This document shows, piece by piece, positions 1-64,000 of a stretch of 64,000 nt of DNA. Below the pieces are notes generated by a model, which ran no database searches, had not been told where the DNA came from, and saw only the letters and a program-made list of their open reading frames with translations. The translations under genes were made by a program, and so were the position numbers. The stretch lies in NCBI GenBank assembly GCA_963854735.1, contig OY978101.1, positions 1,240,001 through 1,304,000 on the forward strand. The letters run 5' to 3'. Positions within the stretch are counted from its first letter, which is position 1. Each line of letters starts with the position of its first letter. Source of the DNA: Marvania coccoides (lineage: Eukaryota; Chlorophyta; Trebouxiophyceae; Chlorellales; Chlorellaceae).

Positions 1-463
1 CGTCAAATAATGGCGTTGGGGCTCGTTGGTGTCAGCGCGCGGGGAGGCCCCTGGGACACAGATGTCGACCACCATGATGGGCGCCGCGTCTCTTTCTTCT
101 ACAAACGCTGGGTCAACCCGGCAGATCAGCGCCACCAAGACCTCTTCATCTGCCGGGCAGTCCTGGCCATCCTGGGTGATGGTGATGAGGTAGCCTACCA
201 GGTCATAGGGATCCCGTATCCCATCGCGAAAGGCTCTAAACGCTGAGGCATCCTTGGGCAGGGGGACAGCGTCATCAAAGAAATCAGAGACTTCTGGGAG
301 CACATGCCGGCCCACGTCCAGGCACGCTTTTTGCCACCGGCCTCCGCTGGCTATTATTCCTAGCTTCCCTGACGCCGCATCCTTAAAATCTTTGAGGTTG
401 GATGATGGCACCGTGTGGAGGAGAGCTCTGGCGGCGGAAATGCGATTGATTGCGTCTCTCAGG
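1..463 (-). CDS. Partial exon of an unrecognised gene running off the left edge
   Basis: Read on the minus strand, the segment from 463 down to base 1 stays open in one frame for about 154 codons, while the other two frames hit stops. A polypyrimidine tract and a CAG acceptor (464-466) precede it, so it looks like an internal or terminal exon entered in phase 1. The peptide begins LRDAINRISAARALL and contains DDAVPLPKD, DPYDLVGYLITITQDGQD and MVVDICVPG. I recognise no domain. The start codon would lie in an upstream exon that I could not identify, and the 3' end is outside the window. A transposon-derived protein is possible, because the adjacent sequence is repeat-rich. Confidence 0.5.
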
Positions 464-556
464 CTGCAAGGAGAGGGAGAAAAGGGGGGGAAAAGGGTGG
501 AGGGGGAGAAGAGGTTATGTTAGATATGTGTCGGTCTTGGGAGCGTGGCAAGAGGG

Positions 557-737
557 TGCAACTGGCGGGAACATGCGACTGGCGACTGGCGAGAACAGGC
601 AAACTGGCGACTGGCGGAAACATGCATACTAGCGACTTGCACACTTTGCTTTTCGTATACCCACGATCAGCTTCCGTGTTGAACATGCGACTGGCGAGTA
701 CTGGCGAAAACTGGCGGGAAAAAACTGGCACCCCAGG
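557..737. repeat. Degenerate short repeats built on CTGGCG
   Basis: The motif CTGGCGA or CTGGCGG recurs about ten times, often preceded by GA or AA and followed by AACATG or GAA. Two longer blocks containing GAACATGCGACTGGCGA occur about 110 bp apart. This looks like a decayed tandem repeat. The rest of 464-1100 shows no gene I can support. Confidence 0.6.
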
Positions 738-1099
738 CAGACGACAGACGCGTCAGGGGGTTGCAGCCCGCCATCTCGTGTCTGGTCCCTGTGAGGGCGC
801 GAAGGAACCGCCCGGCACCCGAAGTTGCAGCTAGGGGTGCCGTAGGTCCATCCGCGGCCTGGGGTTTGATCATTTTGATTTTGATCATTTTGGGGCTCAC
901 TCAGCGAGTTGAGGTTGAGTGGCCGGAATCGCTGGGGAGGCGGGCGGCTGGGACATTGAGATATACTATAGTTGGCTCAGGTGTTTTAGCGCAGGCAGGC
1001 AGAGTTGCCGCGATCGGCGGCGAAAATTCAGATGGGATGATGGGAACGATGTTGGGTCGCGGTAAGGCAGGCTCTTCGCGCACTCATGGCTCCAGGGAA

Positions 1100-1306
1100 C
1101 TATAAATATATCCATACATGTTGAAAAGCAGGAGATTCAAATTTATTGAAGAATTTTGTGGTTAAAGGAAACTTTCCATTATTGTGTTTAGGGACTACTT
1201 GAACATCTAAAAACGTAGAAAGTGGAGTGAGTGGAGATAAAGTTATTTCCAAATCCGGAGGATAAACTCCTTGAATGCCGAAGAAAGTTTGATTTCTATA
1301 GAGCAA
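1100..1306 (-). pseudogene. Possible reverse-transcriptase remnant
   Basis: A 68-codon minus-strand frame contains TFLDVQV followed about 20 residues later by TTKFFNKFESPAF. This FLD plus aromatic-x-K spacing resembles the end of reverse-transcriptase domains in some algal retroelements. Nothing upstream or downstream extends it, so at most it is a fragment. The assignment rests on a short motif and could be wrong. Confidence 0.25.
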
Positions 1307-1666
1307 ACGATTGAAAAATCTAGCATTTATGGTGTATGTATTTTGTATGTATTTATTGTAATTAGAAATTAATCAATGCATTAAAAATGGCACCATTAGC
1401 ATTGCATAGTGGGGGCTGCTATAATGAGGTGTTTTTATGCTAGGGGCCTGCAACAGACTTGACACATGGACATCTGGGGATCTGCTGGCTCCTCTCCAGG
1501 GTTGTCATAGGGCCGGCAGGAAAAGCAGATAAAACCAGCTATACGTAGTCTAGAAGCCGCATACATAATAAACGGGAAATCGAGTAATGAAAAGAAATCA
1601 ACCATCTATGACGAAGACAGGCCTCTGGTCCTGTGTCGTGTACGAAAGTATAGGAATGGTTTTGCT

Positions 1667-1747
1667 ATGCCAAGGTCCATGGTTCGATCCCGTGTTCGGC
1701 CAAAAAATCCGGCCGAATAGCTCAGCTGGAAGAGCGTGGCACTGAAG
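1667..1747 (+). tRNA. Circularly permuted tRNA-Phe (GAA)
   Basis: The 3' half lies upstream of the 5' half. The 3' half (1667-1702) reads: position 38, anticodon 3' strand TGCCA (1668-1672), variable loop AGGTC, T stem CATGG, T loop TTCGATC (1683-1689), T stem CCGTG, acceptor TTCGGCC (1695-1701) and discriminator A. Eight bases (1703-1710) follow. The 5' half (1711-1747) then reads: acceptor GGCCGAA, TA, D stem GCTC, loop AGCTGGAA, D stem GAGC, G26, anticodon 5' strand TGGCA (1737-1741) and CTGAAG with anticodon GAA (1744-1746). Acceptor (7 bp) and anticodon (5 bp) stems pair perfectly. Box A (1718-1729) and box B (1681-1691) are intact, in reversed order. A T5 run (1752-1756) fits a pol III terminator. 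CCA is not encoded. Neither flank holds the missing half of an ordinary tRNA. Maturation would need circularisation and trimming, as known for permuted tRNAs of red algae and prasinophytes. Confidence 0.93.
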
Positions 1748-1756
1748 AATATTTTT

Positions 1757-2858
1757 GAAATTTCCAACTCCGGGGTTTTAGCCATCGCCAAAAGAAACCT
1801 GGGCGCCACTGATAACCTGAACACCGTCTGTGCATTGACCAAACCTGAAATAACACGTGCCCGCATCCCCCCTTTGCCGAAAAAACCGCAGCCGACATTT
1901 TTGCCTCTGCTACCCCATCCTCATCGTGACCGAGACGGCTCTTTATGCGCTTTTTGCAGCATATGCATGTTTATTAAAGCCCCACAACATGTATCCAGAG
2001 GGTAAAACCCCCCGGCAGCGTGTAGTTGTATGGTTTTGTTGGCGCCTGTCCACATATAATGCCCTCGACATCGACAAACACACATTTCGTTTCTTCGAAG
2101 ATAAGCTGCAGGTATATTTCATCCGGATGCGCATTTGCACTGCTCAGAGCAATTTGCCTCAGCACCCACCTCCAAATTCGGAAGGTGCGTGCCATTTTTT
2201 GTGATCTTCATATTTCTGTTCCTCCTGTGGTCCTCTCGAAATTACGACATTTTAACACTGCACGCCCTCCAAACAGTTGATTTGATTCAAATGAAACACA
2301 GATCTCGCACAATCCAGAAACTGAGAGACTGAACAATTCCGCCGCCGCCGCCGCCCGTTGAGTGGCCCAGCCCAGCATGTTCTGGGACTCTAGGAATGTA
2401 CTTACCTTCGCAATCAAAACTTAAGCTCGGCCCCTGCAAACGCACGCCCGCAGCGCTTCAACAGATCCCAATATGGCTGGGCAAACTGATCATAAAGTGA
2501 CAGCGAAATTTGGGTGCTGGCCCATGGTTTCGTTCACCCGCTGCATTGAGAGTATACCCAACTATTCAGCGGAGCCGTCGGCGCCAGCATACGTGGCAAA
2601 TATCGCGCAATGCGCTCCTAAAAAGTCTCGGGTTTGTGAGGGACATGTCTTCCGTCAAGAGTGTTTGCCAACCTGCTCCTAATGGCAGTGGCGCGCCCAG
2701 CGGGGGGAAAGTTGGCTGCAATTCAAGCACAAATACACAGTTTGAAGGCGAATTCATTGCTTACTTGCTGCTTCGTCATCAAATATAAAATTTCGAAACC
2801 TCTGGCGTCGGCGGTGCAGCAGCAGCTGCTGGGGAAGGTGGAGGTCGCGCCCAAAGCT
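1757..2858. other. Spacer with only weak coding candidates
   Basis: Between the tRNA terminator and the next likely gene I find no complete gene. Two weak candidates exist. One is a hydrophobic plus-strand stretch at about 1899-2002 ending at a GTAAAA donor. The other is a 73-codon minus-strand frame (2195-1974) containing HPDEIYLQLIFEETK and VFVDVEGIICGQ. Neither has supporting splice partners or a recognised domain. Confidence 0.4.
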
Positions 2859-3296
2859 ATGTCGCCAGGTTTTGAGGAGTTCATCCTGAAGCCTGCTGCT
2901 GGGCCTACGGAGGAAGCCGTTACCAACGCAGCGGCAGTGGCTGTGAGCATTGCTGGTGGTGGTGGTGGTGGTCGTGGTGGCTTGGCAAGCAGCGCTCCTG
3001 TTTCCACTCCCACCAAGCAAGTGGACCCGGTGAAGAGGTTGTTTGGGCGGCTGGAGCACAAGAAGAAAAGCAGGAAGGAGGAGGCGGCGGCGGCAGTTGC
3101 GATGGTGCACATTAGGCTGCCTGTGGATGTGCGGCGTGCGGTTGAGGAGGACGGCGAGGGCCATAGCCCCATCGGGTGCATGCCCCGTGTTGTAAAGAAG
3201 CTGCGTGGCGCCTTTGGGCGCGTGCGCATAATGTTTGGCGACATTGAGAAAGCAACTCCTGCTAGGAAGAAACGAAAAATACAAGTGTTTACATAG
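2859..3296 (+). CDS. Unrecognised small basic protein
   Basis: Starting at ATG 2859 the frame gives 145 residues (MSPGFEEFILKPAAG...). It holds a Gly-rich run, a Lys-rich patch (EHKKKSRKEEAAAA) and a basic C-terminal end (RKKRKIQ) that could act as a nuclear localisation signal. Coding-like GC-rich sequence continues upstream in frame to about 2800, and an ATG at 2661 is in the same frame. A longer N-terminus or an upstream exon is therefore possible. I recognise no domain and propose no function. A TGTAA element, the usual green-algal polyadenylation signal, lies about 80 bp past the stop. Confidence 0.5.
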   Translation: MSPGFEEFILKPAAGPTEEAVTNAAAVAVSIAGGGGGGRGGLASSAPVSTPTKQVDPVKRLFGRLEHKKKSRKEEAAAAVAMVHIRLPVDVRRAVEEDGEGHSPIGCMPRVVKKLRGAFGRVRIMFGDIEKATPARKKRKIQVFT

Positions 3297-3789
3297 ACGA
3301 GAGTTTTTTATCCTTTGAAATTTGCATTCTTTTTTAAATCTGTACTGTTCTGTATCCTTTGCCATTGCATGCTAGATTGTAATGTTTTGAAATCATAAGC
3401 TAGCGGCTCAAATTATTGTATCAATTCAGTACAGCTCCCCTTCGCCCAGGCTGGTGTTTTCAGCCTCTTCAATTTTTTTTGCGGCCTTTGCTATCAGCAG
3501 CACACTGGTCTGGCTTGGGTCAGCCCATTATTATGAAGTACTACTGGTTCAAGACGGTCCAACTTATAGTTCCCAATTTCTCAGCGCACCCAGTGCCCTA
3601 CTTCTAGCATATAAGCACCACGTGTGCACCTTGCGAGTGTCATTTATCAGTGAGGCGTTTCAAACTACTCACGCTTGCTACATTTACTTTTACCATTTTA
3701 TTTTAAAGCATGGACTATTTATCAACAAAATACCGAATTCAAAGTCCTGCTGTTCTACTAAAATGCATTCGATTCACCCTCCGAGCAGC
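3297..3789. other. Convergent AT-rich spacer
   Basis: This lies between two convergent genes. I see no gene or RNA in it. Confidence 0.5.
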
Positions 3790-4712
3790 TCAGTCCTTCT
3801 TCTTCCCCATCTTCTTCAGCAGCGCCTCCACCCGGGCCCTGTCGTCGTCGTCGAGGTCGGTGAAGAACACGCTGCCCTCGTCGGCCCTGCCGTAATTTTT
3901 CAGCTTGTTCCACAGCTTCTGTTGTAATGATAAACGAAGGAAAAGTGAGAAGAAGTAAAAAATCGAATAAAAAACGTGTACTTCAAAAATTAAATATTAA
4001 TTTTATAGACAGTTAGTAGTCTTAGTTGCCCTTTCGTGCGGAATTTAAACCTGTAATGTATGCATGTAGATTTGAAAGGAAAAAAACTGACCTGGATGTC
4101 ATCGCGGGCAACGCCCCTGCTGGCAGCGGGCGGGGTCATCAGCACCGCCACCGCGCCGAACTTGGCGGTCATCCCCAGGTCTGCGATGATCTGGGCAGCC
4201 TCGAACAGTGTGCGGTAGGTGGCACCAGACTGCAAAGGAAAAGAAAAATATTTTGAGAAGCAATTTATGCAACGCTGCTTCCATTTATAAATTATATTCG
4301 CAAAATTTTGAGAAAGCTTTGCACCGCCTGCCGCACAAAAAAATCAACAGCGCCCTTTCTTTACCTGCTCCTCCCGCCCCATGGGGCGCTTGTAGTCGTA
4401 CTCACGCTCGGACACGTTCTGTCCCTCTGCGTCCTTCAGCTTCTGCACCAGCGCCGCCAGCCGGTCTTTGGCGCGCAGGGCCTCGCGAACGCCGACGGCG
4501 GCGCGCTTCTCGGCGCTGTGGGAGCCTTTGAGCGTCCTCCCATGGTCCAGCGCGAGCTTGAACAGCACTCCCGCGAGGCGGTTGTCCTTGTGGGGATGCT
4601 TGGCGTGAGCGGGGTCGAACACGATGTCGTTGGCCTCCAGCGCCTCGACAAGCGCGGTCTCGATGTTCTTTTTGGGCTCGGCGGTGGCCGCCTTGGTCTT
4701 GCCGCCTGCCAT
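3790..4712 (-). CDS. Unrecognised 204-residue protein, three exons
   Basis: Exons at 4712-4365, 4229-4092 and 3918-3790 join in phase 0 at both junctions with GT-AG introns. The protein starts MAGGKTKAATAEPKKNIETA and is rich in charged helices. Segments such as LAGVLFKLALDHGRTLKGSH and YRTLFEAAQIIADLGMTAKFG look like a folded alpha-helical domain. It ends in a Lys-rich tail (LLKKMGKKKD). There is no signal peptide or membrane segment, so a soluble protein is inferred. I do not recognise the family. Consistent reading phase and codon bias make the gene model firm even though the function is unknown. Intron 2 (3919-4091) contains a copy of a dispersed repeat. Confidence 0.75.
4019..4066 (-). 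repeat. Dispersed repeat copy inside an intron
   Basis: This stretch is a close reverse complement of 43056-43112, sharing the core AAACCTGTAATGTATG and the flanking CTTAGTTGC...GTGCGGA. It lies within intron 2 of the 204-residue gene. A third, shorter match (GCATACATTACAG) occurs near 61990. Confidence 0.7.
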
Positions 4713-5480
4713 TGCGTGCTTGCGTTTAGTTTTGTGGGAGCTGTAAGTAAATAGGGGATGGATAAGAACTTGTTTGGCGAGAGAAAAAAAATTTTGCGCT
4801 TTAAGGCTGGTAAAAGCCGAGAAAAATGGGGGGGACGAACGGCCGGCGCAGGGCAAACCGAACAAAAACCGCACCTCGGAAGCTTGCGCGAGATTGATAT
4901 ACGCTGTATGTATGCTTGAAAGCAGTGGTATTAAGGCCTGAAAAGCAAAAGGGTGGGTGGGGAGGAGTGAGAAATATTTTGGAGGAAGCAGCGGAAGTGA
5001 GGCTGCCGGCTGCATGCGCACCTTAGAGAACTCACAATGATTGGAATTAAGTTTAAAATTTAAAATTGAAGTGAACGAGGCCGCAAAACATTCAACGTGT
5101 GGAGACAAAAAATAAAAATGAAGAAAGGAGTCGTATGAAAAAAAGATAGAATAACTCGAAATGGCTTCACCCGCTTAGTGTTTTGTCTAAGTGAACCACA
5201 ACAGAAAACCTAGATTTGTGTCGTTCGGCGTGCATGCCGCCCTCACTTGTCAATTAGCTCTCTCAGAAAAAAATATACCATCTAGCCTTTTCCTCATTTC
5301 CTCGACAGGAACCAAACCCGCAATGATAAAGCCAATCTTAGCTCTACTGGAAACCTCGCTGGACCGCCCTTAATCACAGCACGCCCTAGGCCAATCACCT
5401 ACGTGCCAGCTGTCTCTCACTACTTTGCCAAGCCCTTCGCTAAGCACCCAACAGCGCAGTTTCAAATTAATATTTCGAAT
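4713..5480. other. AT-rich spacer
   Basis: This is the region upstream of the minus-strand gene starting at 4712. It presumably contains that gene's promoter. I find no coding region, RNA or repeat I can support. Confidence 0.4.
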
Positions 5481-5489
5481 CCGGGTCGC

Positions 5490-6341
5490 CGTTTTTCGCA
5501 CGAAAGACTCATCACCGAAGAGCGAAGCCGTTCTCTCAGCGAGCCTCTTCAATGCGGTGCACGAGGCTGCAGACGCCACAGAGAAGGCTTTGAAATACTA
5601 GTCCGGCTCCCTGTACACGCGCTGCATAGTCAAAACCCGTCTACCAGAATTTTGGCGAGTTTTATTTTGTTCTCTTTGCTTTATTTAAAATCTGCCGGTT
5701 CATGCCCCCTCTGTTATTTTATATATTATTCTCAGGGACGCCCTCTCACCAATGCTGTTGTAGATCAAGGCTGGCAAAGATGCGCTGTTTTGGGCGCTCA
5801 CTCGCCGTCTCATCGACAGTTTGTTGGCCCAGCGCCCCGACAAAACAAAACTCACCGCAATGCTGCCCTCCTCCGGCATCACTGACCAGCTGCGCCCCCT
5901 CTGGAGCGACGCTGCCTTTACCATCGCTTCTTTCGACGACCCAGCTGCTGCAGCTCAAGTCACTGGGGGGCTGGTAGTTTTGGCGCTAACGCCTCGCGAA
6001 ATTCAAATTCTCTACCACTTGGCATTCAAGTACTGCGGGGTAAAGCAGCTGGTGCTGTTTACCCTCCAGCTGGAATATTCCCTCCATGGGTGGCCGTACC
6101 ACGCCTGCAGAGCTTTCACACTGTGTACTCTCAGCTGCCTGCTGCGGAGGCGGCGGCAGCGGTGGCGATGGCGTTTCAGCCTGGAGTGAGGCATCGGGAA
6201 CGGTGGAGGATGTTGCTGAAGGAGGACCCTGAGCTGGCTGGGGAGTATGCGGTGGTGGCTGAGCAGTTTGACCGGCCCCACGGCGGAGCACTGGATACAA
6301 TTTATTGCACGCAATGCAAGTGCAGGGAAGGACTAACTTGA
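5490..6341 (+). pseudogene. Poorly resolved gene or disrupted gene, plus strand
   Basis: Three coding-like stretches lie in different frames. The first, about 5500-5600, contains SEAVLSASLFNAVHEAADA. The second, about 5763-5970, contains KDALFWALTRRLIDSLLAQ and ITDQLRPLWSDAAFTIAS. The third, about 5980-6341, contains GIFPPWVAVPRLQSFHTVYS and ERWRMLLKEDPELAGEY. The composition suggests true exons, and a TAG acceptor precedes the second. However, I cannot connect the second and third by a plausible intron, since the frame changes within about 20 bp near 5970. Either the gene carries a frameshift or I have misplaced the boundaries. No start codon is evident and no domain is recognised. Confidence 0.35.
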
Positions 6342-7542
6342 ATTTATATCGCCGGGAGATTGAAAAAGGTAGCCCAGTTGAGAACTAAATCCACGCCAGG
6401 GGCCTAAAGAAAGTCCAGGCCGGCCATGCAAACCTTGCAACCCAAAGCTGCGGACCCCATCATTTCAGTAGAATTAAGTTAAACTCGTGGGCTCCCCAGG
6501 ATTTTTCCGTGGGTAATTTTCGGGAATAGTTAAAAAGTTGCCGCATTTATAGAAATATTCGATTTCAATTAAAATATTATTTACAAATATAAAAATACAA
6601 ATTTGAATCGTTTTTATTGACAGGAAGCCCTGCGCTAATCAAAGAAGCGCATTTAAAGAAACTTTTTGAATTTTTTCATCGCATTCTCTTGAAAAATCGA
6701 TTTCAGCCTTTTCCCAAATCTGACCTGTACAGCAGGGCAGCAAACGCCACGTTGCCCTTCAGCGACCAAGGCTCTCAGCTGCCCGACCTTAGGACCAACT
6801 TACCTGTGGAGGAGTACGCGGAAGAAGTATTGTAAACTTAAAAGGAAAGACGAGGAATGAGGTGATGGCGGCGCCAACGGCAGTGCGGCGATCCCAGCCA
6901 CCCTAGGCCGCCGCAGCAGGATTACGAGTGCGGTTTTGATGCTGAATACGAGCCAACAAAGCCAGGGGGGGGGAGCAAAAGCCGGCAGCGGGGGCAAAGC
7001 AGCAGCAGCCTTTTCGATGGCCTTCGCGGCCTCCTCCTCCTCTTTGTGCTGAAGAAGCACCGGTGCAGCAGCTGCGCGATCCTTCGTCAGTTTTGCCGCT
7101 GCCGCCCATGCCCCTGCTGAGTGCGAGGATGCGACCTCTAGTCAGCAGTTGAGGAGTTCATGCTTACGTATCTAACATATCAGCCTAAAACAACTCGCGG
7201 ATCAGCAGGTATCAGGGCAAACATGCGGATTGCCTAGGAAGAAAGGTGGAGGGAAGGGACGTCCCGTAACACTGTGCGTGCGCTCGCAAACCATGGTACA
7301 CGTGGAGGGGCGGCTGGAGGGGGAGCAAGCTGGAGTTGACGTGGGAGCCCCGCAGCAGGGAAGCCCGGGAGGTCAGCAGCTACCTTTTGAGCAAGTTTTG
7401 GGCCCCTCAATCGCGTATTGTTGATGCAACAGACGAACAATTTTCAAAAAAATGTTCTGGACGCTCTCGACCAAAGTCCAAAAACCTCCAACGTCGTTAC
7501 TTACAGATTTCACAGTTTAAATAAATTTGAAAAATAGACAAA
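6342..7542. other. Spacer with weak coding signal
   Basis: A plus-strand frame at 6690-6835 follows a CAG acceptor at about 6624. A GC-rich patch lies at 6870-7110. Both might be leftovers of the preceding disrupted gene, but neither can be assembled into a gene. I see no RNA gene here. Confidence 0.35.
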
Positions 7543-8996
7543 ATGTTGCGGAGCGCAAGCATCACCGCCCTGCGCAAGTGCAGCGGATTTTCTTACGCTG
7601 TAAATCTTTTGCCCACTGTCGCTGCACTGCCCTCCAGAGCAGCTTCATGGGCCCATTTCCATTCAAACCAATTCTACACTCCCCACGCAGCGGTGAGCCC
7701 ATTTCTATCTACTTGCACATTCTCCAACAACATCTCTGTCCATTTTCGATTCAATCTCTGAATAATACAAATTTATTGGTCGAGCCACCTTGAAATTTCG
7801 CCTGCAGAACGCTGCACAGTTCCGCTCCTTCAGCGCCCAGCCCGCTGTCGCCGAGGAAGACCCCCCCACTCCTCCGCCTGAGGACGCTGCAGCCTCCCTT
7901 TCAAGCGCCACCAACGTGCAGCCGCACCCCGGCATGCAGGCCGACGCTGGCCTGCCGCAAACAGTCGTCACCGCCCCCACCCACTCCTACTGGCTGATGA
8001 ACCCCGCCTACTCTCGCGCCTACATGGAGAGCGTCACCCCCAAGCACCGCAAACCAGAGGCGCTGCACGACTGGACGGGCTGGGCCGCGGTGCAGGTGCT
8101 GCGGCGGTCGTTTGACTTGGTCACGGGCTACTCTCCGGGAAAAATGACGGCTGACAGGTGGCTGACTCGCTTTCTATTTTTGGAGACAGTGGCAGGGGTG
8201 CCGGGCATGGTGGGAGCTGGGCTGCGCCACATGCGCAGCCTGCGCACGATGAAACGGGACCAGGGCTGGATCCGGACCCTGCTGGTGAGCTCCTTTCTCA
8301 AATATTTTGCCTTTTGAATTTTGGGATGTCTCAGTTTTTTTTACCAAACAACGTATCATGATTAATTTATAGGAGGAGGCGGAAAACGAGCGCATGCACC
8401 TGCTGACCTTCATGCAGATGGCCCAGCCGGGGCCCTTCTTCCGCGCTGCAGTCCTGGGCTCCCAGGGAGTCTTTCTTTCTCTGTACGTTACAAATTTACA
8501 TTTTCCCCCTCTTCCAACGCTTTTCACACCCCTTTTCTCAACCCCAATTTTTAAACCCCCCTCTTTTATTATTTTTCTATCAGGTACACGCTGTTCTACG
8601 CCATCAGCCCCAAGCACTGCCACTCCTTTGTCTCTTACCTGGAGGAGGAGGCGGTGAAGACGTACACCCAGGCAGTCTCAGACATCGATTCGGGACGCGT
8701 GGCCGAGTGGCAGCACACCCCAGCCCCCGAGGTAGGAGAAAAAACCCACTAGAACTCGCAGCAAACAGCAAGCGCTGAAATATGATTTTTCTTTCTAATA
8801 AAATCGTTTTCTTTATTGAGCGCACGTGCAGGTCGCCATTCGGTACTGGCGGCTGGAGAAGGACGCCACCATGCGGGACGTGCTGCTGGCGGTGCGGGCC
8901 GACGAAGCGTGCCACAAGCACGTCAACGCCACATTTGCAGGGCTCACACTCTCAGAAGCTAACCCCTTCTCGCCTGGAACGCACGAAGTGCCATAG
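7543..8996 (+). CDS. AOX: Mitochondrial alternative oxidase
   Basis: Five exons (7543-7692, 7808-8284, 8373-8482, 8584-8731, 8832-8996) join in frame to 349 residues, the usual AOX length. The enzyme is the di-iron ubiquinol oxidase of the inner mitochondrial membrane, which passes electrons from ubiquinol to oxygen without pumping protons. Conserved iron-ligand blocks are visible in order: [30 protein letters not shown] and [11 protein letters not shown], giving the expected Glu and ExxH ligands. The third residue of the last ExxH is Cys where most family members have His, which should not affect metal binding. The N-terminus ([15 protein letters not shown]...) is basic, hydroxylated and lacks acidic residues, as in a mitochondrial presequence. 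All four introns are GT-AG. Confidence 0.95.
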
Positions 8997-9529
8997 ATAG
9001 CGCTGAGCTTTCGATGCGACAATTTCTGTGAAGATACGCATTCAAATTTGATTTTTCAAGTCTTCGGACGCGCCCCACTCTGTTTTTTTCCCTCCCCCGC
9101 CCTCTTCTTTGAAGAGCTAGATAATGATATTTCGCTGTTGATTTTATTTAGATTGATGCATTATTTTGTTGCTATAACTAGTGGAAAGTTTACAAATGGT
9201 AAAGAGTACAAGCAAGAACGAACAACCGGCAGAGAAAAAGACGCCGTCGTCATTTGAATTAGATTAACTACACCGAGGAAGAAAAAACCAGTGAAATAAA
9301 GAGAGATACATACAGCCTGTAGAATCAGGGACAATGCAGTTACTGCTGCCGCAGCTTGATTGGCATGGAGGCGAAACTGAGAAGAAAGAAAAGGGAGCGA
9401 GACATTCATTGTGCTGCACAAGCACCAGCGTTGAGATCTGTGATGCAAAAAACATACGGTGGGGTGGGGAGGAGTGGGAAAAGAGCGTTGCTATCTATAT
9501 GCATACTGATTAATATTTAATTTTCGCTT
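8997..9529. other. Convergent spacer between AOX and the RING gene
   Basis: AT-rich sequence with no coding region, RNA gene or repeat that I can support. Confidence 0.5.
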
Positions 9530-10248
9530 TTAAACTTCGTACGCCATGGGGCGGTCGCACAGCGGGCAATTTGGCGACCGCTCCTGCCACTCAAAAATGC
9601 AGGGCAGGTGGAATGAGTGGCCGCACTTGGCCACCACCTGGGGGTTGTATGCGGTGTAAGGGTCCAGGCAGGTGGGGCAAATGAGGTCATCATCCAGACC
9701 TAGGTCCACTGCGGGGGGGAAATAAAACAAAAAAAAATAAAAAAAATGGACGTTAGTTTGTTGTTTGGAATGTTCGATTAATACGGCGACAACTAAATTG
9801 ACTTAATACATGGGGTTTTTTCTCATTTTCGCTCACACGAGGAGGCCTTTTTCGCTGATTTGTTCATTGCCCCCACCGCAGCGACGGCGGCCGCTTCTTT
9901 CTCGTCGGAGCGCTCGGCGGCCTTGGGTATTAGTCGCACCCGTTCCCGGTCTGCGGCGGCAGCCCCCCGCTGGCCCCTCGGGGGCGGCGGCCTTTCTTCC
10001 CTGGCGGGGGAAGCGGCTTCGATGGCAACTGATTGCGGCGCTTGGTGCCTCGCATGCAATAGATCCTCAGCGACGGTTGAGCTGGGCGTAGAGGCGTAAC
10101 TGTGGGCGGCAGGTAGGCAGAAGCACGCGCGCAGCACGGCCACGAAGCACGTCAGGCAGCCTCGGACGGGGGCCAGAAGGGGCGAAGGTGACGACCTCAT
10201 CGTCCTCGTGGGGGAGTCCCCGCCGTAGCGCTGGGCGTGCGGAAGCAT
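9530..10248 (-). CDS. RING-H2 E3 ubiquitin ligase, At3g02290-like
   Basis: Exon 1 runs 10248-9837 and exon 2 9708-9530, joined in phase 1 across a GT-AG intron. Exon 2 encodes a C-terminal RING-H2 finger: DDDLICPTCLDPY, then KCGHSFHLPCIFEW, then CPLCDRPM. The eight ligands are in C3H2C3 order. The layout matches plant RHB1A/At3g02290-type ligases, which also carry a Cys-rich N-terminal patch. Here GCLTCFVAVLRACFCLP sits near the start and could be palmitoylated. The expected role is ubiquitin transfer from an E2 to unknown substrates. The start is uncertain, because an in-frame ATG at 10200 (MRSSPSPL) is an alternative. The gene is divergent from the carrier gene, with 306 bp between the starts. 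Confidence 0.8.
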
Positions 10249-10554
10249 CGTTTTATAAAACGCGGTCCCCTTCTAGTGACGAGCCATTAACCCCGTCATT
10301 GTTTTTTCCGCTCTGGAGGTTCGGTTATGAAAAATAAAATGTTGGGCGAAAAATGAAAGAGCGTGCGATATTCACGGCTGTATTTGAGAGAGCTTTTTGG
10401 GATGTTTGTGAAAATGACCAACCTGCCCATAAGCTATCGTGTATGCCCCATGCTTTGAGTTTCAGTTCACCGCAGCACGGGCGTTTGCTGGCATTACAAA
10501 ATAAACAACTCTAAACGCATTGTTTTTCAAACGCAAAAATAAAACATTTCAACA

Positions 10555-11799
10555 ATGCTGGCACAGGCGCCCGAGGAGCGGCTCCCTCCGCAGGCCGGCC
10601 CCTTGACCGTTCCAACCCTTCCTGCACCAACAAACACTCATCTCCCTCTCACCAGCGACAACACACCCGCGCTGCCGTTCGGCCAGCGGTTCCCCCTCAC
10701 CGCGGGCTTTGCCGCGTCCTCCATCTCCGTCGCCACCGCCGTGTTTCTCACCAACGGCATCGACGTCGTTAAAGTGAGGCAGCAGCTGGCTGGCTCTGGC
10801 AGCGCCAACATGCTGTCCACGGGCGTCGCGCTTGTGAAGAACGAAGGCGCGATGTCGCTGTACCGCGGCGTCACCCCCGCCATCATGCGAGGGATGCTGT
10901 ATGGAGGTAAGATCTAGATTGGCGTGCCGACACCCACGGAGGAGTTTGAAATTTCCCCACGTTTCAAGGCCAAGCTGCTCTTTAAACGTCCATTCTCCCT
11001 CTCAAGCCACTCTCGTAACGCCCCCTCAATTCGCACCACTTCTCAACCACTTTCAATTGTCATTAATAGCGCCAGCAAATTATTTTAACACACAAAACTT
11101 CTCCCGTACATTTTTTTTCACCTCGATTTCACCACCCTCTCACCCCATTCCCCTCCCCATTCTACCCCCAATCACACAGGCCTCCGCATTGGGCTGTACT
11201 CCCCTATCAAACAGTCCCTCGTCACAGAGGAAGGCACCGAACCCGGGCTAGGCATCAAAATCGCGGCTGGAATGACCTCTGGCGCCATCGCCGCGGGCAT
11301 TTGTAACCCCACCGACCTCGTGAAGACCCGCATGCAGTCAGCAGGCGCCGGCGCCGCCTCCCGCGGCGCTCTGGCCATAACCTCGCAAGTGGTGAAGGAG
11401 GAAGGCGTGCGGGGGCTGTGGAAGGGCACCACGCCGTCCATGGCCCGCGCCGCGCTGCTCACCGCAGCGCAGTGCGCCACCTACGACGAGGTGAAGCTGT
11501 TTTTCACGCGGCACCTGGGATGGGAGGACGGAGTGCCGGTGCACCTCGCGACCAGCGGCGTGGCGGGGCTGGTGACCACCACCGTGACGGCGCCCGTGGA
11601 CATGATTAAAACGAATATGTTCGTGAACTCAGCGTACGCTGGCCCCTGGGACTGCGTGAAAGATATTTATCAGCGGATGGGCGTGAGAGGGCTGTTCAAG
11701 GGGTGGGGCGCGAATTGGGCGCGCCAGGGGCCGATGACGACGCTGGTGTTCTTGGTGAACGAGGCGCTGCGGCCGCGGCTGGGGCTGGGCTCGCTGTGA
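10555..11799 (+). CDS. Mitochondrial carrier (SLC25) of the UCP/dicarboxylate group
   Basis: Exons 10555-10906 and 11180-11799 join across a 273-bp GT-AG intron to give 323 residues. The protein has three tandem carrier repeats with signatures GIDVVKVRQQ, CNPTDLVKTRMQ and APVDMIKTNMF. The YGGLRIGLY segment at the exon junction is typical of uncoupling-protein-like and dicarboxylate/oxoglutarate carriers. It should exchange small anions across the inner mitochondrial membrane, but the substrate cannot be read from sequence. In the first signature the usual Pro that starts Px[DE]xx[KR] is Gly. The N-terminal roughly 40 residues are Pro-rich and not part of the carrier fold. Confidence 0.85.
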
Positions 11800-12083
11800 G
11801 CCACTGTCGCCGCCCAATTTTGAATTGAAATGAAACCTGTTTTTTCTCTTTTCCTTGAAGAATAGGAATAGATAAAACGACTAAAACTTAATTGAGTTTT
11901 GAATCACAGCATTGCTTTGTTTTACGTGTATATTCATTCATTTTTTAGTTGTTTGATATCTCTTGACGCCTTGTGCTAAAATCGTGACCCAATTTAATTG
12001 ATTTTACATTACAGACAAAATACCGAATAGATTTCGCCATCACCGGTGCAGCACGCATATCAAAGCCAGCTTTGCACACAAAA

Positions 12084-12768
12084 ATGCTGCGAACATCACA
12101 AGCAATCGCAAGAACTGTGCTGGACGCGCTCTACATCGCTCCTTCCATACGGCAAACGTGTCTACCGCCAATTTTGAACACCTTGCCCCGGCGGCTCAGC
12201 TCCTCCGTGCCTGAGGGCGGCTCTGAGGCTTCAGACGACGAACTCATCCCCGCCCCGCCACCTCTCCGCCCCGTGAACACCTCGTACAGGACCCCCACCG
12301 AAACCTTGTGGCCTGCCACCAAGCATCAAGAAAAATGTACGTTACTAACTAATTTATAAGCATCTGATTCATTTAGCAGCAAACGTTTTCCGATTATCAT
12401 TTCCACTTTTCTTCTTCTCCTCATCCATGCATGCAGTCGCTGGGCGGGTGCACCGCGCGCTCACGGCAGTGCTCGCCAAGGATGCCACGTTCCGAGACGA
12501 GTTGATTGAGGAGCTGGGAGTTACGATCAAAGACATTCGAGTATCTCCCGACCACGCCAAGGCCTTCATTCTGTGGGACAGCTACAACGGGCGAGCTGCA
12601 GCGGCAGCAGGGGCGCTGCGGCGGTCGACGCCGCGGCTGCGGGCGATGGTGGCCCGCGCAATGGCGGCGAAAAATGTCCCCCGGTTGGAATTTCGACACG
12701 ATCGAGCAACGGCAGAGCAGGCAGAGCTGGACCGAATTTTCCAGCGGCTCAGCGAGGAGGACAGGTAG
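12084..12768 (+). CDS. rbfA: Ribosome-binding factor A, organellar
   Basis: Exon 1 (12084-12336) and exon 2 (12437-12768) join in phase 1 across a GT-AG intron, giving about 194 residues. Exon 2 carries the RbfA KH-like domain: GRVHRALTAVLA, then LIEELGVTIKDIRVSPDHAKAF, then NVPRLEFRHDRATAEQAEL and a C-terminal DRIFQRL. RbfA binds the small ribosomal subunit and helps mature its rRNA. The roughly 80-residue N-terminal extension is basic and Ser-rich (MLRTSQAIARTVL...RRLSSS), consistent with import into mitochondria or plastid. I cannot tell which. An in-frame ATG at 12072 could add four residues. Confidence 0.85.
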
Positions 12769-13332
12769 AAGTTAGGGTGGTGTTGGGAGAGATAGTGGCA
12801 ATGTTACAAGAGGAGTGATTTTTCAGCTCCCTTCCCCGAGGAGCTCTAAAATGAAGAATAAGGAAATGAATTCGTGATTGGAATTTAAAGCGGCGAGAGG
12901 ACTATACTATTCAATTGTTTGCAAACGCCCTAAGATCGTCCTTATTTTTACCGAGGAAAAAAAATGAAAACCCCCAAAAGACGATCCAGCGCAGCACAAA
13001 ATAACACATACACAAAAAAAAAAAAAAAACATACACAAAAAAAATAAAAACATACACAAAAATAGCACTGGAGGGCGAGGGAAAAAACAGGGAGAACGAA
13101 AATTTAGTTTATAGTTTATGAAACTGGCAGTATAGAAGAGTACACTGGGAAAAGATTGGGAGGAAAAACACAGTTTTGAAAATGCAAAAAGAGCGGCGCA
13201 AAGGAATTATTGCCAAGAGAAATGCTGTCAAAGAAGAACAGGGAATTAGAAAACTCCCTATGCAAATTAGAAATTTAGAAAACTAGCTCAACTACACCGC
13301 CCCTGTGCGGTGCTATGTTATTATTCGTTCGT
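12769..13332. other. Convergent AT-rich spacer with A-rich tract
   Basis: This lies between two convergent genes. At about 13003-13063 an A-rich stretch repeats ACATACACAAAAA three to four times. I see no gene or structured RNA. Confidence 0.5.
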
Positions 13333-14439
13333 TCATTGTGTTTTCTTGGCGCGCCAGCGAGCCAAAGCAGCTTGCTTGGCCCTCATGAAGCCCCCAAATA
13401 CCAGGAACACCATCCAGTAGAAGACAGGCATCCCCATGTAGAAGGCGAGTGCTTTGGTGCTGTAAAAATTGAGAAAGGGATAGATGAAGCGTCCGGTGCG
13501 AATGAAAAAAATGGTGCTCCATACGCCAAACAGGGCGATCCACATCGTCAACCACCCTTTGCCCCAGCGCGGCATCAGCGGCACGTCGTTCAGCGCCATG
13601 TCGCCCAGAATCATCACAGCGTTGCCGCCGTGCTGCAATAAAACCGCAAGCAGAGCTAGTGTTGGTTTATTGCAAGGAGGGGAAATCCCGGACAAATGAT
13701 TGGGGGCAGGTTTCTTTGACTGCAATTTGTGTGTTTTAACCGCATCCTCACCTGCATGTAGCTGCTGAAGCAGAACATGAGCTCCCGCCACTCCGCCACC
13801 TTTGCCGGGTCTGGGTCAGCCATCAGGACAGGCACCAGCAGCAGCCAAGTGATGCCATCGATGGAAATCGCCGCCTGAACGAAAGGCAGCGTCGTTATTT
13901 TTCAAGCAATTGTATTTTTTTTTCTTTTTTTCTTTTTCACACTACTCACCGGACACGCAACGTGGAAGATTGTGGCCGCCACTTTGTCCATCCACACCGC
14001 GGACAGCTCTTCGGCCCGGGCGGGCTCTGCGCGCGTCGCGTGCTGCAACGCCCTGATGTGCCGCAGCGTGGCCACGGCCGCGACAACAAAATATGCCGTC
14101 AGCAGCCACCAGTTCCATATCGTAAAGAAAGCGAAGAGGATGAAGCCGCGACGCATGAACTGGGGAACGCCTATTGCGAAACCCAGCGCCGCCATGGCCA
14201 CTCTGTAGGCCAGCAGCAGGTTGGGCGAGACGTGGCTTCCGCCGGCATGGTGAACCTCCAGCGCCCTGATCTCCTTAAATCTGCAATCCAAACAAGAGAG
14301 TTAAGGTTGGTAGGCTACTATTGGGGCGTTTGAGGGCTGTGGAAGCCCCTTGGAGGGCTTGTTCGCACCCTATCGCGATTAATGATAATCCCTCAACCAG
14401 GAAGAGGGTTTTAGCCAACAAGACCCCTATTGGAAGCAT
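13333..14439 (-). CDS. Multi-spanning membrane protein, AIG1/FAR-17a or Rolling-stone-like
   Basis: Exons 14280-13950, 13874-13752 and 13632-13333 join in phase 0 and end in a stop. A first exon at 14439-14369 (MLPIGVLLAKTLFLVEG...) fits the required phase 2 through a GTGCGA donor, but is tentative. The product is about 274 residues with roughly six hydrophobic segments, among them NLLLAYRVAMAALGFAIG, LFAFFTIWNWWLLTAYFVV, WLLLVPVLM and LAFYMGMPVFYWMVFLVFG. The FxTIWNWxL...YF pattern followed later by a HGGNAVMILGDM segment recalls the AIG1/FAR-17a and Rolling-stone families of endomembrane or plasma-membrane proteins. The match is at motif level only, and no biochemical role is inferred. Confidence 0.6.
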
Positions 14440-14719
14440 CGCGTTCTTCTTATTTTTAGAACATAGCTACAAGGTGAAAAAGTCCGAAGAAAATCGTGTG
14501 TTCACGAGGGAGATAATGCACGAAACTTTCGGAGGCAGGAAGAGTTCGCCAGGAAGGTGCTCACGGCTGCCAAGAAGACGTTTTCTGCTAATAAAAAGAC
14601 GTAGTCAACTATCATAATCTCCGCAGCAGTTGAAATATGCAACTCTTTCTGTTTTTTTTACAGGGCTGTATCTCTTGCACGTACTACCCCATCCACGCCA
14701 ACCTGTGAAGCACATGCCC

Positions 14720-16780
14720 TCACCCCAGGGGATTCAGGTCCCCAAAGAAGCTTGTCTGCCGCCCAGGGGGCGCTGTCCTGGGCGCCGCCTGCTGCCCTGC
14801 ATTCAACGACGTATTCCGGCGCATAGGGGTCCCTCCCACCGCCGCGCCTTCTCCGTCCAGAGAGAGAGGAAACGATGCAACCCGATCAGCGCTGGAAAGC
14901 TCCCGCCGGTGACGGGCGCTCGTAACAGCAGCAGCAGCAGCAGCAGCAGTGGATTCCGCCGCTGCCGCTTGCAGGGACTCAATCTCGCGGCGCAGTGCCG
15001 CAGTTTCGGCCTCCCCAGACGCGGCGTGGCGCTGCCAGGATGCCGCCTGCTTGCGCAGCTTGTCCATTTCCTTGGTGCTTTCTTCCAGCTGCTTCTCGTG
15101 CCGCTGCAGCTCTTCACGCAGCATGCCCACCTCCTTGTTGCGTTCCTATAACGATGTGCAAAGACAAAACGTGAATTATTATACTCGTTTGAAGCAATAA
15201 ACGAACAGGAGTGGGGGATACTGTGAAACAAAATTTGATGAAATTACCTCCAGCAGCTGTTCCATAACCTGGCAGTGCTCCTGCCACTGCGAAGCCCCCA
15301 GCTGCACCCCGTCCATCGCGCCCGCCAGCGCATCAGCAGACGAAGAAGCCCCTGCAGCAGCTGCCGGCGCCTCTGCTGCCCGAGAAACGCCAGCGCTGCT
15401 TCCAGGCCGTTCAACCCCCCCCCCACTGCTGGTCGCACCAGCAGAAGAAGGTCTGGCGGCGCTAGCAGCGGAACCGCTGCGGAAAGAGGTGGAAGAAGGA
15501 GGGCGAGAAGGATTGGAGGGCAGGCGAGAAGCCAACGCTGATGGTTTCCTGCCGTTTTGAGACACAGATGGCGGCTGCTGCGAGAGTAGGGACCTAGAAG
15601 GGACGGTGGCAGCCAAAAGATCCGGTTCTTCGTCCGCTGCCGCTGGTGGTGGTTGCGTTGCTGCCGACCCATAACTGGCAAAATTTGCCCACCCCACTTC
15701 CTCTTGTTGCTGCTGCTGTGGTGGCTGAGGAGAAGAAGCGCTGCCAGCCGCCACGGCGTCGAATTCGCTGCCCCAGGGGTCTGCAGCCGGCAGTGGCGGC
15801 AACGCCGCTCGTTGCGCCTGCACTGCCTGCTGCTGCTGCTGCTGCCTGACGGCAGTAGATTCCCTCCCACCAGTGCTCCTCCTCGCCCCAGTGGTCCCCA
15901 TCGTGGCGGCTCTCTGCGCCACTTCCGCTACGGTGATCCGCTGCTCCGGTTTTGTCGCCAAGCACGCTGTTATGAGGTCTCTCACGCCCTGGGGCCGCCC
16001 CTCAGGCAGCCGGAACTCGCCGTTCAAGATCTGCAGCTTGGCGTCGCCGTCAAAGGGCAGCCGGCCGTAGGCAATGAAGAAAAGGAGGCAGCCGAGAGAC
16101 CACACATCCACTGGCGTTCCTATGAACTCTCGAGCGTACAGGTCCCACAGCTCGGGCGCGCGGTAGGCGGGGGTGGTGTGCTTGCGGATGCGCTCCTCCT
16201 GGCGCGCAATTTCCGCCGCGGAGGAGTAAACTTTCTGGTCCCGGGAGGAAGAGCCAAAATCGCACAACACCCACCGCCCGTCGAGTGTGCGCAGCACGTT
16301 CTCAGCCTTGACGTCGCGGTGGGTCATGGCCGGGTCCAGCGCGTGCAGCGCCGCCACGGCGCGCGCCACAGGAAGAAAGATGGCCACCACATCGGCATCG
16401 CTCAAACTGGCCCCCCGCTCCGCCATGAAGCCGGCCAGCGTGCCCTGGCACAGGTCCAACAGCAGGAAGGCCTCGTTGGCGGCCATGGCGGAGGAGCGCA
16501 GCGTGAGGGTGTAGGGACAGTCGCCTAGGGCCTTCATAATTGCCGCCTCAGTCATGACGTCTAATTCAGCGTCAGGGTCGCCGCTGAGCATGAAATGCTT
16601 CAGAGCGTAGCTCCGCTGGGTGATGACGTCGACGGCGCGGTAGATGGTGGCGAATCCGCCCTCTCCCAGCACTGCCTCCACTTTGACAGTGCAGCCGGGG
16701 AGCTGCAGGGTGCGGCCGGAGAGGGGCCCCGTGGGCTCGCGCCGCTTGTTGCCGCCCCCCAGGTTTTTGAAAATGTTCAT
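14720..16780 (-). CDS. NAK-family Ser/Thr kinase (AAK1/GAK-like)
   Basis: Exons 16780-15248 and 15145-14720 join in phase 0, giving 652 residues. Residues about 25-290 form the kinase domain: LGEGGFATIYRAV (glycine loop), YALKHFM (catalytic Lys), THRDVKAENVL (catalytic loop), CDFGSS, and a long activation segment ending YRAPELWD. The LCDFGS sequence and the RKHTTPAYRAPE segment are typical of the AAK1/BIKE/GAK/Ark1 group, which phosphorylates clathrin-adaptor mu subunits and regulates endocytosis and actin. The middle is low-complexity (Gln, Ala, Ser). A coiled coil from exon 2 (LREELQRHEKQLEESTKEM...) precedes a short tail. It is divergent from the ataxin-10 gene, with 259 bp between the starts. 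Confidence 0.88.
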
Positions 16781-17039
16781 GGCGGGGAGGAAGGGGGTTG
16801 AAATATTGAATTTGATGAAAATTTGGGAGGGTCAATTTGAAATGAAAATCTTGAAAAATAAATCGAGTTCCCAGTCGCCTATGGCATCAAAAATAGCTTG
16901 AAACAGATGCACTCGATTTTAATAAAAATAAAACAATACAACGGGTGCACGCGTTTGGGAGGGAAGTGACAAACAAAGAATTTTGTGTTGGCAACATTAA
17001 ACAGAGCGATCGGGGCATTTAATAATTAATAAAAATACA

Positions 17040-18665
17040 ATGTTGGACAGAAATGAGATCGTGCGGCTGATGGACGCCAGCAGAGACCCTGACGAGCGGG
17101 ACACCTTGCTCCTCCCTCAATTGGACTCTGTACGTGCCACGGCCGTCGAGCTGCTGGAAGCCTGCTGCAGCGGCTCAGAGGACTCCCCCGAGACCGTGGA
17201 AGACCTCATCCAGGCGCTGCGCGTGCTGCGAAACGCTTGCGCTGGCGGCGAAGCCGCCAGCTCCGCATTGCTCGCGTGCGGCTCTGTGGACCTCCTGGCT
17301 GACGTGATCGACGCCCTGGGCGCGGGATCCGCCGCGCTCAATTGGGTGCTCCCCGCCATCGTGGCCCAGTTGGCTGCAAACCTGTGCAATGGCGGCGGCG
17401 GCGCCTGCTCTGCCGTCGTCTGGCACCGCCTTTTCCCGCTGCGCTTCGCGACCATGGCCCACGTGGACTCGCTGGCGGCTCAAGAGGCCACCGCGCTGGC
17501 CATCTTCACCTGCTGCCGCACCGTGGACGGCGCTGCGGCGGCGCTGGCGGGGCCCGACGGCGGTCCAGTTTTAATGGCGCTGCTGCAGTCGAACCAGCGC
17601 CTGGTAGCCCAAGAGCAGTGCAACAACGACCTGGCGCTCCTGCTAGGCTACCTCGTCTTCCAGCTGGACCTTCTTCAACCCACATTCGCCTCACTTTTGG
17701 GGCCTAGAGAAGAAGACGGCAGTGAAAATGCGGAAGTGGCGCTGCCCTTTGCCAAGGCGCATTCCCTGCTGCTGCAGGAGCTGGCTGCGGAGGCTCTGCA
17801 CGCGCCACCGTATACCCCCCCACCCATGAACGACTCCCCGACAGGGCAGAAGGAACAAGGGGCGGCGTCCAGTCAGTCTTCCATGTGCTTTGCGGTGGAC
17901 CTCATGCGGCAGCTGGCCGCGCGAGATTCTTGCGCAGTTGGAGCAGCTGAAGGCGTGGAGGGCGACGCCAAGGCGCAGCTGCTGCAGGATGTACTGCATT
18001 TGATGAGGGGCGTGGTGGCGAGGGACGACGATGGCCGGGGTCTAACGCATGCTAGAGAAAGTATAAAAGAAAGTGAAGGAGCAGCAGCAGCAGCGCGGTC
18101 TTTAGTGGAGGAACTGCAGGCGGCAGGGGGGGTGCTGGGCCTGCTGGGCATGCTGGCGGCGCTGGGCCCAGTTCAAAATCCCCGAAGACAGGAGCCGGCG
18201 CAGCCCATGGTGGAGCTTGCAGGGGCGTTGAAGGAAGAGGCGGAAAAGTACGCGGTGCAGCAGCCCTACCAAGGCTATCGCTCCGACATCTTGGCAGGTG
18301 ATTTTTTGTTTGTGTTTTTTTAATCATTTATTTGTCGATTAAAATTACACTTTACTTTCCCTGCTGCAGTTCTGGGCAACATGGCGCACAAGCGATCGGA
18401 GGTGCAGGCCGCCGTGGCTGCCTGCGGCGGTGTTGAGCTGGTCCTCGCGCAGTGTCAGGTGGACGACGCCTCACCTCTGTCGCGAGAGTGGGCGCTGTGG
18501 GCGGTGCGCAACCTGTGCGAGGGGAGCGAGGCGGCGAGGGATGCTATCAAAGAGCTCAAGGCGGTGGCGGCGGTTGACAGCGAAGAGCTGCAGAAGGCCG
18601 GGGTGAAGATCTCGCTGGATGAGGGGTCTGGCAAGCTGAGGGTGGAGAAGAGGGAGGAGGTGTGA
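17040..18665 (+). CDS. ATXN10: Ataxin-10 family armadillo-like protein
   Basis: Exons 17040-18297 and 18370-18665 join across a 72-bp GT-AG intron in phase 1, giving about 517 residues. The protein is alpha-helical with Leu/Ala-rich repeats. Its C-terminal part matches the ataxin-10 domain: YRSDILAVLGNMAHKRSEVQ, GGVELVLAQCQVDDASPLSR, then EWALWAVRNLCEGSEAARD. In other eukaryotes this family acts in cytokinesis and cell survival. In plants and algae the role is not established. An insertion of about 60 residues rich in Glu, Ser and Pro interrupts the repeats near 17800-17880. Confidence 0.85.
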
Positions 18666-18789
18666 TGTTGAAACACTCGCTGGAATGTTTTGGGTTGTAT
18701 AAAAAAACTGCACCCTAAAACCCACTCACTGGAATGTTTTGGCTGTATTTTTTTAATTCATTCTTCAACCGGTTTACAGGTTTTCAAAA

Positions 18790-18953
18790 GATGGTAACGT
18801 CTAATACAGAGGGGTACCCTAAAGAGACCCGCAAGGCGACGTGCCACCCCCCGCCACAGTGAGGCGGAGTGCCCCTTCCACCCGCCGGATCAACCTCAGT
18901 TCCTGGGGATGTACGGCATGCTAAAAGCTAGAAACAGCTCGTCGCCCACAGGT
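18790..18953 (+). repeat. Dispersed repeat family A, copy 1
   Basis: It aligns over about 160 bp with 61161-61327 in the same orientation. The blocks GCAAGGCGACGTGCCAC, CCCGCCACAGT and GATCAACCTCAG are near-identical, and both copies end at GTCGCCCACA. One frame gives similar peptides in both copies (CPFHPPDQPQFLGMYG and SPFYPWDQPQVLGAYG), so the family may derive from a coding element. Confidence 0.75.
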
Positions 18954-19227
18954 TATCCTCCTGCAAAAGAGGAGAAGCAGTTGCTCCTGCAGGGGCGTGA
19001 CCAGGGCCAGCAGCCAGGGCGAGAGGAGGCTTGCGTTGACCCTGCCGATCTGGGCGCGGCCACAGCCAGGTTCCCGATTTTTTTTTCATTTCGGGCGAAA
19101 GCGTCGAACGCGCCCGAAAATGAATAAAATGTGAAATGCGAATTCCGCCCGAATCTGCCCCCGAAATTTTGCCTTTCGGAGGTCATTTCGGGCGGGATTT
19201 CGGGGGGGTAAACATTCCGGCGGCCTT

Positions 19228-22140
19228 CACTCGCAGAACGGGGGGCGCTCATATGGCGCCAACTGAGCACCAATTCAAAACGAAGCCGAAAACTGGCGCT
19301 ACAAGGCTCGGGAGCAGTTGAAAACGCCTTGAAATGATGTTCTACGGTCCCTAGAGATGTTCTGCACCGATGGATCGCGAAAAGAACACCTCTGAAAATG
19401 GCATGTAATCTTGATGGGGGTGGGCTCCGGGCACCTCCATACGCGGTCTGATCGCGGCTAAATCGCGCTGTCAGCCTACTGACGCTCTTAATGGATGATC
19501 AGCAGTGGCGGCATTCTTCTGTCTGACCCCAGGCAAGTGAAATTAATGATTCTGTCGCTCGCTACGGCGGTGGTCATACATTTCAAACCTACGCTGGCTA
19601 GCTGCCTATTTGCCGCGCTCTGCAGACCATTACCCCGTTCATCTTCCACCTGTGAGGCGTTGGGTGCTCCAAACAGCCCATCCGGGGCCATCTTCAAGGG
19701 GCACGGCGGGGGTGGGTGCCGACACACCTACCTCTCTCTTCTGGAGTGCGGGCATGCCGGCGCTGTAATTTTTCCGCTTGTCGACATTGATATATTCCAT
19801 TTCAGGTCGCACGCATGTCTTACGAGCGAGTGTGCTGTTCATTTTGCAACAACCATATTTTCCAGCGGCGTTGTTCTCCATCTTCTTCTTTTGTTCGCTG
19901 TTATTCAGCCCTTCGTTGGCTGTCTCATCATTATGAGAATATACATTTCAATAATTGGGCACTTATTACACATTCAAGCCCCTCTGCCAGAGGTGCTCGG
20001 GTCTTTAACAAAATATTAATGTTTCCCAGGCATTGACAATGCAGTAGACTCGCGCCAGAACCACAATAATTTAGATTGAATATTGTGCAGCAGTACGGCA
20101 GTGTCTCTGATATAATAGTTGCTAATTTTTTTCAGAAATATCATCACAAGAATTTGAATACACAGGCGAGAAATCGGACAGAGAGTCTGCCATATTGATT
20201 TGGCACTACGTGAGACGGTTGTGATTTAAAACAGGCGAAAATCAGAGCCGAATTTAAGCAAAGTACGAATTTTCATGATTTCTTTTTCTTGGTGGTATGT
20301 AACAACCACTGCGCCGATCAGCAGCCATTTGCAATTATGTTCGGCAATTACAAACAGGTTAAATGCATTAATGCGCTGGATGCAACTGCGGCCTCGCACT
20401 TGAACGCCATCCTCGGCGTAACTGCTGATGTCATTTCTGCCCAAGCAATCGAATGGAAGCGCCGGATCGCGGGGAGCACCAGAGAGGAGGTGGAGTTCGT
20501 GCTGGTGCGGGACGGTTTCCAGCCCGGGTCCCTCCCGCGCGAGGCATTGCCTGTGGCCTCGACTGACGTCCTGGCCGAGGTCCTTGCTGCCTACTTCGCG
20601 GCGCACCCCACAGAGGACTTGGTGTGGACCTTAACATCACAACGCCAGCCCCAACAGCAGACCGCGCGGAGGTGAGCAAAACAAAAAAATCCAACTGACT
20701 GTTGACATGTTAAAAAAAAGTACAAATTTGTTGTACACGCCGCCACGGCTATTCATTCATCGCCTTCTCCACTGCCACTCAGGCCGCCGCCCCGGCAGTC
20801 TCCGGGAAGCCCGCCACGACGTTGTCCGGCAATGTGAAAATACTTGCTGTCATGTACCTCAACCGTTACTGGGCTCGAGTGACCGACAAGAACAGCCCCT
20901 ACTACGGTGCGTTCGCCCTGTCAGCCAGCGACATCCACCAGGACATCCGTGCGGCAGCGTGGGCACCGTCAACCGTTCGCATGGAAGGAAAAATCATGGT
21001 CCTTGCACAGTAGGAGAAAGTGAGCGCGTCCCTCCTAATGACGTACATCAAGGGGTACGTAATAGATTCACTGCATCACACCGCGAAACCAAAGTGCCTG
21101 GCCTAAACCATTTTTTTCTCTGCGTTTCAGCCACGCCCGCTCCGTGACAACGCGGTTCCCTCGCCCACCTGGTGTCCAACAGGTCAAGAACCCCATAAAG
21201 GCAGACTCTCCATACATGCGGCGCTTGCAAGCCGAAGCAGACACCTGGGAGTCGAAGTATGCCGCCTACCGCAGCGATCCCAAAAAGGGCCTTCCGAACG
21301 CCTGGAAAGCCGAGGAGGTACAAGAGACAATACAGTTAGGCGGCCAATTTCGCCATTCCCAGGTGCAGGCGTGTAATGTTTAACCAACGAATTGAACAAG
21401 ACATTTTCCTTACGAATTATTAAATTAATGAGGAACCACCGCCTGAAATCATCGCTGCAGGGCGGTGGGGTAGAAGACCGGGAGATCGCAGAAGAAGACG
21501 AGGAGGAGGCCCCACAGTCGCCGTCTTATGAGGCTGGGCCAAGCAACGCCCCCGCCAACTCCCGCCCCAGGTCCGAAGCTTGTTTCGGGGACATCCTCGC
21601 CCAGCTCAGCGCGGACCTAGACGCCAATCGCACCGCGGTCAGTTTTTTTGGCTGCTTGATGGTCTACCTCTTCGCCCCATATGTTTTTTTTTTTTTTTTC
21701 ATTAAGTGCTTTTTTCTTTTTACTTCCCTGTTTAATTTGTACAGACCCCCCTCAAGCCCACTGGGAATGCGCAGAAGGGTGCAACGAAGCGCAAGGCGGC
21801 AGTGACAGCAGACCCCGTGGCCAAGACGGGCACCAAGCGTGGCGCACCGGGGCGGCGCGGTGCAGGCGGCGCTGCTGGGGCGGCGAAGGAGCGAGCGGGG
21901 CTCCTCAGTGGTGTATTGTAGTGCATGCTTATCATATAACAACTGTTTCTGCTGCATATTTAGCTGTAACGCGTCCTTTTGACCACGCCAATATAGCACC
22001 TATACAGCACCTACACAGCACGTATACAGCATATATACAGCACCAATATAGCACCAACCATTTTTCATTGGCGGCACCTATATAGCGCCAACGGGATTGG
22101 CGCCATATGAGCGGCGGGGGCGCCCCCCGTTCTGCGAGTG
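19228..22140. mobile_element. CACTA-like transposable element, 2,913 bp, no transposase seen
   Basis: Terminal inverted repeats begin CACTCGCAGAACGGGGGGCG (19228) and end with its complement at 22140, so the outer bases are CACTC...GAGTG. The inverted repeat resumes inside as CTCATATGGCGCCAA on the left and its complement on the right, separated by an 8-bp indel. The trinucleotide CTT directly flanks both ends (19225-19227 and 22141-22143), as expected for the 3-bp target duplication of EnSpm/CACTA elements. The right subterminal region (21990-22110) carries about eight copies of a GGTGCTRTAT-like motif, another CACTA hallmark. No transposase domain is recognisable inside, so it is probably non-autonomous. 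It contains one intron-bearing gene. Confidence 0.75.
20338..21919 (+). CDS. Unrecognised multi-exon gene inside the CACTA-like element
   Basis: Coding-like segments lie at 20338-20671 (MFGNYKQVKCINALDATAAS...), about 20781-21008 (AAAPAVSGKPATTLSGNVK...), 21131-21317 (HARSVTTRFPRPPGVQQ...), 21462-21638 (an acidic EEDEEEAPQSPSYEAGPS segment) and 21745-21919 (TPLKPTGNAQKGATKRK...GRRGAGGAAG). Junctions three and four fit GT-AG introns in phase. I could not settle the first junction. The order globular, acidic, then a basic Gly/Lys/Arg tail suggests a nuclear, possibly DNA-binding protein, but no known domain is visible. The gene could be an element-encoded accessory protein or a captured host gene. 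Confidence 0.45.
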
Positions 22141-22618
22141 CTTTCAAACGTCAAGCAACCGTTCGTCATCGCGCTGAAGAAAAGTTACTAGGTATTAAGA
22201 TATTTGTAAGCACTGTCGAATGTTTCGCAATGCTTGCTGCAGACGTCTGTACGTCTCTTGTCGCCGCTCACAATGTTTTTAATTGAAATCGTTTCAATGG
22301 CAGACCCACTTTGAACTTAAAATTGCTTCAAACTATTTCAATATCGAAATTCATTGATGAGTGAGTAATATCTCGGCTCTGTTATTATTTTTTCAAATTT
22401 TTTGATCACATTTGTTTCTCAATTATTTTTGGTTGGCTCGGTGTCGCAGAGAATGCATTAAGAAAGAAGACAACACTGTGTTGAGCTATTTCAAAGAAGA
22501 GCAAAGAGCTTTCCTTGAGGCCATTCGTAGTTTTCACTGTTCCTGCCGCCACCGGCACCGTATTTCTCTCTTCGCCTTTAATTTTCTTCGTTTCATCCTT
22601 CCTAATACCAACAACAAA

Positions 22619-23986
22619 ATGATCGGCGGCGCGGCGCGCTCACGCCGTAACAGGCAGCACCTGCTCTCCCTTGGAGGGCGCGGCCACTGCCTTTTAAACA
22701 TTGTTTTTGTGGCAGCGATTCTCTCACACCACCTCACTCGCTATTTAAAAGGCCTTGACACCTCCCAACGCCACCCCCTTTCCTCTTCCTCTTCTCTCAC
22801 GCCCTCTGATGGGCGTCAGGAAAGCAGCGGCATTGATGTTTTCAGTCGGCTGTATTCCTACCAGCCGGCACGCAGATACTCTTACGACGAACACGGCTTC
22901 GCCCCAGGCACCAAATACACCCAGGCCTTCATCCAGGCCCACCAAAACCCTGCGGACTGCAAGGGCAAGCAGTTTATTATCCTACGGCCCTTTGTTTCCG
23001 GCCTTGGCAGCATCATTCACGTCATCACGCTGTACCTGGCGTCGGCCATCGAGCAGGACCGCATTCTGTTGCTCGATGAAGAGTTTTTGAGCTACTCGGT
23101 AGACGACGGCTGCGATTTTAATTGCTTGTTTGAGCCGATTTCGTCGTGCAGCGTTGAGTATGCAAAAACCACCCAATTTATCGATATAAGCTTCCCTGAC
23201 ATCCCGGAATTTGGCCTGGTCCCTACCGCCATCAAGAACACCGTGCGCAAGGAGGTGGCGCATCATACGCTGACGCCGCATTTTTTCAAGTACTGGTGGC
23301 GGGCGCAGGGGGCTGCGTACATTGCGCGCCTCAACAAACGGTCGCTGGCAGCGGTGGCGACCTTGCGCCGGGAAAAGGCGCTGCACACCGGCTTTCGCAG
23401 GGCCAAAACTGGCGAAATTCCGGACAAGGTGGCGGTGCCGCTGCCGCTGCCGCCAGGCACCGTCAACGTCCACGTTCGTCACGGCGATAAAGGCATTGAA
23501 ATGACGCTGGTGCCGTTCGCCGACTATGTTGCCGCTGCGAAGCAGATCGTCAACCTGAATCCGCTGGGGTTGAAGCACTCCCTCTTCGTTTCCAGCGAAG
23601 ACCCAGGTGTCATCGAGGAAGCGGTGAACTTGACACGCAGCAGCGGCGACGGCGGGGCCGCTGCATCGGTGGGCGGCACCAGTCCCGACGTGTCGTGGGT
23701 GGTGTACGTTTCGCACATCAACCGCAAGAACACCAGCCCCATGGAGCAGCTGCATGAGTTTTCAAGGGCGGGGGCGGATGGACGGACGCTGGGCAAAACA
23801 GCGCTGATGCAGACCTGGATGCTGCAGCTGATGATGGCGCTGGAGTGCGACGCGTTTGTGGGCACGCGGGGATCCAACTGGAACCGGCTGATTGACGAGC
23901 TGCGGTGCGTGTGGGTGAATAAGTGCCAGGGGGCGTATTTGGAGGTTGGGCCGGACAGCGACTGGGAGTACTACAACTATAAATGA
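22619..23986 (+). CDS. Type II membrane glycosyltransferase, fucosyltransferase (GT23)-like
   Basis: A single exon of 455 residues. A membrane segment near residues 24-40 (LLNIVFVAAILSH) follows a basic N-terminus, so a Golgi type II topology is inferred. The lumenal part contains VHVRHGDKGIEMTLVPFADY and, near the C-terminus, LECDAFVGTRGSNWNRLIDE. These correspond in position and character to the HVRRTDK and C-terminal nucleotide-sugar-binding motifs of alpha-1,6-fucosyltransferases and related O-fucosyltransferases. The acceptor is unknown. I chose ATG 22619 because upstream sequence in the same frame (an ATG at 22412) is AT-rich with non-coding composition. A related GT family is possible. 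Confidence 0.6.
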   Translation: MIGGAARSRRNRQHLLSLGGRGHCLLNIVFVAAILSHHLTRYLKGLDTSQRHPLSSSSSLTPSDGRQESSGIDVFSRLYSYQPARRYSYDEHGFAPGTKYTQAFIQAHQNPADCKGKQFIILRPFVSGLGSIIHVITLYLASAIEQDRILLLDEEFLSYSVDDGCDFNCLFEPISSCSVEYAKTTQFIDISFPDIPEFGLVPTAIKNTVRKEVAHHTLTPHFFKYWWRAQGAAYIARLNKRSLAAVATLRREKALHTGFRRAKTGEIPDKVAVPLPLPPGTVNVHVRHGDKGIEMTLVPFADYVAAAKQIVNLNPLGLKHSLFVSSEDPGVIEEAVNLTRSSGDGGAAASVGGTSPDVSWVVYVSHINRKNTSPMEQLHEFSRAGADGRTLGKTALMQTWMLQLMMALECDAFVGTRGSNWNRLIDELRCVWVNKCQGAYLEVGPDSDWEYYNYK

Positions 23987-24480
23987 GCGGTGGTTGGGTG
24001 GGCGGTTGTTTCGTGCGTTTCTCCCTTTCTTTAGGTGAGTATTTGCGCTTTGAGTGGAGTTGTTGCAAAGTTTGAGAAAGTCAATTTTCAGCCTCCTCAT
24101 CTTGCTTTTCTTTTTACTGTTGTTTCTTTTTTGCTGCAGGCAGCGGTTTTGAGGGAAGAAGCCTGGAAGGCGCACCTGAAAGCGCGCGCGCGAACGCTTT
24201 TTCACCCTTAAGGGTTGTCTGAAAGCGTGCATGGAAAGAGAAAAAAAAGGTCTGCAGCAGCTGCGCCTGCATGCGGCGCGACAGCACCGAGTGCCAACGC
24301 TCAGATTGGCGGACGGGCCACAGACACGCGTGCGCGCTGTTAAAAGCCGAGGAAGTAGAATACTTTTACAGCGAAAAAAATTGCATTGTTTGTTCACTCG
24401 GGAAAATAATCTCAATGGCATCATAAAAAAGAATGATATTCTAAATTAATTTAGATCTAATACAGCTATCATTTAAATTC
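23987..24480. other. Convergent spacer
   Basis: This lies between the fucosyltransferase-like gene and the SNF5-like gene. No gene, RNA or clear repeat is seen. Confidence 0.5.
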
Positions 24481-25397
24481 TTATTTCCCGCCCACCTCGG
24501 TGTCATTCTTGGTGGTGGCGTCCCCTTTGGACTGCTTCTCTGCCGACTGCCGCCGTGCATTCAACTCCACCAGAAACTGCTTCGCTGCCTCCCCAGTGAT
24601 GATCACAGGCACCCGACTGGGCTCTTTCCTCACCGCCGGCGTTGGCCGGGCCACCACCCCCGTAGAGTTGCCCGCCTCCACGCTGCGCCTCATTTTTTGT
24701 AATGCTCGTCGCAGCTCGTACTGCATTACGACTGCAATTTGAGGGCTTAGACCCAGGTCGCTGGCCACTCTAGCGGTGTAGGCGCCTGCCATGACCTCTG
24801 GGGTGGCTAGATCCCACTTGATGCGGTCCAGGAGGATGCGAGGGGGGTCTTCATCAAGGACGACAACATACTGCGGAGGAAAAAATTAATGACAGGAATT
24901 GAAACTCAGAGTTTAAGAAAAGGATGGCAGTGGCTTAATACACGGGGCGGTTTTTGCAGTGTAGGGGTATTGCGTCATAGCGAGAAATTAGTTGAAAGAC
25001 TTTTTTTCTTACCTGCACTTCTACGAGCTTTGAGGGAGCCGCGCTGCGCTCTATGGTGTCGCGAAACGTCTCGGAGGCGGTCTCCAGATGCCGGATGAGC
25101 ATGTTGGTGGCGGACTGCGTGTCTTTTGAAGTAGTGCCGGTGTTGTCTCGATTCTTAACCCACTGCTCCGCCGCCAACTTGGCGTTGCCGTCAGCTGGCC
25201 ACAGGCGCTGTACGATGGACGCAAGAGGGGGTCTCAAGGTAATGGCGTGTGCATTTACGGATGTGCATATATCAGCAACAAACACTCACTTCAAACCCCG
25301 GGGAACTCCCCAAATCGTCTAAAAATACTGGAATTAGCGGGACTTTGTGCGTGCCGCCACGGCCTGGCGCGGCTGAAGCCGCCAAAGACTGCTGCAT
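24481..25397 (-). CDS. Short SNF5/SMARCB1-domain protein
   Basis: Exons 25397-25290, 25207-25013 and 24870-24481 all join in phase 0, giving 230 residues. After a Gly/Ala-rich start and a helical region, one SNF5 repeat is visible: KLVEVQYVVVLDEDPPRILL, then DRIKWDLATPEVMAGAYTA and RVASDLGLSPQIAVVMQYEL. SNF5, SFH1 and BSH proteins are core subunits of SWI/SNF-type chromatin remodellers and normally have two such repeats. Here only one is apparent, and the protein is shorter than plant BSH (about 240 residues) in its conserved portion. It starts 178 bp from the MLH3 start on the opposite strand. Confidence 0.7.
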
Positions 25398-25575
25398 TTC
25401 GATATATATATATATAAACAAAATTAACACAGAGATTTCGAAAAACTTCGAAAACATTTTGAAATGTTGCTCTGGCAAAACCCAGACTTTCAGCAATCTC
25501 GCTCAAAGAAAAAATAATTATAAAATAAATAATGGGGTAAATATCCCACCAGCAAGTTTCCAGGTGCACTCAGGC
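25398..25575. promoter_or_regulatory. Shared upstream region of the SNF5-like and MLH3 genes
   Basis: Only 178 bp separate the two divergent start codons. The stretch is AT-rich with a TATATATATATA run at about 25402-25415. Any promoters must overlap here or extend into the first exons. Confidence 0.5.
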
Positions 25576-26751
25576 ATGAATTTTAATGAGAATGAGATCT
25601 CACGAATTGAGGACCCAGTAGCGAACGCCCTGCGCTCTGGCACCTCAATTTCCAACCTTTGGCACGGCGTGGAAATCTGCGTGACCAACAGCATCGAAGC
25701 GGGCGCCACAGAGATCCATTGCGAGCTCGATGTTGCATCCTGTGCCTTCCAAGTGAAAGACAATGGGCGGGGCCTCTCGTTGGGCGCTCTGCGGGCCGTG
25801 GGCATTTGGAACACGTCATCCAAGCTCGAGGCAGGCGCCCGGGGCGAGGGCCTGGCCTCTGTGTGTAGCGTGGCGGTGGTTGAGGTCACGTCCCGCCCCT
25901 CTGGCAGCTTCGAAACGCACTCTTGCTTGCTGCGCGCTGGCTCCCTGCTGCAGATGAGGCTGGCGCCCGAGCAGCGCCCGCGCGCCGGCACTGTGGTCTC
26001 CGTTAAGGACGCATTTTTCAACCGCCCGGTCGCCAGAAAAATGCTGCTTGCTGCCGGGTAAGCGCTCCAATACTTCGCCCCTTACTTTTTTTATTTTTTT
26101 TCTGATTGAAGCATATTTTTGGGTCCTTTTCTACAGGGTCAAAAAGGAGGTGGAGCGGTGCTGCCGCGCGATTGATTGTTTCGCGCTGCTTCACCCACAC
26201 GTCACCTTCACGCTCTACGACCGCGCCTCCCGCTGCTTCGCCGCGCGGCACATCAAAGGGCGCTCCCAGGCGCAGTCTGTGGGCGCTTTCTTCGGCTCCC
26301 CTCCCCCTGAGGCTATTGCCCGCATGGAAGCCCCCGGCAATCTTCTTTCTTTCTCTGCATGGAACGTTTCCGGGTGGGCCGCGCGCCCCCCTCACGGCCA
26401 CCCCACCTCCGCGCGCCAGCGCATCTACATCGATGGCCGCCCAGTCAAAGCGCCGCCCCTGTCCAAAGCAATCGACGCTCTTTTTGTGGACATTCAACGG
26501 GAGATGCTGAAGCAGCAGGGTCGCGGCCAGGGGCAGCAGCTGCAGTCGGTGGCCAAGGCCAGCAACAAGCACGCCATGTTTGTGCTGCAGCTGCGGTGTA
26601 CGGAGGGCGCGGGGGGCGTGGAGGTACTGCATGGTCCTGGCGGAGGTACTGTACTATTACATGACTGGGCTGAGGTACTGGCAGCAGTACGAAGCGCAGT
26701 ATTGGCGGCATGGAGGCCGGTGTTGACATCAGCGCTGGAGGTGGAGCTGCA

Positions 26752-26783
<32 letters not shown>

Positions 26784-28477
26784 GTCCAGCAGCTGAGACA
26801 CTGCAGTTGGCCGACAGCCGGAGTTTCTTCCTTTCAAAAGGGGCAGCTATCGCGAGATGGAGCGGCGCTGGGGGTCTGGGGGGCGGTGGCAGTAGCTACT
26901 ACAAGGGTTTGGCATCCAGCAGCAGTGCGCCAGGCTCATTACGGGCAAAACCGGCGGCTGCAGCGATGCAGTCTGGAAGTGGTTTGCCTTCATTGGCTGA
27001 CGGCGGCGGTTTGCTGCCTGGCGCTTCGCGTGGAGGTCAAAGTGATGCTACAGCTGGTATCCCTGCGTCTGACTATCAAGCTGGCTACGTAGAACGCCCC
27101 CCCTCTTTCTCTTTTTCGGGTTTCCTCCGCTCCGGGATCGGGGGCGCCCTACCGCACGCCAAGCCTCAGCAGCTCCATACCGCTCCTTCTCTGAGGCCCG
27201 CTAGCAGCCAGGGGGGCAGCCTGTGCGTCGGCCAAACCTCACAGCAGCATCAAGACCCGCAGCAGCAGCGTGGCAGTCTTCTGGACTTGACGCCCCTCAC
27301 AGACACCCCTGGAGCAGGCACCAACCACCCACGGCAACCGCCGTACTCTTCTTTAATCAACACCGCCGCCTCAGCGCCGCCCATGGCGTCCTGGCGGCAG
27401 CGCAGGGAGCGGCCGCCGTCACTGCCGATGCCACCTCGCCAACCCAAGAATTTTGAGGCTTGGGACGCCAGCGCTGCCTCTGGAGGTGGCAGTGGCACGG
27501 CCTCAGCACCGCCCATGGCCAAGCGCGCTCGCCTTAACCCCCCTCCCCCCTCTTCCACCGCTGCTAACGGATTCAACGTAGGCGCCTCCGCCCTAGATGC
27601 TATTCTTTCCACCTGGAGCAACCCTGCGATGATCCCCGCGGGCAACGCCTTCTCCAGCACCGAGGTCGCGTCCGTGGACAGCCTGGCGGCCGCGGTGTTC
27701 GCGCCTCTGCGCCCAGAACGCCTGGCCAAAGCGGATTTGCAGGGCGCTCGGGCGCTGCGCCAGATAGGCGCAAAATTCGTGCCCATTGTGTGCCGGGGCG
27801 GAATTTTGGCGCTGGTGGACCAGCACGCGGCGGACGAGCGGGTGCAGCTGGAGCGACTGCGGGCGCAGGTGCTGGATTCTGCGGGGATGCCGGCAGGCGG
27901 AGCCGCCCCTTCGCTGCCGCTGGACGTCCCCCAGTCGTTGCGAATGGGCGCAGATGAGGCCCCACTTCTGGAGGAATACGCCTGTATCGCGGCCGCCTGG
28001 GGATGGCGCTGGAATCACCACAATACAGCCGCCACGAACAATTTTTTTTCCGACTTTTCTTTAGACGTGGAGGTGGTTGGCGTGCCGGTGGTCTGCGGGC
28101 GCGCGCTAACCGCCACCGACCTGCGGCTGTATCTGCACGAGCTAGGGGAGACGCGTGGTGCTCCTGGACCGCCTTCAGGGGTGGTCAGAGTGTTGAATTC
28201 TCGTGCCTGCCGCTCAGCGATCATGTTTGGGAATGAGCTGCTGCCTGCGGAGTGCCAGGGGCTGGTGGAGGGGTTGCAGATGACGCAGTTATGCTTCATT
28301 TGCGCCCACGGCCGGCCCACGACGGTGCCCCTGGTGGATTTAGAGGCGCTGCGGAAGGCGGCAGTGGTGCAGGCGGCCAGGGCAGCTCAAGTTGGGAAAG
28401 GAGGGGAAGCGATGGAGAGGCCTGGTGGGTCGCTGGCGCAGATGAAGGCGCGGCTGGTGGCGGCGTTAAAGTCGTGA
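25576..28477 (+). CDS. MLH3: MutL homologue MLH3
   Basis: Exons 25576-26057 and 26137-28477 join across a GT-AG intron, giving 940 residues. The N-terminal GHKL ATPase part shows TNSIEAGATEI, VKDNGRGLS and ARGEGLASVCS. A long low-complexity linker (poly-Ala, Gln, Pro, Ser) follows. The C-terminal endonuclease domain has DQHAADERVQLERL (the DQHAx2Ex4E metal motif), ACRSAIMFGNELLP and CAHGRPTTVPLVDL. ACR plus CxHGRP with this linker length indicates MLH3 rather than PMS1 or MLH1. MLH1-MLH3 (MutL-gamma) nicks DNA to resolve meiotic crossovers and aids mismatch repair. At the catalytic Glu of motif I (EELxxNS in human and plant MLH3) this protein has Ile (VEICVTNS). Confidence 0.9.
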
Positions 28478-28728
28478 TCTTGCGAGTGTAATGATGTAGT
28501 ATGGAGAATGAATTCCTCAACAGCAGAAGTTTCATGAGGAAAGATTGAGAGAGTTTTTTTTATACGGCAGAAGCGCCCATCGCTGTTTATAATATATAAA
28601 TCATTTCTCGACGCTTCCATCATCCTGCAAAGCTGCTGTTTGTCTGACCACTGATCACTTTTAATTGAAACAAAATTCTTTGATCTTCAACAAGCACGCA
28701 TAATAGCAACACATATTAAATCGCAACA

Positions 28729-29526
28729 ATGGGGGAGTCACAGTACAGCTTCAGTCTGACGACGTTCAGCCCCAGCGGCAAACTCGTGCAGATCGAATAC
28801 GCGCTGAATGCCGTGAACGCAGGGGCCACCTCACTGGGAATCAAGGCCACCAACGGCGTGGTGCTGGCCACCGAAAAGAAGCTGCCATCCATCCTGGTGG
28901 ACGAGTCGACGGTGCAAAAGATCTCGCTGATCACTCCCAACATAGGCGTGACATACAGCGGCATGGGCCCAGACTCGCGCGTTCTCGTGCGCAAAGCTCG
29001 CAAGTCTGGCCAAGTCTACTACCGCCAGTACCACGAGCAGATCCCAGTGGCACAGCTCGTCCGAGAAACAGCCACCGTCATGCAAGAGTTTACACGTGAG
29101 CAATGTTCACCCTCGTTTCTCCCCATTTTTACCACACTTACCACCCAACGCACCCCTATTCTAACCCTGCTACCCCCTCCCGCAGAGTCTGGCGGGGTGC
29201 GGCCCTTCGGGGTGTCTCTCCTCACAGCCGGCTACGACGAAAACGGCCCGCAGCTGTACCAGGTGGATCCTTCGGGCTCCTACTTCGCGTGGAAGGCCTC
29301 CGCCATCGGGAAAAACATGGCCAACGCCAAGGCGTTCTTGGAGAAGCGGTACAACGAGGAGCTTGAGCTGGAGGACGCCATTCACACTGCGCTGCTCACG
29401 CTGAAAGAAGGGTTTGAGGGGGAGCTGACAGGGGACTCAGTGGAGGTGGGCGTCGTGGGAGAGGACCGCAAGTTCAGGGTGTTGACCGCGGAAGAGGTGG
29501 CGGACTACTTGCGGGAGGTGGAGTAG
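28729..29526 (+). CDS. PSMA2: 20S proteasome subunit alpha type-2
   Basis: Exons 28729-29095 and 29186-29526 give 235 residues, the normal length for this subunit. The N-terminal alpha-subunit signature [20 protein letters not shown] is followed by [20 protein letters not shown] and [20 protein letters not shown]. Alpha subunits form the outer rings that gate the proteolytic chamber. The 90-bp GT-AG intron (29096-29185) has no stop in frame. The spliced form restores the conserved [12 protein letters not shown], so splicing is favoured. The gene follows MLH3 on the same strand after 251 bp. Confidence 0.95.
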
Positions 29527-29859
29527 AAAAAATTGAATTTGAGCCGCCAAAGTGGGAAAATGTGTGGCAGCGAACGGGTGGTTTTTATTGCGCTGCTGTT
29601 TGTACAAACGAAAAAGTTTTAAAGTGGTTAATGCAGTACTACTTAGAGTTGAGGCAGGGTGGAAGGTGGGGCTGATGAGATGGCGGGGAGCGGCGGTGAT
29701 TACAAAAGAATGAGTAGCCAGGGTCCAGGCCGTGGACCATGCATATTATGCACAGTGTCCTTTTCTATCCTTCCAAATCGCTATCAGCTGCTGGGGTCGC
29801 GGCAAATTGTACTTGTATTTCCATACACACTTGTATTTATTTAGATTTAGGGCGCCGAG

Positions 29860-30093
29860 CGGCAGCTGCGGCGAGCGTGGCAGCGATTTCTCAACATGGA
29901 GAGGAGAACAGCCACTGCGCTGCGGTCTGGGTCTTCAGAAGGCGGTGAATCTAATGACTCTACGCATGCGTGCATGCGTGGAGTTGCATACGTTGGGTTG
30001 GTGCATTATGTCACGAAATTTGCTGCGCCGGGGAGCCTATGCCTGATTTTCTTTACGTTGCAGCTTGTTGCAAGTATAGAATCCGCAGTTTAA
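29860..30093 (+). pseudogene. C-terminal remnant of the clustered membrane-protein family
   Basis: After a TAG acceptor at about 29857-29859, the frame reads AERQLRRAWQRF, a Ser/Gly/Glu-rich linker, then YVGLVHYVTKFAAPGSLCLIF and a stop. This matches the last exon of the three downstream genes: TERRQRQVWRQRF, an acidic linker, then YLARFALPGACFLVY. I found no upstream exons with the N-terminal domain or the other membrane segments in 29530-29860, so it appears truncated. It lies about 1.1 kb before the first intact copy and in the same orientation. Confidence 0.65.
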
Positions 30094-31206
30094 GTGTGAT
30101 ATGGATTTAACGCAATGCGCTGAAGAGAGAGGGCGTAAAGAAAGAACGATACCAATAGGAATTATTGAAGTTGCCAGTGAAAGGAGCGGTGACAAGGCTG
30201 TTGATTTGGACCATTTTTGGACCAGGTTTGCATGCCCTGGCGTGCTTATACTTGTGTGTTTGAAATCTCAAATTGCTTGAGAATTGGCGCACCTAAAATT
30301 GAAGAAGTACTAGGACATTATTTCCTTCTTACTTCACATGGACTGCATGAAAAAATAGCAGAAGAAAGAAAAGGTGCACCAAGAAGGGGACCCTAAGCTG
30401 AATTGCCATAGAGAGCTGAGTTCAGCGGCAGCCAAAAACAAAGACCCCAAAGTCATCCCAAAGGGATGACGTGATAATATGCCAACCTTTCTTCTCTAAC
30501 TTCCTTGGCTTGAAGGGTGTTCGGGGTGGCACAGACACTACCCCATCCCATACACTTACAATCTGGAACAAACTATAAACAACTCCGAAGATATACCACA
30601 AAAAATAAAGGGCAAATTCACTAAGAACGCACAGAATAACTTCTAGAGCGGCGATTTCGCCAGAAGACGCTCAGAAAGCTTACTCTGCAAGAAAGCTTAC
30701 TCTGCAAGAAAGCTTACTCTGCAAAGCCTTCAATTTTCTTTATTTTTTTGCTGACAATGCAAGGCTCCAATTTTTGCCAGTTTAGATGATATATACTCAA
30801 CATTTGTGAACATACGTTTGGGAGAGTCTTCACGGCAGCGATAGCGCGCGCGAGAGAAAGCTATTTCTATTTCTGCGAAGTCTTGCCATTTTTCAATCAA
30901 TTTGAATTTTCAATCATTTTCTCCCGATTTCGAAAAAATGTGGTAATTTGAGGCTATAACTGTCGTAACTTTATAACTTGGGTCACACCAACTGCGGCGC
31001 GCTGAAAAGCGCGAAATCCGTCTCCTCCAGCAGCAGCAGCAGCGGGGCTCGCGAGGCCCAGTCCACCTGTCGCTGCACCCACATACAAACTGCTACACAC
31101 TCAACGCTGGAGCTGGTTGTGTGCAGCCAGTAGGCGGTGCTCACGTATTTCCGAATTATCGCAAAAACTGCACCCCATCCCGACAACGCTGATAGGATAC
31201 CATTAA
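30094..31206. other. AT-rich spacer with a 17-bp tandem repeat
   Basis: The only clear structure is three perfect tandem copies of AGAAAGCTTACTCTGCA at 30672-30722, plus an inverted pair around AAAGTCATCCCAAAGGGATGAC (30451-30472). No gene is supported. Confidence 0.55.
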
Positions 31207-32257
31207 ATGGGGCGAAGGATGCGGATGCGGCTCGATCTAACCTTCGTAGACCGACGCTGTGAGGACGCCTACTGCAGCTGGCTCATGGGGCTGCGCAAAG
31301 ACCAGGACCCGTGGCTGACGACCGTGCGAATGCTGATTGCCGTGGCCGTCGTGGCGAGGGTCATTCGACACTTTGCCGGCACGCACATGCCCATTCACAT
31401 GCGACTCTCAGTGTTCCCGCTCTTCGCGTTGAACGTTTTGGACGCCGCGATGGCACGCCGCGGTAGCGGCCCTTGGCGGTAGGAGTATATGGTTGATTGG
31501 TTGACCAGAAAAAATGCGGGGGGGGGGGATCCCCAGTGCTTTTTTTTTGTATTTGCTTTAATTTTAATTTTCCTCTTCCAACCCCTTTTTCAGGATTCGC
31601 GCCTTTGTGGGAGCACTGTGCAACGCCATGAACCTGGCGTTCTTTGCGTCTTACCAAAGCATTTTATACCCATACCCGGCGCTGTCGCGCTCAGCAGCCT
31701 CCTCCCTCCTCCTCGTTATCGTAAACTCGCCGTGCCTCATCCTACACGCGGGACGCATGTTCCACTTGCCGTTTTGGCTCCAATTTCTGCGCCTGTCGAT
31801 CGCCTCCTTGATAGCGCTGTCCCGCGTTCCCGATATTTGCCAGCAGAGTTACACGCAGTGGCTTGCTACCGCTACGCTACGTTGGCTGGGGGCAGAGCGC
31901 TACCCAGGAATCGCCCTGAGGACGGCGTGCTTTGTTGAGCAATCTGCGCTGATTATCGTTGGTGGCTTTTGCTGGGCCTCGCTCCTTTCGTTCACCACAG
32001 AGAGGCGGCAGCGGCAGGTTTGGAGGCAAAGGTTTGGTAGGATTGTGGAGCGGGAGGCAGAGAGAGCGCGAGAATACGACGCAGAGGAGGAGGACGACGG
32101 CAATGATGGCGAGGAAGGGAACTTTGACGAAATGTGCGGCAACGATTTTATTGGGCTTGATCAGTACTTGGCGCGGTTTGCGCTGCCTGGAGCGTGTTTT
32201 CTCGTCTACTTTGCCGCGCTGTACTGCGGCAATAGGACCACGAGCTTCCTTAAATGA
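31207..32257 (+). CDS. Clustered multi-spanning membrane protein, copy 1
   Basis: Exons 31207-31478 and 31594-32257 join in phase 2, giving 311 residues. The N-terminus LDLTFVDRRCEDAYCSWLMG is followed by hydrophobic segments (TTVRMLIAVAVVARVI, RLSVFPLFALNVLDAA, NAMNLAFFASYQSILY), the conserved ILHAGRMFHLPFWLQFLR, then VEQSALIIVGGFCWASLL, TTERRQRQ, a cytosolic-type acidic linker and ALPGACFLVYFAAL. About six membrane helices are predicted. It shares intron position and phase with copies 2 and 3. I do not recognise the family. The LTFxDxxxE start resembles N-terminal regions I associate with algal membrane sensor proteins, but no catalytic domain is present. Confidence 0.75.
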
Positions 32258-33279
32258 CTAGTTCAAAGTTTGACTGAACCATTTTTTTTTCGCAACTAAT
32301 TTTTCTGCGAATATTTTTCGGCTAAAGTGTTTGCTTTTCAACCGCCTTCCCTCCTAATCAATTATTCATATTTTTTTCTAAAGATATTCATGTTTAAATC
32401 TACTATGATGACGGTGTAATGCACAGGGTTAATAGTTACCCAACAATCATTTCAGACAAATTACCCATGCTATCCCGTGATACCCTACATTACCTAGGGG
32501 TACCCCCCCTCCTATGTTTGTAGTGTTGGCGGCAGTTGCGAAAATTCAAGCCAACCCAACCAACATGTTCCCCGGAATAATTCACAAATTCTTCTAAAGG
32601 AATGGTTCAGTGAAGAAACTGTTAAAGCGCTCATTGATGCAGGATGAGAAGGGGGCATTCATTTTTGGCTGAAAGAGTGGGCAATTAGCGGCGGGAGGTG
32701 CCGCCAACATTGTTGCCATTTCGGGAGATTGCTATTGTAATGGCGCACGGTTACTATAATAAAAAACAACAATCTTTCAACTGCAGCAATTCTCTCTCCT
32801 CTACGCCTTTTAATTTTTGAAAAAAACATTTAAAACTAGATTTGTGAATTTCTCATATCTCTCATGCACCTGCTTTCGTATTAAACCCAGCATATGTTGA
32901 CTTTTTTTTCTTTCAATCCAACTCGTTTTCCGGCAGTAAATTCGAGGGGGAGTTGGGTGAGGGGCAGATTTGAAGTCGATTAACGAAGTAGTCCGACGAC
33001 GGTCGTCCCGCAGAGCCCCTTTTTATCTTATTTATTTTTATATATTGTCACCCGGGGCCCAGTGTACATGTTTTCTCTTACTGGTCCATCGAGAGCTACG
33101 CTATATTTCAAATTTTGAACATTTTGGATTGAATTCGAGTCGTCACCCACTACGCCCGCTTCTTCTAAAAACGATGCACACTTCGAAGTACTCGCGCGCT
33201 GAAAGATCGATCTTTGAGCGCTGCTCTCATCAAGTTTCATGTTTTTCTTAGTTCCCCCCTCAAGCTGCCAACGTTTAAC
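32258..33279. other. AT-rich spacer within the membrane-protein cluster
   Basis: About 1 kb with no coding region, RNA gene or repeat that I can support. The promoter of copy 2 is presumably in its last few hundred bases. Confidence 0.5.
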
Positions 33280-34238
33280 ATGGGGGCCGTGCAAATGCAG
33301 CTAACCCTTCAGTACACTTCCCCGTCTCTGGAAGATAAATTCAGCACGTGGATGCTGAGCTTGCGGAGGCAGCGGTTGTGGTGGGAAGTAGTACGACTCG
33401 TTATCACAGGGGTCGCTGTACTTCGCCTTTTCCGCCAAGCTGCCCCTGGCTCTTTGAATGTGGCACTCGGCATTTTGACGTGCGCAATCATCACGTTTGA
33501 CACTTCCATCGCTCTCTCCGGCCGAGGAAGCTGGAGGTAAGCTGTGGGAAGGAAACAAACAATTTGACACCTTCCATATATATATATTGTTAAATTTGAC
33601 ACCACCCACTAAAAACACCCATACCTGTGTCTCACAACGCCTTTCGCACCGTCTCTTGCAGGCTTCGAGCTTTCTCGTCCAGCGCGAGCGTCGCCGTTTG
33701 CATGGCTTTCGCCCAATACACGCATGCCTACATTTTCCCCGAGCACGCGTCCATGACCCTCCTGCACAAGCTGGGCACCCTTTTCGTGAAACCCCCTTGG
33801 CCCATGCTGCACTCCGGCCGGACACTGAGAATGCCATTTATCTGGCAGTACGTACGAATTATGTTTTCTTCGTTGCTGTCGCTGGCCCTCATGCCGAAAA
33901 TGTGTGGCGAGAGCATCGTGCTCCAGTGGTTCGCTTCGTTGACTCTGGAGCCTCTTTTCGGGACTTCCACGCTCAGCCTTCAGCAGCTGTGCGTTCTTGA
34001 GCATTCGGCGGTGGTCATTTTGTTCGGATTCGTGTGGGCGAGCTTTTTAATTTTCAGGTTTGAGCGACAGCAGCGGAGAGAGTTTGTGCGGTGCGTTGGG
34101 CCTTCGACAGACGCTGGAGATGATTGTCACGGCTCAAAATACGTCGGTACTGCAGAATATATCGAATACTTTGCTGCGCCGGCGGTGCTGTGTTTAGTAA
34201 TGTTTCAAATCCAACGCGTCCTACGTATGGAAGTTTAA
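33280..34238 (+). CDS. Clustered multi-spanning membrane protein, copy 2
   Basis: Exons 33280-33536 and 33662-34238 join in phase 2, giving 277 residues. It aligns with copy 1: LTLQYTSPSLEDKFSTWMLS at the N-terminus, PMLHSGRTLRMPFIWQYVR in the middle, LEHSAVVILFGFVWASFLIF, FERQQRRE, and a C-terminal EYFAAPAVLCLVMFQ. The acidic linker between the last two segments is much shorter than in copies 1 and 3. The first-intron position after the W-R codon pair is identical in all three copies. Function is unknown. Confidence 0.75.
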
Positions 34239-35690
34239 ATAATTATTACGAGTTTGAGTTTAAATTAAATTTAAGTTGAAATTTTATTTCTGTTTGGCTT
34301 CAATCCCTAAGTCTCAATCTTATTTTTCAACAAAAATAAAAATTAAAGAGACACCAGGGGGACGTGTATTTTGTCTGTTTTTTGTGTTCAATTAAATTAT
34401 CCATTGCCTTTTTATCCATGATCTATTATCATGATTCATTATGATTTTACAGTTAATTTCTACATAAAATATTATCCACCCTCAGGGTCAAACTCCCCTA
34501 GTTTTTTCCTTTCTTCCCTCCCTTCGCTCGTTTATTTTGATGCATGTAAAGCAAGACACCTGCACGGCGACCGCCAAAAACAATGTGAGAGTTGCTGTTA
34601 TGGACATCTACGGAAGCAGTGGGATTGGGTAAGTTGCAACGCCATCACTCCTTCCCGCTGCTTCAATATAACTAAAAATGTGCTTTGGCTGTGGCATAAG
34701 ACGGACAAGGCACTGCTAATGACAGGTTTCTTTATTTTCCCCATAATAAAACGAAACAAAGACCCCAAGGGGGATGACTGAAGGGGCAATAAATTGCCCC
34801 TGTGGAAGGGGGGATGAAGTTATAGCCAATCCCTGATGTTGGGGCAGGTGGAGGTGGAAGTGGAGGTGGGAGGCCGTGTTGTGGAAGGCGAGCGGTTAGG
34901 TGTCTTCGAGTGGATATTAGGCTGCTGTTGTAGTTGGCTGTGAGGACGTGGATATTACGTACTGTGGAGGAAATTTCTGTGTGGTTGAGGCCACAGTCTG
35001 TAAGCAGGTTTGTCGTCAAGGTGTGTGTGATGCAGCCAGAATAGGTAATGAGGATTGTGTAAGTGTGAACTGTCTATCCTTGGGTATGCAACCATGCTGC
35101 ATATGGGGCGTGCTGTTGAGATTTTGTTGTCATTTTGTCGTTTATATATCCATCCCCTGTGAATCCAACTTTAGCCATACCACTTTTTTATTTTTACTTT
35201 ATAGAGGTTCTCATTTTGTCGCGCAACCAAGTCCGGCGTTTTGGTTTTTCTCATTTTTCTTTCTTTTCCCCCCTTCTCCCAGGCAAGCCAGTGTTGCTTT
35301 GCAATGGCAGCGCAGGAATATATTCGTGCGCAATTACACCTTTTGTGATCATGAGGGCAGCTCATTGCCTGTCGTTGGCTGGCTCTCCCGCCCTATCGTT
35401 TGAAAATTTGTTCAATTTCGCATTTTAATTTATCATATCATTATTTCTGAAAAGAACTCCGCACTTGATTCAAACGTCATATTTACACAAACAGCAGTGC
35501 AAATTCAGCATGTTGTAGGTTCTAATACCTCCACATCACGTTGCTGCCGGATGGTACTCGGCTGCCATTTCACCGCCGCCTTGTCGCAAAAAGAGAGACA
35601 GAAAACACATTGAAAGAAGAGAGCCCTTCAAACCTGGCTCAACGATAGCTGGCTTTGTTCGCTGCATAAAGAAAGAGCGCCATCTAGAGA
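34239..35690. other. Spacer within the membrane-protein cluster
   Basis: About 1.45 kb without a supported gene. It contains a perfect inverted repeat, GGGGCAAT-AA-ATTGCCCC, at 34783-34800. Confidence 0.5.
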
Positions 35691-36961
35691 ATGTCCCCCC
35701 GGCATTCACCACGCATGCATCTAGACCTCACCTTTTGCAACTCCCAGCTGGAGGATGAGTTTTCTACCTGGCTGCTGGGTCTCAGGAGAAAAGCTTGGTG
35801 GTGGGAGATCGTCAGAGTGGTCATCGTGGTGTCCACAATGGTCAAAGTAGCCAGCCGGCTTTCGTGTGGCGCACCGAGACGAGCATATGCTATTTTCGTT
35901 ATTGCGCCGCTCAACGTGCTGGATTCGTGGCTGACGCTGCTCCCCCGAGCCCCAGGAATATGGAGGCGAGTAGTTTAGTTTATTGCCTGTGTGTTATTTC
36001 TAATTAGCATATGCAGCCTGATAATTCCTACTACACTGTGGGGAAATTAAACAATAACAATGGCTTGCTCAGTGTATATATACATTTTTTTTTTGCACTT
36101 TATAGGAGGCGGGCAATGCTGAGCCTAGTCTGCAGCATCCTAAACATAATTTTTGTGGCGTTTTGCCATGAGCAGCGCTTCAGAACTGGCGTCTTTCCCG
36201 ACGAGCCGACACACATCCGTAGACTAGGGCTAGCCCTCGTAGGCGCCCCTTGGTGAGCTGCAACTTTCATTCCTTTTCCCTTTCCTTTTTGAGACCTTTC
36301 ATGCAACTGTTTTTTTGCACCCAAAAGAATTTATCGAAAGATTCATACAATGTACATGAAAAAATGTACAAAACAAAAATAATGGGATTCTTCACCGAGC
36401 TTGATTATCCTCGGGTTATACTGGGAATATGGAAGTACATTATTTCTTACTGCTTTTCCTCCTTCCCTTCTTCACTCCAGGGCCTACCTGCACACCGGCA
36501 GAACGTTGTTGCTGCCGTTCTGGCTCGAGTATTATAGAATAATGCTGTGCTCAATGATCTCACTGCACCGTATGCCCCACCTGTGCAAAATAAGCAAGAG
36601 CCTGCAGTGGTGGTCCTCAGTGACGCAGCGGTATGTTGGGACTGTGTCCCCCCCGCTCAGCAGCTCCTCTCTCGACCCTCACCTATTTTGCGTTGCCGAG
36701 CAGTCTTTTGCGATGATTTTTCTGGGCTTCGTATTGGTGTCTTATCTGAGTTTTACCACGGAGCGCCGGCGCCGGCGCGTGTTTGTTCAGCAGCGGGCCA
36801 GAATGGCAATGACAGAGGACGATGAAGAGGATGCCGAGGCTGAGCGAAATGGCTGCGAAAACAAAGGGACCCTTGTACATTACTTCTCGCGCTTTGCCGG
36901 ACCGGGAGTTTTGTGCATGCTCCAATACCTGGCTCTGACGTCTCAGCCATATCAGTCATGA
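35691..36961 (+). CDS. Clustered multi-spanning membrane protein, copy 3
   Basis: Exons 35691-35965, 36106-36252 and 36481-36961 give 300 residues. Conserved elements are LDLTFCNSQLEDEFSTWLLG, YLHTGRTLLLPFWLEYYR, VAEQSFAMIFLGFVLVSYLS, TTERRRRR and RFAGPGVLCMLQYLAL. Intron 1 sits at the same codon and phase as in copies 1 and 2, but its donor is GC (ATGGAG|GCGAGT). A GT donor nearby would break the frame. A second intron (36253-36480) is absent from the paralogues, indicating intron gain here or loss there. About six membrane helices are predicted. The family is not recognised. Confidence 0.75.
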
Positions 36962-37127
36962 AAGGCAAGATTTATTTTTTTATTTTTCCCTTTATATTTC
37001 ACCTCTCATATTTGTTTGTTTTTTTTCCAAGTAGAACAGCATCAATATTTTCTTAATTTAATTTGTACACACAAAAAGGTACTCCAAAAAGATAATAAAT
37101 GTGACACGGCTTGATCTCTGCTTTTTC

Positions 37128-38502
37128 TCAAAGCTCGTCCTTTCCTCCTTGGGCTGCAGCCGCTGCCGCGTCGCTGCTGTGTCGCTCCAGGTACCGCATG
37201 GCCAACGCAGCATGCAACGCAGCTCCTTTCTTCAGCGCAGTCTCATCCAGGCGGTACTGTGCAGTGTGAAGCCCGTGCGTGACCCCTGCCGTCAGATTAT
37301 GAGTGCCGAAAAACGCAAACGCAGCAGGGGCTGCCCTCGCCAGGTACGCGAAATCTTCCCCTCCCATCGTGGGTTCAATGTCCGGAATCACTGCCGCAGC
37401 TCCCAGCAGCTCCGCCGCCACCTCGGCCATAAATTCTGCGGTCTTGCCGTCGTTAACCAGCGGCGGGTAGTAGGGGTGCTTGTCTTCCATCCAGTCCACC
37501 ACCGCGGAGCACCCAAACGAGCCCGCCTGGCCCGCCACCACCTCCTCCAGCCGGTGCCGCAGCGTCAGCATGCCGGCGTCGGTCATGGCGCGAATCGTGC
37601 CACCAAAGTACGCCGCAGCGGGGATGACGTTGTACGCTTCGGCGTCCGTCCACAGCTTGGTGACGCTCACGACTGCAGAGTCCAAGGGGGAAGTGTTTCG
37701 GGACACTAGTGTCTGCAGCGCCATCACGATGGCGGCCGCCGCGACCACCGGGTCTCTGGTCAAGTGCGGGATGGCGGCGTGGCCGCCCAGGCCGGTGATT
37801 GTCACCTTGTACACGCTGGAACCCGCGAAAATTGTGCCGGAACGGGTGCCAACAACCCCGCTGGGAATAGTAGGCCATAGGTGCAGTCCAAACGCGGCTG
37901 CCACGCCCTCCATGGCGCCCTCTTTCACCATCTGCGCGCCTCCAGCTTTGCCCTCCTCCCCAGGCTGGAACAGCAGCCGGACGGTGCCCTTGAGCTGCGC
38001 CTCTCTGGCTTTAAGGAGCTTGGCGGCCCCCAGCAGCATGGTCATGTGGCCGTCGTGCCCGCAGGCGTGCATTTTACCGGGGTTGCGTGAGGTGAAGGCC
38101 ACGCCGCTATCCTCGCGGATGGGTAGGGCATCGATGTCGGCACGAAGGGCAACAATGGGGGAGCCGGAGCCGATGGTGGCCACCACGCCGGTGTAGGCCA
38201 CGGGGTGTCTGAATGGGATGTCCAGCTCGGTTAGAATGCGGCGGATGATAGTACTGGTGTTGAATTCCTGCACAGGGAGAGAAAAGTGATCACATGAAAT
38301 GTTGGGTCGAAGGCACATGCAGCACAAATGTGGGACTTGCCTCGTAGCTCAGTTCAGGGTACTGGTGCAGCTCTCGCCGCGTGGCGATCAACCAGTCCTC
38401 CAGCTTGGCTGAACTGGCGAGTAATTCATCAAGGGCCTCGCTAGCAACGGTGGTTGCAGCCACCAGCGAAAGAACCAGCAATGGCAAAACCCACTTGCTC
38501 AT
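37128..38502 (-). CDS. M20D amidohydrolase, IAA-amino acid hydrolase ILR1-like, ER-retained
   Basis: Exons 38502-38341 and 38267-37128 give 433 residues. A signal peptide (MSKWVLPLLVLSLVAATTVASEA) precedes the M20D dimetal peptidase fold. Visible motifs are RRELHQYPELSYEEFNTS, ALRADIDALPI, GKMHACGHDGHM (metal ligands Cys and His), LLFQPGEEG, FGLHLWP, LGGHAAIPH and TMGGEDFAYL. Plant ILR1/IAR3 enzymes free auxin from amino-acid conjugates, and bacterial relatives cleave N-acyl amino acids. The substrate here is inferred, not shown. The C-terminus is exactly KDEL, the ER-retention signal, matching the HDEL/KDEL endings of plant members. The intron has a GC donor (GAG|GCAAGT), which is needed for the conserved YEEFNTS junction. 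Confidence 0.9.
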
Positions 38503-38993
38503 TTTACTATATTTTTGAAATGAAAATGCACAGTGAAAACGAAGGGACAACGGAAAACAAAATTTGGAAGATGTTTCCATCTGGGTTTTCCAATTGGAAA
38601 ACTGCGTTCCAGCTGTTGCCAACACCGACGCTGAATACGAGCTTTTTCGCATATGCAATCCAACGCCAGTGTTATCCAGCGATTGCCAACGGCGGTGTTG
38701 AATCTCGTTGGAAATAATTCCAAGTTGGAGAGTGAAGATCAACACTTATGGTTTTCAGCATCTCTAGTTTTCAGCGTAAATCTGCGCTTCCACTTAGCAC
38801 ATGTTTTTCAACGGTGCCGCGTTTTGGTAGAAGTGAAGGATTCTGAACGGACATATTTTTAAGCTGCCACCTGCATCTGCCGCCGCTCGCTTCTTCCCCA
38901 TTCGCTACGATTCTTTTATTACACAGATTTCAATCGGCATATTATCAACGACACGAGCAGGCACGCACTAGGTGTGGGCCCCCTGGACCCGCC
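38503..38993. other. Spacer upstream of the M20 gene
   Basis: No gene is supported. It presumably contains the promoter of the minus-strand M20 gene and the 3' boundary of the retroelement fragment. Confidence 0.45.
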
Positions 38994-39734
38994 TCATGGA
39001 GCCGCAACGTTAATATTTGTGAGGGATGCGAAACGAGGGGGGGGGAGGCCAACGAGGTCATCCGGGAAAACGTCCCCAAATTCCTGTTGAATCCATGCAG
39101 GCGCCGAAGGCGGCGGGGCAACAACATCAGCGGCGAATCCAATATAGTCGGCGGGCGGAGCGTCGGGTTCCGTAACCCACGCTGTAAAACAACTTTCTTT
39201 ACTGCGGAGAGCTTTCTTAGATGCTTTTTGGCTCATAAAATCTGGGCCAGAAAAGTCATCTGCGACAGCGTTCATGGACAACACAATTTCTTCACCCCGG
39301 TGGAGAAACGTGGCAACTTTATTTTTCCAGCTAATTTCAGGATCAAATTTCTCCAACCAGGACATGCCTAGAATGACATCAAAATTCTGGAGGGGAACAA
39401 CGGCAAAATCTATTTTATCACGATATCGATTGATTTTCAGCGGTGCATTGGACACCGTCCCTAGCACATTGTCGACGCAATTAAAGCCAGCGACGGTAAT
39501 ATCAGCTTCAAGTTTTCGGACTTTGATCTGCTCACGGCGCACACAAGAAGAGGCCAGAAAAGATCTGGTCGCACCAGGATCAATTAAAATTCGAACAGCT
39601 TTACCATGCAAAAAACCGCGAACAACAAACAAGTTGTGATTCACGTCGAGGTGGGGTTCGTTAAACTCAGCGGCGGGCCTGAGCGGCAGCGGGAGGGCTG
39701 CCCACATTTGCCTGGAACCTGAGGTATGACTCAT
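38994..39734 (-). mobile_element. Ty3/gypsy-type retrotransposon fragment (aspartic protease)
   Basis: A 246-codon frame encodes a retropepsin-like domain: LFVVRGFLHGKAVRILIDPG with the active-site triad as D-P-G, SFLAS, then VILGMSWLEKFDPEISW. The C-terminal part, AWIQQEFGDVFPDDLVGLPP, matches the sequence that usually leads into reverse transcriptase in Ty3 elements. The frame stops there, so reverse transcriptase, RNase H and integrase are missing. No gag is seen upstream. It is a truncated, presumably inactive copy. Catalytic DTG/DSG is here DPG, which may itself be inactivating. Confidence 0.8.
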
Positions 39735-40847
39735 GGATGATCCCCTACATATGGTTTCGACTCAGGTTCGATTCGAGTGAATCGAGAACCATGGCACCGC
39801 TGCCTCTTGCGCACGGAGCTAGCACTAAGGCCTGAAGCTGATGGTGGGCTTAATCACGAGGACGCCATCAAATAGAGGGGAAGATAATGTTACGGCATGG
39901 GCTAGAGGGTCGTACCCTCCAGGAGTATGCCTCCTGTAGCCATAAGAAATATGGCCATAGACCCCGGATAGGTCTATTGTAGCCCATTTCCCCTACACGG
40001 CTGGTGCCCCCGCCGGCAGCAGAAGCTGCTGGAGGGGGCGCCAGAGTGGCGGGCATCGTTTTTCATGCCTTTGTACACTGGTGAGGGAACTGCTTTATTT
40101 TTATAGTATATTGTTTTATTTCATTGAACCCTCAATTAACTGTGCTGCATTCAATTATTTTTTGCGTTTTTGACTCAATGATAGCATTATTTGAATATCT
40201 CGTACCTGCAGACTCTATCATGGCGCTGGAAGGCGCACTGAGCTGTCCCCAGCGACCTTTCCCCTTCTCTTTCAGCAGCAGCAGTACAGAGCCCGTGCAG
40301 CGTGTGCGGCAAGGGGCCTCGGCGGTGTAGCCGCTGTTTTGCTCAACAGCGTGCCAGCGCAAAGCATGCCGCGGCATAAGAAGGTTTGCAAGCCTCCAGA
40401 GGAGGCATGCGCGAGGAAGCTGCTGTCGTTTCACATGGTAGACAAGGTGGATTACCATGCAATGCCGTAATGTCCCTTTGTCGCAGGTGTTTAAACTGGT
40501 TTTTACACCGGTGTAAGCAATATCGCTGAGAACATGATTGTATAGTCATAATGCAAAATAAACAAATAACAGAAGACCTGCAACGTTTATAAAGGCGAAA
40601 ATATAGAAGCAATCGGTAATGGCAAATGAAAAGCAAGAAGAAGCCCAAGCATGACAAAAAAAGCAGTGGAAAAAAAGACAGTCGGAAAGGTATCGTATCT
40701 TGAGGAATCCATATATAGGGAGGGCGCGGCAGTAATTGAAGTGCAGGAAAAAAGAAGACGGAAAAGTCCCATAAATTTTAATTTTCGTCATCAAGCTATC
40801 GATTCTTCATAAGCTGCGGACAGCTCAGCGAGGGATTTGCGGGGAGC
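39735..40847. other. Probable retroelement flank, then AT-rich spacer
   Basis: The part at 39735-40090 is moderately GC-rich and non-coding. It includes an imperfect hairpin around GGTTCGATTC...GAATCGAGAACC (39769-39794) and may be leftover LTR or leader of the adjacent element. The rest is AT-rich with no supported gene. Confidence 0.4.
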
Positions 40848-41989
40848 TTAGAAAACGGCGGGGGGAGGAGGAGACGCGCACTGGGGCACGCCGGTAGAAA
40901 TGCACAGGGGGCTGCCGCAGCCGCAGGCGTGGGGGGTGAGCACGGTCATGGTGAACTTGCAGGGAGTGTCCTCCACGGTGTTGACGATGTTGCTGACGCC
41001 GCACGCATACTTCACGGTGGTGGAGCGCAACGTGTTGATGGGGCAGTTAAAGTACTGGCCGGGCAGGGGCGAGGGGAAGTTCTTAGGAGAGACACGCACG
41101 GGCATGGGGGCAAGCCCAGGGCGGTAGTTAGCAACGGAGTCGCTCTTGATACCTCCATCGTAAACTTCGACGGTCCAGGGCAGGGCGTCGGCGGGCAGAG
41201 CGGCGCGAGCGATGGCAGTGGCGGCAGCGTTGTAGGCCCCGAGGTCGTAGCGGTCGTTGATGTTCTTGCCCTTGGCGTTGACATCGTTTCCGTTGACCTT
41301 GTAGATGGCCTTGACGGCGGCGCCGTACTCGACAGTGACGCTCTGTACATTGAGCGAAGAAACCACACGCGTGAGAACAGCAACGTCCAAAAACAAATGT
41401 TTTTATAAAGTATTGTACAGGTTTTAATGGGTTTGGGTGTTAGTTGATGGCTGCTGAGAGGGCACGGTTTACAAGTTTGTCCCCAAAAGACCCAAAAAAG
41501 TTAGGTTTCAAGGTTTATAACGAATGTTCAAGAGAGAAAACTGGCACCCACCCAGGTGGAGATGTTCAGGCCGGCATAGGCTGTCGCGGACTTGGGCTGG
41601 TAGGGTTTCGGGTAGAAGATAAAGGTGTTTGGAAGGGCTCCAGTCCAAGTGGAACCGTTGGTTAAGAGTGTGACGGGGTTAATGACCCCCGCGGTGGGGG
41701 TCGACAAGCACTTGACGGTGCCAGAGATCTGCTTGAGCTGACGGGCAGCGTTGGCTGCAGAGTAGGAGAGGGTAGAAGAAGGAGCGGCATGAGTACTACA
41801 TTTGATGAATGAAATTGTGTACAGCAAGAGAAAAAAGTGTGTGCAAGCGGCAGGCTATGCCAGAGACATGCCAACGGGGTGCAAGTTAACGTCGAGAGAG
41901 AGGAGGAATTGAGCAAACGAGGCAAGAGCAAGCTCACTAGTGGCCAAGAGGCCGAGCGCAAGGAGGAGGAGGATAGCGGTGGCACGCAT
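40848..41989 (-). CDS. Small secreted Cys-containing protein, family unknown
   Basis: Exons 41989-41938, 41754-41552 and 41342-40848 join in phase (1, then 0), giving 249 residues. The N-terminus MRATAILLLLALGLLA is a signal peptide. The mature part contains GTVKCLSTPTAGVINPVTLL, LPNTFIFYPKPYQPKSATAY, ALPWTVEVYDGG and a Cys-rich C-terminal third (NCPINTLRSTTVKYACGVS, TPHACGCGSPLC) ending in CASPPPPAVF. A cell-wall or extracellular matrix role is plausible from secretion, cysteines and the Pro-run tail. I considered pherophorin but do not see that domain's motifs. Confidence 0.7.
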
Positions 41990-43784
41990 TGTTGATGGAG
42001 GAGGGCTGGCAAAAAGCAAGCAAACCAAATAATAAATGATTGAATGGCGATGTTTGAGGAGGGGGAGAGTGATAAATACCACATCCGGAGGGTCGAGAAA
42101 CTGGGGTGCCAATCGTATTGTAATTGCACAACACGGAGGACGACTTCCGAACACAACAGAATTTGCACAACAGAAATTGGTAGCATTCTTGCAACTTTGA
42201 AGAGAAAGTCTTGTATGGATGCTGTACTAAAACGGCTCGTGTACGAAAACCCGACCGTGGCATTGTAGGCCACACGGCAGGCAAAGTAGTCTTCCGAGAA
42301 GACGGCGGGTTTCGAATTTTTCCATCACTCTGGCCTGGCGACGAGAACAGCCCGGAAAAATTCGTTCGATTCGATTTCTGGTTGCTGAAATTGGCAGTTT
42401 TAACTCTCAGCCGATGCTAGATTCAAGCACGGTAGCGAATGGATGCACAGCTAATTCAATAAATTGCGCCCTGTCACCAAGAAGCAACCCCGGTTTCTTA
42501 AAACGTCCTGGTCGCACTCTGGCGGCGCACATTTCATGTTATTTATTACCTAAATTCTAGAGAGAGACGCATGCCGGGCTGCGGGGTCCAATATTCTTCC
42601 GTTGTTTCACATCACACTGACAACTTTTTCAAATACTTAGTTTAGCAGGAGGAAATAAGTCAAATCTAAAGCAACGTCAAAACGCTGATTTGAATCAAAA
42701 CGGCGCTTTAAACGCCCTCTCTAGCTGCAGCCGACACTTGCTTGTTTTTTTTAATACCGGGGAGGCCTTTTTCCTCGTCAATCTCTGAAAAATCACAACG
42801 CTGCTGCAAGGAAATGAAAAGCTATCAGGTTTGGAGGTTTGGAGGTTTGGAGGTTTCAACCAATCCAAAAAAGTTTTGGCCCCTGGCGGCAATAAGGTCC
42901 CACCTTGAACGACCTCGACGCTGAGGAAAAAACCAGGGCCGCTGCACAACACATCGAAGGCCAGCTGGGGGCTTGTAGCAGCGGCAAGGAAGAGACCGCC
43001 GCCGCCGCCGCCGCCGCCGCCGAAAAAGGCAGAAGCGAAAGTAATCGATTTGGTTACATACATACATACATACATTACAGGTTTAAAGTCCGCACAAAGA
43101 AGCAACTAAGGCAACATAGCAGACTGGCACCGAAGTGCAAGCAGAAATAATAATAATAAATTGATGAATGAAAATGAGAATAAAGAAAGACCAAAGAAAA
43201 ACCTTGGGTCGGGAGAACGAGAAAGTGGAGGGAAGGGTGGCGCCGAGCAGTAATGAAACATGTCCATGCCCGGTGTGCGGGAAAGCGCTGACAGCCAATG
43301 ACAACGCCGTTGTGAACGGCCATTATAGACAAATGCCTGCTGAACCTGGCGTGAATTGCACAACGCTGAGATATTAGTTGAAGATATGTTGAGAATGTTG
43401 GCGCATAATCAGTCAGGAGTGAATGCTTAGCTGAGTCTTGCTTTCTGCGCCAACATTTTAATTGTAATTACATCAGTATTGTGGGCATTGCAGATTCGCA
43501 AATAGACGCGAAGCTATTCCACCTGGGCAGGGTGCTGGGATCTCTCTGACAACTTATAGGCCTTATCATAATTCTGTTTTTCTTTTCATTGCAAAATCTC
43601 GCAATTCTGCATTTATTTAATTCAATGATTTAATTAATTAGCATGTGCATGAGCTGCTTCGCCAAAAAAGAGCCTGAAAACCGATTATATATACAGGGAG
43701 AGGTGAGAGTAGGGGGAAAATTGTACCCTCATCATCATACTATGTTGTTAACACTATGATATTTCTGTCCGCATGGAAATGACG
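41990..43784. repeat. Repeat-bearing spacer
   Basis: No gene is supported over 1.8 kb. It holds three tandem GGAGGTTT units at about 42830-42856 (also near 61629-61650), a GCC-trinucleotide run at about 42999-43022, an (ATAC)n microsatellite at about 43053-43076, and the dispersed-repeat copy at 43056-43112 that matches 4019-4066 in reverse. A 69-codon frame at 43168-43377 contains CPVCGKALTANDNAVVNGHY, zinc-binding-like but isolated. Confidence 0.55.
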
Positions 43785-46700
43785 TTAGTCCCGGAGAGGC
43801 AGGAACGCGTCCCACATGGACTCATGGACGCCGTCCCTCAGTTTGGACACCAGCGCAAACACATCTAGCCCTGCAGTGTGCGCAGCGCGGCCAGCGCCCT
43901 TTGATGCCCCTGCCACAGCTCCAGCCGCGCCCGACGCCGCCCCTGCAGCTGTGCCAGCCGCTCCAGACGCTCCAGCCGACACGGCTTCTGCCGCCTCCGC
44001 CATTGTGGCGCCAAAAACTTTTCCAACATCTGAGAGCTTCCACGATCGCGCCCTGCCCTCCCCTTTGGCAACCACTTTGGCGCGGCCATGGCGGTGCGCG
44101 TCCGCAATGCGCTCCAGCGCCTCCAACTTGGTGATTTCCGCGCGCGCGCGCGCCATCGACGCGCGCAAATGAACCTGCGCGAGCGGGTTTTGCGATAGGA
44201 ACTGATCCAGGCCTGCTCGCGTCATGCGGATGGCCACCACCTCGTTCATAGCTATTGCTGACGCGCGCCACCGGTCCACAAAGAAATCAGGGTCCAGCAT
44301 GCTCAGGGCGCCTATAAATTGGGCCGCCCCCCGCTGCGACAGCAACAAGTTGTCCAGGGACCCCCCCGTGGCGTTTTTCATCAGTGTTTCCGCGCGCTGC
44401 GTGGCCTGCTGCAGCGTCATCACCATGGTCTCCGACCGGTCCAGCGCGGAACCCGCTGAGGAGGTGGAGGGGCGGCCTCCAGGGAGCGTTGTCACTTGGT
44501 GAGCTGCCAGCGCCACAGAGTCGATCTGGTGCAACCCAGCGGTGCCCTCCGACCCTTTGGACGACGGCGGCTTTTGCAGGGTGCTGAACACGCTGGCCAG
44601 CGGCACCGGCAGCGTGGCTTCCCACCGCAGCTCGGCGGTGCCGGACTCCACGTAGTGGATGATATTGGCGTGGGAGGTGCCGCTGTAATGGGCCATCTGT
44701 TGACCCGGGTTGTACACGCACCACTGGATGAGCGGCTCCTCGGACAGCCCTGCAGATGGCTGCGACGGTGGCGGTGCTGTGGATGTCGGCGCTGGAGGCA
44801 GCGAGTGCTCCGCAGAGGCGGTAGGGTCTACCGAGGGGTCGGAAGAGGGGTTGCGGCGGAAAGAGAGCCGGTGCAGCAGTGCGCCGACCTTCCCTCGGCC
44901 GTCTGCAGATGGTATCTTTGCAGCAGCGGCAGCAGCTGAAGAGGAAGTAGAAACGACAACAGCAGCAGCAGCATCGCCGTTCAGAAATGGGGGCGCAGGT
45001 GGCGGCTCCCGTGTCGAACTGCCTTCTTTTGAGGCGCTCGCCTCTTCTTCAGCGAACGTAGAAGGTCTCAGCACACTTGGGCTGGCTGCCGCCGCCTTTT
45101 GTGCTGCTGCCTCTTTCTCCCTCGCTGCCTGGCCGCCGTCCACCTCCGCCACGGCCGCTGCCGCTGCGGCTCCCTCTCTGGATCCCAGCTGTGCGGCAAA
45201 TGGGTTGCCGCCCTTGGCTGTGAAGCTCTCAAAGGGGCTGACAATCAACGGCATAGAGCCCTCTCCAGCGAAGGACAACGAGTGTGAGTAGGAGTGGGAG
45301 GCGGCGGAAGGCAGGGAGAGCTGCGTTGCCGGCGGGGTGACGCTGCGAATGGGGATGGCTGCAGAGGGAGGGGGCGCTGCAGACGTTCCCGCAGCTGCTG
45401 CTGCCGCTGTGTTCATATCGGCACTCTCGTAGGTGCTGGACGCGGGTTCCGTCATCTGCAGCGACTCCGCGGGGGCGGTGATGAGGGAGGAGGAGCGGAA
45501 GGTGAGGTCCACGTCTGCCACCGACTCTTCGATGGTTTGCAGCCGCCCAGATTTGGAGCGTCGGTGGTTGGGCGGGAACAGCGCTTGCTCGGGGTTTTCC
45601 TCCTCGTGGCGTTGCACGATGAGCCGCGCCTGCGCCGCCTGCGCCTGCTGCACCATAAGACTGAACGCGCTGGGGCCGCTGCGCTCAACAGCGTCCTCCG
45701 CTGCGCCGCGGGCGCCGCCGCCACTGTTGCCTCCTTCTCCTCCGCCCAGGCCGCTGGCAGAAGACTCCGATGGGCCCAGAGGTTCGATCCCGGATTGTAC
45801 GGACACGTCTGACTCGGACTGCCCGCTTTCTTGCCGGTCAAACGTACCGCCTAGATTCGTATCGGACATGGAAGAAAGTCGCCTCACCATGGAGTCGCGC
45901 GCCAAAAGGTGCAGCGACCCCGAGGGGTGGGCTCCCAGCCGGTTCTGGGGCAGCGCCGCGTGCTGCAGGGCGCCCACAATGGAGGAGGCAGGCCCCAAAG
46001 TGAAAGCCCCACCGCCGCTGCCGCTGTTCCCGCCCTTTCCGCCGCCGCTGGCGTCTCTGCTGGAGAACAGCGAAGGGAACACCGCTGCTGCGACGTCTGC
46101 GGGGGCGGGGGAGGAGATCCCCTGCGCCCTCCAGGAGCTCTGCGAGTTGGGGGATCCGCCTGCGGGCGGTGAGCTACCCTCAGGTCCCGAACTAGAGCCA
46201 TCAACGACGCCTGGTCCTGTCCAGCGCGGGCTGCCGCCCCCCAGTGCCGCGTGCACGAACTCAGGGCTGCGAGGGGGCGGGGAAGAGCCGCCCTCGCCCT
46301 CCCACACGTCTGCTCCTCCTGCCAACACCGCCTCATCGGGAAAAAGGCTCGGCATCAGCGTCATGAGGTCGTCCTCCTGCACCCACGGGTGGCGCAGCAG
46401 CTCCTCCGCGGAGATGCGCGCCTCGGGGTCCTTGCACAGCGTGCGCAGCAGCAGGTCTTGCAGTTCAATCGAGGTCGGGACAGCCGGAGGAAACGGCACG
46501 TCCAGGTCCACAATCGCGTCGTACAGCTCCAGCAGCGACTGCCCCTTGAACGGCAGCTCCCCGTATATGAAACTGTACAGCGAAACGCCCAACGCCCACA
46601 CGTCAGCCGCCCTCCCCTTGTAATCATCGCCAGCGCAAATTTCTGGAGACATAAACGCGGGAGTGCCCAGCGTGCGGCTCAGCGTGTCTTGCCCCTCGTT

Positions 46701-47796
46701 CATTAGCCTGCTCTGCCCGAAATCCGCGATTTTCACGGTCGCATCCCCCGCCAACAGCACATTTTCCGGCTTCATGTCGCCGTGAACAACTCCGTGGGAG
46801 TGCAAATACGCCAGCCCGGACGCCATTTGTCGGAAGTAGAACTGCGCGATGGCCTCCGGCATGCGGCGCTCGGGGGTGAGCTGCCCCGGTCGCACCAATG
46901 CCCCAGCTTCAGCGTATTCCACAACCATCAGCAGCTTGCCGCTCTCCCGGTCGTCAATGACCTCGTACAGCTTCACCAGGTTTGGGTGGTCCAGCGCGCG
47001 CATAATTTCCACCTCTCGGCGGAGGTCTTCCAGTACCTCGGTCGGGCCGCAGCCGCAGCCAGGCATAGGCGTTGGGGCGCACATCCGGCCCAGCCGGCCC
47101 GTGAGCTGCCTGCTCTTGGCCACCTGCTTGATCTGCGCGAATATTTGGGACGTTTTGGTGTAAATTTGGTGCCAAAAAGCTGTTTGAAATAGGAAAATAT
47201 TCAAGTCTTAAATGAAGTGAGCATTTTTTCAGGCTTACCAGCCGTTTGTCCACGACTTTCACGGCGTACAGACTGTCGTCTTCTATGCTCAGGCACAGCT
47301 TCACTTTTCCAAAGGTGCCGCGCCCCAGGGTGTCAACCACGATGTAATTATTCAAAAATGTGGTGCCCTGCAGAACTCCGATATGGAGCTTATGGGTGTG
47401 CTTGAAGCTCACGTGGCGCCGGGAATTGGCGGCCTCATCGTCGCTGCCTTCCTCCACCAGGATCAGCTCATCGTCATCGCTGGAGGGGAGAGCGGCGGGG
47501 TCACGAGAGCCTCGCTTTTCTCTTCCTTCCTCTTCCATCAAGTCCAGGTCTTCGTCCTTTCCAGCTGCGTTGCCGCCGTGGAATGACCGGGTGGGGGCGC
47601 CATCGGGGAACGCAGAGAGGTAGGCCAAGTCGGGCGAGCCCTCCTTTTTGCTGCACGGGGAGAGCGGTGAGAGGGTCAAGGGTGGCTGTGTAAGTGCAAG
47701 GCGCTAGCCAGAGGTTTGAAAATTGAGAGAGTAATGAAGCTTTCGATTCGCCTACCCTCCCTCTGGATGCGCTGGAGTTGACACGCAACACCCCAT
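43785..47796 (-). CDS. GRIK/CaMKK-like Ser/Thr kinase with C-terminal cyclic-nucleotide-binding-like domain
   Basis: Three exons (47796-47756, 47650-47239, 47132-43785) join in phase, giving 1,266 residues. The first exon starts MGCCVSTPAHPEGG, a site for N-myristoylation (Gly2) and palmitoylation (Cys3, Cys4). The kinase domain follows at about residues 110-420: VVDTLGRGTFGKVKL, YAVKVVDK, an insert, HGDMKPENVLL in place of HRD, IADFGQS, and GTPAFMSPEIC. HGDMKPEN and the insert point to the CaMKK/SnAK (GRIK) group, upstream activators of SnRK1/AMPK-type kinases. A roughly 450-residue Ser/Ala/Gly-rich region follows. The C-terminal third has QFIGALSMLDPDFFVDRWRA, VVAIRMTRAGLDQFLSQNPL and HLRASMARARAEI, resembling a cyclic-nucleotide-binding fold. 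Confidence 0.85.
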
Positions 47797-49089
47797 GATT
47801 TTTTATTTTGAAATTTATGTTAGCTCATTTATCCAAGTGTTCCAGCACCAGGGCAATGAATTGAACGTGAACAGGAGAATTTTGAAAATATGTTTTGTTT
47901 AAAACTGGTGCCTTTGCGTAGAGTTCTTTCGAACGAAATCTTGAAATTTGGGTGTGTCTGTCGCATTGTTTTGTTTGTTGAATTTTAATTTACAGTTTCG
48001 TTGTTTTCGATCTTTTTTATTTGTCGTGCATCAGTTGCAGGAAAAATTGCTGAGGTTTTGGCAACAATGCTTCTCGCTGGCCATGTCGTTCTCTTTGTTG
48101 GGAGCGCGTATTGGGTTGCGCATCTGCTTAATGATATCATTGGAATTTGAGGAAATAATACAAGCTCTGATCACCTCTTTATAGGCGTGAAATGGCTTGA
48201 CCTGTTCCCGTCGGCATTCATGCCCTCTGCCCTCTCCAACTGGCGCCGGTAGGGTGCTTTTGCGCGTGCTTTTATCACTTGAATGGACGTTGCTCTCTCA
48301 AGAGTAAACCCCAGTCTGGCAATTAGATCTATTACAGCAGCAAGGGCGGGCGGCGCTGCAGCAGGGTCTCATTTTCAAGTGATTCTCTCTCATGCAATTG
48401 ACATTTTGCTGTATAAATAACTTACAAGAAATAAGAAACTGACAACACGAAAATCAAGTAAGGAAAGGGGGTAAAACGTTTTTTTTTTTTTAAAGCTGCC
48501 AGTCCAGCGCCTGTTCGCACCGTCGCCCTGCGTCTCCAGCGCACTAGCCATGCCCTAGTCCTGCGCTCCTAGGCTCCAGACGCAGGCATGAAAGTGGCAG
48601 AGCCCTCCAGGCTCCTGTCAAGCCGTAAGACGCCTTTCTGGGCCTCGAATTTCATGCATGGCAAATATTTTTCGGAGGGTAGTTAAGCATCCTTCTTAGC
48701 ACTGGAACTAAATATAACAAGTCATGAAAGCGCATCTTCCTGCACCAGAGAATAAATGCATGCATCCTGCTTGCATTAATTATCAATATAGCCCTTTTTT
48801 ATAGGGAAAACACAGTGAGTGTGCATTCCTACGTGTGCTGCGAGCGGTGAGCCATTATGGAAGGGCATGCCTCACGTCAATGGTGCATCACGGTAGAAAA
48901 AAATATTAAGATGGCACTGGGCCTGTCAAGAGAGCCCAGTCCTCCTCTACGGCCGTTGTCGAAATATTAAAACAAAAAAATGAAGCGCAGCATGGAGCGC
49001 AGCAGGATCTTGGGATTAAATAAAAAATCGTTTCATTTCTGTTTCCGAGAGCCCTGACCGGACTTTGTAATCGCTTAAATAGATCAAAA
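47797..49089. other. Intergenic region with a structured GC island
   Basis: An AT-rich spacer of 1.3 kb between two divergent genes. A short hydrophobic frame at 48068-48148 (MLLAGHVVLFVGSAYWVAHL...) and a coding-like tail at 48184-48252 could be a small split membrane protein, but no valid splice donor connects them. The GC-rich island at 48493-48660 is listed separately. Confidence 0.45.
48496..48615. ncRNA. Candidate structured RNA or inverted-repeat element
   Basis: A GC-rich island in AT-rich DNA folds extensively. CTGCCA (48496-48501) pairs with TGGCAG (48595-48600). CCTGCGTCT (48527-48535) pairs with AGACGCAGG (48578-48586). GCGCA pairs with TGCGC, and CTAG with CTAG, around a CCATGCC loop. 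Directly after, GAGCC-CTCCA-GGCTC (48601-48615) forms a second hairpin. No open frame spans it and I recognise no known RNA family. The strand is unknown. It could also be a foldback transposon remnant. Confidence 0.4.
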
Positions 49090-49981
49090 ATGCAGACCGC
49101 CTTCGCTACCTCCGGCCTCACTGGCACCCGCATCGTGACCCAGCGTCCCTCGCTGCGTCGCTCCGCTGGCCGGGCTCAGGTTAAGGTGAGACCCGTATGG
49201 GTACCGAGAATCTCGATCCAGCTATTTGTGGGGTACACGCATGTTGAGATATCAGCTCTTTATCTTTGATCATCAAACATCTTCCGAAAACACCAACTTT
49301 TCTCCCATTATTGAATGGCCATGGTGGTTTTATGCATCTATTCATGTTTTTGCATATGCTATTTCCAACAGAAGCAAAGATAGCTGCTGTTGTCAAAATT
49401 ATGCCCAAACTCACCGGCGCTGTTTGTTCCTTGCCCTTTGGTTTTTGCTGCAGGTCGCCGCCTCCAACTCGGGCTACTCCTGGCTCAACAAGGAGCCCCT
49501 TGCTCTTTTGATCGGATCTGCCGCATGGGCCGTGCCTGCCAGTGAGTCACAATTTTTTTGTCGCTCATTGCGCCCGGTAGAATATATTAGTAGATAATGC
49601 TCAATATAATATAATGTATAGTACTCAATTTCACGTATATACCAACGTATATAATATTCAATGCCCCCCCTCCTACTTCCCAGGCTCCCCCGCCCCCTCT
49701 TTTGGCGGAGGCTCGCTGTTTGGCGCCTTCATGGAGCGCATTTCCGCCAACCTGGCCACCTTCCCCCAGGGCCCCGCTCTTGATGACAAGTTCTGGCTGT
49801 ACATGGTGACCTGGCACGTGGGACTCTTCGTTTGCCTCACTCTCGCCCAGATCGGCGTTCAGGGCAGGCAAGTTGCAGCGCCGATATTGTTCAATTATTA
49901 AAACTTTTGATTTATTCAAGTTTTGACGTTTCTGTTCCTCTTCTATTCTTTGATGTCTGCAGGAAGCAGGAGTACTGGTAA
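49090..49981 (+). CDS. PSAO: Photosystem I subunit O
   Basis: Exons 49090-49185, 49454-49541, 49684-49867 and 49963-49981 give 128 residues. A chloroplast transit peptide (MQTAFATSGLTGTRIVTQRP...) precedes the mature subunit. The mature part includes SGYSWLNKEPLALLIGSAAW, a conserved luminal stretch, and the second membrane helix FWLYMVTWHVGLFVCLTLAQ, ending GRKQEYW. PsaO sits at the PSI periphery and helps excitation energy flow from LHCII during state transitions. It occurs in green algae and plants. The last intron uses a GC donor (GGCAG|GCAAGT); reading a GT donor three bases later would destroy the conserved GRKQ terminus. The final exon is only 19 bp. Confidence 0.93.
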
Positions 49982-50243
49982 GCGGCTGGTCCACTTCACC
50001 GCTGCTCCCCGTAGGACTTTGCGAGAAGATTTAAAAAAGAATAGAAACTGGAGCTTGACGGCAATATTTAAAATGTGAAAAATGTCGGCGTTTTGATTGG
50101 TTGGGAGTCCCGCCATGTAACGCAGTGACTTATTTGTAAAGGGTTTCGTACTTTTTCACGCTCGTTCCCACACACACGCTGTCGCGCTCAAGAGATTGTC
50201 AACAGGCCATCTTTTTCTCATTAATTGACGAATTTATTTATTT

Positions 50244-51688
50244 CTACTGAGCAGAGGCCACGATGCCCTCTTTTGCGTCTGCAAACGCGCCGCACACCGC
50301 CCCCAGCTGCAGTTTGTCGCTGGTACCGTACGCCAGGCGGTTCTCCACCTGCGCCAGCCGCGCCACCAGGTCTACTCTCACCTTTGGCGGCATTGATATC
50401 CTGAAAATGAAGGGGTGCAGCTGCTGCAGGATGTCCACCAGCGCGATGCCCTTGCTCATCTGCAGCTCGTAGATCTCTGGGAAAATATAAGAAGAAAAAG
50501 TTCAACAAATCAGCCTAAATATTTGTATTTTTTTTTCATATTTGTATTTTTTCTTTTACTCTCGAACAGCACGCCCCCCTTTCTTTCTTTCTTTCTTCCT
50601 TGCTACTCCCCTAACAAGAATATGCTCCCATCAAACTCACTGTTGAACGCCACCTGCAGGGGCTCGTTCAGCAGCCACGTCGCGAAGGTCTCAATGTCTG
50701 CCGGCAGCGGTTTTCCAGCGGTGGCGTAAACGCTCTCCTCGGTGACCTCCCCTGCCGACATGCACGTGGATTGCAACAGGTTGAGGGTGCGGCGCATGTC
50801 GCCGTCCCCCAGCTCGATCAGCGCCTCGATGCCCTCGGGCACAGAGGTGATCCGCTCTTCGGCGGCGATGGTGTCGAGGCGGGTGCGCACAAAGTGCTGA
50901 GGGAGGGGCTGGAAGCGGAAGCGGGTGCAGCGGGACTGCAGCGCGGGAATGATCTTGCTGACATAGTTGCAGATGAGGCAGAAGCGCGCGTTGCGAACGT
51001 ACTTTTCCATCACTGCAGCATGATGATGCGGAGGGGAATTATTGTGAAATATCAGGCCGAAACGTACCCAAAATATACTAAAATGTGCGTCACAGGGCGG
51101 AGAATGTGGATAAAGCAATAAAAACTGTGAATGCAGCTATTCGTACCTCTCCTGAGCGCCATTTGCGCTTCCTTGGTCATGGCGTCGCACTCGTCGAGAA
51201 TGATGAGCTTGAATTTGTTGTTGAAGATGGTGCGGGTGCTGGCAAAGTCCTGGACCTCATTGCGCACGATGTTGATGCCGCGGTCGTCGGAGGCGTTCAG
51301 CTCCAGCGTCATACTGCTGATGGAGTTGCCGTAGATCTGGCGAGCCAGCGCCAGGATGGTGGAGGTCTTGCCGGTGCCTGGGGGGCCGTAGAACAGCAGG
51401 TGGGGCAGCTGGTTCTCGGTCAGAAGCTTTTTGACTGCGCAGAACGAGGGAATTGGTGAGGTGGAGGGCGAAAAGCGAGGGGAGAAGTGATGAAGTGAGA
51501 ATTCTTTGTATTATGCTCAAGCCTTCTCCCGCTGCAGTGTCAGCCTGGTTGTTCTCCAACGAGTTCTCACTTGTTTCGATGATGTCCGTGTGGGCTGCCA
51601 CTTCATCCAGCGTTTTGGGCCTATATTTTTCACTCCACGGGACTTCTGCCGTCTTACGGCCATTTTTCGTCCCTGATCCTGATGCCAT
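50244..51688 (-). CDS. RFC5: Replication factor C small subunit, RFC5/Rfc3 type
   Basis: Exons 51688-51571, 51434-51147, 51012-50641 and 50476-50244 give 336 residues, as expected for this clamp-loader subunit. Motifs: [33 protein letters not shown] (Walker A), [34 protein letters not shown] (Walker B), [20 protein letters not shown] with the SRC arginine finger, then [29 protein letters not shown] is diagnostic of the RFC5/Rfc3 branch. RFC loads PCNA onto primer-template junctions. All introns are GT-AG. Confidence 0.95.
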
Positions 51689-52053
51689 CTTTACTGTGGG
51701 TTGAGTATGTGCTTACTGCGTGCCAAAGTGAGCGAAAATCAAGTTTGAGCTCCCAACTAAATTTTGATCACTTTAAATTCAAATTTCCGAACAGCTTATT
51801 CGCTTTCCAGGCTGTCACGTTGTTATGCGCGATAGTGCGAGTTTTGAAAATGAAAACAGCAAGTAGCGACCAGCGGTTTGAAGAAAATAATTGGTTAGCA
51901 GCATGCTTTGGTGCCGCTGCTGCTGCTGCTGCCCTTCTCCCCTGGTACTCCTCATACGCAGGCCGGAGATCTGAGCCAGATGCAGCTGTAAAACATGCAC
52001 GAGCCTTATTTGTTATTCATTATAAACACGTTTATTTAGTCGAAAATGTTGTA

Positions 52054-53130
52054 CTATGCTTGGTCGAACAACACTGCAAAATCCTTTGTAATTTCGCCCT
52101 CCCCCGGTGGTTTCGACACCAGGTCGAAGTCCTTATCCAGCGCTTCTGGGCACAACAGCGCCTGCACCACCACCTCTGCCAGGTCCACCCTTGGCACCGC
52201 CCTTGTGTTGGAGTCCAGGAAAGAATCTTGGCGGCCGACGAGAAGCTCCCTCTCGCCGCCTGGCTGATCGAGGAGGCCCCCAGGGTGGATAACGGTGTAT
52301 GAGACGCCTGCATTTGGGAGTGGAACGATTAATTGCGATTGTGCAGGTCTATGGATAATTCGAGTTGTAGCTAACCAAGAGACCGGTCGGATCGGGGAAG
52401 AGAACGATATAAATTGATAATAACAAACCAATACAAACTTATTCGGCCGCCAGCTATAGTAGCCTACCGCTGTTGATGAGGTAATCCTCGCTCATGTGCT
52501 TCCACATGAGGATTTTCCCCATGCGGTTGAGGGGATGGTCTGCCCTGGTGACGCCCATGCTGCTCACCAGCACAACCTGCAGTTTGCATACACCATGAAG
52601 GTCAACATTTCAAAGCTTTTTGTGGCACTTTGGAGGGAAAATTCAAGGCATTCACCTGCTTGTAGTTCAGTTTCACAGCGGCATCAATTTGCGAGCGCTG
52701 CCCCAGCCAGTCTATTTGCTCCGGCTCGCAGCCTTCTTCGAAATACCACTCAGGGGGATCGCTAGGATTGGTGCCAGGCCGCATTTTTGGCGTTGCAGAC
52801 GTCAGGCTGCCAGAATTGCGAGCATCCAGTTCATTCAGGGCAGGAGCCACGAAAAATGTTCATATTGCAATTCGAAAGCTATAAAAAGATGCAATAAATC
52901 ATTACGGTGTTGACTCACATCACCAAGCGGTCGCAATCGGCCATGGGCGGCTCAAAAGTGGAAGGGTCTCTTATGTCGCCAACGACGAAATCACCTCCCT
53001 GCGCCTGCTCGCTGCGCCGCACCAGGCCCGTCACCTCGAACTGGGGGTGTGAACGGAGCTTTTCAAAAACAATTTTGCCCGTCCTGCCAGCAGCGCCCGT
53101 CAAGAACACTCGAATCTTATGATTTGTCAT
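52054..53130 (-). CDS. Atypical short-chain dehydrogenase/reductase, At5g02240-like
   Basis: Exons 53130-52919, 52806-52656, 52576-52468 and 52307-52054 give 241 residues. The N-terminal nucleotide-binding motif RVFLTGAAGRTGKIVFEKL is followed by TGLVRRSEQ, LTSATPKMRPG, EQIDWLGQRSQIDAA, VVLVSSMGVTRADHPLN, VSYTVIHPGGLLDQPGG and VPRVDLAEVVVQALL. Order and wording match the Arabidopsis At5g02240 NAD(P)-binding protein throughout. The physiological substrate of that family is unknown. No transit peptide is evident. An in-frame ATG at 53136 would add two residues. It is divergent from the thioredoxin-like gene, with 181 bp between starts. Confidence 0.88.
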
Positions 53131-53311
53131 TTTCAAGTTTGATATCTAGCACGCTGAGTCTGTTTGCATGAACAATTGAAACATATGCAATATAAATAAC
53201 GAAATATGTTGCGAAAATGCTGTTCCGAAAGCGATTTGGAGACTAAATATTTTCAAAAAATGACTCGGCTTATTTTTCCTTGCCTCTCCACCAGCCTTAT
53301 TAAATAAAGCA

Positions 53312-53805
53312 ATGGGCAATTCTACCAGTTCACCACCCTCTTACGATTCCCCATCAAATTTAGCGGCCAAACTCGCAAAGGAGCAGCCCACATTGATCGC
53401 TTTTCTCTCGCCATCTTGCGGCCTTTGCAGGTCGCTGGCGCTAGAGCTCGCCGAAGTATGCACACCCTACATGTTTTGGATAATTGAACGGCGGCGATGG
53501 CCGAAATGAGTCCCCTTGTGTCTGCAGGTTGAGGCATCAGGCATTCAAGTGGCAAAGATTAACTCTCTAGACGCGGCGTCCTGGGCCCCAGAGCTACTGG
53601 CATACGACGTGGAAGCCGTCCCTTGTTTCGTCCTCTTGGATTCACAAGGTAAACAGCACAAAGAGCCCTCCATGCTATACTTTATTCTTCTCACCGCCCA
53701 GAATTGCTGTCTATTGCAGGCTACGCGTTGGGCAAATCGACTGGCCCGCTCACCAAGCCCCACATGAAATCAGCATTGGACGCCATGGCCAGCAAAGCGC
53801 GATAA
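53312..53805 (+). CDS. Thioredoxin-like protein with CGLC motif
   Basis: Exons 53312-53455, 53528-53648 and 53720-53805 give 116 residues. The fold is suggested by AKEQPTLIAFLSPSCGLCRS, with active site C-G-L-C where thioredoxins have CGPC, then IQVAKINSLDAASWAPELLA and the cis-Pro region VEAVPCFVLLDSQGYALGKS. Both cysteines are present, so redox activity is possible. The N-terminus MGNSTSS could be N-myristoylated. The stop is only 54 bp before the start codon of the next gene on the same strand. Confidence 0.75.
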
Positions 53806-53859
53806 CAGCACCGGCACTTTGACTTTTCGTTTTCCAGCCACCAAACAGTATTTTGAGAG

Positions 53860-55774
53860 ATGAGCTTTTCGTCAGCTGCATCACGGATGGTTTGGGCAGC
53901 TGTAGCCGTGGGGGGTCGCTCCCTTGTCACCATCTGGCGCGTGCTTTCGCGAATACCCCCGCAGCGCGCGCAGCAGGCCGTCACAGCCATCTTTCTAGCT
54001 GTCGTTTTCTTCGTTGGCATGCGAGCCGGGATAAAGCAAATTAAAAGGTGGCGCACCTGTCACCCAGCACCCACAGATGATGCCCTGGGCTACAGCGATC
54101 CCATCTACCCCAAGCCCACCGCATTTCGAGACAGCAAGGCGCTCACGAGACCACCAAACGCCTGTGCCGAAGCAGCGAATTTCTCGCAAGTGGCGCTGCT
54201 CTTTCTCACGCGAGGCGAGATGGCGCACGATGTGATGTGGCGGGAGTGGTTCGCGCAGGCTGCAGGGAAGCTGCCTGCGGCGGCGGCAGGCCGCGCGTTG
54301 TGCGACGGACAAAGCCCCACCGAAAGTAAGCGCCTGTCGCCCTCATCAGAGGCGCTGGCGGCTGCCTGCGGCCTCAAAGACGGCGGCCAACACTTGGAGC
54401 ATGACGTCATCTCGCAGCAGCACCTATTTGACGTGTGGGTGCACACTTTAGTGGACTTTCCTGGCTTTCCCCTCGGTAGCCCCTTCCGCCGGCGAGAGCT
54501 GCCCCCCAAGTTCCGCGTGCCCGCGGTTTGGGGCACCCACACCCTCGTGGACGCCACCCGCGCGCTGCTGGCAGCCGCGCTCACCAACCCGCGAGCGGTG
54601 AAGTTCGTTTTAATATCGGAAAGTGATGTCCCGCTGTACAGCCCTCTCGTGCTGTACTCGCAGATGATTGGGGAGCCACAGAGCCGGCTGAACGCGTGCA
54701 ACACCACCGTAGGGTGGAAACCCAACGACGGGCGGCGGATGCGGCCGGATATGCTGGCTGAAGGGCTGACGCTGCCGCTGTGGCGAAAAAGCTGGCAGTG
54801 GTTTGCGCTGAGGCGGGAGCACGCGCAGCTGGCGGTGGATGATCGCAGAGTGGACCAAGCGTTTCGGGCGACGTGTAGGCGGCGGTGGGACCCTGATTGG
54901 TGCAGCCATCGGGTGTGCTACAGCGATGAGCATTATTTCGCGACCCTGGTGGCCACGCACGGCGGCGACAACACCACAGACTGCAGGTAAATTATAATTA
55001 TAATTAAAAAATAATCGTTTTATTCCATGTAGATATGCTGAAAAGGCACTAAATATTCATATGGAGCGTTTTTAAAGTAATTGCGTTGCAAAATATAACG
55101 CAGTGCTTGATTTAATGCCTCGAATTTTCACTGCTCCACGCTGTTTTTACGATTTTGATTGTTGCAGAGGTGAGCTGACTGACCGAGATTGGTCGCGGGT
55201 GGCAGCCACAGACGCCCATCCCTGGGAGTATCGCCCCACGGAGGTATCGCCAAGCCTGCTGCGCAAGCTGCGGCACGCTGAGCGGGGGGGCTGTAGCCAT
55301 GCGGAGCGCGCAGCTTCAGCAGCAGCATCGCAGTTTCTTGACGCAAACGCCGCCGCCACAGAGGGTTTGTCCAACAGCGAGCTTTGTCTCAGCGGGGCTC
55401 CAAAATATCGCGTTTTGGGCCCCTACTGCCCGCTTTTGGCGCGAAAATTCTTGAACCGCACCAGAAACGCGGTGCTCGCAGCTCTGTTGCCCTGTTCGCG
55501 CGGTCTCGGCGTGATTAACGATGCAGCGGCGTGCGACGGTGAGCATGCAAAGCGGCAGCAAACCCTGCTGAAGAATTTAGACTTTAACATTCCGTTGGAA
55601 GAAGAGGAAGTGGCGGAAGTAAGAGCTACGGCGCTGTTGGCATTGGCGGCATTGGGGGCTGCCTGCATTCTGGCGTTTGTGATACGGCGGCGGATGAGAC
55701 CGCGGCAGAGACCCCCCATGGTGTACAACGAGAGCTTCCACACCATGCTGAAGCGCTTTGGCGTGATGGAATGA
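53860..55774 (+). CDS. GT14-like glycosyltransferase (core-2/I-branching, DUF266)
   Basis: Exons 53860-54986 and 55168-55774 give 577 residues. A membrane segment lies near residues 40-57 (AVTAIFLAVVFFVGM). Motifs of the plant GT14/DUF266 group follow: ALLFLTRGEMAHDVMWREWF, VKFVLISESDVPLYSPLVLY, WFALRREHAQLAV and YSDEHYFATLVA. The C-terminal part contains a second hydrophobic stretch (LLALAALGAACILAFVI) and a basic tail (RRRMRPRQRP), unusual for a simple type II Golgi enzyme. Sugar donor and acceptor are unknown. It is part of a tight same-strand gene series. Confidence 0.8.
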
Positions 55775-55895
55775 CACATTTCTGTCTTTAATTTTCTATT
55801 TGCATGGTGGGTGGTGGGCTATTTTTTTTTGTTTAAGTTTTTAAATATTAAATATCCCTTGGAACGATTTCCAAGGGCCGATCATTCATTATCTA

Positions 55896-58747
55896 ATGAA
55901 CGTTCGAGGGTGCCTGAACACCTTCCGCTACTCCCTGCAAAATTCCTGTGTGCCAACTCGGAGAATGTCTGCTCCTCGCTACACCATCTGTAAGTTCTTG
56001 GTTTAAACGCTATTAACTCTTGTTTAAAATTGCTTAACGGTGCTGCAGCTGCCGCTGTGCCGGTAAATCCTTCTAAACGTAGAGGCGCCCCCTTCAACGC
56101 CAACAACCCCGAGTTCTCCGTGCCTGGGCTCTCCAAAGACTCTCCCTGGAACCAGAGGGCGCTGAAGCAGAAGTACCCCGCCCTCAAAGAGAACACCAGC
56201 GCTGAAATTGTCGGCAAGTTTTTTTTTTTTTTTTTTTTTTTTCCCATCTTTTCCTGCACTTTTGCATTGCTCCTTCTATGTTATGAGTTAAATCATTCCG
56301 GACCACTTCTATTCTAAATAAAATTTGTATTGGTTAGTTAGTCACCCTCACCCGAATATAATACCCCTAACTCAGCAAGTTCTTAAGCGCCAGACCAGAA
56401 ACTCTGGTTTTCTATCTGCCCTCGGGGGAGTGCCCTTGGGAGGCCGTGCGGGGTCTGGGAATTTACACGTTTTCGTGTTAATTAAATTTTAATGCTGTTT
56501 TCCACTTCAAAACAATTTCCTTGCTAGGTTTTGACCCACCCCTTTTGAAAAATATTGTTTTCGCAGTCGTGGGTGCTGGCATCTCGGGCCTGTCCTGCGC
56601 CCTGGCCCTCGCCAAGGCCGGCAAAGACGTCGTCGTTCTTGAGAGCCGCGTGCGCGGCGCCGGGCAGACCGGCAGGACCACCGCCCACCTGATGACGTGG
56701 CTGGACGACTACTACTACATGGCGATGTCCATGCACGGCGCTGAGCGCACCAAGCTGGTTTCTGAGTCGCTGCGCTGGGCGGTTGACGAGATTGAAAACA
56801 CTGTCAAGACTGAGGGCATCGAGTGCAAGTTCACCCGCCTGGACGGCATTCTGTACCCCACGACGACAGCGCCAAGAAGACGCTGGAGAAGGAGGTCGAC
56901 GGCGCGCACAAGGCGAGGATGCTGGATACAAAGCTGGTGGACCTGGGCGGAGGCCCTGAGGTGGGCGGCATCCGCGAGGCACTGCTCTTCCCAAAGTGAG
57001 TTGGATGCTGCAATTGCAAATTTTCGGGCTTTGGGTGGGTGAAAATTTAAGCTAAATCGGGCCATGCATGGGAAAATAATGCCACTTTAAGAATATTATG
57101 GAGCCTTTAAAATTATAGCCTCGAAACCTGGAAACCTATCTATTGATAGAACATAAATCTAAGAAAACTGAATTTTCACCCCCATGCGTTTCGTACTTTG
57201 CCCTCCTTTTTCCAGGAACGGCGACTTTCACCCGCTGATGTACCTGGAGGGCCTCGCTGCCGCCATCGTGAAGCACAGCGGCCGCATCTTTGAGGGCACC
57301 AAGGTGTGGACCGCCGAATCCGATCACGTGACCACCGACGCAGGGCTCAAAATCAACTGCAAGTCCGTCGTTATGGCCACCAACTCCCCCATCAACCACA
57401 ACCTGGCGGTGCATGCCCGCCAGCTGCCCTACCGTACCTACGTCATCGGGGCGCTGTGCCCGCGCGGGCTGTTTGCGCGCGCCGACTACTGGAGCACAGA
57501 GGAGCCCTACCACTACATCCGCGCGGACGAGTGGGACGACGAAAACTACCTCGTCATCATCGGCGAGTTTTTTTATTTCGAAAAATAATAAATTTAAGCT
57601 TCGAGGTCGAATTGAACGGGGTTTCCTTCAAATTTCCACCTCAATTTGTCATCGTTTCTGCAGGTGGTGACGACAACAAGACCGGCACCCCCGGCCTGCA
57701 CATGGAAGACCCTTACACCAAGCTTGAGAAGCACGCTCGCGAGCGCTGGACAGGCCTAGGCGACGTCATCCTGCGGTGGAATGGCCAGGTCATGGATCCT
57801 GCAGACATGCTGTACCTGCACGGCCGCGACCCCCTGGCGAGTCAATTATTAAATGCCACCAAGCTTTGGTATTTCCACCAAATTTGAATTTAAATCGGCA
57901 TGAACCACGTTGCCTCCCTTTGAGGTGCCCCACAACGAGAGAGAACCGCTACATCATCACTGGAGACTCTGGTGAGGAGAAGGCTTTTATGTTTCTAGAC
58001 TGATGCTCCCGAGTAAAACATCACCACCTCTGTTTGTTTTGTGCTGTCTCCTGCAGCCCAGGGCATGACTGGCGGCACCATCGGCGCCAGAGTGGTCGCT
58101 GACCTTATCCTCGGTAAGAAAAAACGTGGCTCTATTTAATATATATGACGTTCTTGCTTTGCTATGTAGACACAAACGACGGGAGTCGCCGGTGAAATTT
58201 TTTCTACAATATCTCGCAAAAGAGAAAGGATAAGAATTCTAGCTTGAACAAACGCTTCATTTCGTGTATTTATTTACAGGACGCCCCAACCCCTGGGCTG
58301 AGGTCTACTCCCCCAGCCGCAAGCCCCCGCTCAAGTCGCTCATCGAAATCGTCGACGAGGGCCTCGTCACCACCACCTCCTTCGCCGAGCGCGTGCTGCC
58401 CAAGTTCACGCTGAGCTACGACCAGGAGCCTGGCACCGGCGCTGTGGTGCAGAAGGGCGTGCACAAGATGGCGCTGTATCGTGATGAGTTCGGAAAGGAC
58501 CACGCGATGAGCGCCGTGTGCTCCCACATGGCTGCATTGTTCACGTGGGTAATAAAATAGCAATGTTCAGCCATTGCGATCGAATCATTAATTTTATGAA
58601 AATTTTCTTCGTTTGTGTTTTTTTGGAGTGCAGTGGAACTGCATCGAGAAGACGTGGGACTGCCCCTGCCACGGCAGCCACTTCAGCTGCACCGGCACGG
58701 TGATCAACGGCCCGGCCAAGGCGGACTTGGAGAAGCTGGACTGGTGA
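55896..58747 (+). CDS. FAD-dependent oxidoreductase with C-terminal Rieske domain, two frame disruptions
   Basis: Nine exons: 55896-55989, 56049-56213, 56567-56995, 57216-57562, 57664-57836 (end uncertain), about 57944-57971, 58057-58113, 58280-58544 and 58634-58747. The N-terminus looks organelle-targeted. The FAD-binding motif is VVGAGISGLSCALALAKAGK. Later motifs are RTTAHLMTWLDDYYYMAMSM, ITGDSG-AQGMTGGTIGARVV and RPNPWAEVYSPSR. The C-terminal Rieske centre is CSHM/GCIVHW, then CPCHGSHFS (two Cys-His pairs). The frame breaks in C4 at 56856-56859 and again in the GG at 58530-58531. In each place one missing base would restore conserved sequence. Introns 2 and 4 use GC donors. It resembles bacterial and algal DAO-Rieske fusion oxidoreductases of unknown substrate. 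Confidence 0.8.
56341..56466 (-). repeat. Dispersed repeat family B, copy inside an intron
   Basis: This lies in intron 2 of the FAD/Rieske gene. It is the reverse complement of 61692-61829 (shared: ATATYGGGTGAGGGTGAC, AGGGCACTCCCCCRAGGGCAG, GGTCTGG/GGCCTGGCG). A shorter third copy occupies 61833-61920. Confidence 0.7.
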
Positions 58748-58971
58748 AAAAATCGTTGGAAAAGGCGTTAGTTAGAAGTATAAAAATTTAGACGCTTTGC
58801 ATTTAGTGTAGGTTGCATGCTTGCATTCCCGTTTTAAAACGATATTTCTCGAATTAATCAAATAGCCTTGCACGCTAGAAGATTTGATCGAAATTGGTCG
58901 TGTGACACGTGGCACGCGTATCTCCCGTTTCGCCGCTCTTGTCTTTGTTTTTTAATTCTAACGAACTAAAA

Positions 58972-60929
58972 ATGTTCAAGAACGCGACCTTGGGCCTCAA
59001 AGAAGCCCTGCTTGGGCTTTCACCAGCCGAGTTAGAAGATGGTAAGTTCAATCTTCTTTGAATTGCCGGATTTCAACACTATCGATTAATCAGTCTATGC
59101 GTTTAGAGGACGAAAGCGTCTCCTCTCCGGTGTCGACGCCACGCCGTGACCCTCCCGACCTCAAGCTGCACCGAGCTGCGTTCGAGAACGACGTCCAGAC
59201 GCTCCGAGCGCTCGTCAAAACGTACCCTCTAGAGACGCTTCTGGCGCTGGACCCCCACGGCAACACCGCGCTCCACGTTGCCGTCATCGCCCACAGCGAG
59301 GAAGCCGTCGCGGCTCTCCTCGCCGCTGGTGTCTCCCCCGAGGTCAGAAGCAGGAAGAAATGGAATCCGCTGGACGAGGCGGTGGCGCTCCAGGACCGCA
59401 CCCTCGTCAGAATGCTGCTGGAGCAGCTGCGGCTTGAGGTGAAGCGGGAGCGCAAGGCCCGGAAACCAAGGCTGGTAGCCGTGATGCGGGAGCTGCCGGA
59501 CTTCAGCATGCAGCTGAAGTGGAACCTCAAGTCTCCGCTGCTGGGCCTGCTGCTGCGGCGCTACGCCCCTGATGACACGTACACGATTTACAAAGTGGGG
59601 CTCCAGCTGAGGATTGACGGCGAGCTGCGGGGGCTGGACCCAAACAGCCGCTCGCTGCTGCCCCGCTGGAGGCGTGGCCCCTTCAGGCAAGTGTTTAATT
59701 CTGCTCATGTTATCCATCAATGTTCTTTATTTTAACTAGCGTTCTTATTTTCACTTGTACTTGATTAAATATTGTCTAAATGAATTGCAGTCTGCTGGTT
59801 GACGCTTCCACCACCCCCGTGGCCGCCTCCCTGGTGGACCACACCGACCGCACATGGGTGGATCTCTACGCAGAAAGAAAGGCGGTGGTGAAAGACATGG
59901 AGCAAGACGTCAGCGATGTGATTGAAGCGGGGTCAGGGAGGGTGCGGCTAAAAGGGAACGAGCTGGACTTTGCGCCGGTGAAAACATGGCTGGGGCGGCC
60001 AGCCACCGCCAAGGTGGAGGGGCATGACACCGAGGTGAAATAAATTCACACGTAATATTTCATTTACCGAGAAATTACGTTTCTATAATACCGCGCAATC
60101 CTTAATCCGTTTTGGAAAATATCGCAGGTGTTCCAGTGCTCTGGCGCTCTAGTGGCGGTGGTGCTGAAAAAGGCGCCATGGGTGATGCCGAAAGGCGCGA
60201 CGTTTGACGAATACCTGCGCATGTGCGTTCCTGCGGACGAAAGTGAAGAGGTCCCCTGGGACCCGCTGCAGGGGCCACCGCCCTCTGTCACGCAAATTTT
60301 CGCTGCTGAGGACTCAGAGGCGGCGGTAGAGGTGGCCAGCGCAGCGGGAACGCCAGGCTCGGCAGGCCAGCAGGCGCACTCGACAAGCGGCAGCAGCGAG
60401 TGGCGCCAGGAGGAGGCTCGGAAGGTCAGTGGGCGGTGCTGGATGGCCCGAGATTTTCCTATGACGCTGCAGCAGCTGCTGCCGCTGATGGAGGCAATGG
60501 GGAGCGCCAACAAGCACATTGCGGCCGCTACGGGATTCATTCGGTGCGCTGAATGTTTCTTTGATTTATGTTTTTAGTGAAAGTTTTGAATTGATGTTTT
60601 CGGCCCTTTCTTCTTATTGCAGACAGTACAAGGACCGCTCGCTGTTCCCGCTGAAGATTCAGGTGCCCCTGATGTGGACTGTGTACCTGCAGATGAAGTT
60701 CAAAGCGTACCGCGAGCTGCGGCCTGGCTCACGTGAGCTGGCGCTGAGGGAAAGGTTTTTCGACGTGCCTGGAAGCTACAAGCTGGAAAGGGTGCAGCTC
60801 GCGGGACCCGAGCTGGAAGAAAGTAGCAGGGGGGAGGAGGAGACGTTTTACGAGGCACGGAGCGGAGGAGAAAGCGGGAAGGAGGTGGCTGCTGCCGAAT
60901 CTGATGTATTCTACGAAGCAGAGGAGTGA
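58972..60929 (+). CDS. ANKRD13-like ankyrin-repeat protein with GPCR-chaperone domain
   Basis: Exons 58972-59041, 59107-59686, 59791-60034, 60128-60543 and 60623-60929 give 538 residues. Ankyrin repeats appear at about residues 40-135: LHRAAFENDVQTLRALVKTY, DPHGNTALHVAVIAHSEEAV, RKKWNPLDEAVALQD. The ANKRD13 (GPCR-chaperone) domain follows: PDFSMQLKWNLKSPLLGLLL, APDDTYTIYKVGLQLRIDGE, GRCWMARDFPMTLQQLLPLM and SLFPLKIQVPLMWTVYLQMK. Animal members bind ubiquitinated cargo or chaperone receptors at membranes. The plant and algal role is unclear. The C-terminus repeats an acidic FYEA motif twice (EETFYEAR, DVFYEAEE). Intron 2 has a GC donor (TTCAG|GCAAGT). Confidence 0.85.
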
Positions 60930-61160
60930 ATATATCCTTGGCTGGGTTGGCCGTGTAAAATAACGTGATGCACCAAGTCGTGTGGCGCAGTAATATTGAA
61001 CAAAATCAGCCATGATATGAAAATGTTGATTTTGACACTTTTATTTTTGTTGCAATGCATTTTTCGGTGGCGTTGCACGAGCATTTTCTGTGTTGCTCAG
61101 CATTTTTTTTCCACTTGTATTCATCGTTATTCTAGGTGTCTAGGTTTCAAGTTTTTACAT
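60930..61160. other. AT-rich spacer
   Basis: Downstream region of the ankyrin-repeat gene. Nothing else is recognised. Confidence 0.5.
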
Positions 61161-61327
61161 ATGGTTTAACGTTCTCCTACAGAAGGCGCTCCTATAGAGA
61201 CCTGCAAGGCGACGTGCCACTCCCCGCCACAGTATGGCGGGGTAGCCCCTTCTATCCGTGGGATCAACCTCAGGTACTGGGTGCGTACGGATACAGCATT
61301 ACGCCGATACCGCACCGTCGCCCACAA
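61161..61327 (+). repeat. Dispersed repeat family A, copy 2
   Basis: It matches 18790-18953 in the same orientation. One frame reads SYRDLQGDVPLPATVWRGSP, then FYPWDQPQVLGAYG, partly shared with copy 1. The following 61328-61530 is GC-rich and non-coding, and may belong to the same element. Confidence 0.75.
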
Positions 61328-61628
61328 TGTAAGACTCTGGCCCCTGCCTTCCTGAGTCCCCCAACGGCGCGACCGACATGAAGACAGAGGTGTTAGCAGG
61401 ACTCTCCAGACGGCAAGCGGCCCGTCCGGTTTTGGGTTCGCGCTCGGGCAATGCTGGCCCGCCCAGCACCCTTCCCATCTACAGCGGTCACCCCTGGCTA
61501 AAAGGGATAAACCGTGGTGTATAAGTAAGAATGCTACAGATTCGTCAGTTTTCAGTTGGTGGCAATACCGACGAAAGCAAGGCCCAGATTAGCTTTGCAA
61601 AAAAACGCATAAATCCAGCAGCAAGAGG

Positions 61629-61920
61629 CAGGTTTGGAGGTTTGGAGGTAGAGAATTTCAGAATAATTCCATATAATTTCTCTCTTGCAAATTGCAAATT
61701 CCCAGGGCCCTCCCGCCGCCTTTGCGCGGTCTCCCAAGGGCACTCCCCCAAGGGCAGATCGAATACCAGCGTTTCTGGCCTGGCGTTAGGACTTTCTGGG
61801 TTAGGGTAGAATATCGGGTGAGGGTGACTACTGCAAATTCCCATCCTGCCGCCGCTTGGTCTCCAGCCTGAGGGGCACTCCCGAGGACAGCTCGGCTACC
61901 AGAGTTTCTGGTCTGTCATT
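61629..61920 (+). repeat. Dispersed repeat family B, two adjacent copies plus GGAGGTTT units
   Basis: The first copy (61692-61829) is nearly complete. The second (61833-61920) begins with the same CTGCAAATTCCCA start and repeats GGGGCACTCCCGAGGACAG and AGTTTCTGGTCTG. The block is preceded by AGGTTTGGAGGTTTGGAGGT, as at 42830. Copy 61692-61829 is the reverse complement of 56341-56466. Confidence 0.7.
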
Positions 61921-62178
61921 AAAACTTGCTGGGATAGATTTTCTCTCTTCGCCACGTTTTCCCTCCACTTGTCCCCAAAGTAAAGCACATGCATACATTA
62001 CAGGGTGTGAAAAGCAGGAGGCAACGTTACAAGGCACGAGTAATGATTAGCGCCTACTAAGTGGGAGAACATAACCCCGAAACGAACGCATGAAATGAAA
62101 AAGAAGATGAAAAAAAAATGGACATGAGAAAATAAATCAGCTGTACTGGATCCCAAACTAATAATATATAGGAACAAT

Positions 62179-62220
62179 CCCCCCCCCCCCCCCCCCCCCC
62201 CACCACCACCACCACCACCA
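62179..62220 (+). repeat. Poly-C tract followed by (CAC)n
   Basis: More than 20 consecutive C residues run into about six CAC triplets. The length of such a tract is unreliable in an assembly. Confidence 0.8.
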
Positions 62221-62253
62221 TAAATAAAAAATCCATCGTTCATAGCACCTTGC

Positions 62254-63853
62254 TTAAACTTTCCAATTTTTGGGCCACACTTTGACGTCGACAAGCTGCC
62301 GCTCATACGGCGACTTCACAGGCTTGGTATATGGCTCAAACTCGATCGTGTCATTTATCCAGCGATGCTTGTACGTGAAAGGGTCCTCATAGCGGGGGTA
62401 GCTCACCAGCAGCGCGTATTTCTTGGCTGGATTCAGCCCCCTGGCACGCCCACAAACGGTGACTCCCCTGCCCAGTGTTCCCTTGAGCGCCAGCTTCGTG
62501 GGTGGTACACAGTTTTTGCGCTTGGGACAGTAGTTTCCAAAAAGCTGGTCGTCAGTAATGTAATCAGTGGAAACGTTTTTCAGAACTGCATAATTCCATC
62601 CAGGAACAACCACCCGCCCCTTCCTTTCGAACAAGAACACCGTCAGCGGCGTCTTCTTACCACCGGTGGCCTTAACTGAAATCTTCCAGTCCAGCCCCGT
62701 GACGTGGGAGACGGCATACACGCGGTACGACACCGAGAAGAAAGAGAAATCGTACGAAAACTGGTTGGAGACGGCTCTGTTTGTGGGGCCAAAGAAGAGA
62801 GAGTCGGACGACCTGGAGGAAAAACACGATGCACACTGAGTAAACAAATTGTATCAAAAACAGTTCAGCTGAAAATAAAGCTTTGTAATGAAATGGGAAC
62901 AATCGTACATGATGGGCGTCGGCTTTGCGCTGCACTTGATCCATTCGTGCTTGAACTTCATTTTCCAGGGGACATGGTCGCCGTTGACCCCGATGTTCCC
63001 CCACTCCTCGTTCCAATATCTGTTGTTGGCAAACCATTCCCCTGCCTGGAAGTTCTGTTTGAATCGCTTGTCTGCTGCGTACCCTTGGGGCACAACGAGG
63101 GCCATGGAGCAGGATTCTGGCGCCCCCAGCCCTACGGTGCACCCAGAAGTGCTCAGACCGCGGTAGGGCAGCACAAAACCAGCCACTCCGTAGATGTCGG
63201 ATTTCCAATAATCTTGAAATTCCTGCTCAATGTTTTCCCCAAATTCGTGGCTGGAGGCGTAGAAGGGTCCCGTCAAATCATTTTTCGAGTTGGCAACTGG
63301 CCCTCCTGCATCAAGAAATGCATTGCATCTTCAGCTCAAGTTTTTGTTTTGCGTTTCTGGGCATACATTAGGGGAAAAAACGAGTTCTTTTGCATGCTGT
63401 CCCCAAGTGCGATGTAAATTTTGCTTTCTCTAGCGTACCATACAAAGAGAGGTAAGACCCGACTGCTTTCTTGGTGTTGGCATCTGAGGGCAGCGTGGCG
63501 GTGACGCGAAGGGAACAGAATGATTTGGGGTAGTCGAGATTGCGATATCCTTGGTTGTATGGATTTTCATATTTAGAAGTCATGTTTGAGTCTTGCTTTA
63601 GCTTGCTGCCCGCCATATGGCTCCAGACGCACGACTGGCCGAACATTAAACGGTGGCCCCGGCTGTATATAATGGGACCCAGACCGAATTCGCTCAGGCA
63701 GGCTTTCTAGAGAAAAGAAAAAGCGCAAAATTAATGTCTGGTGGGGAGGCATAACAATAAAGGTATAATGCAAAATCCCCCAGCCTGACCTTTGTGGTCA
63801 TGTTGCGGCACACAGGGTGGAAATCCCACCCTTCTGGCTCAATCCCTTGCTCC
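62254..63853 (-). CDS. Partial gene for a Cys-containing, probably secreted protein
   Basis: Four exons are visible: 63853-63790, 63706-63439, 63305-62909 and 62812-62254 (stop). They join in consistent phase with GT-AG introns, giving about 428 C-terminal residues. The exon(s) with the start lie beyond the right edge, and 63854-64000 reads as intron. Segments include EPEGWDFHPVCRNMTTK, LMFGQSCVWSHMAGSK, LDYPKSFCSLRVTATLP, SGCTVGLGAPESCSMALVVP and DDQLFGNYCPKRKNCVPPTK. N-x-S/T sequons (NMT, NVS, NDT) and paired cysteines suggest an extracellular glycoprotein. I recognise no family. Confidence 0.65.
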
Positions 63854-64000
63854 CTGCGAGAATAAATGGTATGGGACCGTAGCTGCTCTTTACACCATAC
63901 AATATAAGCACGTGGGTATGCAATGAACTATATCAAAAGTGTTCCCTCGGGGTGCGACAGCAGGAATTAAACAATATCATGCTTTTTGCCTGGTACCACA

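Follow-up and report, generated by a model that had tools for sequence, protein, structure and literature searches.

One of 17 permuted nuclear tRNA genes in a green-algal genome: a tRNA-Phe(GAA) gene whose 3' half precedes its 5' half

The permuted tRNA genes known by 2014 are collected in Table 1 of PMC3978253. That table holds 34 genes, none of them for tRNA-Phe, and its largest set, 11 genes, comes from Cyanidioschyzon merolae. The same paper reports for red and green algae a maturation route through a circular pre-tRNA, describes the hBH motif, and states that the order of the internal promoter elements in permuted genes, box B before box A, is unsuitable for TFIIIC. The type II genes of the Ostreococcus and Micromonas nuclei and of the Bigelowiella nucleomorph resemble the gene presented here in being opened between nucleotides 37 and 38, in their short intervening sequence and in their normal-looking exons (PMC3978253); their relaxed motif of the hBH type has a counterpart here in the pairing seen over the whole set of genes. 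They occur at 2 to 6 permuted genes per genome (PMC3978253), whereas 17 were found here, and the nearest named relatives of the present alga are chlorellalean. For the nucleomorphs of Bigelowiella and Amorphochlora two permuted Ser genes have been reported (PMC4494063).

The window, by which we mean the whole stretch of 64,000 nucleotides that was analysed (C5:1240001-1304000), belongs to an assembly of 22.46 Mb in 15 contigs, nuclear plus organelle, of which C14 (49,038 bp) and C15 (99,873 bp) look like mitochondrial and plastid genomes. It contains ordinary algal open reading frames, for example an alternative oxidase exon (7766-8314), and a retroelement aspartyl-protease-like frame (RVP_2) on the minus strand at 38997-39761. 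At 28729-29526 lies a proteasome alpha-2 reading frame that probably runs through an intron. The named proteins closest to it include those of Nannochloris sp. 'desiccata' (84%) and Parachlorella kessleri (82%); unnamed entries (82-84%) and a Cuscuta entry (59%) were matched as well. An earlier, sequence-only reading of the window had named prasinophytes among the groups with established permuted tRNA genes. Judged by this one protein, the closest named relatives belong for the most part to the chlorellalean green algae and not to the prasinophytes, and we regard the alga as a chlorellalean trebouxiophyte.

Read directly on the plus strand, the 3' half of a tRNA-Phe(GAA) lies upstream of a complete 5' half, and here the sequence-only reading was correct to the base. 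The features of the locus are the following.

1643..1651, plus strand: leader stretch; in the minimum-energy fold of 1641-1760 it is predicted to pair with 1749-1757 as an outer helix of 9 bp
1660..1666, plus strand: leader end TTTTGCT, whose bases can pair with those of the anticodon loop when set in the register of tRNA introns (significant over 17 genes jointly)
1667..1702, plus strand: 3' half of tRNA-Phe(GAA), from nucleotide 38 to the discriminator A73 (38-43, variable loop, T arm/box B, acceptor 3' strand), from the sequence, the R2 model match at 1667-1747 and circular ARAGORN
1678..1694, plus strand: T arm/box B, CATGG TTCGATC CCGTG, from the sequence and the motif place C5:1241681
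1703..1710, plus strand: intervening sequence AAAAATCC, the expected acceptor loop of a circular pre-tRNA
1711..1747, plus strand: 5' half of tRNA-Phe(GAA), from nucleotide 1 to G37 (acceptor 5' strand, D arm/box A, anticodon 5' strand), from the sequence, the box A motif at C5:1241718 and the R2 model
1744-1746, plus strand: anticodon GAA
1752..1756, plus strand: T5, the presumed Pol III terminator, 4 nt past G37, a position common to the permuted genes

When its length was recomputed, the spacer between the halves came to 8 nt, as first read. The halves are on the same strand and this distance is inside the range of 1-74 bp of the permuted genes in Table 1 of PMC3978253. Rejoined in the order 5' half, 3' half they make 73 nt which ARAGORN calls tRNA-Phe(gaa), a canonical eukaryotic tRNA as expected of a type II gene. 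Its stems have 7 acceptor, 4 D, 5 anticodon and 5 T pairs (one G-U), in agreement with the 7 acceptor and 5 anticodon pairs claimed before, and U33, G37 and A73 are present. Nucleotide 20 is A; in yeast, G20 is an identity base for PheRS. The claimed junction at 37/38 also stands, with an ambiguity of one base, since A38 can be assigned to 1667 or to 1748. The inverted order of the boxes, with B (1678-1694) upstream of A, and the T5 run behind the 5' half (1752-1756) were likewise found as described; AATA separates that run from G37 (1747).

Linear ARAGORN found no tRNA in the window and Rfam at gathering thresholds gave no match there, while ARAGORN in circular mode read the tRNA-Phe across the permutation. 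We also built a covariance model, R2, by rotating five ordinary tRNAs of this genome (those for Val, Met, Cys, Lys and Thr); the Phe gene was kept out of it. It scored 69.9 bits at 1667-1747 (rough E 2.8e-23) and had no second match up to E 10 in the 64-kb window. Block-shuffled loci yielded 2 circular-mode calls and 1 linear ARAGORN call in 1740. The R2 score, as the sole match in the window, together with the call rate on shuffled loci led us to reject a chance resemblance. An organellar insertion was rejected on G37 and the sequence of the gene, which we take to be of the eukaryotic cytosolic type.

The genome was surveyed by collecting ungapped motif places and then reading the loci. All 86 nuclear places of GGTTCRANYCC were read (78 cut out and 8 already in the set), as were 36 of 36 for AGTTCGANYCT and 28 of 28 for TAGCTCAGNNGG; 43 of the 62 nuclear places of AGTTCAANYCT were read and 19 left out, and the 65 places of TGGCCGAGNGG and the 32 nuclear places of TGTTCGANYCA were compared by position only. 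ARAGORN called no tRNA, in linear or in circular mode, at another 41 loci (AGTTCAANYCT places, L103 again and L076). A concatenated plant-type tRNA probe had a single match, in the plastid. A tRNA family search placed 52 of its 61 listed matches on C14 and C15; the nuclear matches thus number at least 9, an undercount because only 63 of 454 first-look candidates were scored.

On 158 loci, linear ARAGORN with introns allowed found 17 nuclear tRNA genes in normal order. Circular mode on the same loci made 18 wrap-around calls at distinct places, of which 17 were clean by hand reading; the last, L061, had no readable anticodon and was not counted. In this incomplete survey there are therefore 17 permuted nuclear tRNA genes, every one with its junction at 37/38, and their spacers range from 6 to 111 nt. 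They are Phe GAA, Tyr GTA, Asn GTT, Ile AAT, Val AAC, Leu CAG, Ser GCT, Thr CGT, Thr TGT, Arg TCG, Arg TCT, Arg CCG, Arg CCT, Ala CGC, Ala TGC, Gly GCC and Glu CTC. The genes in normal order comprise Val TAC, Gln CTG, Met CAT, Gly TCC, Glu TTC, Asp GTC and Ala AGC, which lack introns, and Cys GCA, Lys CTT, Thr AGT, Arg ACG, Ser TGA, Ser CGA, Ile TAT, Pro TGG, Pro CGG and His GTG, which carry introns of 9 to 95 nt. Anticodons set by hand differ from those of ARAGORN in five permuted genes (L049, L051, L062, L114, L115) and in three of normal order (L075, L104, L108). The least certain is Ile TAT (L108), because nucleotide 37 would be G.

The 34 genes have 34 different anticodons with no overlap between the two classes, so that none of the permuted genes has a normal-order twin among the genes found. 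The incomplete survey lacks several isoacceptors for Leu, Lys, Pro, Ser, Trp, Gln, Gly and Val altogether, permuted or normal. R2 covered both halves in 13 of the 17 permuted genes (29.6-69.9 bits); in Arg TCT, Ala TGC, Arg CCT and Gly GCC, whose spacers exceed 50 nt, it missed the true 5' half (11.7-23.2 bits) and gave no support. On balance we consider it likely that permutation is as common as normal order among the nuclear tRNA genes, and that at least 17 anticodons, Phe included, are supplied only from permuted genes. Since half of the nuclear tRNA genes found are permuted, many tRNAs are probably made through circular RNA. L061 and L103 have the acceptor, T and D arms of a permuted tRNA and no readable anticodon loop or adjoining T run; they look permuted and may be decayed genes or genes with further introns, and neither is counted among the 17.

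The sequence-only reading had named ordinary, expressed tRNA-Phe genes elsewhere in the genome as part of what would count against it. Such a gene was sought and none was found, although a Phe gene with a different D arm could escape this search. The Phe-type D-arm/anticodon-arm motif AGAGCRNNNNNCTGAAG has 17 places in the genome, and only the one in the window adjoins a box A match. Ten of the other 16 (L121-L130, central 520 bases) contained no tRNA according to linear or circular ARAGORN; the remaining 6 were judged by position. A DNA search with the joined tRNA-Phe gene, which is insensitive to diverged copies, matched both halves, and here only. The permuted gene is probably the sole source of cytosolic tRNA-Phe.

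The signals for transcription are shared by the permuted genes. In all 17 a run of at least four T starts 2-8 nt past nucleotide 37, compared with a T4 within 20 nt at about 10% of random places in the window. Inside the genes the longest T run is 2 or 3 in 16 of 17 and 4 in Thr TGT. In the tRNA-Phe gene it is 2, with the T5 at +4, so a single transcript is expected. The motif TTTTGC, often as TTTTTGCACC, recurs directly 3' of both permuted and normal nuclear tRNA genes: it lies within 40 nt downstream of 10 of the 17 permuted and 11 of the 17 normal genes, against a background of 2%, and is possibly an extended Pol III terminator signal. Its presence behind both classes ties them to a common habit of termination. 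Upstream, no clear TATA box could be made out, and the 60 nt in front of tRNA-Phe are 53% A+T. L193:214-2049 (minus strand) encodes a protein in which a TFIIIC B-block and a GTF3C1 winged-helix domain were recognised; the GTF3C1 domain is the better evidence, because 8 of 14 prokaryote controls had a match to the B-block family too. This protein resembles the largest TFIIIC subunit; half of the tRNA genes found in the same genome have their A and B boxes in inverted order. Catalytic domains of the splicing endonuclease are encoded as well, one Sen2-like (L192) and one Sen34-like (L191).

No unambiguous bulge-helix-bulge had been seen in the sequence-only reading, which left the processing signal open. 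In eukaryotic tRNA introns the intron base -3 pairs with nucleotide 32, and intron bases -2 and -1 together with nucleotide 38 form a bulge. We therefore treated the leader of each permuted gene as the 3' end of an intron and scored the pairs 32:i-3 to 36:i-7. Over the 17 genes the anticodon loops paired better with their own leaders (2.68) than with leaders swapped between genes (1.82). None of 20,000 permutations reached the own-leader score, and in a second run 11 of 200,000 did so (6 with Watson-Crick pairs only, 80 with G-U counted fully); without Phe the figure was 31 of 100,000. The first run comprised 42 range-by-register tests, and canonical intron numbering predicts the register 32:i-3; other registers gave no comparable signal except a weak one at +1 (p 0.009-0.055). 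The 10 normal-order genes with introns scored best in the same register, 32:i-3, where the range 32-35 gave 2.25 versus 1.56 (p 0.002) and the wider ranges 32-36 and 32-37 gave p 0.018 and 0.059.

The pairing over the set (11 of 200,000) answers this question in part: it points to a bulge-helix-bulge signal of relaxed form, significant over the 17 genes jointly but weak for Phe alone. In the Phe gene the pairs are C32-G1664, G34-U1662, A35-U1661 and A36-U1660, with a U33xU1663 mismatch and a bulge of C1665, U1666 and A38, and 3.6% of random 10-mers of the window pair equally well. With the register left free, a test by pairing energy did not reach significance (p 0.17, with 24 of 200 flank shuffles doing as well), nor did most genes singly. 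The minimum-energy fold of 1641-1760 suggests a possible 9-bp outer helix between 1643-1651 and 1749-1757 that the terminator may shorten.

Several loci contain partial units beside or near complete genes. At L190:380-600 (C2, about 846605-846825) a second unit follows the permuted Leu(CAG) gene in tandem, at a spacing of 103-107 bp. Its 5' half and terminator are the same as those of the gene, but its 3' half is truncated and lacks the anticodon-stem strand as well as most of the variable arm. At L093:240-361 the 5' half and terminator of the permuted Ala(CGC) gene recur in tandem as a unit of 61 bp, so that one 5' half is an orphan. The permuted Ala(TGC) gene (L152/L153; C5, about 857.3 kb and 861.6 kb) has a second copy some 4.2 kb away on the opposite strand, with damage to the T stem and the anticodon-stem strand of its 3' half. 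A truncated copy of Lys(CTT) (L099; C8, about 773.6 kb), about 5 kb from the full gene (L040), retains the intron and the 3' half without the 5' acceptor strand. The half-units hint at an origin of permutation by tandem duplication and loss of the outer halves; later duplications could also explain them.

Taken together, these observations are best explained by a functional nuclear tRNA-Phe(GAA) gene of the permuted type II (37/38), which is probably alone in supplying cytosolic tRNA-Phe and would be matured through a circular pre-tRNA; from the sequence we put the probability of this reading at about 0.92. Points that weigh against it are A20, the absence of a clear upstream TATA box, the position of box B ahead of box A, the non-significant free-register test and the incomplete coverage of the survey. 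One might instead suppose that the permuted copy is an unexpressed, dead rearrangement while an ordinary gene works elsewhere. Decayed and partial units certainly occur in this genome (the truncated second Leu unit, the orphan Ala 5' half, the damaged Ala(TGC) and the truncated Lys), and L061 and L103 lack a readable anticodon. Against this, every stem of the tRNA-Phe is intact, its terminator is placed as in all 17 permuted genes and the survey, incomplete as it is, found no other tRNA-Phe gene, so we regard a dead copy as improbable. Still harder to credit is that the halves are transcribed and used separately, for example as a split tRNA joined in trans, and are close together only incidentally. 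Orphan half-units do exist, such as the duplicated 5' half behind Ala CGC; however, no T run above 2 interrupts the Phe gene, one transcript is expected, and the search with the joined gene matched both halves at this locus only. A split tRNA was rejected for these reasons. Equally implausible is an assembly artefact in which a misjoin or tandem collapse has swapped the halves of an ordinary gene. Nothing was seen in its favour; the same junction recurs at 17 loci on different contigs, with differing spacers (6 to 111 nt) and their own terminators, and this explanation was rejected too.

If the gene is functional, RNA polymerase III would produce one transcript consisting of a leader, the 3' half, AAAAAUCC, the 5' half and a short U-rich trailer. 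The tRNA stems would fold normally, and the end of the leader would form with the anticodon loop a relaxed bulge-helix-bulge of the kind found at tRNA introns, in which the splicing endonuclease would cleave past G37 and ahead of A38. Joining of the G37 and A38 ends by a ligase would give a circle, from which RNase P and RNase Z would excise the 8-nt acceptor loop AAAAAUCC. CCA would be added after this end processing and the tRNA would then be charged.

If at least 17 anticodons are indeed supplied only from permuted genes, cytosolic translation as a whole would depend on the splicing endonuclease and on a ligase for the production of circular pre-tRNAs, and each permuted gene would have a leader that coevolved to pair with the anticodon loop of that gene. 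Permuted tRNA genes are rare and unexplained. At least 17 of them for which no normal-order gene was found would make the circular pathway essential, which could be tested genetically, and the tandem half-units bear on how such genes arise. The case also illustrates that ordinary tRNA finders can overlook a large share of the tRNA genes of a genome.

Among the matches listed in the open literature, which leaves most subscription papers outside its scope, there was no report of permuted tRNAs in Nannochloris, Picochlorum or Medakamo. Auxenochlorella offers a likeness: the genome of this trebouxiophyte measures about 22 Mb, its tRNAscan-SE set was described as incomplete and permuted genes were then found (PMC12636532, preprint PMC12633428); a permuted tRNA-Phe may already be among them. 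The tRNA-iMet and tRNA-Tyr genes of Thermofilum pendens likewise have the 3' half first and are single-copy for their anticodon, but they are archaeal, have the junction at 59/60 and contain introns (PMC3978253). C. merolae, as described, shares with the present alga many permuted genes in one nucleus, some of them type II, a T stretch past the 5' half and a tRNA set mostly without duplicates. It differs in that 11 of 43 genes are permuted with junctions at several positions, whereas here 17 of 17 are opened at 37/38, and in that TFC1 and TFC3 homologs were reported as not identified, whereas a TFIIIC B-block/GTF3C1-like protein is encoded here. The Phe gene itself is thus of a known kind, and the surprising part is the genome-wide extent of permutation.
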